Shown piece by piece: positions 1-32,722 of a stretch of 32,722 nucleotides of DNA. The stretch is from positions 1,141,051 through 1,173,772 of the forward strand of contig CP070729.1 of the NCBI GenBank assembly GCA_020351185.1, in the 5' to 3' direction. This DNA is from Dehalococcoidia bacterium. GTDB lineage: Bacteria; Chloroflexota; Dehalococcoidia; Dehalococcoidales; G020351185. A model generated the notes under the pieces. It searched no databases. It worked only from the letters and a program-made list of their open reading frames with translations, and was not told the origin of the DNA. A program made the position numbers and the translations under genes. Numbering within the stretch: position 1 is the first letter of the stretch; each line of letters begins with the position of its first letter.

Positions 1-1
1 A

Positions 2-148
2 CTACCGGAAGGAGCCATAGCTGGAGCTATTGTGCGCAATGATTCGGTTATCATTCCACCTTACGACAGCATTGTACAAGCAGGGGACCATGTTATCATA
101 GTCTCCCCTATCGCGGTTGTGCCCACTGTGGAAAAACTTTTCAAGTAA
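2..148 (+). CDS. trkA: TrkA/RCK protein, C-terminal fragment (5' cut by window)
   Basis: The last 48 codons of a gene whose start lies before the window. The peptide begins LPEGAIAGAIVRND and continues through VIIPPYDSIVQAGDHVIIVSP, ending EKLFK. This is the usual shape of an RCK_C (TrkA-C) domain: a hydrophobic strand, a short 'promise' such as PEGAIAG, then the 'GD.V.I' strand near the end. RCK_C domains bind a regulatory ligand and gate a potassium transporter on the inner face of the membrane. The stop is 9 bases before trkH, so the two are almost certainly cotranscribed. Its N-terminal NAD-binding half is outside the window, so the full length is unknown. Confidence 0.85.
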   Translation, partial: LPEGAIAGAIVRNDSVIIPPYDSIVQAGDHVIIVSPIAVVPTVEKLFK

Positions 149-157
149 GAGCCGATA

Positions 158-1612
158 ATGAGAATAAAAGTTGTTCTCCACTACCTAGGATTGCTGATAA
201 GCAGCATAGGCTTGACAATGCTACTGCCTCTATTATGGAGCCTTTTTAGTGACCGAACAGATACTCCTGCTTTAGCCATTTCAATAGCTATAAGTTTGGG
301 TTCAGGTTTACTGCTGTGGCGACTACTTCCAATAAAAGAGAAGGGCATGAATCGCCGGGAAGCCATAGTACTAGTTGTCACTAGCTATATAACGGCTTCT
401 TTCTTTGGTGCCCTGCCTTATACATTATCAGGTGCTCTACCTAGTTTTTTAGATGCTTACTTTGAAGCTTTATCCGGCTATACCACCACTGGCGCTACAG
501 TACTCAACTCTATCGAAAACCAAGCAGAGGGGATTCTTCTTTGGCGTTCCTTTACTCAATGGCTAGGTGGTATGGGAATAATAATGCTTTTCGTCGCCCT
601 ATTTCCAATACTGGGTATCGGTGCCGCACATCTAGCAGAGGCTGAAATGCCAGGAGGCCAGCAGGGGGAAAGGTTGACAGCTCGCATACGGGATACTGCT
701 AAAGCCTTGGGTTTGATTTATTTGGGCATGACAATAACTGAGTTCATTTTGTTGCTTATTGGTGGATTACCTATATTTGACGCGATAACCGTTACCCTCT
801 CTACTATACCCATCGGTGGTTTTACAGCTACCAATCTGAGCATCGGAGCCTATAACAGCTTGTTTGTCGAGGTAATTGTTATCTTATTTATGATAGCTGC
901 CGGAATAAACTTCGGGCTTCATTACTTCCTGATCTTCAAGCGTCAGCCAATGCGATTGCTGAATGATTCCGAGTTCAAGTTGTATATCGCCCTTATAGTA
1001 TTGGTTACACTTATTCTTAATATAGAGCTGATAATAAATATGGAGCTACCATTTGGTGAAGCCCTCAGACATGGTAGTTTCCAAGCAATATCAATTCTTA
1101 CCACGACTGGCTTTACAACCACCGACTTTAACACCTGGACAGACTTTGCCAAATCGTTATTACTTGTTCTGATGATAATCGGCGCATCAGCTGGCTCTAC
1201 AGGGGGAGCTTTGAAAGTTGTCCGCCTACTAGTGCTAGCCAAGTATACCTATCGACGCATCTTACTGGCTTTCAATCCGCGGACTGTAATTCCACTAAAG
1301 GTTGGTGGGAGTATAATACCCGAAAGTGTTACTTCTCGAATCATTGGATTAGCGATTCTATACTTCGCTACACTTGTTATCTGTTTCCTTATCATGAGCG
1401 GTCTCGGACTTGATAATATAACGGCTCTATCTTCGGTTGTCGCTTCCCTAGGTAACGTAGGCCCCGGGTTGGGCATGGTCGGCCCGACAGAAAGCTACAC
1501 TTTGATCCCTCCAGTTGGTAAAGGAGTGCTTATGTTTTGTATGATTGCTGGTCGCCTCGAGCTGTTTACTCTTTTTATTTTGTTTACACCGGCTTTTTGG
1601 AGATGGCGGTAA
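158..1612 (+). CDS. trkH: Trk potassium uptake protein TrkH
   Basis: Membrane-embedded K+ translocating subunit of a Trk/Ktr system, 484 aa, the normal size for TrkH. The four pore loops of the SKT superfamily are visible in order: GYTTTGATV near residue 106, IPIGGFTATN near 219, STTGFTTTDF near 313 and SLGNVGPGLG near 431. The glycines are the selectivity-filter positions. About ten hydrophobic membrane segments surround them, and the C-terminus FTPAFWRWR is typical of the family. The gene follows an RCK_C-ending gene by 9 bases and precedes more RCK genes, so it has several candidate cytoplasmic gating partners. No strong ribosome binding site is visible before the ATG, consistent with translational coupling. 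Confidence 0.95.
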   Translation: MRIKVVLHYLGLLISSIGLTMLLPLLWSLFSDRTDTPALAISIAISLGSGLLLWRLLPIKEKGMNRREAIVLVVTSYITASFFGALPYTLSGALPSFLDAYFEALSGYTTTGATVLNSIENQAEGILLWRSFTQWLGGMGIIMLFVALFPILGIGAAHLAEAEMPGGQQGERLTARIRDTAKALGLIYLGMTITEFILLLIGGLPIFDAITVTLSTIPIGGFTATNLSIGAYNSLFVEVIVILFMIAAGINFGLHYFLIFKRQPMRLLNDSEFKLYIALIVLVTLILNIELIINMELPFGEALRHGSFQAISILTTTGFTTTDFNTWTDFAKSLLLVLMIIGASAGSTGGALKVVRLLVLAKYTYRRILLAFNPRTVIPLKVGGSIIPESVTSRIIGLAILYFATLVICFLIMSGLGLDNITALSSVVASLGNVGPGLGMVGPTESYTLIPPVGKGVLMFCMIAGRLELFTLFILFTPAFWRWR

Positions 1613-1658
1613 GTGATTTTATTGTAAAAAGTTTATCTCAATTAGGCAGGTAGCGGGA

Positions 1659-1687
1659 TTGTAATTTCTCAACGGGAAGATTATAAT
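1659..1687 (+). promoter_or_regulatory. Candidate sigma-70 promoter for uspA-trkA genes
   Basis: TTGTAA at 1659-1664, a 17-base spacer and a perfect TATAAT at 1682-1687. It lies in the 103-base gap between trkH and the universal stress gene, about 28 bases before the ATG. This suggests the usp and two RCK genes can be transcribed independently of trkH. Confidence 0.6.
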
Positions 1688-1715
1688 AGCCGCTTGATGG
1701 TGGAAAGGGGAGAGT

Positions 1716-2144
1716 ATGGAGTTTTATAGAATTCTGGTACCTGTTGCTGGTAGCCAGGCTGATGAAGGGGCAATAGAGCTAGCCTGCAGCTTAGCAAAGC
1801 AACAGAGCAGAAGCAAGATTTTCGCCGTTCACGTAATTCCTGTTGAGCGTTCTTTGCCACTCGATGCTGAGATTAAACCCGAGATTGGCAGAGCTGAAGA
1901 TATATTGGGGCAGGCAGAAAAAATCGCCCAAGAGATGGGTTGTGTTGTAGAAACCGATATTCTTCAAGCCCGCGAGGTTGGCCCAGCTATCATAGACGAG
2001 GCAACAGAACGGGAAATTGACTTGATTCTCATAGGTGTTACCTATAAGAAACACTATGGTCAGTTTTGCTTGGGTGATGTTCTACCATATGTACTTGAAA
2101 ATGCCCCCTGTCGAGTTTTACTGGACCATCAAATAGATGTATAA
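1716..2144 (+). CDS. Universal stress protein (UspA) family
   Basis: Soluble protein of 142 aa with the alpha/beta Usp fold: N-terminal strand YRILVPVAGSQAD, middle strand KIFAVHVIPVE, and C-terminal strand DLILIGVTYKK followed by LGDVLPYVLENAPCRVLL. Usp proteins often accompany transporters and can bind ATP and modulate them. The usual ATP signature G-x2-G-x9-G-S/T is degenerate here: GVTYKKHYGQFCLGD keeps the last Gly but has Asp in place of Ser/Thr, so ATP binding is doubtful. An AGGGGAG ribosome binding site precedes the ATG. The gene is 12 bases before an RCK gene, so it probably acts with the Trk system; this is inferred from context. Confidence 0.85.
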   Translation: MEFYRILVPVAGSQADEGAIELACSLAKQQSRSKIFAVHVIPVERSLPLDAEIKPEIGRAEDILGQAEKIAQEMGCVVETDILQAREVGPAIIDEATEREIDLILIGVTYKKHYGQFCLGDVLPYVLENAPCRVLLDHQIDV

Positions 2145-2156
2145 CCAGGCTTAATA

Positions 2157-2555
2157 ATGAGAGTAATAATAATGGGTTGCGGGCGGGTAGGTGCTCAACT
2201 GGCCACCCTACTAGATAAAGACGGGCACCAAGTCATAGTCCTAGACAAAAATTCTCACAGTTTTCGCTGGCTACCGGGGAATTTCAAAGGCACTGCACTT
2301 CTGGGGCATGGTCTAGACGAAATCTCGCTCAAAAAAGCCGGAATAGAGAATGCGGATGTTTTTATCGCCGTAACCCAGGGAGACAACCGTAATATAATGG
2401 CGTGCCAAATTGCCAAGCATATCTTTAATGTACCCAAGGTAGTTTGCCGTATCTACGATCCTCTGCGCCGCGATCTTTATATTACACTTGGACTTGAAGC
2501 TTTAAGCCCAACCACCATCTTTTCACAGATGTTAAAGGAAAAAGTAGAGGAATAG
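2157..2555 (+). CDS. TrkA-N (RCK_N) domain protein, half-length
   Basis: A 132-aa protein with only the Rossmann-like RCK_N domain. It starts MRVIIMGCGRVGAQLA, whose GxGxxG (GCGRVG) is the dinucleotide-binding loop; an acidic residue at the end of strand 2 (VIVLDKN) would bind the adenosine ribose of NAD(H). The stretch DVFIAVTQGDNRNIMACQIAK is the conserved 'thDN' region. There is no RCK_C domain, and the stop is 9 bases before a full-length RCK gene, so the two may form a mixed gating ring for TrkH. It appears intact rather than a fragment, because the next gene starts with its own complete RCK_N domain. Confidence 0.88.
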   Translation: MRVIIMGCGRVGAQLATLLDKDGHQVIVLDKNSHSFRWLPGNFKGTALLGHGLDEISLKKAGIENADVFIAVTQGDNRNIMACQIAKHIFNVPKVVCRIYDPLRRDLYITLGLEALSPTTIFSQMLKEKVEE

Positions 2556-2564
2556 AATAGTCTC

Positions 2565-3227
2565 ATGTACATAATTATTGTTGGTGGTGGTAGGTTGGGA
2601 TATTATCTGACACGAGCTTTATTAGATGAAGGGCAAGAAGTGCTGGTAATTGAAAAGGATGCTGGTTTCAGTCAGACCATTAACGCCGAACTGGGTAGTG
2701 TAAGCCTGCATGGTGATGGCTGTGAAGTAGCTACCCTCGAAGCAGCCGGGGCTAACCGATGTGATATTTTCATAACAGTAACTGGTGATGATGAAGATAA
2801 TTTAGTCGCTTGCCAGTTAGCTAAGCATAAATTTAATGTCCCTAGAACAATAGCTCGCGTCAGAAATCCACAACATGAAAAGGTTTTTAAAAAGCTGGGA
2901 ATTGACGCCACCGTAAGTACCACCAACCTCATCCTAGAACATATAAAGCACGAACTACCATCACATCCATTGATGCACCTACTAGACATACAGGAAAAAG
3001 GTCTGGAGGTGGTAGAGGTAACCATTCCACCAGGCTCCACTTGTGTTGGTAGGCAGATTAAAGAGCTTCCATTACCCCAAGATAGCATTCTCTCTTTGAT
3101 TATCCGCAAAGAAAGAAAGCCATTGGTGCCAACAGAAAGTACCGTGATCGAAGCAGAAGATCAGATTATAGCTGTTATTCGTCCCGAAACAGAAAATGAA
3201 CTACGAGCTGCTCTAATGAGCGATTAG
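2565..3227 (+). CDS. trkA: TrkA/KtrA-type RCK potassium-channel regulator
   Basis: A 220-aa cytoplasmic regulator with RCK_N (residues about 1-130, GGGRLGYYL nucleotide loop, VLVIEKDAG strand 2 acid, ITVTGDDEDNLVACQLAK) followed by RCK_C (about 140-217, with VEVTIPPGSTCVGRQIKELPLPQDS and EDQIIAVIRPETE). The length matches KtrA/CeoB-type proteins with a single N+C unit rather than the double unit of E. coli TrkA. It is the last gene of the potassium cluster and faces the nitroreductase gene tail to tail. It should bind NAD(H)/ATP and a second ligand to gate TrkH. Confidence 0.93.
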   Translation: MYIIIVGGGRLGYYLTRALLDEGQEVLVIEKDAGFSQTINAELGSVSLHGDGCEVATLEAAGANRCDIFITVTGDDEDNLVACQLAKHKFNVPRTIARVRNPQHEKVFKKLGIDATVSTTNLILEHIKHELPSHPLMHLLDIQEKGLEVVEVTIPPGSTCVGRQIKELPLPQDSILSLIIRKERKPLVPTESTVIEAEDQIIAVIRPETENELRAALMSD

Positions 3228-3375
3228 TTCGATTTCTCGCTTTTGTACCCTAAATCCATAAACTACATACCTCTTTTTGGTCTCAATGATCCTAGCGGTG
3301 AGTGGTATCTCCAGCCTGATCGATAACCGGCTACTAAATATAGGGTGAAGAGTTTGGTTATATAAAAATAATCAC
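3228..3375. other. Convergent intergenic gap
   Basis: 148 bases between the RCK gene and the nitroreductase gene, which point at each other. I see no ORF with a ribosome binding site and no convincing terminator hairpin with a T-run on either strand. Confidence 0.5.
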
Positions 3376-3936
3376 TTACGCCCCAGTTCCATCATAAGAA
3401 TTAAAGGCAGTCACTTCTTTTAGTGAATCGCGCTTATGTAGTTGTCCCCGCTTGCTCTCATCACAGTAACCTACAGCGATAAGAACATCTAACCTTCTAT
3501 CTCTGGGAATTTTTAATATTGATTTTACCGCTCCCTCATCAAACCAACCAATCCAACAGGTACTCAACCCCAATTCCTCAGCCTGCAAAACAAAGTGTTC
3601 GGCGGCGATACCGATATCTATGAGGTAAAACTTTGTATCTCTAAGCAGACCGCCAATCCTTTCTAGAAACTTCGCTTTTTCAGAAACAACGGCCACTATC
3701 AACGGTGCCTTTTTAGCAAAAGACATCATTGAGTATATACCGCCGAAAGCGGCGCGACATAATTCATCCTTCAACTGCAAATCATCAACAACGATGAACT
3801 TCCACGGTTGGGAATTGCAGGCAGAGGGAGCAAGCCTAGCCGCCTCAAGACATAGCATAATTTTATCCCGCTCGACTGGCTTATCTATGAAATCACGTAC
3901 GCTTCTTCTGTGTCTTATTATATCCAATAATGCCAA
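3376..3936 (-). CDS. Nitroreductase-family FMN oxidoreductase
   Basis: A 186-aa enzyme of the nitroreductase fold, normally a homodimer with FMN and NAD(P)H. The N-terminal RHRRSVRDF supplies the basic residues that hold the FMN phosphate, and APSACNSQPWKFIVV is the family's second signature. The C-terminal half has STCWIGWF and the VLIAVGYCDE strand. I place the start at a TTG at 3936, preceded by AGGAG with 7 bases between; no ATG gives the conserved N-terminus. It sits 24 bases after cbiO on the same strand, so it is probably the last gene of the transporter operon. It lacks the SVGxMQPW-type motif I would expect in BluB, so I call no substrate. Confidence 0.9.
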   Translation of the reverse strand: MALLDIIRHRRSVRDFIDKPVERDKIMLCLEAARLAPSACNSQPWKFIVVDDLQLKDELCRAAFGGIYSMMSFAKKAPLIVAVVSEKAKFLERIGGLLRDTKFYLIDIGIAAEHFVLQAEELGLSTCWIGWFDEGAVKSILKIPRDRRLDVLIAVGYCDESKRGQLHKRDSLKEVTAFNSYDGTGA

Positions 3937-3960
3937 TTGTATACTCCTACGATAGATTGA

Positions 3961-4671
3961 TTACATAGTCGCTAGTCCGTGAGCGGTAAGCAGTTTCTTA
4001 TCCGCCAAGATATTGGTGGTATTACCGTCAGCAACAATCATTCCCTGATCAATAATAACCATTCTTGGGCATAATTCTTTTACTAACTCTATGTCATGAG
4101 AGATTATTATCTTAGTAATTGATAATCCCATTAAAACGTCGACTAAATCCCGTTTACCCCTTGGGTCGAGGTTACTGGTGGGTTCATCAATCACTAGTAC
4201 TTCTGGCGCCATGGACAGAACGGTAGCTATGGCTACACGTCTCTTTTCACCGATGCTCAAGTGGTGAGGTGATCGTTTTTCAAAACCAGACATGCCTACC
4301 AATCCCAAAGCCCTTTCAACAGCCCGCTCAACTTCAAACCGACTGTAGCCCATGTTCATCGGCCCGAAGGCAACATCATCAAAAACAGTGGGTGAAAAAA
4401 GCTGGTCATCTGGATTCTGAAACACCAATCCCACGCGGTTACGTACCCATTTTAAGTTATTATCATCGATCGGTCTGCCCATTAACTTCACATGGCCATT
4501 GCTCCTCAATATGCCATTAAAATGAAGTACCAAAGTCGACTTACCTGCCCCGTTAGGACCAACAATAGCCACTGAATCCCCCTCGTATATACCAAGGCTG
4601 ACATTACTCAAGGCTTGCTGTCCGTCGGGATAACTGAAAGAGAGGTGTTCAACCGCTATTAATTCCCTCAT
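3961..4671 (-). CDS. cbiO: ECF-type cobalt/nickel transporter ATPase CbiO/NikO
   Basis: ATP-binding subunit, 236 aa, that powers the energy-coupling-factor transporter. Walker A GPNGAGKS is at residues 38-45, the Q-loop Gln at 85 within VFQNPDDQLF (the extended form typical of CbiO/EcfA), the ABC signature at 138-142 as LSIGE rather than LSGGQ, Walker B VLVIDEP near 158-164, and the switch His at 192 (SHD). The ATG follows GGAGAG and is 11 bases after the cbiQ stop. The ATPase would act as a dimer on the cytoplasmic face, coupled to CbiQ. Whether the ion is Co2+ or Ni2+ cannot be told from this subunit. Confidence 0.93.
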   Translation of the reverse strand: MRELIAVEHLSFSYPDGQQALSNVSLGIYEGDSVAIVGPNGAGKSTLVLHFNGILRSNGHVKLMGRPIDDNNLKWVRNRVGLVFQNPDDQLFSPTVFDDVAFGPMNMGYSRFEVERAVERALGLVGMSGFEKRSPHHLSIGEKRRVAIATVLSMAPEVLVIDEPTSNLDPRGKRDLVDVLMGLSITKIIISHDIELVKELCPRMVIIDQGMIVADGNTTNILADKKLLTAHGLATM

Positions 4672-4682
4672 AATTGCTCTCC

Positions 4683-5459
4683 TTAAAAAAACAGGGTAAA
4701 CAAGTTGATAATACCTAGCACCAGTATCATGCCGGTGATAAAAAGGGAATCGATGCGTCCAAACTGCAAACTGTTTAGTGTACGACTATGACCATCAAAG
4801 CCACGCGATACCATAGCGGTAAAGATCCGCTCTCCTCGTTCGAAACTGCGGATAAAAAGGGTACCGATAATATTACCTACCGTTCTCATCTGCCTTAACC
4901 ATCCACTCCTAAAACTACGACTATCCCTTGCCTGTTTCATACGCATTGCCTCATCGGTGATTAGAAAAATATAACGGTACATAAAGGAAAGTAATATTAT
5001 CATTACCCGTGGTATCCGCAACCGTTCTAGTCCTAAAAGCAAGCTGGCGAAATTGGTAGTCGAGGTGAGCAGAACCAAGCTTAGAATGGAAAGCCAAGAC
5101 TTGGCCAATATGCTCCATAAAAGTTCCAGTCCGTCGTGGGTAACTAAAAAAGTCCATCCCCAAGCCTTAAAACTTAAGGCTACTTCACCTTCTTTAAAAA
5201 AAGGAATGAATACAGCAACAAGCAAAACGAAGGGGATGATTACTAGCGAGCGCCTGAGTACATAGTGTAGTGGCACCCTTGAAATCAGAATCAATGTAAC
5301 GATGATAAAAAAATACATGCCATATGCTGGCCAGCTACCGGTAGGCATCAGTACTAGGGTTGCTATTAAAACTAGTGTTGCCAGTAACTTACTACGTGGG
5401 TCAAGCCGGTGTATAAGGCTGTTTCGGTTGCTATACTGATCGAGAAAGCTATGTTTCAT
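4683..5459 (-). CDS. cbiQ: ECF cobalt/nickel transporter transmembrane protein CbiQ/NikQ
   Basis: Integral membrane coupling subunit, 258 aa, of the EcfT/CbiQ family. LIHRLDPRSKLLATL near the N-terminus is the family's first signature. About five hydrophobic segments follow, and the cytoplasmic coupling helices contain the Ala-Arg-Gly style motifs KQARDSRSFRSG (near residue 177) and MVSRGFDGHSR (near 222), which dock on the ATPase grooves. It lies between the small PDGLE protein and CbiO with 18- and 11-base gaps, so the four genes form one operon reading cbiM to cbiO. Confidence 0.93.
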   Translation of the reverse strand: MKHSFLDQYSNRNSLIHRLDPRSKLLATLVLIATLVLMPTGSWPAYGMYFFIIVTLILISRVPLHYVLRRSLVIIPFVLLVAVFIPFFKEGEVALSFKAWGWTFLVTHDGLELLWSILAKSWLSILSLVLLTSTTNFASLLLGLERLRIPRVMIILLSFMYRYIFLITDEAMRMKQARDSRSFRSGWLRQMRTVGNIIGTLFIRSFERGERIFTAMVSRGFDGHSRTLNSLQFGRIDSLFITGMILVLGIINLFTLFF

Positions 5460-5477
5460 TTGCTATTCCATAATAAA

Positions 5478-5783
5478 TTATTCGATAATGTTACTACCTT
5501 GCTTTTTCAACTTTATTAACCACGCCAGTCCGTAGACTATGAAGAATAAAACTACTACTCCCAGCCAGCCTGCCAGAATTGTGGCTAATACCTCATTCTC
5601 TATCCCAGGGAAAATATAATCAGCTATGAACGCGAAAGGTGCTTCCTCAGCAGCACTTATAAAACCCTTGTCTTCAGCTACCTTCTCCAGTCCATCTGGG
5701 AAAGAGGATGCCAGAGGCGAAATGGTGGCTAAGACTAAGCATATAACCAGCGCTATTACCCACCATTTTCTGCTCATTTTCAT
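5478..5783 (-). CDS. PDGLE-domain transporter component (NikN/CbiN-like)
   Basis: A 101-aa membrane protein with an N-terminal hydrophobic segment (about residues 6-27), an extracytoplasmic loop that starts SSFPDGLEKVAED, and a second membrane segment (about 66-91) ending in KLKKQG. The PDGLE sequence names the family, which serves as the small accessory component of Ni/Co ECF transporters in the place of CbiN. It is 6 bases downstream of cbiM and 18 bases before cbiQ. In the CbiMNQO scheme this small protein helps load metal into CbiM. The PDGLE form is often linked with the NikMN type, which mildly favours nickel. Confidence 0.88.
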   Translation of the reverse strand: MKMSRKWWVIALVICLVLATISPLASSFPDGLEKVAEDKGFISAAEEAPFAFIADYIFPGIENEVLATILAGWLGVVVLFFIVYGLAWLIKLKKQGSNIIE

Positions 5784-5789
5784 TCTCTT

Positions 5790-6428
5790 CTAAATCCTCT
5801 GTAGATTAAGCAAGTCAGCTCTAGTTGACATTACCAAGTTGAGCACAACAATTGTAATTAATCCCTCTCCGAGACCTATCAGGGCATGAATCCCTGCCAT
5901 TGCTGGTAGTACCACTCCCATAGGGGATACTCCAGACAGAGCCAGCTCTATAGCGCAGGCGATTGATGCCAGCAGTACCGAACCCCAAGCGGCGACAAAA
6001 GTAGCCACTAGTTTGCTGCGACGGTTGTTGCCCAGTACAGTGTTTATTAGGTTATATATGTAATGAGCACCAAGGCAGGCGATAATACCCATATTCAGGA
6101 TATTTGCACCCAGGGCTAGCAAACCTCCATCTTGAAAGATTAAGCTCTGGGCAATCATTACAATACTCATTATTATCACTGCCGCCCATGGCCCAACTAG
6201 AATTGCCACCAGCGCGGCGCCTATGACATGGCCTGAAGTGCCACCAACAACGGGGAAGTTGAGCATCTGGGCGACAAACACAAAAGCTGCTAGAATACCC
6301 ATCATCGGAATATGTTTTTCACCTATTTTTTCTCTGGCTTTTCTGAGTGCATTAGCTACTCCACCGGCTGTTATAACATAAGTGGTACCCACTGCGGCAG
6401 CAACAAGAAAGCCGTCTGGAATGTGCAT
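5790..6428 (-). CDS. cbiM: ECF cobalt/nickel substrate-binding membrane protein CbiM/NikM
   Basis: S-component of the transporter, 212 aa. It starts exactly with MHIPDGFL, the invariant N-terminus whose His2 enters the metal site, so the ATG at 6428 is secure; a GAGAGGGAG ribosome binding site precedes it. The second signature LNFPVVGGTSGHVIGA (near residue 57) carries the other metal-binding His. Six or seven hydrophobic segments span the protein. It is the first gene of the transporter operon, and its promoter region holds a palindrome resembling one in front of the adjacent Fur-family gene, implying metal-dependent repression. Confidence 0.95.
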   Translation of the reverse strand: MHIPDGFLVAAAVGTTYVITAGGVANALRKAREKIGEKHIPMMGILAAFVFVAQMLNFPVVGGTSGHVIGAALVAILVGPWAAVIIMSIVMIAQSLIFQDGGLLALGANILNMGIIACLGAHYIYNLINTVLGNNRRSKLVATFVAAWGSVLLASIACAIELALSGVSPMGVVLPAMAGIHALIGLGEGLITIVVLNLVMSTRADLLNLQRI

Positions 6429-6448
6429 TAGCTCCCTCTCTTTCGCAT

Positions 6449-6474
6449 TTTATAGCAAATGCAAACGCTTGCAT
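6449..6474 (-). promoter_or_regulatory. cbiM promoter -10 with overlapping-region palindrome (Nur-like operator)
   Basis: On the minus strand an extended -10 (TGC then TATAAA, 6449-6454) lies about 20 bases before cbiM. Just upstream is an inverted repeat with arms ATGCAA (6459-6464) and TTGCAT (6469-6474) and a 4-base centre. It would sit between -35 and -10, where a bound repressor blocks polymerase. The TTGCA half resembles the TTGCAA half of the Streptomyces Nur box, although the spacing differs. Confidence 0.55.
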
Positions 6475-6489
6475 AATTGTAGAAAAAAA

Positions 6490-6918
6490 TTATTGACATT
6501 TACCGCACCGGCCAAAAATTGCTAAGTGGGCAAGGTCAGCTTTAAAGTTGTAGGTTTTATGCAAGGTATCCCGCAGCGGCAACAACACCGTTTCATTAAG
6601 GTCTGTAACACAGCCGCAGCTCTGGCAAACAAGATGGTGGTGGTGTCCTTTTTTAATACTATGGTATCGAACCCGACCATCGCCCATATCCGTTTCTGTA
6701 ACTAAACCAAGCTCTTTAAGTAGTTCGAGAGTACGGTATACAGTTGAAATATTGAGATGAGGATAACGATCGCAGACTCGGCTATATATCTCATCGGCGC
6801 TTATGTGATCGTCAGCCGCTTCTACCGCATCCAGTATCATCATTCGCTGAGGTGTCAAGCGGTAACCACGACGGCTCAGTTTGTTGATTATATCACTACT
6901 ATGATCCATTGGCCTCAA
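6490..6918 (-). CDS. Fur-family metalloregulator (Nur/Zur/Fur type)
   Basis: A 142-aa DNA-binding repressor. The winged helix spans residues about 12-90 with RRGYRLTPQRMMILD and the recognition helix region NISTVYRTLELL. The dimerisation domain has H86, a run of four His at 92-95, and two structural zinc pairs C98/C101 and C138/C141. The gene is divergent in promoter logic but on the same strand as cbiM, 61 bases upstream of it. A TTGCAA palindrome precedes both, so I infer it represses itself and the transporter in response to nickel or cobalt. The start is uncertain: TTG at 6918 or ATG at 6909; neither has an ideally spaced ribosome binding site. Confidence 0.9.
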   Translation of the reverse strand: MRPMDHSSDIINKLSRRGYRLTPQRMMILDAVEAADDHISADEIYSRVCDRYPHLNISTVYRTLELLKELGLVTETDMGDGRVRYHSIKKGHHHHLVCQSCGCVTDLNETVLLPLRDTLHKTYNFKADLAHLAIFGRCGKCQ

Positions 6919-6938
6919 TTATCTATTCATCATAGCGG

Positions 6939-6974
6939 ATAATAGCAGCAATTGCAACCCTTTGTAGTTGCAAT
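6939..6974 (-). promoter_or_regulatory. Promoter and palindromic operator of the Fur-family gene
   Basis: A perfect inverted repeat, ATTGCAAC (6951-6958) and GTTGCAAT (6967-6974) with an 8-base centre, lies directly upstream of an extended -10 (TGC then TATTAT, 6939-6944 on the minus strand). This is the layout of an autoregulated promoter. Each half contains TTGCAA, the half-site known for nickel regulator Nur. Confidence 0.6.
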
Positions 6975-6992
6975 CTGTCTCAATAAATTTGC

Positions 6993-7442
6993 CTAAAATT
7001 TATCCCGACTGTCAAGCATTATGGTTACTGGACCGTCGTTGTTTAGTTCCACCTGCATATACTGTTGAAAGCGCCCACAGGCAATCCTCAAACCTGTTGA
7101 GCTTGCCTTCTCAACAAACTTTGTAAATAATTCTTCTGCTTTCTCTGGTGGGGCCGCATTGGTAAAACTAGGTCTTCTTCCCCTTCTGGTATCGGCCAAC
7201 AAGGTAAGCTGACTTACCAGCAGTAATTCACCACCGATATCAAGTGCCGAAAGGTTAAATTTACCAGCTGTACCAGAGAAAATACGTTGGTTTATAATCT
7301 TTTGGATAAGGTAGTCTATATCCCTTTCGGTATCATCAATGGCTACACCAACAAAAACAACAAGACCGATGCCAATGCTGCCCACTTCTTTACCGGCAAT
7401 AGTAACTCGTGCAGAATTTACTCGTTGGAGTAACGCTTTCAT
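6993..7442 (-). CDS. dtd: D-aminoacyl-tRNA deacylase
   Basis: Cytosolic editing enzyme, 149 aa (normal length), that hydrolyses D-amino acids, and glycine mischarged on tRNA-Ala, from tRNA. The N-terminus MKALLQRVNSARVTI is diagnostic. The active-site motif SQxTL is present as SQLTLLAD near residue 77 (SQFTL is usual), and the Gly-cisPro motif appears as NNDGPVTIMLDS near the C-terminus, supplying the chiral selectivity. It is upstream of the Fur-family gene on the same strand, but the operator-bearing promoter between them suggests separate control. Confidence 0.96.
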   Translation of the reverse strand: MKALLQRVNSARVTIAGKEVGSIGIGLVVFVGVAIDDTERDIDYLIQKIINQRIFSGTAGKFNLSALDIGGELLLVSQLTLLADTRRGRRPSFTNAAPPEKAEELFTKFVEKASSTGLRIACGRFQQYMQVELNNDGPVTIMLDSRDKF

Positions 7443-7639
7443 ACATTTTTCTTTCTATCAACTTCTCGGCAGCATTCTAATGCAAGGTAAATTCTTAGGC
7501 AAATTAATGCTGATAATATTTTCATAAAGACTCTACCTGATGGGCAAATTTATTACTGGACTTCACCTGAAAAAGAGAGTAGAATAAACATATCATTCAT
7601 GAATAGATAGTATGATGTTGTTGAAAGATATCAAGGCGA

Positions 7640-7678
7640 AAGACATCGGCTTATTTTCAACCGATGTCTTATATTTTT
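7640..7678 (+). terminator. Terminator-like hairpin in the leader of the SWIM gene
   Basis: Perfect 10-base arms AAGACATCGG (7640-7649) and CCGATGTCTT (7661-7670) with an 11-base loop, followed by ATATTTTT. It looks like an intrinsic terminator but ends directly before an AAGGAGGT ribosome binding site (7679-7686). It may be an attenuator, or a stabilising 5' hairpin. The dtd gene is read away from it, so it does not end any annotated upstream gene. Confidence 0.55.
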
Positions 7679-7692
7679 AAGGAGGTAGGCTA

Positions 7693-7956
7693 ATGCAGTC
7701 AAGTCTAATCGGTAAGATTGAAAAAGCAAAACGTTATGCTCAAGAGACGGAACGCATTACCTTTTACGAGTTTTCAGCCAGCATCCGTGGTGATAACGAC
7801 AGCCACGTTACCGGATATAAGGACAGTAAATGGAACTGCACCTGTGACTTCTTTTCGCACTGGGGGTTATGCAGTCACACCATGACAATGGAAAAGGTAT
7901 TGGGCGGAATGCTACCAATGAAAGCTCTTACTACCAAATTCGAAAACGGCGATTGA
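7693..7956 (+). CDS. Small SWIM-type zinc-finger protein
   Basis: An 87-aa protein. The SWIM zinc motif CxCx(n)CxH is formed by C49, C51, C60 and H62 in WNCTCDFFSHWGLCSH. SWIM fingers bind DNA or protein partners and occur in SWI2/SNF2 ATPases, MuDR-type transposases and small free-standing proteins. Here there is no catalytic domain: residues 1-48 form a short helix and what look like beta strands, and a helix follows the finger. The ribosome binding site AAGGAGGT is one of the best in the window, with 7 bases from GGAGG to ATG, so it is probably well translated. Neighbours give no clear functional link; the specific role is unknown. Confidence 0.8.
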   Translation: MQSSLIGKIEKAKRYAQETERITFYEFSASIRGDNDSHVTGYKDSKWNCTCDFFSHWGLCSHTMTMEKVLGGMLPMKALTTKFENGD

Positions 7957-7970
7957 ATTAGTCATTATCC

Positions 7971-9329
7971 TTAATCCGCACTTAAATACTCAATAGCTTC
8001 ACCAGCAACAAAAAGGGAGCCAGTAATACATATTATATCCCTTTCTCCAGCCTCTGATAATGCCAGTGATATGGCTTCTGGTACTGAATCAGTGACATTG
8101 GCTTCGAACCCGTACTTCCCAAATTCAGCCGCGATAGAATTTGGCGCCATAGCTCTCGGATGCTGCGAGCGAGTGGCTATTACCCTATTAAAAAGCAAGA
8201 ATAACTCGGAAACAATACTAGCAATATCTTTATCAGCGGATACTCCAATAATTAATATTGCCCTGTTGAAAGGATTCTTGTCCTTTTGAAAACCGATACA
8301 GTTTCTTTTATAGCTGGCCAGTGATAATTTGAACTGGTGAATTGAGGCTTGATTGTGGGCACCGTCAATCACTACTAGTGGCTTCTGTTTAATAATCTGA
8401 AATCGCCCCGGCCAACTTACGTTTTCAAGGCCAGTTACGATGTTCTCATGGGTAATATTTGCCCCATTTTCAACCAAAACCTCAAGGGCTGCCACCGCTG
8501 CTGTTGCATTTTCCTGCTGACAGCCACCCAACAGAGGTAGAGCAATACGATATTTTTTCAGCCTACCCTTAATCTCGATCAACTGCGCATTAGATTCAAA
8601 GTCAATACCGCGCCAGAAAACATCTTTCCCAACTCGGATAAGCCTAGTTTTACTTTCGAGGCATTTCTCTTCTATTACACTTGCAGCTTCACTTGGTTGG
8701 GGGGAACTCACAACAACTGAACCATGCTTAATAATGCCCGCTTTTTCAGTAGCTATTGATATCAATGAATTTCCCAGTACGTCCAAATGATCAAAGTCGA
8801 TAGCGGTAATAACACAAATCTCTGGGTGTACGACATTGGTGGCATCCAGCCGTCCCCCTAATCCGGTCTCAATAATCTGAAAGTCAACTTGACAGTGCGA
8901 AAAATAGAGAAACGCAAGCGTTGTTAGTAATTCAAAGGTGGTGAGCCTGCCGTATTTAGCTTCCTGATTTACAAGCTCAACTATTGGTTTTATTCTATCT
9001 ACAAGATCAATGAGTACTATTTCAGAAATTAATTTACCATCAACACGGAACCTTTCTCTCAGGTCGATGAGGTGGGGTGAGGTATAAAGACCAGTTTTAT
9101 AGTCGGTTATACTGAGTACCGAGGCCATCATGGCAGCGGTACTGCCTTTGCCCTTGGTACCTGCTATATGAATAGTTCTAGCTTTAAGATGGGGATTATC
9201 AAAGTACATCAACAGCTCATGCATGCGACGCAGGTCGAAGTAGGATATATTGCGGGGCTGTTGCATTGTCTCGTAGTCTATAAAACTATATAGGTAGTCC
9301 AGTACTTTTTGATACTGAGAATCAGGCAA
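7971..9329 (-). CDS. folC: Bifunctional dihydrofolate/folylpolyglutamate synthase
   Basis: Mur-ligase family enzyme, 452 aa, that joins glutamate to dihydropteroate or extends the polyglutamate tail of folates using ATP. The P-loop GTKGKGST is at residues 57-64, TSPHLIDLRERFRVDG near 84 is the conserved omega-loop region, and IETGLGGRLDATNVV (near 152) and ITAIDFDHLDVLG are Mur-ligase signatures. VVIDGAHNQAS marks the start of the C-terminal domain. The start is TTG at 9329, with GGAG 5 bases upstream. Whether it has one or both activities cannot be judged from sequence alone. Confidence 0.95.
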   Translation of the reverse strand: MPDSQYQKVLDYLYSFIDYETMQQPRNISYFDLRRMHELLMYFDNPHLKARTIHIAGTKGKGSTAAMMASVLSITDYKTGLYTSPHLIDLRERFRVDGKLISEIVLIDLVDRIKPIVELVNQEAKYGRLTTFELLTTLAFLYFSHCQVDFQIIETGLGGRLDATNVVHPEICVITAIDFDHLDVLGNSLISIATEKAGIIKHGSVVVSSPQPSEAASVIEEKCLESKTRLIRVGKDVFWRGIDFESNAQLIEIKGRLKKYRIALPLLGGCQQENATAAVAALEVLVENGANITHENIVTGLENVSWPGRFQIIKQKPLVVIDGAHNQASIHQFKLSLASYKRNCIGFQKDKNPFNRAILIIGVSADKDIASIVSELFLLFNRVIATRSQHPRAMAPNSIAAEFGKYGFEANVTDSVPEAISLALSEAGERDIICITGSLFVAGEAIEYLSAD

Positions 9330-9390
9330 AATTACTCCTTCAAAGGACCAGAGTTCTTTTTTGATTTAACACTGCCTGTGTTTTTAAAAA

Positions 9391-9421
9391 GAAAAAAGAC
9401 TCCAGATTGCCATCAGGCGTC
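9391..9421 (-). terminator. Rho-independent terminator after the SGAS lipoprotein gene
   Basis: Read on the minus strand, a hairpin between 9421 and 9398 has eight base pairs interrupted by two mismatches (GAC-CC-GAT with ATC-GG-GTC) and a GGCA loop, followed by six T residues and further T-rich sequence. It lies 20 bases after the lipoprotein stop and before folC, separating the two transcripts. Confidence 0.65.
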
Positions 9422-9441
9422 ATTTTTAATCCTATTTATCT

Positions 9442-10218
9442 TTACTTACTGCTTATGCTGGAGGCGCCAGAGGTTTCAAGGTCGCCTAAGATAGGTTCGC
9501 CTATGTAGTAGAGGTGCGATGCGCCGGAAAGGTCGGCATTCAGGGTGCCATCCATATTTACCGTACCGTTGCTGGCACCGCTGAATGTCACATTCACATC
9601 ACTGACAGGGAAATCTTCAAGGTCTAGTACGCTGGCACCAGAGACTTCAGCATCCAGGTCATCGGCTGCGCCGAATAGGGCGACCGAGCTAGCGCCAGAT
9701 ACATCAAACTTAATGTCACCTTCAACTGTTATACTTCCACTGAGGCTACTGGCGCCTGAGATTTTACAATCGACACTGGCCGTTACCATATCGGACATCT
9801 CAAGAGAGCTGGCGCCGGAAAGTTCAATGGCAAGATTCTGGCCTAAATCGAATCCGTTCACCATACCGCTGGTAGCACCCGAAAAGTCAAGCTTGCCAAG
9901 CTCGGGCATGGTAATTTCAATCGTAGCAGTATAGGAAATATAACTATAACCCGACTTCAGCCTTATTTCAAGCGTATCGCCCGACTTGGAGATGTTTAGA
10001 TAGTCAAACAGATTATCATCCATTGTTATGTCAATGTTGAATGAAGCAGCTCGCCATACTTTGACTTCAAAGGCATTACCCACCTCTAACCGGGAAAAGT
10101 CACTGTAGTCAAACATCCTGGTCTCAAGGTCACCAGAGCCTCTTAAGGCACCGAAACAACCTGCCGCCATTAGAGCTACCATTAAAACCGCAGTCATCAA
10201 CATCACAGTCTTTTTCAT
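9442..10218 (-). CDS. Head GIN-domain (DUF2807) lipoprotein with SGAS repeats
   Basis: Secreted lipoprotein of 258 aa. I start it at the ATG at 10218, because GGGAGG is 5 bases upstream; a longer frame opens at a TTG within that site. The signal peptide starts MKKTVML and ends in the lipobox MAAGC, with Cys21 as the lipidated residue. Residues about 35-258 form a DUF2807-like beta-helix: the phrase SGA(S/T) recurs eight times (SGATSG, SGASSLE, SGASSLS, SGASSVA, SGASVLD, SGASNGT, SGASHLY, SGASSIS) at intervals of roughly 18-25 residues, one per helical turn. Family function is unknown; it is likely a surface protein. Its own terminator and divergent upstream gene show it is transcribed alone. 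Confidence 0.85.
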   Translation of the reverse strand: MKKTVMLMTAVLMVALMAAGCFGALRGSGDLETRMFDYSDFSRLEVGNAFEVKVWRAASFNIDITMDDNLFDYLNISKSGDTLEIRLKSGYSYISYTATIEITMPELGKLDFSGATSGMVNGFDLGQNLAIELSGASSLEMSDMVTASVDCKISGASSLSGSITVEGDIKFDVSGASSVALFGAADDLDAEVSGASVLDLEDFPVSDVNVTFSGASNGTVNMDGTLNADLSGASHLYYIGEPILGDLETSGASSISSK

Positions 10219-10309
10219 AATTCCTCCCAATATACGCCAATAATACTTCCGCCATAATAATTAACTGTTTTAAAGAAGTCAATACTGTAAAGAGTTGAGA
10301 CTAGACAAC

Positions 10310-10343
10310 TTGACGCCCATATACAACGGCTGATAATATCAGC
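10310..10343 (+). promoter_or_regulatory. Candidate pyrF promoter with palindrome over -10
   Basis: TTGACG at 10310-10315, an 18-base spacer and TAATAT at 10334-10339. A perfect palindrome with arms GCTGAT (10329-10334) and ATCAGC (10338-10343) around AAT covers the -10, so it could be a repressor site. It ends 15 bases before the pyrF ATG. Confidence 0.5.
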
Positions 10344-10358
10344 TGCAAAGAGACCAAA

Positions 10359-11174
10359 ATGATATTTGTTGAAAAGCTACTAAACGCCAGTAGGCAGAAC
10401 AACAGCCTTGTCTGTATCGGGCTGGATCCTGACTTGAAATTAATACCATATGGGTTAAATATCTTTGATTTCAATAAAGCCATTATTGATAGCACCAACG
10501 ATCTGGTTTGTGCCTACAAGCTCAACTTTGCTTTTTATGAAACACTCGGTGTTGAGGGTTTTGATGTCTTAAAGCGTACTGTAGATTATATTCCTAATGA
10601 TATACTAACAATAGGTGACGCTAAGCGTGGCGACATCGGGAATACGGCAAAAGCCTATGCCGACGCCATCTTCTCCAAGCTAAACTTTGACGCTACTACA
10701 GTAAATCCCTATCTGGGCTTTGATTCAATAGAGCCATTCATTCAGTATAAGGATAGAGGGGTATTTATACTATGCCGCACATCTAATCCTGGTTCGGACG
10801 ATTTTCAAAGCCTCAGTTATCAAAATGGGAGCCAGAATTCATATCTCTTCGATCTGGTAGCCACCAAAGCCAGCCGTTGGGACAAGTACGGTAACATAGG
10901 GCTAGTCATTGGTGCCACCTATCCGCAGGAACTGAATACAATCAGGGAAAGATTCCCTAGTATGCCATTTTTAATACCAGGCATCGGTGCTCAGGGGGGA
11001 GACTTAGAGAAAGTAGTCCTTTATGGAGTTGATGCTAATGGTGAAAAGGCGATTATTAACTCATCACGGCAGATAATATTTGCTTCAAAAGGGAGCGGTT
11101 TTGCCTCTGCAGCTCGCAAAGTAGCCACCGAATTGCGTGACCGGATAAATTACTACCGCAAAAAGCCAATTTAA
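10359..11174 (+). CDS. pyrF: Orotidine 5'-phosphate decarboxylase, type 2
   Basis: Last step of UMP synthesis, OMP to UMP plus CO2; soluble TIM-barrel enzyme of 271 aa. The catalytic tetrad is visible: K54 in CAYKLNFAFYE, then D87, K89 and D92 in GDAKRGDIGNTAKAYA, which is the longer motif of the type 2 (subfamily 2) enzymes found in actinobacteria, Chloroflexota and others. The phosphate-binding C-terminal region has FLIPGIGAQGGD. The ribosome binding site is weak (AAAGAGA). It is followed after 23 bases by a DUF951 gene on the same strand, with which it probably forms an operon. Confidence 0.96.
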   Translation: MIFVEKLLNASRQNNSLVCIGLDPDLKLIPYGLNIFDFNKAIIDSTNDLVCAYKLNFAFYETLGVEGFDVLKRTVDYIPNDILTIGDAKRGDIGNTAKAYADAIFSKLNFDATTVNPYLGFDSIEPFIQYKDRGVFILCRTSNPGSDDFQSLSYQNGSQNSYLFDLVATKASRWDKYGNIGLVIGATYPQELNTIRERFPSMPFLIPGIGAQGGDLEKVVLYGVDANGEKAIINSSRQIIFASKGSGFASAARKVATELRDRINYYRKKPI

Positions 11175-11197
11175 TCCTGTCGGAAAGAAAATAAATC

Positions 11198-11389
11198 ATG
11201 GTAATGGAGATCAGGCTGGATGACGTCGTCCACTTAAAAAAGAGGCACCCTTGCGGTAGTTACGAGTGGCAGGTAACCAGATTGGGTGCGGATATTGGGA
11301 TTAGGTGTTTAAAGTGCCAACGCCGTGTGTTGCTGGAAAGAAGTGTTTTAGAGCGTAAGATAAAAACATTCGTTTCCAGAGGAGCATAA
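11198..11389 (+). CDS. DUF951 family small protein
   Basis: A 63-aa basic protein matching the DUF951 pattern: DDVVHLKKRHPCGSYEWQVTRLGADIGIRCLKCQRRVLL. The HPCG and CLKC cysteines could form a small zinc site. In Firmicutes the family is usually found near ychF, parB and rpsF, and its function is not established. It may start at the first ATG (11198) or the one two codons later (11204). It is 23 bases after pyrF and ends in a convergent gap with a lipoprotein gene. Confidence 0.88.
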   Translation: MVMEIRLDDVVHLKKRHPCGSYEWQVTRLGADIGIRCLKCQRRVLLERSVLERKIKTFVSRGA

Positions 11390-11465
11390 AAACTCGTCCT
11401 ATCATACAATAAACTGTTTAGGATTTTTCTCTATAAATCAGCCGATATCAGACAAATAAAGTAGA

Positions 11466-12047
11466 CTACTCCAGATCCTCATATTTGACATTAATCGTTA
11501 TACCGGTAAGTGGTTTTATGATTGCCTGGTTTTCACCGGTGAAAATAACTGATTTATCTACATCGATTTTAAAGATAATGGTGGTTGTTTGTTCCGAATA
11601 TACGACAAACGACGCCTCGAAACTAAATGGATCATTGGGTGTTACATGCATCTTAGTATCGTTATTTAGCGTAACATCCAGTTCTTCTATAACCATAACA
11701 ATCTCGTCGTAGCTGGTGGCCGCCACATTAGCAAAAGCCAGAAAATGTTGCTGGCCAAGGTCCTGGAGAAGATCAAGGGGACTGCCAGTGACATATAGAT
11801 TTATCCATTCGCCCTGTTCACTCTCATCTTCCGGGGTAAAACCACCACTGAAAACTCTTATTTCGGTTACTCTGACTTCTACACTAGATATTTCAATTTC
11901 TTCAGAACCAGTGGTATCTCCTTCGACTATATTAGTTACTGTCAACACTTCAATAGCACCGGGTTTTAACTCAGCCGGACTACAATTTATTACTGTCAAG
12001 GATAAGATAATCATTACTGATATCAAGCAAAGAGTGATTGGCTTCAT
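11466..12047 (-). CDS. DUF4382-like lipoprotein
   Basis: Secreted lipoprotein, 193 aa. The signal peptide MKPITLCLISVM... ends in a lipobox with Cys22 (LTVINC). The mature part resembles DUF4382: a strand pair containing ISSVEVRVTEIRVFSGG, then WINLYVTGSPLDLLQDLGQQHFLAFANVAATSYDEIVMVIEELDVTLNN. The PLDLL-to-VMVIEE arrangement is what I recognise of that family, a beta-rich domain of unknown role in secreted proteins. The ATG is preceded by AGAAGGAGG. It is divergent from the mscS gene, sharing a 131-base intergenic region, and converges on the DUF951 gene. Confidence 0.8.
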   Translation of the reverse strand: MKPITLCLISVMIILSLTVINCSPAELKPGAIEVLTVTNIVEGDTTGSEEIEISSVEVRVTEIRVFSGGFTPEDESEQGEWINLYVTGSPLDLLQDLGQQHFLAFANVAATSYDEIVMVIEELDVTLNNDTKMHVTPNDPFSFEASFVVYSEQTTTIIFKIDVDKSVIFTGENQAIIKPLTGITINVKYEDLE

Positions 12048-12140
12048 ACCGTTTCCTCCTTCTGCAAATCAATTATAATACACCGATCTAAATATATAAA
12101 TACCAATATAATTGAAGTATGATTTAAAGTAATTGATTTA

Positions 12141-12149
12141 TGGTATAAT
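12141..12149 (+). promoter_or_regulatory. Extended -10 of the mscS promoter
   Basis: TGG directly before TATAAT (12144-12149) makes a TGnTATAAT extended -10, which can work without a good -35; none is obvious. It is 30 bases before the mscS ATG, with an AAGGAG ribosome binding site in between. Confidence 0.55.
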
Positions 12150-12178
12150 CCCGATAGTTCAGCTTAAGGAGATTAAAG

Positions 12179-13357
12179 ATGTGGGAGTGGTTTACTGAGA
12201 ACAGTATATGGTTTCTGAGTGTCTCCGCTATTGGCGTAACCATTCTTATTTTCATAAGGAATAGATTCAGAGATAAAATTGCTCGATTGAAACCAGAGGA
12301 AAAAAATACTAGTAGAAACCGGTCAATAAAACGCTCTTTTCTGATTCTGATAGGCATTCTGCTCTCAATCATGATAACCGCAGTGGTAGCGATCATTCTC
12401 TCAAGTGAGGGCGCCAATGCCATTATTGATGCAGAGCGCATACAGGAATGGTTGCTTACGGATGGAATTATCATTGTCTCCTATATTATAGTGGCATACT
12501 TTATCTATCGGTTGGTGAAGTTGTTTTTACCCCGGTTCGTTACCGCCTACGTAAAAGCTCAAGGTAAAGCCCGTCATTCAAAATCCTGGTTCGAGAAGAG
12601 ATCGCAAACTCTAAGCAATATGCTTACCTGGGGTTTTGGTTTTATTATAGGCATAATACTCCTGTTTATGATACTTTCCAAACTTGGTCTTGACATCACC
12701 CCCCTTCTAGCCAGTGCTGGAGTCGCTGGTATTGCCATCGGTTTTGGTGCTCAAAGTCTAATCAAGGATTTTGTTTCTGGCACCTTCATTCTGCTTGAGG
12801 ATCAATTCAATAAGGGAGATGTGGTAAGTATCGCAGGTGTAGCTGGTATTGTTGAAGAGGTAAATCTCCGACGCACGGTGCTACGTGATCTTGACGGCAT
12901 TTTACACACCATACCCAACGGTGAAATCACGACTGCTAGCAATTATACTCGGGATTGGTCTAGAGTGAAACTGGATGTTCCTGTAGCTTATGGTGAGGAT
13001 ATGGACCACGTATTCGCTGTGATAAACAGGGTTGGCAAGGAAATGGCCGAGGATAAATACTTTAAAACACTCATTAAAACACCACCTCAAGTACTTAGGA
13101 TACAAAATTTCGGTGATTCGGGTATAGATATCAGAATATTGGGTGATGTACGCCCTCAAACACAATGGGAAGTCACAGGTGAGCTACGCAAGCGGCTTAA
13201 GAAGGCCTTTGATGACGAAGGCATTGAGATACCATGGCCACACGTAAAACTGTATTTTGGTGAAAACCAGCAGGGTATTACCACTATCTGTAAAGCATGC
13301 TCTAACCCCAATCTAGTTGGCAACAAGTTCTGCTCGCATTGTGGAGCTAAGCTTTAG
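12179..13357 (+). CDS. MscS-family mechanosensitive channel with C-terminal zinc ribbon
   Basis: A 392-aa membrane channel. Four hydrophobic segments (about residues 5-25, 50-73, 98-118, 148-170) precede the pore helix DITPLLASAGVAGIAIGFGAQSLIKDFVSG, which has the Gly/Ala packing of MscS TM3, and the soluble beta domain with EDQFNKGDVVSIAGVAGIVEEVNLRRTVLRDLDG. Such channels open under osmotic downshock to release solutes. Unusually, the protein ends in a zinc ribbon, CKAC...CSHC, with C371, C374, C385 and C388. An AAGGAG ribosome binding site lies 7 bases before the ATG. It stands alone between a divergent lipoprotein gene and ilvE. Confidence 0.92.
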   Translation: MWEWFTENSIWFLSVSAIGVTILIFIRNRFRDKIARLKPEEKNTSRNRSIKRSFLILIGILLSIMITAVVAIILSSEGANAIIDAERIQEWLLTDGIIIVSYIIVAYFIYRLVKLFLPRFVTAYVKAQGKARHSKSWFEKRSQTLSNMLTWGFGFIIGIILLFMILSKLGLDITPLLASAGVAGIAIGFGAQSLIKDFVSGTFILLEDQFNKGDVVSIAGVAGIVEEVNLRRTVLRDLDGILHTIPNGEITTASNYTRDWSRVKLDVPVAYGEDMDHVFAVINRVGKEMAEDKYFKTLIKTPPQVLRIQNFGDSGIDIRILGDVRPQTQWEVTGELRKRLKKAFDDEGIEIPWPHVKLYFGENQQGITTICKACSNPNLVGNKFCSHCGAKL

Positions 13358-13448
13358 GATAAAGTGGTGATGTTAGAAGTATTGTCTATCGGTAGCAATC
13401 CACAGAAGTTAACAACATTGACAAAATAAAGCTCACAGCGCGCTAAAG

Positions 13449-13477
13449 TTGTATAAAATTTAATAACTAGCTATAAT
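13449..13477 (+). promoter_or_regulatory. Candidate sigma-70 promoter for ilvE-plsY
   Basis: TTGTAT at 13449-13454, a 17-base spacer and a perfect TATAAT at 13472-13477, 24 bases before the ilvE ATG. The leader is too short for an attenuator. Confidence 0.6.
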
Positions 13478-13501
13478 CCATTCAAAAAAGAGGGGTATAG
13501 G

Positions 13502-14419
13502 ATGCCATCATATGCCTATTTTCACAAACGTTTCGTTCCACTTACCGAAGCCAAGATAGGTGTGATGACACATGCTCTACACTATGGTACAGCTGTCTTT
13601 GAAGGGATAAGGGGCAACTGGAACAGCCAGCATCAGCAAATCTATATATTTCGCCTCAAAGAACACTACCAGCGACTGAAGGATGGCAGCCACCTGCTGA
13701 GGATGAACTTGCCTCACTCCATTGACAAGCTTTGCCGCATCACAGTCGAGCTGGTTCAGAAATGCGGCTTTAAAGAAGATATTTATATTCGCCCCTTGGT
13801 TTATAAAAGCTCAGAGGCGTTAGGAGTACGTCTCCACGACCTTGATAACGATTTCCTAGTTTTTGCCATACCTTGGGGGCGATACCTAGATATGGAAGCC
13901 TGTCGCTGTAGAATATCATCATGGCGGCGACCAGCGGACAATGTAATACCACCGCGAGCAAAAATCACAGGATTGTACGTTAATAACGCCTTCACAAAGA
14001 CGGAAGCTATGGATAGAGGCTTCGACGAGGGAATTATGTTATCTCCCCAAGGTCATGTCTCCGAAGGTAGCGGTGAGAATATCTTTCTAGTAAAAAACGG
14101 AAAGCTTATGACACCACCAGTAAATGACAGCATACTTATCGGCATAACCCGGGATACGGCCATAATGCTGGCCAAGAACGAATTAGGCATGGAGACAATC
14201 GAAAAGCCCATAGAACCGGAGGAGTTGTTCACTGCAGATGAGTGCTTCCTGACGGGTACAGCTGCACATATAACTCCCGTCGTTGAAATCGACAACCGTA
14301 AAATTGGCAACGGTAGGGTTGGTGAGGTTGCTAGCAAGCTACAAAAGCTGTACTTTGAAGTCATCAAGGGTAATAACCAGAAATATCTCAACTGGTGTAC
14401 ACCCGCCTATAAGAAGTAA
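13502..14419 (+). CDS. ilvE: Branched-chain amino acid aminotransferase
   Basis: Fold-type IV PLP enzyme, 305 aa, transferring the amino group between glutamate and the 2-oxo acids of Leu, Ile and Val. HYGTAVFEGIRG (near residue 27) and the C-terminal ECFLTGTAAHITPV are class IV signatures. The PLP Lys is K154 in PRAKITGLYVNNAF, and the cofactor Glu lies in VSEGSGENIFLV. The ATG follows an AGAGGGG site. plsY begins 23 bases after its stop, so the two are probably cotranscribed although not functionally related. D-amino acid transaminase, also class IV, is less likely given the overall IlvE-like length and motifs. Confidence 0.95.
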   Translation: MPSYAYFHKRFVPLTEAKIGVMTHALHYGTAVFEGIRGNWNSQHQQIYIFRLKEHYQRLKDGSHLLRMNLPHSIDKLCRITVELVQKCGFKEDIYIRPLVYKSSEALGVRLHDLDNDFLVFAIPWGRYLDMEACRCRISSWRRPADNVIPPRAKITGLYVNNAFTKTEAMDRGFDEGIMLSPQGHVSEGSGENIFLVKNGKLMTPPVNDSILIGITRDTAIMLAKNELGMETIEKPIEPEELFTADECFLTGTAAHITPVVEIDNRKIGNGRVGEVASKLQKLYFEVIKGNNQKYLNWCTPAYKK

Positions 14420-14442
14420 GCGATTTTAATCCGGAGGTCAAT

Positions 14443-15078
14443 ATGAACGGAGCAATTGCGATTATCGTTGGTTATCTTCTGGGTTCCATCCCTGCAGCAT
14501 TTTTAGTCACCCGTCTTGTCAAGGGCAGAGATATCCGTAACTTAGGGGGTGGCAATGTTGGTGGCTTGAATGTCTTCCGAGAGGTCGGGCTCTGGCCAGC
14601 ACTTACAGTAGGGCTAATTGACTTAAGCAAAGGGGCGGCGGCAGTGGCAATAGCAAAATGGGGGCTGAATGTTGCTGATGCTTATGTTCTACTTGCCGGG
14701 CTTGCTTCTGTCATCGGCCATAACTGGATGGTATGGTTGAAGTTCAGCGGTGGTAAAGGAATGGGAGCTACCATGGGTGCCTTGATTGTTTTACTACCCA
14801 TATACGGTTATTCACTTCAGCTAGGTATCTTTTTTGCCATAATAATTATCCCACTGGTAATTACCCGTAATGTAGCCCTATCTATGTTTTTGGGCCTTGC
14901 ATCACTGCCTATTCTTGTTTGGTTCGGCTCGCACTCGGGTTATGCAACAATTATCTCCGTAGCGTTGCTACTGATAATAGTGGTAAAGTTCTTGCCTACA
15001 GCAATTAACGCTCTAAAAAAATCCGGGGCGGGTGCTTTAGGAATCGATCGCTGGCAAAGAAACAAGAAGGTGGGCTAG
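14443..15078 (+). CDS. plsY: Acyl-phosphate:glycerol-3-phosphate acyltransferase
   Basis: Membrane enzyme, 211 aa, that makes lysophosphatidic acid from acyl-phosphate and glycerol-3-phosphate, the first step of phospholipid synthesis. About five hydrophobic segments are seen. The three conserved cytoplasmic motifs are GSIPAAFLV with GRDIRNLGGGNVGGLNV (usual form SGNIGATNV), GHNWMVWLKFSGGKGMGATMG, and a weaker third loop. The changed residues in the first motif (GGN and GLN) are worth noting but the Gly-Asn core is retained. GGAGG precedes the ATG. Its stop codon overlaps the stop of the convergent aldolase-family gene. Confidence 0.94.
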   Translation: MNGAIAIIVGYLLGSIPAAFLVTRLVKGRDIRNLGGGNVGGLNVFREVGLWPALTVGLIDLSKGAAAVAIAKWGLNVADAYVLLAGLASVIGHNWMVWLKFSGGKGMGATMGALIVLLPIYGYSLQLGIFFAIIIIPLVITRNVALSMFLGLASLPILVWFGSHSGYATIISVALLLIIVVKFLPTAINALKKSGAGALGIDRWQRNKKVG

Positions 15079-15650
15079 AGACTGGTTTTTCTTGATGGAT
15101 CTGGTTGCAGGGATTTTAGCAGGCAGTTAACCTGGCAACCCGCTTCTAGTGCCGTGGTGAAGGCATAGGCTTCTTCAAGAAGTTGCCCGATTGCAAAGCT
15201 ACCATGGCCGTGAACCATAACAATGCGATGCTCTTTGAGTGCTTGTGCAATGATATCCGCCAAGCCACCGGGTCCCACTTCCATATTCCAACCAATAACC
15301 GGAACACGACCGATTACCGGTAACCACTCATTAGTGGGAATAATCTCCATCTCGGTCAATGACAGGGCTATAGCATGAGGCGGATGGGCATGAACAATAG
15401 CCTGCGATGCTGTTTGTTGATAGATCGCTCGATGGACGGGCAGCTCAATCGAAGCTAGTGGAGTTGCACGATTATTTTTGCATATCCCAGTTTCAATTAA
15501 GTCATTTTCTTCAAGGCTATTTAGCTGGGTGCCGCGGCGGGTTATTACTATATTCTCTCCCATCCTTACGCTCAAATTACCGCTATGTGAAGATACTAGA
15601 CCTCGGTTAAAGAGATCACGCCCTACTGACTGAAACTGAGATAGTATCAT
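15075..15650 (-). CDS. Class II aldolase/adducin-family protein
   Basis: A 191-aa zinc enzyme of the L-fuculose-phosphate aldolase fold. SSHSGNLSVRMG near residue 20 is the substrate-phosphate loop. The catalytic acid is probably E69 (ASIELPVHRAIY) and the zinc ligands are H87, H89 (HAHPPHA) and H149 (HGHGSF). The family includes FucA, AraD, methylthioribulose-1-phosphate dehydratase and others, and I cannot choose between them from motifs. It lies 91 bases downstream of lexA on the same strand and may be read from the lexA promoter, although no function would link them. The 3' end overlaps plsY by 4 bases. Confidence 0.88.
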   Translation of the reverse strand: MILSQFQSVGRDLFNRGLVSSHSGNLSVRMGENIVITRRGTQLNSLEENDLIETGICKNNRATPLASIELPVHRAIYQQTASQAIVHAHPPHAIALSLTEMEIIPTNEWLPVIGRVPVIGWNMEVGPGGLADIIAQALKEHRIVMVHGHGSFAIGQLLEEAYAFTTALEAGCQVNCLLKSLQPDPSRKTSL

Positions 15651-15741
15651 GATTCGACCTTAAGTATAAATACCTTTGTTATTCAACACCGGTGTAATAT
15701 GTCAGTAGTTTATACTTACTGTGGAAGAAAAGCAAATAAAT

Positions 15742-16395
15742 CTACGATAGCCGACGGATGACCGCGACCACCTTGCCTTGGACTTCGACATTGGCAGGAT
15801 CAATAAACAGAGGTTTCATTTGATTATTTGCCGGCTGGAGGCGAACTTCACCAGCTTCAGTGTAAAACTTCTTCAGCGTCGCCTCCATTTCCGATTTAAG
15901 CCATACTGCGGCCATCTCCCCATTTTCAATCTGCTTTACGTTCTGCAATAATACGATATCACCGTCGTTAATCAGTGCATCCATCATTGATGAACCTTTT
16001 ACCCTTAAGCCATAGATGCCGTCTTTGTTTCTGACTAAATCTTCGGTAACCTCAATGGTGTCAGAAGAGGCAGTAACATCCCAATTATCATCATTCGGTA
16101 CCGGTATCGGCTCACCTGCAGCTATCGTGCCTATAATGGGGATATTTCGCTTGTGGACAGCGTTACGATCTGTCAGTTCTATACCTCGCGATACCTCACG
16201 GTGTCGATGAAGATAACCCATTTTCTCTAAGATCTTTAGATTATAGTCGGCAACAGAGGTTGAACTTAGACTGCAGCCTGAGACTATATCTCTAATGCTG
16301 GGTGGGTAACCCCTTTCCAGCCAGAAAGCACGAACATAATTAATGATTTTTTGCTGCTTTGGTGAAATCCCCTTATATTTCACTTTTATAGTCAT
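15742..16395 (-). CDS. lexA: LexA repressor
   Basis: SOS master repressor, 217 aa. The N-terminal winged helix (about 1-70) includes RGYPPSIRDIVSGCSLSSTSVADYNLKIL. The self-cleavage bond is Ala93-Gly94 in GTIAAGEPIP, and the serine/lysine dyad is S136 (KGSSMMDA) and K175 (EATLKKFY). RecA-activated autocleavage would release the regulon. The operator directly upstream shows autoregulation. The ATG at 16395 begins MTIKVKYKGISPKQQ. It has a normal LexA arrangement with a complete catalytic domain; no umuD-like or phage-repressor features. Confidence 0.97.
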   Translation of the reverse strand: MTIKVKYKGISPKQQKIINYVRAFWLERGYPPSIRDIVSGCSLSSTSVADYNLKILEKMGYLHRHREVSRGIELTDRNAVHKRNIPIIGTIAAGEPIPVPNDDNWDVTASSDTIEVTEDLVRNKDGIYGLRVKGSSMMDALINDGDIVLLQNVKQIENGEMAAVWLKSEMEATLKKFYTEAGEVRLQPANNQMKPLFIDPANVEVQGKVVAVIRRLS

Positions 16396-16402
16396 ACTCT
16401 AA

Positions 16403-16448
16403 AGAACATATGTTCTACAATTTTAGAACAGGTTTGGTTCTTTGTCAA
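16403..16448 (-). promoter_or_regulatory. lexA promoter with SOS box
   Basis: On the minus strand: TTGACA (16443-16448), a 17-base spacer and TAAAAT (16420-16425). At the transcription start is a perfect palindrome AGAACATATGTTCT (16403-16416), i.e. GAAC-N4-GTTC, the SOS box of Gram-positive-type LexA. A second inverted repeat, TGTTCTA (16411-16417) and TAGAACA (16424-16430), overlaps it and the -10, and another GAAC/GTTC pair (16426-16440) has a 7-base gap. The main box ends 8 bases before the lexA ATG. Confidence 0.88.
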
Positions 16449-16470
16449 TAGATTTATGGACAATATTATA

Positions 16471-16498
16471 AATAGCTGCCGTTTTGTTGGCAGCTATT
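16471..16498 (-). terminator. Hairpin terminator after rpsT
   Basis: Arms AATAGCTGCC (16471-16480) and GGCAGCTATT (16489-16498) pair perfectly over 10 bases with an 8-base loop. It is 30 bases past the rpsT stop and is followed on the minus strand by a T/A-rich stretch without a pure T-run. It separates rpsT from the lexA promoter. Confidence 0.65.
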
Positions 16499-16527
16499 GA
16501 CAGTCTTAACTCATAATTGAAAGGTGA

Positions 16528-16809
16528 TTACTCGGCTACATGTTCAGCCTTGGCCTGATTAAATTTTTGCACCAGTCGTGATTTGCGCCGAGCAGCGTTA
16601 TTGGAATGTATAATTCCTTTATCGGCTACTTTATCCAGAGATCTAACAGCAACCGCTACTCCTTCTTCAGCCTCTTTGATTTTCCCAGAGAAGATGAGTT
16701 CTTCAGCCCTTTTTATAAGCGTTTTACCCTGGCTGCGAGCAGATTTATTCCGCAATCGCTTCCGCTGGTTCACACGGACCTGCTTTCGTGCTGATTTCGT
16801 ATTTGGCAA
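16528..16809 (-). CDS. rpsT: 30S ribosomal protein S20
   Basis: A 93-aa basic protein of the small ribosomal subunit, binding 16S rRNA at the 5' domain. The N-terminus MPNTKSARKQVRVNQRKRLRNKS and the later NNAARRKSRL are the family's conserved parts. The start is TTG at 16809, with an AAGGAGG site 7 bases upstream; non-AUG starts are known in rpsT elsewhere and are linked with autogenous control. It has its own promoter and terminator, between rel and lexA. Confidence 0.95.
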   Translation of the reverse strand: MPNTKSARKQVRVNQRKRLRNKSARSQGKTLIKRAEELIFSGKIKEAEEGVAVAVRSLDKVADKGIIHSNNAARRKSRLVQKFNQAKAEHVAE

Positions 16810-16836
16810 GTATATACCTCCTTGCTTACCTTATGT

Positions 16837-16865
16837 ATTATACAGCAATTCCTAGGGATACACAA
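16837..16865 (-). promoter_or_regulatory. Candidate rpsT promoter
   Basis: Minus strand: TTGTGT (16860-16865), a 17-base spacer and a perfect TATAAT (16837-16842), 27 bases before the TTG start. It lies between the rel stop and rpsT. Confidence 0.6.
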
Positions 16866-16905
16866 AGTTGCTACTAGTAACCAGCTCAAATATCATTAGT
16901 TCTCT

Positions 16906-19095
16906 TTAAGCTGGTGGTCTTTGTTTCACGGTAGAATCATCCCCCACTCGGAAAACGCTACTTACGCCCCGCACTCCTCCAATCCTAGTCAGTAATCGGC
17001 TCAACTGAGCTAGCCCCCTAGTTTCTAAAGTAAGGTACAGAGAGGTAGTGCGATCATTGTGTTCGACAACGTTCATGCTGGCAATATTCACTTGCTCTTC
17101 GGCGACTACAGTAGAGATATCACGCACCAGCCCTACTCTGTCTAAGGCTTCTATCTGAATACTTACGGGGTATTGAGAATCCGATTTCCCCCATTCTACT
17201 TTTATTAATCTCTCCTTTTCATCTTCATTGACAACATTGTAGCAATCACGACGGTGCACAGTTATTCCCCGGCTACGTGTAACATATCCAACTATACTAT
17301 CGCCGGGAACGGGGTGGCAGCAACCAGCTAAGTTTGTCAACAAATCACCTACACCTAATACCTGAACAGTTGACTTCGGTGGTTTTGGCGGCGATAAATC
17401 AACAACAGGTCTCGGTTGCTCCTGCTGAGCCGCTAGCTTCAAAGCAATTTGATGAACGCTTATGCCACCATAACCGATAGCTGCCAAGAAATCTTCAGCA
17501 TTTGAATACTTAAACAGTTCTGCCAACTTTTCCCGATTACTGAACTGTAAGCCCAGCTGTTTAAGCTCCTTTTCAAGTAACTCTCTTCCGTGCTCTATAT
17601 TCTCCGCACGTTCTTGCTTCTTAAACCATTGTCGTATTTTTTCTTTTGCATGAGATGTCTTTATATATCCCAAATGTGGGTTCAGCCAATCTCGCGTCGG
17701 CCCTTTCTCGCGTTTAGTGGCGAGAATCTCGACTACATCACCGTTGTGCAGCTGATAATCAAGTGGTACCATCCTGCCATTAACTTTAGCACCGATACAC
17801 CGATGTCCCAGCTCAGTATGTATTCGATAGGCAAAATCGAGAGGTGTCGCTCCTTTCGGTAAATCCTTTATTTCACCCTTAGGGCTGAACACAAAAACTT
17901 GATCAATAAAAATATCAGTCTTAACCGATTCTAAAAACTCCTCAGCACCACTAAGTTCACGGTGCCAGTCAATCAGCTGTCGTAGCCAACCTACCCTCTC
18001 TTCGAAGCGTATATCCCCTTTGTCACCCCCTTTATATCGCCAATGTGAGGCTACTCCATATTCAGCAATATGATGCATATCCCTTGTACGAATCTGGACT
18101 TCTAAGGGGGTTGTTCCTAAACACATAACCGCCGTGTGTAGCGCCTGGTAGCCATTCGGCTTTGGATTAGCAATATAATCATCGAATGTACCCGGGAGCG
18201 GATGCCACAGACTGTGAACGATACCAACGGCGTTATAGCAATCCGGTATTGTATCAACAAGCACTCGCAAGGCAAGAAGGTCGTATATATCATCAAAATG
18301 CTTGCCTTGAGCTGCGTACTTCTCCATCTTGTGGTAGATACTATACAGATGCTTGGGTCTACCCAATATCTCAGCTTTCAGTTTTACCTTGTCAAATTCC
18401 TCTCTCAGAATTTTAATTATCTTTTCTATGAAATCTTCCCGCTCCGTACGTCTAGTAGCAACTAAATTTACTAACCGATTATACTTTCTGGATTCGAGAT
18501 AGCGAAATGCCAAGTCCTCTAATTGCCATTTGAGTTCCCATATACCCAAGCGATGGGCTAAAGGGGCATATATTTCAAGTGTCTCGCGTGAGATACTTCG
18601 CCGGCGGTCTGAAGACAGAGCATCCAAGGTACGCATATTATGCAACCTGTCAGCTAATTTTATAAAGACAACGCGCAGATCTTCAGCCATAGCCACCAGC
18701 ATTTTCCTTAGGCTCTCCGCTTGCTGCCTAGAAGCTATCCCGCCTCGTCTTTCAGCCCCTGAGGGAACCTGCAAGGATAGGCGTCCCAATTTGGTAGTTC
18801 CATCTACTAACTTCGCCACCTCAGAACCAAACTTGCCTTCAATCTGCGTGATGGGTACGTTGCAATCCTCAGTAACATCATGCAGCAGAGCAGCAACCAG
18901 AGAACCAGCATCAAGCTGTAGTTCAGCTAGGGTCAAGGCAACCTGAAGTGGATGCTCAAGGTAGGGTTCACCCGATTTTCGCACTTGTCCTTTATGTGCT
19001 TTTAGAGCAAAGCGGTAAGCCTCTTCAACCAAAGCTAGTTTTTCCTGAGGGAGATACTGACTAGCCTTTTCCAATAGTAAATCAACGGGTGTCAT
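16906..19095 (-). CDS. rel: Bifunctional (p)ppGpp synthetase/hydrolase Rel
   Basis: Stringent-response enzyme, 729 aa, standard long-RSH length. The HD hydrolase domain (about 1-190) keeps its metal ligands: H34 (KAHKGQ), H72 and D73 (LLHDVTED), so hydrolysis should be active. The synthetase domain (about 220-350) has RPKHLYSIYHKM, FDDIYDLLALRVLVD and the NPKPNGYQALHTAV motif. A TGS domain (about 395-460) includes VFVFSPKGEIKDLPKGATPLDFAYRIHTELG, a zinc-finger/helical region has AGCCHPVPGDSIVGYVTRSRGITVHRRDC, and an ACT domain ends the protein. It is divergent from hisS; both respond to amino-acid supply, but the pairing is an ancient gene-order feature. Confidence 0.96.
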   Translation of the reverse strand: MTPVDLLLEKASQYLPQEKLALVEEAYRFALKAHKGQVRKSGEPYLEHPLQVALTLAELQLDAGSLVAALLHDVTEDCNVPITQIEGKFGSEVAKLVDGTTKLGRLSLQVPSGAERRGGIASRQQAESLRKMLVAMAEDLRVVFIKLADRLHNMRTLDALSSDRRRSISRETLEIYAPLAHRLGIWELKWQLEDLAFRYLESRKYNRLVNLVATRRTEREDFIEKIIKILREEFDKVKLKAEILGRPKHLYSIYHKMEKYAAQGKHFDDIYDLLALRVLVDTIPDCYNAVGIVHSLWHPLPGTFDDYIANPKPNGYQALHTAVMCLGTTPLEVQIRTRDMHHIAEYGVASHWRYKGGDKGDIRFEERVGWLRQLIDWHRELSGAEEFLESVKTDIFIDQVFVFSPKGEIKDLPKGATPLDFAYRIHTELGHRCIGAKVNGRMVPLDYQLHNGDVVEILATKREKGPTRDWLNPHLGYIKTSHAKEKIRQWFKKQERAENIEHGRELLEKELKQLGLQFSNREKLAELFKYSNAEDFLAAIGYGGISVHQIALKLAAQQEQPRPVVDLSPPKPPKSTVQVLGVGDLLTNLAGCCHPVPGDSIVGYVTRSRGITVHRRDCYNVVNEDEKERLIKVEWGKSDSQYPVSIQIEALDRVGLVRDISTVVAEEQVNIASMNVVEHNDRTTSLYLTLETRGLAQLSRLLTRIGGVRGVSSVFRVGDDSTVKQRPPA

Positions 19096-19217
19096 GTATC
19101 ACCAGCAAACCAAATTAATGTTTTTAGTATAATGCAATATCAATGGGTTAGCAAAATGGTTCCAGCCTTTACAAAAAGGACCAAAATGGTTTATTCTAGC
19201 CTAAAACAGGAGTTGGC

Positions 19218-20477
19218 GTGTACCAAGCACCGCGTGGAACGGTTGATATATTACCTGCAGAGCAGTCTTACTGGTTTTACATTAGGCAAAAGGCAGCCCA
19301 AACCTGCCAGCTTTATGGCTATGAACGCATAGATACTCCCATCTTTGAAAGCACCAACCTATTCTCCCGTAGTATCGGTAAAACAACAGACATAGTCGAA
19401 AAAGAGATGTATTCTTTTATAGACAAGGGCGGTAAGCAGATAACATTACGCCCCGAAGGGACAGCTCCTGTTTGCCGCGCTTACATTCAACACGGCATGC
19501 AGAACAAACCTCAACCCGTCAAGCTGTATTACACAACCCCCGTCTTCCGTTATGAGCGACCTCAAGCTGGCAGGTATCGGCAACACCACCAGTTCGGTTA
19601 CGAGGCTATCGGTGATAACGACCCCGCTCTTGATGCCGAAGTTATCGATATGGCATGGTTTTTTTTCGAATCGCTAGGGCTTAGTAAGCTGACACTTTTA
19701 CTCAACAGCATTGGTTGCAGTAAATGCCGCCCAGAGTATTTAACTAGTCTGCGACAATACTATCACAGCTATCGTAATAAACTGTGTGTAGATTGCAAAG
19801 TGCGTCTTGATAAGAATACACTTAGATTACTTGACTGTAAAAAAGAGACATGCCTTCCATTTGCTGTTACCGCTCCTAGAAGCATTGATTATCTGTGTCA
19901 TGAATGCAAAGAGCATTTCAGGCTATTAGGAGGATATTTGCAGCAGCTAGGACTACCCTTTTTGGTGAATCACTGTCTCGTCAGAGGACTTGATTATTAC
20001 ACTAGAACCGTCTTTGAGATACAACCGCAGGTAGGCGGTGCTCAGAGCACAATTGGTGGTGGTGGCCGGTATGATGGCCTAATAGAAGAGCTAGGTGGTA
20101 AATCAACACCAGCATTGGGTTTCGCTTCAGGTATCGAAAGAATCATCCTCAATCTTAAGAAGCAGAGTGTAGTTATTCCACCTATTCATCAGCCACAGGT
20201 CTTCATCGCCCACACCAGCGATAGAGTTAAAAATGAAGTCACAAAACTAGCATCCAGTCTAAGAAGAGCAAGCGTAGGAGCGTTTCAAACAACAAGCTCA
20301 AAGAGCCTTAAAGCTCAGTTGCGGCAGGCAAACAACATCGGCGTCCGTTATGTAATCATAATCGGCGATGAAGAAATTAAAACAGGAGCAGCAATACTTC
20401 GTAATATGACTACTGGCGAGCAAGATATAGTAAGTATAGCCGAGTTGCTAGACAAATTGCTATGTCAGCTTCAATAA
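19218..20477 (+). CDS. hisS: Histidyl-tRNA synthetase
   Basis: Class IIa aminoacyl-tRNA synthetase, 419 aa, charging tRNA-His. The protein opens YQAPRGTVDILP; motif 2 is RYERPQAGRYRQHHQFGYEA; the HisA motif is LVRGLDYYTRTVFEI and GGGGRYDGLIEELGG is nearby; motif 3 is ALGFASGIERI. The C-terminal anticodon-binding domain (about 325-419) begins QVFIAHTSD. The start is GTG at 19218 with a GGAG 5 bases upstream. A TATAAT at 19128-19133 could be its -10, but I see no matching -35 and no T-box features. A cysteine-rich insert (CSKCRPEY...CVDCKV...CLPF...CHEC) near residues 170-235 may bind zinc. Confidence 0.96.
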   Translation: MYQAPRGTVDILPAEQSYWFYIRQKAAQTCQLYGYERIDTPIFESTNLFSRSIGKTTDIVEKEMYSFIDKGGKQITLRPEGTAPVCRAYIQHGMQNKPQPVKLYYTTPVFRYERPQAGRYRQHHQFGYEAIGDNDPALDAEVIDMAWFFFESLGLSKLTLLLNSIGCSKCRPEYLTSLRQYYHSYRNKLCVDCKVRLDKNTLRLLDCKKETCLPFAVTAPRSIDYLCHECKEHFRLLGGYLQQLGLPFLVNHCLVRGLDYYTRTVFEIQPQVGGAQSTIGGGGRYDGLIEELGGKSTPALGFASGIERIILNLKKQSVVIPPIHQPQVFIAHTSDRVKNEVTKLASSLRRASVGAFQTTSSKSLKAQLRQANNIGVRYVIIIGDEEIKTGAAILRNMTTGEQDIVSIAELLDKLLCQLQ

Positions 20478-20534
20478 GTTTACCTGACGCCTGAAATATG
20501 CTACAATTTATTAAATGGATCTATGGAAAAAGCT

Positions 20535-20561
20535 GGGGGTGGCAATCAACATGCCAACCCC
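20535..20561 (+). terminator. Stem-loop between hisS and gyrB
   Basis: Arms GGGGGTGGCA (20535-20544) and TGCCAACCCC (20552-20561) pair over nine of ten positions with a 7-base loop. It lies 58 bases past hisS but is followed by TTCTCTTG rather than a T-run, so it may be a weak terminator or a gyrB leader element. Confidence 0.4.
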
Positions 20562-20646
20562 TTCTCTTGCCCTAACCAACTGCCACCAAGTCTCTTTTCT
20601 AACTAAATTAGCCTTCTTTTAGTTTATTCTACAAAGGTGAGTACAT

Positions 20647-22584
20647 TTGAAAAAAGAAAAGGCATCTTCAGATAAAAAGAAGCCAAAAAACGATTATTCG
20701 GCAGCCGATATCCAAGTACTAGGTGGACGTGAAGCTGTCCGCCGTCGTCCGGGGATGTACATCGGTTCAACTGATCAACGGGGGTTGCATCATCTCGTCT
20801 ATGAAATCACCTATAACAGTATTGACGAAGCCATGGCTGGTTGCTGTAACAAGATAACGGTTACTCTCCAACAAGACGATACCGTTACTATAGAGGACAA
20901 TGGAAGGGGTATACCAGTTGATATACACCCAACAACCAAAACCTCTGCTTTGGAGACAGTAATGACAGTACTGCACGCAGGCGCTAAGTTCGGTGGAAAA
21001 ACCTACCAAGTATCGGGTGGATTGCACGGGGTAGGCGCCTCAGTTGTTAATGCTCTTTCCGAGCACCTTGAAGTAATAATCTGTCGGGACGGTAAAAAAT
21101 ACCGTCAGGAATATAAGAAGGGTATTCCCCAAGGATCAGTTAACGAGGCTGGCATAGCTGAGAACACAGGTACTATTATGACCTTCCTCGCTGATACCGA
21201 AATATTCGGTAAAATAGATTACAATTTTAATACCCTCAGCGAGCGCCTAAGGGAAATGGCTTATCTGAATAAAGGACTTGAAATCCATCTAATCGATAAG
21301 CGGCAAGACGAAGAAAAAACCTTTTATTTTGAGGGAGGTATCACTGGCTTTGTCCGTCGCCTTAACCGCAATCGGGCGGTACGCCACCGACAGCCTATAT
21401 ACATCTCAAAGCAGGTAAACCATACCATAATCGAAGCTGCCCTTCAATATAATGACGGTTTCACCGATAATACACTCTGTTTTGCCAACTGTGTTAATAC
21501 AATTGATGGCGGCACCCACCTCACCGGCTTTCGATCGGCACTTACCCGGGTACTCAATGACTACGCCCATAAAAGCAGGTTACTTAAAGAAGGGGAATCC
21601 AACCTAGTAGGTGATGATGCCAGAGAGGGACTTGCAGCCATTATCAGTGTCAAGCTATCCGAGCCACAGTTTGAAGGACAAACGAAATCAAAACTTGGAA
21701 ATATAGAAATAAAAAGCCTTGTTGAAAGCGTTGTCGTGGAGGACCTTTCGCTTTACTTGGAGGAACATCCCGATGAAGCCAAGAGAATTATAGAGAAGTG
21801 TATAACTTCAGCTAAAGCTAGAGAGGCTGCCCGCAAAGCTCGCGACCTCATCATACGCAAGAGCAGCCTTGAAACCGGGACTCTGCCTGGTAAACTAGCA
21901 GACTGCTCAGAGAAAGAACCTTCTCATTGCGAGTTATATCTAGTAGAGGGACCCTCAGCCGGTGGCTCAGCCAAGGAGGGGCGTAACCGCCGTTTCCAAG
22001 CAATCCTACCACTCAGGGGGAAAATATTAAATGTGGAGAAGGCATCACCAGATAAGATGCTCTCCCACGAAGAGATACGCTCAATCATCACCGCCTTAGG
22101 TGCCGGTATAGATGAAGCCTTAGATCTTTCAAAACTACGCTATCACCGTGTTATCCTGATGACAGACGCCGACGTTGACGGTGCCCACATACGCACGCTG
22201 CTGCTAACATTCTTCTTCCGACACATGCCAGAGCTGATAAACAGTGGTCATCTTTTCATCGCCCAGCCGCCACTATATAGCATAAAATCGGGTAAGTCCA
22301 AGCGGTGGGTATATTCCGATAGCGAGAAGGAAGAGTTACTAGACAAACTTAAAGGATCAGGTAAAAAAATTGAAGTCCAGCGTTATAAGGGTTTAGGAGA
22401 GATGAGTGCCGAGCAGCTATGGGAAACAACAATGAATCCAGCCACCCGCACTCTGTTATCGGTAAGTGTTGAAGATGCCGCTAAGGCAGATACCATTTTC
22501 AGCATGCTTATGGGTGGAGAAGTTCTACCTCGCAAAACATTTATACAGACACACGCTAAAAGCGTTCAAAATCTAGATATTTAA
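20647..22584 (+). CDS. gyrB: DNA gyrase subunit B
   Basis: ATPase subunit of type IIA topoisomerase, 645 aa, which with GyrA adds negative supercoils. The GHKL ATPase domain (about 20-230) has [22 protein letters not shown] and [15 protein letters not shown]. The transducer domain follows to about 400, then TOPRIM with [10 protein letters not shown], and [19 protein letters not shown] with the metal-binding Dx[10 protein letters not shown] ends the conserved C-terminus. P436 stands in place of the usual Asp in EGDSAGG. ParE is an alternative but gene neighbourhood and the short 645-aa form favour GyrB. TTG start at 20647 after AAAGGTGA. It converges with nadD, leaving only 7 bases. Confidence 0.93.
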
Positions 22585-22591
22585 GTTCCCG

Positions 22592-23194
22592 TTAATCCTG
22601 ATATAATCTGTTGTCCTGTATATATTTCTCAACGGCTTTGGGAACTAGGTGGCTGATGGGCAGTCCCTGTCGCACCATTTGACGAGTTGCAGAAGCGCTG
22701 ATATCAATATATGGTTGATTTAGCACTATCAATCGCTGCGTTATGCCTGGAATAGCCACCTCTATTGAAGCCAGATTGGGAAAGGGATAACCAATCCTTG
22801 GAACAGCTACCAGATGGCATAATGAAATCAAGTGTTGCGGTTGATGCCAACAATGTAATTGTGCAAGATTATCCCAACCGAGAATAAAATAAAACTCTTT
22901 TTCATCCGCCATTTCCCGCCTCATTTCGTTAAGAGTATCAACGCTGTAGGTCGGTCCAGTTCTCTCTAATTCCAGAGTTGAAATCCAGAAGTGGGGATGT
23001 CCAGAAATAGCCAAGCGTAACATATTTAGGCGGTGTTCAACTGGGAGAACTATATTGTCTGCTTTTAGCCACGGATTACCGGCTGGTATAAATATTACTT
23101 CATCAAGATTTAGCTCGTCTTTAACCACAACCGCCACTTTAAGGTGCCCAGAGTGAACGGGGTCAAATGTACCTCCCAAAATGCCTGTTTTCAT
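22592..23194 (-). CDS. nadD: Nicotinate-nucleotide adenylyltransferase
   Basis: Cytosolic NAD-synthesis enzyme, 200 aa, making deamido-NAD from nicotinate mononucleotide and ATP. The nucleotidyltransferase signature GGTFDPVHSGHL lies at residues 7-18 (the HxGH motif), FILGWDNLAQLHCW is the substrate loop, and the second motif ISASATRQMVRQG corresponds to the usual ISSTxIR. The ATG at 23194 is 3 bases after the obg stop, so they are cotranscribed, an order (obg-nadD) common in many bacteria. Confidence 0.96.
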   Translation of the reverse strand: MKTGILGGTFDPVHSGHLKVAVVVKDELNLDEVIFIPAGNPWLKADNIVLPVEHRLNMLRLAISGHPHFWISTLELERTGPTYSVDTLNEMRREMADEKEFYFILGWDNLAQLHCWHQPQHLISLCHLVAVPRIGYPFPNLASIEVAIPGITQRLIVLNQPYIDISASATRQMVRQGLPISHLVPKAVEKYIQDNRLYQD

Positions 23195-23197
23195 ATA

Positions 23198-24463
23198 CTA
23201 CCATCTCCAATCCAGTATACCACAACGTACTTTGTTTCCCGGCTTGATACCAATTTTTTCAAGCGCTTTTCTAAACGCTGGTTGGTAAAGCAAACGATTG
23301 AGCTGCCTTCTAGCTTCGGGATTGGTCAGATCTGTGCCATCTATGATTCTCTCAAGGTTTGCTGCCTTTAATATATAAGTATCCCCTTCCCTGTATGCTT
23401 TGATCTTTATACCTTTTGGTTTGGGGTGAAAAACCTTAACATCACTTCCGGCAATTTTCGCCGGCTCGGCTTCGATCTCATCTAGTATTTTCAGGATTTT
23501 CCGCATCAACAACGGCACTCCCTCTCCAGTTATGGCCGATATAAAAAACGGTTCAACACCGATTCCACAAAAAGCCTGTATAACCTCCATCTTCCGATTT
23601 CTAACATCGTGTAGATCTATTTTATTAATGGCTACTAATCGCTTTTTCCGAGATAGGTCTGCATCAAACAGATCTATTTCCATATTTACTCTAGCCATAT
23701 CCTCTAAAGGTGATGTCGAACTACCATCTATGAGGTGAAGTAGAATTCTAGTTCGAAATATATGGCGTAGGAAATCATGTCCCAACCCGCGGCCGAAATG
23801 GGCACCAGCGATCAAACCCGGTATCTCAGCTAGAATAAAATTTTGCTGGCCAACTTCGACACAACCCAAAACCGGTTCTAAGGTTGTAAACGGATAGTTA
23901 GCTATTTTGGGTTTCGCGGCGGATGCAACCGCCAAGAGTGAGGATTTACCGACATTTGGGTATCCAATAATACCCACATCTGCTATTAATTTAAGCTCCA
24001 AGATTAATTCCTTATTTTCACCGGATTCACCCTTTTGGGCTATCTGCGGTGCTTGGTTCGTAGAAGACATAAAATGAGTATTCCCCAATCCACCACGTCC
24101 ACCCGCTGCAATGATAACTCGCTGCCCAGGATTGGTAAGATCATGTATCCCTACCCTATCCCCTACCCGTGTTCTGCTAGTTACCGTTACACCTACCGGT
24201 ACATTTAAAACCAGATCGCTTCCGCTACGGCCATGCTTCTTACGACCGCGGCCATTACTACCATTACTCGCCCTATAAACAGATTTATTTTGAAAACCAA
24301 TCAAGCTAGAAATGTTTTTATCAACTCTTATTATTACGTCACCACCGTCACCACCGTCACCACCGTCAGGACCACCAAGTGACACGAATTTCTCCCGGCG
24401 AAAACTTACAATACCGTCTCCACCTTTACCAGCTATTACGGCTATTTCAACTCTATCGAACAA
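23198..24463 (-). CDS. obg: Obg-family GTPase ObgE/CgtA
   Basis: Ribosome-assembly and stress GTPase. The glycine-rich Obg fold (about 1-158) holds AGKGGDGIVSFRREKFV and GGPDGGDGGDGGD; the G domain has G1 GYPNVGKSS, G3 AEIPGLI (with Ala for the usual Asp in DIPGLI), and G4 NKIDL; the C-terminal OCT domain spans about 345-421. I place the start at TTG 24463: GAGGAG ends 5 bases before it and the protein then opens MFDRVEIAV, matching the usual MFxDRV. A GTG two codons earlier (24469) overlaps the ribosome binding site and is unlikely. It is upstream of nadD by 3 bases. Confidence 0.95.
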   Translation of the reverse strand: MFDRVEIAVIAGKGGDGIVSFRREKFVSLGGPDGGDGGDGGDVIIRVDKNISSLIGFQNKSVYRASNGSNGRGRKKHGRSGSDLVLNVPVGVTVTSRTRVGDRVGIHDLTNPGQRVIIAAGGRGGLGNTHFMSSTNQAPQIAQKGESGENKELILELKLIADVGIIGYPNVGKSSLLAVASAAKPKIANYPFTTLEPVLGCVEVGQQNFILAEIPGLIAGAHFGRGLGHDFLRHIFRTRILLHLIDGSSTSPLEDMARVNMEIDLFDADLSRKKRLVAINKIDLHDVRNRKMEVIQAFCGIGVEPFFISAITGEGVPLLMRKILKILDEIEAEPAKIAGSDVKVFHPKPKGIKIKAYREGDTYILKAANLERIIDGTDLTNPEARRQLNRLLYQPAFRKALEKIGIKPGNKVRCGILDWRW

Positions 24464-24469
24464 GATCAC

Positions 24470-24733
24470 TCCTCATTAATTATTTTATCAGAAGAAATAA
24501 TATTAAGATAATAATTTAATCACTATTGCTAGAGGACTAGTATTATAATTAATAATAGGACTTTTATTGCCGTAGTATGTGCCTACGGAATCGAAAAAGT
24601 ATCGAAAAGATATAAAAAACTCTATTTAGGATACCTAATACCCATTGGAGTTATCAAAGACACAAGAGACTTATGCAAAAAATATAGTAAGTTTTGAAAA
24701 GTGTGAATAAATAGTCATGATGAGTTAATAGGT
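24470..24733. other. AT-rich gap between obg and dnaA; possible origin element
   Basis: 264 bases with no ORF. The first 100 bases are very AT-rich (AATAATATTAAGATAATAAT and similar). There is a short perfect hairpin CCGTAG/CTACGG (24570-24588), a repeated ATCGAAAA (twice around 24590-24617), and one exact DnaA-box match on the minus strand, TTATTCACA (24702-24710). These are features of an unwinding element or origin but one box is weak evidence. Confidence 0.35.
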
Positions 24734-26068
24734 TCAATATTTTCGTGGACCATAGATTTTTCTTTGTAAGCGTTGAATCCGGCGCTTTAAGATCGGGTTA
24801 GTTTGAAGATCGTTAGTAATTTTCTCATAGGCGTGACTGACCGTTGATGCGTTTCTACCCCCGAGTATTGAGCCGATCTCTCCAAGGGAGCAGTTGTTCT
24901 GTTTTTTTAGTAGATACATTGCCACTTGTCGTGCCTGGGAGACCTCTTTATCCCTCCGCCGGCCGATTAATTCTTCGGGTGTAAGATTAAAATCATTAGC
25001 TATAGTGGTAATTAGAGTTGGTTTTGTTGAAAATTTTGTGCTTGATTTGAGGTTTGCTATATCAATAAGGGCTTTGGCAGCTATTTCGGTGGATGCTTGG
25101 GCTTGCAATAATCGGGCATAAGCGATTACACGGTTTAAACCGCCTTCTAACTCCCTAATATTGCGACTTATCTGTCGGGCGATATATTCTAGAACGTCCG
25201 GGGGTGTTTTGGATCCGAATTGCTCTGTCTTAGCTTTCAGTATTGCAAGGCGGGTCTCCAGCTCGGGTGGTTGGATGTCAACAATCAAGCCCCAACCAAA
25301 ACGTGAACGCAGTCTATCTTCGAGAAGGTGCATAGATTTTGGTGGGCGGTCACTGGCAATTATTATCTGACGGTTTGAATTATGTAGGTCGTTAAAGGTG
25401 TGGAAGAAGCTTTCCTCGGTTTGCTCCTTACCGCTTATAAATTGAATATCATCAATTAAAAGAAAATCAACACTTCTGTATTTGTAACGGAATTCGTCCA
25501 TCCTCTGCTGCCTAATGGCATTTATAAAGTCGTTTGTGAATTGCTCACCGCTGACATAAAGTACCGCATTATTGTTTGCCCTAGCCATATTACCTATTGA
25601 TTGCAACAAGTGAGTCTTACCCAGACCAGGGCCACCATAAATAAATAAAGGGTTATAACTTTTTCCTGGATTCTGGGCTACTCCCAAAGACGCTGCGTAA
25701 GCTAGGCGATTGCAACTGCCGACGATATATGAGTCGAATGTATATTTGTTATTCAATGCGGCGTCTTCTGAACGGGAAACGGTTGTATCTTTAGTAAGCT
25801 CTTCAGTGGTTGCTTGATCTAGGGAAGTTACGCTGAAGGAGACATTTATATTCCTGCCAATGAGCCCAATAAGTGTTTTCTCAATTAGAGAGCGCTGGTT
25901 TTTTCCAAGGTATTCGGCTATGAAGTTATTTGAAACACCGATGACGAACTGGTCCCCCTGATAGGATAGTCCTCTTGATCCGCTGAACCAAGTCTGAAAG
26001 TTCGGTTTGTTTACCTGAATTTCTAGTTCTCCCAGGGCGACTTCCCAGATGTCCTGTGCAGACTTCAT
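24734..26068 (-). CDS. dnaA: Chromosomal replication initiator DnaA
   Basis: AAA+ ATPase, 444 aa, that melts the origin. Domain I (about 1-80) has the typical WEVALGELEIQVNKPNFQTWF; linker II is short; domain III holds Walker A GGPGLGKT (145-152, usually GGVGLGKT), Walker B LLIDDIQF and sensor motifs including RSRFGWGL; domain IV (about 350-444) has RDKEVSQARQVAMYL and GGRNASTVSHAYEKI. In the last motif, Asn406 and Ala407 replace the usual Asp-His of GRDHTTVxHA. The ATG at 26068 gives the conserved N-terminus; a GGAG lies 13 bases or more upstream. It is followed by obg after 264 bases, and its upstream region diverges from fmt. Confidence 0.96.
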   Translation of the reverse strand: MKSAQDIWEVALGELEIQVNKPNFQTWFSGSRGLSYQGDQFVIGVSNNFIAEYLGKNQRSLIEKTLIGLIGRNINVSFSVTSLDQATTEELTKDTTVSRSEDAALNNKYTFDSYIVGSCNRLAYAASLGVAQNPGKSYNPLFIYGGPGLGKTHLLQSIGNMARANNNAVLYVSGEQFTNDFINAIRQQRMDEFRYKYRSVDFLLIDDIQFISGKEQTEESFFHTFNDLHNSNRQIIIASDRPPKSMHLLEDRLRSRFGWGLIVDIQPPELETRLAILKAKTEQFGSKTPPDVLEYIARQISRNIRELEGGLNRVIAYARLLQAQASTEIAAKALIDIANLKSSTKFSTKPTLITTIANDFNLTPEELIGRRRDKEVSQARQVAMYLLKKQNNCSLGEIGSILGGRNASTVSHAYEKITNDLQTNPILKRRIQRLQRKIYGPRKY

Positions 26069-26312
26069 TCTGTAGAGATTTACTCCTATATTGTTAGTTG
26101 AAGAGATAATATTAAAGTATAACTATAACTATTGTGTTGCTTACCTGAAACTATCTGCACTCTCTCCCCGGAATCCAGGGTGGTTGTTATCAACCCAGTC
26201 TCATATGGGCGAGGGGAACAAAATAAGACCTTGCTTATGGTAGCAACGAATAACCGGCAAAGGCAAGGCTTCTGGCGTTTGTTGGTAGCCGATTTTGCAT
26301 CCCCAAAATGCT

Positions 26313-26358
26313 TGTAAGCTCTCTCAAACTATTTTTTTTACCAAATTTTGAGCTTACA
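26313..26358. repeat. Inverted repeat with T-rich loop
   Basis: Perfect 9-base arms TGTAAGCTC (26313-26321) and GAGCTTACA (26350-26358) flank 28 bases that include eight T residues in a row. Internal CTCAAA/TTTGAG offers a second pairing. It could be a terminator, a protein-binding pair or part of the origin. Confidence 0.5.
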
Positions 26359-26456
26359 GGCAGGTAAGAAATTTTTACTTAGAAAAATTATTATAATAGT
26401 TCTTGTATATTTAGCAATCAGTTTTCGTGATCTGGGGATAAACTTATTGTAATAGG

Positions 26457-26485
26457 TTGTTGGGTGGTCTTTATAGTGCTAGAAT
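26457..26485 (+). promoter_or_regulatory. Candidate fmt promoter (extended -10)
   Basis: TTGTTG at 26457-26462, a 17-base spacer and TAGAAT at 26480-26485 preceded by TGC, an extended -10. The predicted start falls at about 26492, directly before the AGGAG ribosome binding site (26494-26498), giving a very short leader. Confidence 0.55.
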
Positions 26486-26504
26486 CTGCCCATAGGAGAT
26501 TCGC

Positions 26505-27437
26505 GTGAGAATAGTATTTATGGGTACACCGGAATTTGGTGTCCCAGTTTTGCAACTGCTTGTACTGAATGGCTACCATGTGGTGTCGGTCTATACTCAA
26601 CCAGATAAACCCGTTGGTAGGGGACAAAAGCTTATCCCTACACCTGTAAAAAGAGAAGCCTTAAAATTGGGCTTACCAGTGTTACAACCTGACAATCTGA
26701 AAAATGTGGACGTAGCCGCTGAATTGGTCGACTTTAAAGCGGATTTTATTATAGTTGCCGCCTACGGCCAGATCTTGCCAAAAATGGTTCTCGATACCCC
26801 CGTCTTAGGTTGTGTAAACATTCACCCCTCCCTGTTGCCTAGATATCGTGGAGCATCGCCGATTCATTCAGCGATTTTGGATGCAGCCGAATTTACCGGC
26901 GTCAGTATTATGCTTATGAACGAGGGATTAGATACAGGACCAGTGCTGACAAGGGCGCAAATACCAATAGCCGATAACGATACCGCTGCTTCTCTTAGAT
27001 TAAAGCTATCCCTTATAGCAGCCAATTTGCTACAGGATGTATTACCAGATTTCAAAAAAGGGCAGATTATACCCCGAATTCAAGATGAATCTAGAGCCAC
27101 CTATTCTGGTATGATTACTAGGAAGTCCGGTGAGATTGACTGGCATATGCCGGCTGACTTTATCTGGCGGCAGGCAAGAGCTTTCCACCCTTGGCCAGGA
27201 TGTTATACACACTGGCGTGGTAAGAGAGTTAAGGTTGTTGAGGCAATACCGGTAATAGACGAGAGAGATGCTATTGAGGGGCAAGTTTTAGCCACTACCG
27301 ATGGTGGGTTTGCCATTAGAACGGGCACTGGAACGCTGAAAATACTTACTCTACAACTCGAGGGAAAGCGGGAAATGACTGCTAGTGAATTCTTAAGGGG
27401 GCAGCGCCAATTAATTGATGATGTATTGCCGAATTAG
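26505..27437 (+). CDS. fmt: Methionyl-tRNA formyltransferase
   Basis: Formylates initiator Met-tRNA with 10-formyl-THF; 310 aa, soluble. The catalytic triad is visible: N105 and H107 in VNIHPSLLPRYRGASPI and D143 in GLDTGPVL. The N-terminus RIVFMGTPEFGVP is the standard Rossmann start, and the loop PVGRGQKLIPTPVK that clamps the tRNA acceptor is present. The C-terminal OB-like domain (about 205-310) includes ARAFHPWPGCYTHW. GTG start at 26505, AGGAG six bases upstream. Divergent from dnaA; no def gene for the partner deformylase follows in this window. Confidence 0.97.
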   Translation: MRIVFMGTPEFGVPVLQLLVLNGYHVVSVYTQPDKPVGRGQKLIPTPVKREALKLGLPVLQPDNLKNVDVAAELVDFKADFIIVAAYGQILPKMVLDTPVLGCVNIHPSLLPRYRGASPIHSAILDAAEFTGVSIMLMNEGLDTGPVLTRAQIPIADNDTAASLRLKLSLIAANLLQDVLPDFKKGQIIPRIQDESRATYSGMITRKSGEIDWHMPADFIWRQARAFHPWPGCYTHWRGKRVKVVEAIPVIDERDAIEGQVLATTDGGFAIRTGTGTLKILTLQLEGKREMTASEFLRGQRQLIDDVLPN

Positions 27438-27531
27438 TGTATTTTTTCATTATTTGCATAAGTTTTTGAATTATTTTTGATAACTCCTGATTCTGCTGGT
27501 CAATATCCTCACCGAGACCATGATTATTTTA

Positions 27532-27561
27532 TTGCCTTGCTGCGGAGCACACCTGTATAAT
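27532..27561 (+). promoter_or_regulatory. Candidate mazG promoter
   Basis: TTGCCT at 27532-27537, an 18-base spacer and a perfect TATAAT at 27556-27561, 32 bases before the mazG TTG, in the 156-base gap after fmt. Confidence 0.55.
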
Positions 27562-27593
27562 CTTGGTTAACAAAACTAATCGAGGAGGCTACC

Positions 27594-28370
27594 TTGTCTA
27601 ATGTGGGGAATACAGACCAGTTTTACACTCTGGTTAATATCATTGCTCAATTGCGTGGGCCCGATGGCTGTCCCTGGGACAAGCAACAGAGCCACAAATC
27701 ATTGAGGGATAGTCTGCTTGAGGAATGCTATGAGGTTCTAGAGGCGCTGGATGAAGATGAAAGCAGGCGCCTGTCAGAGGAATTGGGCGATCTGCTTATG
27801 CAAGTTGTTTTCCATGCCCAGGTTGCTAGTGAAGCTGGTGAATTTGACCTAAAGGAAGTTATAGAAAGTATCAACACTAAACTTATTCGTCGCCATCCAC
27901 ATGTTTTCGGTTCCATAGATGTCAGTGGTGCTGAAGAGGTACTTTTTAATTGGGAAAAGCTCAAGAAGAAAGAGAAGCAAAAGGTTGTCTCCATGCTTGA
28001 TGGCGTACCCAAGACTATGCCTGCATTAGCGTATAGCCAAGAGATACAGGGAAGAGTAGCTCGGGTGGGTTTTGACTGGCAACAAGACGCGGGTGTGATT
28101 GATAAACTTGCCGAGGAGATTAGTGAATTAAGTGAAGCTAGAACCAAAATGAGACGAGAAGAGGAGTTTGGCGACCTACTATTCACCATTGCTAATATCG
28201 CCCGACGATGGGGTATAGACCTAGAGTCAGCCCTGCGTCGAGCTAATAAGCGCTTCTATGGACGTTTTACTCGTATGGAGGAAATGTGCCAGCAGCGAGG
28301 TTTAGATTTAGCAGACCTTACCTTTGATGAGCAGAATAAACTGTGGGAAGAGGTAAAAAGGGATAAATGA
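27594..28370 (+). CDS. mazG: Nucleoside triphosphate pyrophosphohydrolase MazG
   Basis: All-alpha NTP pyrophosphatase, 258 aa with two MazG repeats. The first keeps the Mg-binding acids E43, E44, E47 (LLEECYEVLEALDE) and E63, D66 (EELGDLLMQVVFHAQ). The second shows EISELSEARTK and EEFGDLLFTIANIARR. LRGPDGCPWDKQQSHKSL is the family's N-terminal signature. It removes aberrant NTPs and lowers ppGpp in some bacteria. The start is TTG at 27594 with GAGGAGG 5 bases before. Its TGA overlaps the ATG of the next gene (ATGA), so the two are translationally coupled. No mazEF toxin pair is nearby. Confidence 0.95.
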   Translation: MSNVGNTDQFYTLVNIIAQLRGPDGCPWDKQQSHKSLRDSLLEECYEVLEALDEDESRRLSEELGDLLMQVVFHAQVASEAGEFDLKEVIESINTKLIRRHPHVFGSIDVSGAEEVLFNWEKLKKKEKQKVVSMLDGVPKTMPALAYSQEIQGRVARVGFDWQQDAGVIDKLAEEISELSEARTKMRREEEFGDLLFTIANIARRWGIDLESALRRANKRFYGRFTRMEEMCQQRGLDLADLTFDEQNKLWEEVKRDK

Positions 28371-29194
28371 TTGTACACTGGACGGAAACACTTTTTAAGG
28401 AGAACCCAGAATTATTTGTTGGCGCTTTTGAGGAAAGGATAGAAGTGGCGCATGAAGAGATCGTAGGGCTGCTAAACTGCCTAGCAGAGCAGGGATTTCA
28501 GCCGAAGCGGGTACTGGATTTAAATTGTGGCATAGGCCGCCATTCTGTAGAGTTAGCTAGGAGGAATATAGAGGTACTTGGAACCGATATTTCAGCAAAT
28601 TACATAGCAGTTGCTCGAGAAAGAGCTAAGGAAGAAAAGGTTTTGGCACGTTTCAGGGTAGCTGATATGCGTCATATTGCATCCGAACTTGAAGATGAAG
28701 AGCTATTTGACGGGATTATTTGTCTTTGGACCTCCTTTGGCTTTTATGATGATGATACCAATGTTAGTGTATTAAACCAGTGCCTACCACTAGTTAAAAA
28801 AGGTGGCTTTTTCGCGCTCGAAATAATAAATAGGGACTGGATTATCCAAAATTTTCAAGAGCAGGGCTTCACCCGATGGCGGGACTGGATTGTTCTGGAA
28901 GAAAGGACCTTTAATGCTGTAAATTCCCGTTCCTATAATACGTGGACATTTTTGAAGCAGAAGAGCAAAAAAACATATGTCTTGGACAAAGTTATCAATT
29001 TTGATCACTGTATATGGAGCTTACATGAGCTTGTCTGTCTTCTGGGTAAAGCTGGTTGGTGCTTTAAATCTGCCTACCCTGGTTTCTCACCTGGCGCCAT
29101 TGAATTAGAGGATACTCCTTCTTGCCTTTCTGAAGAGATACTACAATCTAGAATGCTGCTAGTGATCGGTTATCGCCCAGAAGGAGTACAATAA
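28367..29194 (+). CDS. Class I SAM-dependent methyltransferase
   Basis: A 275-aa protein with a Rossmann methyltransferase core. Motif I is VLDLNCGIGRHSVELARR (residues 49-66), the ribose-binding acid is D74 (EVLGTDIS), motif II/III is around RVADMRHI and GIICLWTSFGFYDDD, and the post-I strand KKGGFFALEIINRDW follows. The C-terminal part (about 165-275) is less conserved and should define the substrate, which I cannot name. The start overlaps the mazG stop by 4 bases, indicating coupling. Its stop lies 2 bases before the CCA end of an opposing tRNA gene. Confidence 0.88.
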   Translation: MIVHWTETLFKENPELFVGAFEERIEVAHEEIVGLLNCLAEQGFQPKRVLDLNCGIGRHSVELARRNIEVLGTDISANYIAVARERAKEEKVLARFRVADMRHIASELEDEELFDGIICLWTSFGFYDDDTNVSVLNQCLPLVKKGGFFALEIINRDWIIQNFQEQGFTRWRDWIVLEERTFNAVNSRSYNTWTFLKQKSKKTYVLDKVINFDHCIWSLHELVCLLGKAGWCFKSAYPGFSPGAIELEDTPSCLSEEILQSRMLLVIGYRPEGVQ

Positions 29195-29196
29195 AA

Positions 29197-29274
<78 letters not shown>

Positions 29275-29320
29275 ATGGTATTATTATAGTTATTATCAAC
29301 AACACGAGCAAGGTGAAGTT

Positions 29321-30511
29321 GTGAAGTATTGCGTTTTGATTATGGATGGATCTGCGGGTTGGCCATTACCCGAGCGAGACGGAAAAACTTGCCTTGAGCT
29401 AGCGGTAACACCCAACCTAGACGCAATGGCGAATGAGGGGATGGTCGGATTGGCAAACACCATACCCAAAGATATGGAACCGTCCAGTGCGAGTGCTTGT
29501 ATGTCTCTATTAGGTTATGATCCGAAGGTTTACTATAAGGGAAGAGCCGCCATTGAAGCCGTCAGTATGGGTGTTCCCATCACCGAAGGAGAAGTCGTCT
29601 TTCGCTGCAATCTAGTATCAACCAAAGATGGCAGGATGAACAGTTACTGCGCTGGACATATAGGTACCAATGAGGCAGCAGAACTTATCAAAGCTTTGAA
29701 TGAGGCATTGGGTAGGAATGATGTTATTTTCTATACAGGAGTTAGCTACCGCCACCTGTTGAAATTAAAGGGGCATACAGATACGCTAGAGGCTAATTGT
29801 ACCCCACCGCATGATATCTCAGGTGAGTTCATCGAAGATTTTTTGCCTCGTGGTCGAGGCAGTCGTTTACTGAAGGAATTGATGCATGCTTCAAGGGCGG
29901 TTTTAAAGGAACACCCGATCAATACTCTAAGACGATCAGTTGGTGATTTAACAGCCGATATGATATGGCTCTTTTGGGGCAGTGGTAGAATACCGGATAT
30001 CCCTGTCTTTTTAAAATCCTATGGTCTATCGGCGGCTCTTACTTCGGGTGTAGATTTACTACGTGGTCTGGGACGAATGATGGGAATGGACATACTCGAG
30101 ATTCCAGGTGTAACGGATGGTTTGGATAATGATTTCCAAAAACAGATTAGTGGTGCTCTTGAGTCACTTAATTATTATGATATGGTGGTTGTTCATATCG
30201 AAGCGCCAGATGAAGCCGGGCATGCTGGCTCGATTGATGAGAAAATCGAGGCAATCCAGTTTATAGATAGAGATGTCATTAGACGTCTGCGCATCTATAA
30301 CCCGGGTAAACTGCGACTGCTTGTTATGCCGGATCATCCTACCCCGATAGAGACAAGAACGCATGTCGCAGAGCCGGTGCCCTTTGTTTTGTGGGGAAAA
30401 GGCTTTGTCAACAATGGGGCCGAACGATTTACTGAACTAGAGGCAAAGAAGACTGGTCTTTTTATCCAGAATGGGTATAATATTATGAGCATGCTTGTTG
30501 CTCGGGAATAA
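29321..30511 (+). CDS. ApgM-family phosphotransfer protein; proposed homoserine kinase
   Basis: A 396-aa member of the alkaline-phosphatase superfamily, close to archaeal-type cofactor-independent phosphoglycerate mutase. Seen: YCVLIMDGSAGWP (metal-binding Asp), the serine region EPSSASACMSLLGYDP (S55-S56-A57; PGSD is usual in ApgM, so its Asp is missing), YYKGRAAIEA, VVHIEAPDEAGHAG and MPDHPTPIETRTH. Members near lysC/thr genes, in genomes lacking thrB, have been proposed as alternative homoserine kinases (TIGR02535). lysC starts 5 bases after this stop, which supports that reading. GTG start at 29321 after AAGGTGA. Phosphoglycerate mutase remains possible. Confidence 0.85.
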   Translation: MKYCVLIMDGSAGWPLPERDGKTCLELAVTPNLDAMANEGMVGLANTIPKDMEPSSASACMSLLGYDPKVYYKGRAAIEAVSMGVPITEGEVVFRCNLVSTKDGRMNSYCAGHIGTNEAAELIKALNEALGRNDVIFYTGVSYRHLLKLKGHTDTLEANCTPPHDISGEFIEDFLPRGRGSRLLKELMHASRAVLKEHPINTLRRSVGDLTADMIWLFWGSGRIPDIPVFLKSYGLSAALTSGVDLLRGLGRMMGMDILEIPGVTDGLDNDFQKQISGALESLNYYDMVVVHIEAPDEAGHAGSIDEKIEAIQFIDRDVIRRLRIYNPGKLRLLVMPDHPTPIETRTHVAEPVPFVLWGKGFVNNGAERFTELEAKKTGLFIQNGYNIMSMLVARE

Positions 30512-30515
30512 ATCA

Positions 30516-31736
30516 ATGTCTCTTATAGTTCAAAAATACGGTGGTTCTTCATTAGCAGATGCGAAGAAGATAAAGAACGTTGCTTATCGGGTTGCAGCTA
30601 CTAGTGATGCCGGTAATCGGGTGGTAGTCGTCGTATCAGCAATGGGCGACACCACTGATGAACTTGTCGAGCTGGCTTACAGCTTGACTGACCAGCCACC
30701 CGCCCGCGAGTTTGATATACTCCTTTCTACCGGTGAGATCGTTTCTAGCACGCTACTGGCGATGACTCTCGAGGCAATGGGTTATGCAGCCATCAGTCTT
30801 AGCGGTGCTCAAGCAGGTATCAAAACGGATAGTGCATACAGCCGCGCCCGCATTCTGGGTGTCAACCCCAAGCGGATAGAAAAGGAATTAGATAAGGACA
30901 GGATTGTAATCGTAGCCGGTTTCCAGGGTGTCACCGAGGATATGGATACAACAACGCTGGGACGGGGTGGCTCGGATACGACGGCAGTAGCATTAGCGGC
31001 TGGACTTAAGGCAGAGGCATGTCACATATATACAGATGTCGAAGGTATCTATACCGCTGATCCACACCTGGTGACCGGAGCTCAAAGCCTGGCTGAAATT
31101 GGCTATGAAGAGATGTTAGAGTTGGCGACATACGGAGCTAAAGTAATGCATCCTAGGGCGGTTGAACTCGGCGAACTTTTTAATATCCCTATACTGGTAG
31201 CCTCTAGTTTTAAAAACAGCCCAGGAACGCTAATTCATGGAGGGGTGTCTATGGAAGTACGCAACAAAGTGAGCGGTATTGCTCACGATCTTAATGTGGC
31301 TAAAATAACAGTGGTTGGTGTTCCTGACCGACCGGGTATCGCTTCATCAATCTTTGAGCCGCTGGCAGAGGCTGGTATAAGTGTCGATACCATTGTTCAA
31401 AATGCAAGCATAAAGAACATTACCGACCTAACTTTCACCGTAGCCAAAGGTGATCTATCCCGAGCTATGGAGGTAATAAGACCTATTGCAGAATCTATCG
31501 ACGCCCTTCAGTGCGCCAGCGACTCTAAGTTGGGCAAGGTTAGTGTAATCGGTACGGGTATGTTAAATACACCTGGTTTTGCTGCCAAGATGTTCAGTAC
31601 CCTCAGTCGGGAAGGCATAAATATTCAATTGATTACCACTTCAGAGATAAGGATAACCTGTATCATTGACGAAGCCAAGGTTGGTGAGGCAGTTCATGCC
31701 TTACATAGGGCATTTGAATTAGAACAGGCAAAATAA
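30516..31736 (+). CDS. lysC: Aspartate kinase
   Basis: First step of lysine/threonine/methionine synthesis; 406 aa. The catalytic domain (about 1-255) has IVQKYGGSSLADAKKI with the catalytic Lys7, VVVVSAMGDTTDEL, STGEIVSS and GFQGVTEDMDTTTLGRGGSDTTAVALA. Two ACT domains (about 265-335 and 345-406) provide feedback control by lysine and/or threonine. The start is ATG 30516, giving MSLIVQKYGG; a TTG frame opening at 30495 inside the upstream gene adds seven unlikely residues. Only 4 bases separate it from the apgM-like gene's stop, so they form an operon ended by a strong terminator. Confidence 0.96.
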   Translation: MSLIVQKYGGSSLADAKKIKNVAYRVAATSDAGNRVVVVVSAMGDTTDELVELAYSLTDQPPAREFDILLSTGEIVSSTLLAMTLEAMGYAAISLSGAQAGIKTDSAYSRARILGVNPKRIEKELDKDRIVIVAGFQGVTEDMDTTTLGRGGSDTTAVALAAGLKAEACHIYTDVEGIYTADPHLVTGAQSLAEIGYEEMLELATYGAKVMHPRAVELGELFNIPILVASSFKNSPGTLIHGGVSMEVRNKVSGIAHDLNVAKITVVGVPDRPGIASSIFEPLAEAGISVDTIVQNASIKNITDLTFTVAKGDLSRAMEVIRPIAESIDALQCASDSKLGKVSVIGTGMLNTPGFAAKMFSTLSREGINIQLITTSEIRITCIIDEAKVGEAVHALHRAFELEQAK

Positions 31737-31763
31737 AAAGGGTGAGATTCCTCACCCTTTTTA
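31736..31763. terminator. Bidirectional terminator between lysC and nfu
   Basis: Arms AAAAGGGTGAG (31736-31746) and CTCACCCTTTT (31751-31761) pair perfectly over 11 bases around ATTC; the A-run on one side and the T-run on the other make it work both ways, for lysC on the plus strand and nfu on the minus strand. Confidence 0.9.
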
Positions 31764-31782
31764 TTAACAATTGTTAATTTGG

Positions 31783-32004
31783 TTACTGGGCGGCAACGAC
31801 TTCCTTTATCTCAGGTATTTCCTGCCTCAGAATTTGTTCAATACCATTCTTGAGCGTCATGGTGGACATTGGACAGCCGGCGCAGGCGCCAGTAAGCTTA
31901 AGTTTTACTACACCATCCTTAACCTCCACCAGCTCAACATTACCGCCATCGGCTATTAGGTTAGGTCGGATCTTATCCAATACCGTCTCAACTCTTTCTT
32001 GCAT
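31783..32004 (-). CDS. NifU C-terminal domain (Nfu) iron-sulfur carrier
   Basis: A 73-aa single-domain protein. CAGCPMST carries C41 and C44, which bind a shared [4Fe-4S] cluster in the dimer, and the N-terminal helix pair with [19 protein letters not shown] is the family's conserved start. It delivers clusters to target enzymes. The common longer scaffolds (NifU full length or NfuA) have extra domains that are missing here, as in many minimal versions. The ATG at 32004 has AAAGGAG upstream. It ends in the shared terminator with lysC. Confidence 0.94.
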
Positions 32005-32049
32005 GTGAAAATTTCTCCTTTGGTCAATTGCTTTTTTAGAGGGGGGGGA

Positions 32050-32090
32050 ATGCTAAATATAAGATTAGCATGGATATACAATCTTGTCAA
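32050..32090 (-). promoter_or_regulatory. Candidate nfu promoter with inverted repeat on -10
   Basis: Minus strand: TTGACA (32085-32090), a 17-base spacer and TAATCT (32062-32067) preceded by TGC. A perfect inverted repeat, ATGCTAA (32050-32056) and TTAGCAT (32065-32071) around 8 bases, overlaps the -10, so a repressor could block it. A run of eight C (minus strand; G at 32041-32048) follows in the leader. Confidence 0.5.
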
Positions 32091-32228
32091 TTTCGCATCA
32101 GATTAATAAATAAAAATGATCTATTAAAGCCAGGATTTTCTTGACTTTCTCTGGTGGTTCTGGAGTAAAATAATTCTTTGGAATAAGCTAATTTTTTTAG
32201 AAATCGTTGAATAAGAGGATATACTATA

Positions 32229-32722
32229 TTGCATGAGACAGAAGAACAGGCAAAGCTGATAAGAAGGAGCAGTAAAGAAGCAATAAACCTAGCTATGGAA
32301 GGTAGGTGGCAAGAGGCGATAGCCGCCAATAAGAGCATTTTAGAAAATTACCCTAATGACGTTGATGCTTATAATCGTCTGGGACGAGCTTACATGGAGT
32401 TAGGTGAGTATTCGCTTGCTCGGGAGGCATATAGCAGAACAAAAGAAATAGACCCCTATAGTACCATTGCCGAAAAGAACCTACGCCGCCTTGCCCACCT
32501 CAAAGAAACCGGTATCATCCCCGGGAATGATTTCCAGCGAGTTAAACCCCAGGTTTTCATCGAGGAAACTGGTAAAACGGGGATAGTAAGGCTTTACCGC
32601 TTGGCGACGAATGAAGTCCTTGCTGAGGTTGATGCCGGCGATAGAGTCAATCTGAAAATTGTTGACTCCAATCTTATAGTTGAAAACCTGCGCCAGCAGT
32701 ATCTGGGACAAATAGAGCCAAG
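32229..32722 (+). CDS. TPR-repeat protein, N-terminal part (3' cut by window)
   Basis: An open frame runs to the window edge with at least 164 codons. Two tetratricopeptide repeats are visible: EAINLAMEGRWQEAIAANKSILENYPND and AYNRLGRAYMELGEYSLAREAYSRTKEIDPYS, with the W/Y-G-A-P pattern of TPR helices. A charged spacer (AEKNLRRLAHLKETGIIPGND) and a beta-type segment (KTGIVRLYRLATNEVLAEVDAGDRVNLKIVDSNLIVE) follow. The start is probably TTG at 32229 with AGAGG 10 bases upstream; an in-frame TGA at 32208-32210 blocks a longer one, and a later ATG at 32304 is possible. No signal peptide is seen, so it is likely cytoplasmic. Function unknown. Confidence 0.75.
   Translation, partial: MHETEEQAKLIRRSSKEAINLAMEGRWQEAIAANKSILENYPNDVDAYNRLGRAYMELGEYSLAREAYSRTKEIDPYSTIAEKNLRRLAHLKETGIIPGNDFQRVKPQVFIEETGKTGIVRLYRLATNEVLAEVDAGDRVNLKIVDSNLIVENLRQQYLGQIEP

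Follow-up and report, generated by a model that had tools for sequence, protein, structure and literature searches.

In the genome of a Dehalococcoidia bacterium (GCA_020351185.1), a gene for a Fur-family regulator precedes an ECF-type nickel/cobalt transporter operon, and short TTGCAA-like palindromes lie in front of both. The locus raises the question of whether the regulator controls itself and the transporter through these palindromes, and which metal would be the signal. We analyzed the window, by which we mean the whole 32,722-nucleotide stretch of contig CP070729.1 containing the locus, together with the rest of the genome (1.38 Mb in one contig, 83% complete, with Dehalococcoidia MAGs as its closest named relatives) and 156 genomes of the order.

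Locus and gene content

On the minus strand of the window, the genes are found in the order dtd, Fur-family gene (fur), cbiM/nikM, a small subunit with a PDGLE domain, cbiQ and cbiO (Table 1), and the order dtd-fur-cbiMNQO is retained in many relatives. The first start codon listed for fur is an in-frame TTG at 6918, nine bases ahead of the ATG in Table 1. Homologs of the regulator at E<=1e-30 are present in 115 of the 156 genomes of the order. We found no riboswitch on cbiM in the window, and in the gap between fur and cbiM there is no clear intrinsic terminator and no strong hairpin. Right behind the fur stop codon there is a T run (AATTTTTTTAA, 6478-6490), which is kept in many fur-cbiM pairs of relatives. 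An 87-amino-acid ORF at 7693-7956 has no Pfam match, has conserved counterparts next to dtd and folC of relatives, and carries Cys and His residues (NCTCDFFSHWGLCSHTM) that resemble a SWIM-type zinc motif. Elsewhere in the genome there is a second Fur-family gene (L151 3939-4448; G000:C1:790307) with a 7-1-7-like sequence upstream, TGAAAATGTTTTTCA, in place of TTGCAA, which suggests that a separate Fur/Zur-type regulator is retained besides the Nur-like one.

Table 1. Coordinates of genes, promoter elements and predicted operator sites in the window.
Feature	Position	Strand	Remarks
dtd	6993-7442	-	
Fur-family (Nur-like) regulator gene	6490-6909	-	~139 aa from ATG at 6909; PF01475 FUR 5e-30
cbiM/nikM, substrate-specific subunit of ECF Ni/Co transporter	5790-6428	-	PF01891 3e-61
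Small subunit with PDGLE domain (NikN/CbiN-like)	5478-5783	-	PF13190
cbiQ/nikQ, ECF transmembrane subunit	4683-5459	-	TIGR02454 above its cut-off
cbiO/nikO, ECF ATPase	3961-4671	-	
Composite operator of fur, 32 bp	6952-6983	-	sense TTGAGA-N4-TTGCAA-CTACAA-N4-TTGCAA, 20/24
Inverted repeat ATTGCAAC-N8-GTTGCAAT	6951-6974		half-sites 2 and 4 of fur composite operator
Last half-site TTGCAA, predicted -35 hexamer of fur	6952-6957	-	promoter scan
Predicted -10 of fur, TATGAT	6929-6934	-	promoter scan; 17 bp from -35
Composite operator of cbiM	6443-6474	-	sense ATGCAA-N4-TTGCAT-TTGCTA-N4-ATGCGA, 19/24; overlaps predicted extended -10 (TGCTATAAA)
ATGCAA-N4-TTGCAT	6459-6474		half-sites 1 and 2 of cbiM composite operator

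Two palindromes, one operator type

The first-pass annotation had reported an 8-base inverted repeat at the regulator gene and a related palindrome at the cbiM promoter. Both are present: ATTGCAACCCTTTGTAGTTGCAAT at 6951-6974 is the sole perfect match in the genome, where the next best sequence has 2 mismatches, and ATGCAAACGCTTGCAT lies at 6459-6474. They turn out to be overlapping parts of a single composite operator type, a 32-bp layout with TTGCAA half-sites at offsets 0, 10, 16 and 26 (TTGCAA-N4-TTGCAA-YTRCAA-N4-TTGCAA). We rejected a description as two site types since both fit this layout, and the apparent difference in spacing between fur and cbiM comes from two partial views of the same kind of site. 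The alternative readings that had been offered with a 10-base spacer (TTGCAA-N10-TTGCAA at fur, TAGCAA-N10-TTGCAT at cbiM) were likewise correct partial views, and the half-site common to fur and cbiM agrees, as had been proposed, with that of Streptomyces Nur.

When the whole window was scanned with the 0/10/16/26 layout, the top two non-overlapping places were 6952 (20/24) and 6443 (19/24), the next ones scored 15, and none of 60 shuffled windows reached 19; the fur upstream regions from which we derived the layout included that of the window, so only for the cbiM site is this test independent. In the genome as a whole, the composite pattern with 3 mismatches allowed matched the fur site alone. 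A shorter pattern added the cbiM site and a weak match at 995110, which we rejected as its score in the position weight matrix is at background.

Conservation among relatives

The layout comes from 97 non-redundant fur homologs, whose upstream regions we aligned by expectation maximisation; started from two half-sites only, the procedure recovered a motif of four: TTATTGCAA-N4-TTGCAA-yTACAA-N4-TTGCAA. A run from random seeds had already given TTGCAA-N4-TTGyAA-TTGCAA. A 32-base-wide search landed in conserved sequence at the end of dtd, which shorter upstream stretches avoided. As a model-free test, we counted distances between TTGCAA-like half-sites (at most 1 mismatch) in 96 non-redundant fur upstream regions, with dinucleotide shuffles as the control. 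Distances of 6, 10, 16 and 26 bp occurred in 25, 60, 47 and 30 regions, respectively, versus about 1 expected (z 23 to 55). Minor maxima at 11 (z 6.8) and 27 (z 5.6) stem at least partly from members in which an outer half-site has moved by one base, giving N5 (e.g. loci L049, L050 and L103). The earlier suggestion of a new spacing class is borne out only in part: the basic dyad has N4, one base shorter than the N5 of Nur, but some relatives have N5 themselves, and the suggested N10 is a sub-reading of the composite site rather than a spacing class of a simple dyad.

Using a threshold of at least 17/24, we found sites upstream of 85/138 fur, 31/48 cbiM, 22/30 ZnuA/TroA-like and 4/9 NicO genes, which bears out the recurrence in relatives that the first-pass annotation had asked about. 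At the same threshold, there were no sites upstream of dtd (0/75), cbiQ (0/39), cbiO (0/33), folC (0/18) or the 87-amino-acid ORF (labeled 'zn', 0/28). A pattern scan across the order gave more than 70 matches in 54 of the 156 genomes, and the reversed control pattern gave zero. Four single-mismatch matches in that scan (L190, L258, L259 and L263) lie within genes or score low, and we took them as chance. Elsewhere in the phylum, further families and classes show the same layout (L212/L264, L216/L266, L217/L265), and, read by eye, divergent fur-cbiM pairs of Anaerolineae (L053, L054) also have the site. Several families in which fur is followed by methylmalonyl-CoA mutase lack a site upstream of fur. 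Six loci of one clade (L100, L110, L115, L126, L130, L131) have the regulator gene followed by methylmalonyl-CoA mutase genes and no operator of their own; several genomes of this clade keep the operator at transporters elsewhere (e.g. G105, G092). The one actinobacterial ortholog found, a Nonomuraea Nur ortholog (L272), lacks a TTGCAA pair in front of its gene.

Short inverted repeats are frequent in AT-rich intergenic DNA and TTGCAA looks like a -35 hexamer, so one might ask whether the palindromes arise by chance or from promoter composition and have no regulatory role. We consider this very improbable, given that the 0/10/16/26 spacing is fixed across many families, that the control genes lack the site and the control pattern has no matches, and that metal-transporter operons unlinked to fur carry sites.

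Operons carrying the operator

Across the order, the operator stands before fur and before four unrelated kinds of transporter, cbiM/nikMNQO, NicO, ZnuABC-like and NikA-type operons, also far from fur. Operators unlinked to fur were found at cbiMNQO (L187, L261, L262), at ZnuABC-like operons (L188, L189, L260) and at operons of methyltransferase and NikA-type binding protein genes (L191, L257, the former with DUF364). The NicO targets match PF03824 just under its cut-off and have the HAFDADH signature, and the NikA-type binding proteins have TIGR02294 (nickel_nikA) as their best NCBIfam match, also under its cut-off. In a well-supported second subfamily of the regulator, group B, the same site overlaps the start codon of the regulator gene, where the last half-site is partly explained by the coding of a conserved N-terminal Met-Ser-Cys. 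Group B regulators precede CbiMNQO (L148), ZnuABC-like (L149), NicO (L145), and FmdE-like and NikA-type genes (L150). The operator, its conservation, its overlap with promoters and the set of target operons are all computational results.

Some loci have further features. Unlinked transporter operons of one family in the order have two copies of the composite operator 100-102 bp apart (L187 2631/2731, L188 3468/3568, L189 2861/2963, L260 2687/2787, L261 2341/2443, L262 3372/3472), and this constant distance suggests looping or two promoters. The binding protein of the ZnuABC-like operon (L189 3040-6168 and similar loci) has the motif PPAQCPGHFD, and in several loci a SAM methyltransferase gene follows the operon; judged by its regulation, this operon is a candidate new nickel importer. 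In L191 (3233-6499) and L257 (862-3352), methyltransferase genes lie ahead of NikA-type binding proteins under the same operator layout, as does a DUF364 'heavy-metal chelation' gene in L191, and these loci possibly encode a chelator-based nickel uptake system. FmdE-type genes occur beside the regulator together with ABC transporters of the NikA type (L150 3210-3953) and of the siderophore/cobalamin type (L049 5519-6061).

Relationship of the regulator to Nur

Among solved proteins, the best match of the regulator is Streptomyces coelicolor Nur (3EYY), at 114.8 bits versus 90.3 for the next with the single sequence and 146.9 versus 128.4 with a 20-sequence profile; Zur entries are far below. 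The recognition helix, NISTVYRTLELL, is identical in the two proteins, and the first-pass assignment to a Nur-like Fur-family protein is upheld by these matches and by the Fur domain. In the tree, Nur falls, with weak support (81/68 at the fork), inside a broad, mostly Chloroflexota clade that also holds the window protein and has a weakly supported inner order.

We compared the metal ligands with those of Nur, whose Ni-site we take to be His70, His72 and His126 and whose M-site we take to be His33, His86, His88 and His90. The window protein, like nearly all of its orthologs, has E/D/H at the Ni-site positions, and the M-site positions are H/G/H/H. H81, H89 and D101 are conserved in the orthologs. 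The protein probably works like Nur, but because neither ligand set is reproduced we do not claim strict Nur membership, and its ligands leave the choice of metal unsettled. A review cautions that the Ni-site in the Nur crystal may be a crystallization artefact (PMC7055735).

Promoter overlap and proposed mechanism

The last TTGCAA of the fur operator serves as the predicted -35 hexamer of the gene, and this geometry fits the relatives: a -10 could be called in 63 fur promoters, and in 50 of them it begins 49 or 50 bases past the operator start, which makes the final TTGCAA the -35 hexamer, followed by a spacer of 17-18 bp. At cbiM, the operator overlaps the predicted extended -10, in agreement with the earlier placement of the palindrome at that promoter. 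The overlap with these two elements argues that bound protein would exclude RNA polymerase, and hence for repression.

We consider it likely that the gene at 6490-6909 encodes a Nur-like repressor, most likely responding to Ni2+, that represses itself and the ECF cbi/nikMNQO operon (3961-6428) via the 32-bp composite operator. When the metal is plentiful, the metallated dimer would sit on two end-to-end TTGCAA-N4-TTGCAA dyads and cover the fur -35 and the cbiM -10 region, blocking RNA polymerase; when it is scarce, the protein would leave the operator and the uptake system would be produced. Half-site centers are 10 bp apart, about one helical turn, which would suit one dimer per N4 dyad. From one dyad to the next there are 16 bp, about 1.5 turns, which would put two dimers on roughly opposite faces of the DNA. 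We infer from sequence the Fur-family protein as the binder, the two dimers per operator, the repression and the nickel signal.

Which metal

CODH/ACS, a nickel enzyme, is represented in the genome by its acetyl-CoA synthase domain CdhC. We did not find the corrin-ring genes CbiD and CbiC, an absence that is uncertain in a genome that is 83% complete; across the order, CbiC is above its cut-off in only 13 of the 156 genomes, and the regulator is in 115. Together with the lack of a riboswitch in the window, these findings favor nickel over cobalt. In addition, NikMNQO, NicO, NikA-type and ZnuABC-like systems interchange under one operator, which suggests that they share a substrate; the metal that the first three have in common is nickel (or cobalt). 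Nickel is thus the likelier substrate of the transporter, as the first-pass annotation had it, with the metal identified by inference; against it stand the Glu and Asp at Ni-site positions 70 and 72 and the Gly at position 86, as well as the presence of a ZnuABC-like transporter in the target set, for which a zinc sensor would also account.

Were the regulator a Zur, it would sense zinc, and every target transporter, cbiMNQO included, would serve zinc. The ZnuA/ABC-3 type operon is indeed a frequent target, and the conserved ligands H81, H88, H89, H90, D101 and H126 are as Zur-like as they are Nur-like. However, the Zur box has a 7-1-7 form, which TTGCAA does not, most of the targets do not match Zur either, including non-zinc systems such as cbi/nikMNQO, NicO and NikA-type binding proteins with the DUF364 metal-chelation protein, and Zur ranks well below Nur among the solved relatives, so we regard a zinc sensor as unlikely. 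Cobalt-responsive repression of cobalt uptake appears improbable too. CbiMNQO, NicO and NikA-type systems could all transport cobalt, B12 enzymes are important in the class, and one clade has fur beside the B12-dependent methylmalonyl-CoA mutase, but the corrin-ring genes are scarce, as described above, and salvaged corrinoids already contain their cobalt.

Significance

In the open-licence literature that we searched, we found no Fur-type nickel regulator in Chloroflexota and no description of nickel control in Dehalococcoidia, nor does Nur appear in a 2009 survey of nickel and cobalt use. RegPrecise has a collection for Chloroflexi that comprises five genomes. What is new here is a Nur-like circuit whose operator is doubled, whose ligand set differs and whose range of uptake targets is broader. 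With slightly less than even confidence, we propose that this nickel regulon extends across the Chloroflexota and is governed by Nur-like repressors, which have a metal site unlike that of Streptomyces Nur and act through a previously undescribed doubled operator, two abutting TTGCAA-N4-TTGCAA dyads that would probably bind one dimer each on roughly opposite faces. If so, the ZnuABC-like ABC transporter family with the SAM methyltransferase gene in its operon would be a new nickel importer. CODH/ACS and hydrogenases of Dehalococcoidia need nickel, and the class includes organohalide-respiring cleanup bacteria such as Dehalococcoides. The 32-bp operator predicts a regulon, suggests nickel as the substrate of several transporters whose names, 'cobalt' or 'zinc', are ambiguous, and predicts a way in which two Fur-family dimers share one site.

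Comparison with known systems

The closest known system is S. coelicolor Nur, which represses nickel transport (PMC7055735) and in Streptomyces binds the box tTGCaa-N5-ttGCAA (PMC3919588). The regulator shares with it the Fur family, the nearest solved sequence, the recognition helix and the TTGCAA half-site. In contrast to Nur, the operator here mostly has N4 and is doubled to four half-sites, H70/H72 are replaced by E/D and H86 by G, and the main targets are NikMNQO, ZnuABC-like, NicO and NikA-type systems, with no SOD gene seen at any site examined. Zur has the Fur fold, the structural Cys4 zinc site, a partly similar ligand set and a ZnuABC-like target in common with the regulator, but differs in its half-site and target set and is less similar in sequence. 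NikR is a ribbon-helix-helix protein with a fold unrelated to that of Fur, whereas the regulator here belongs to the Fur family, and the likeness between the two would lie in the repression of nickel uptake. That repression is nickel-dependent in NikR, for which control of NikMNQO has been predicted in other bacteria (PMC2667541).
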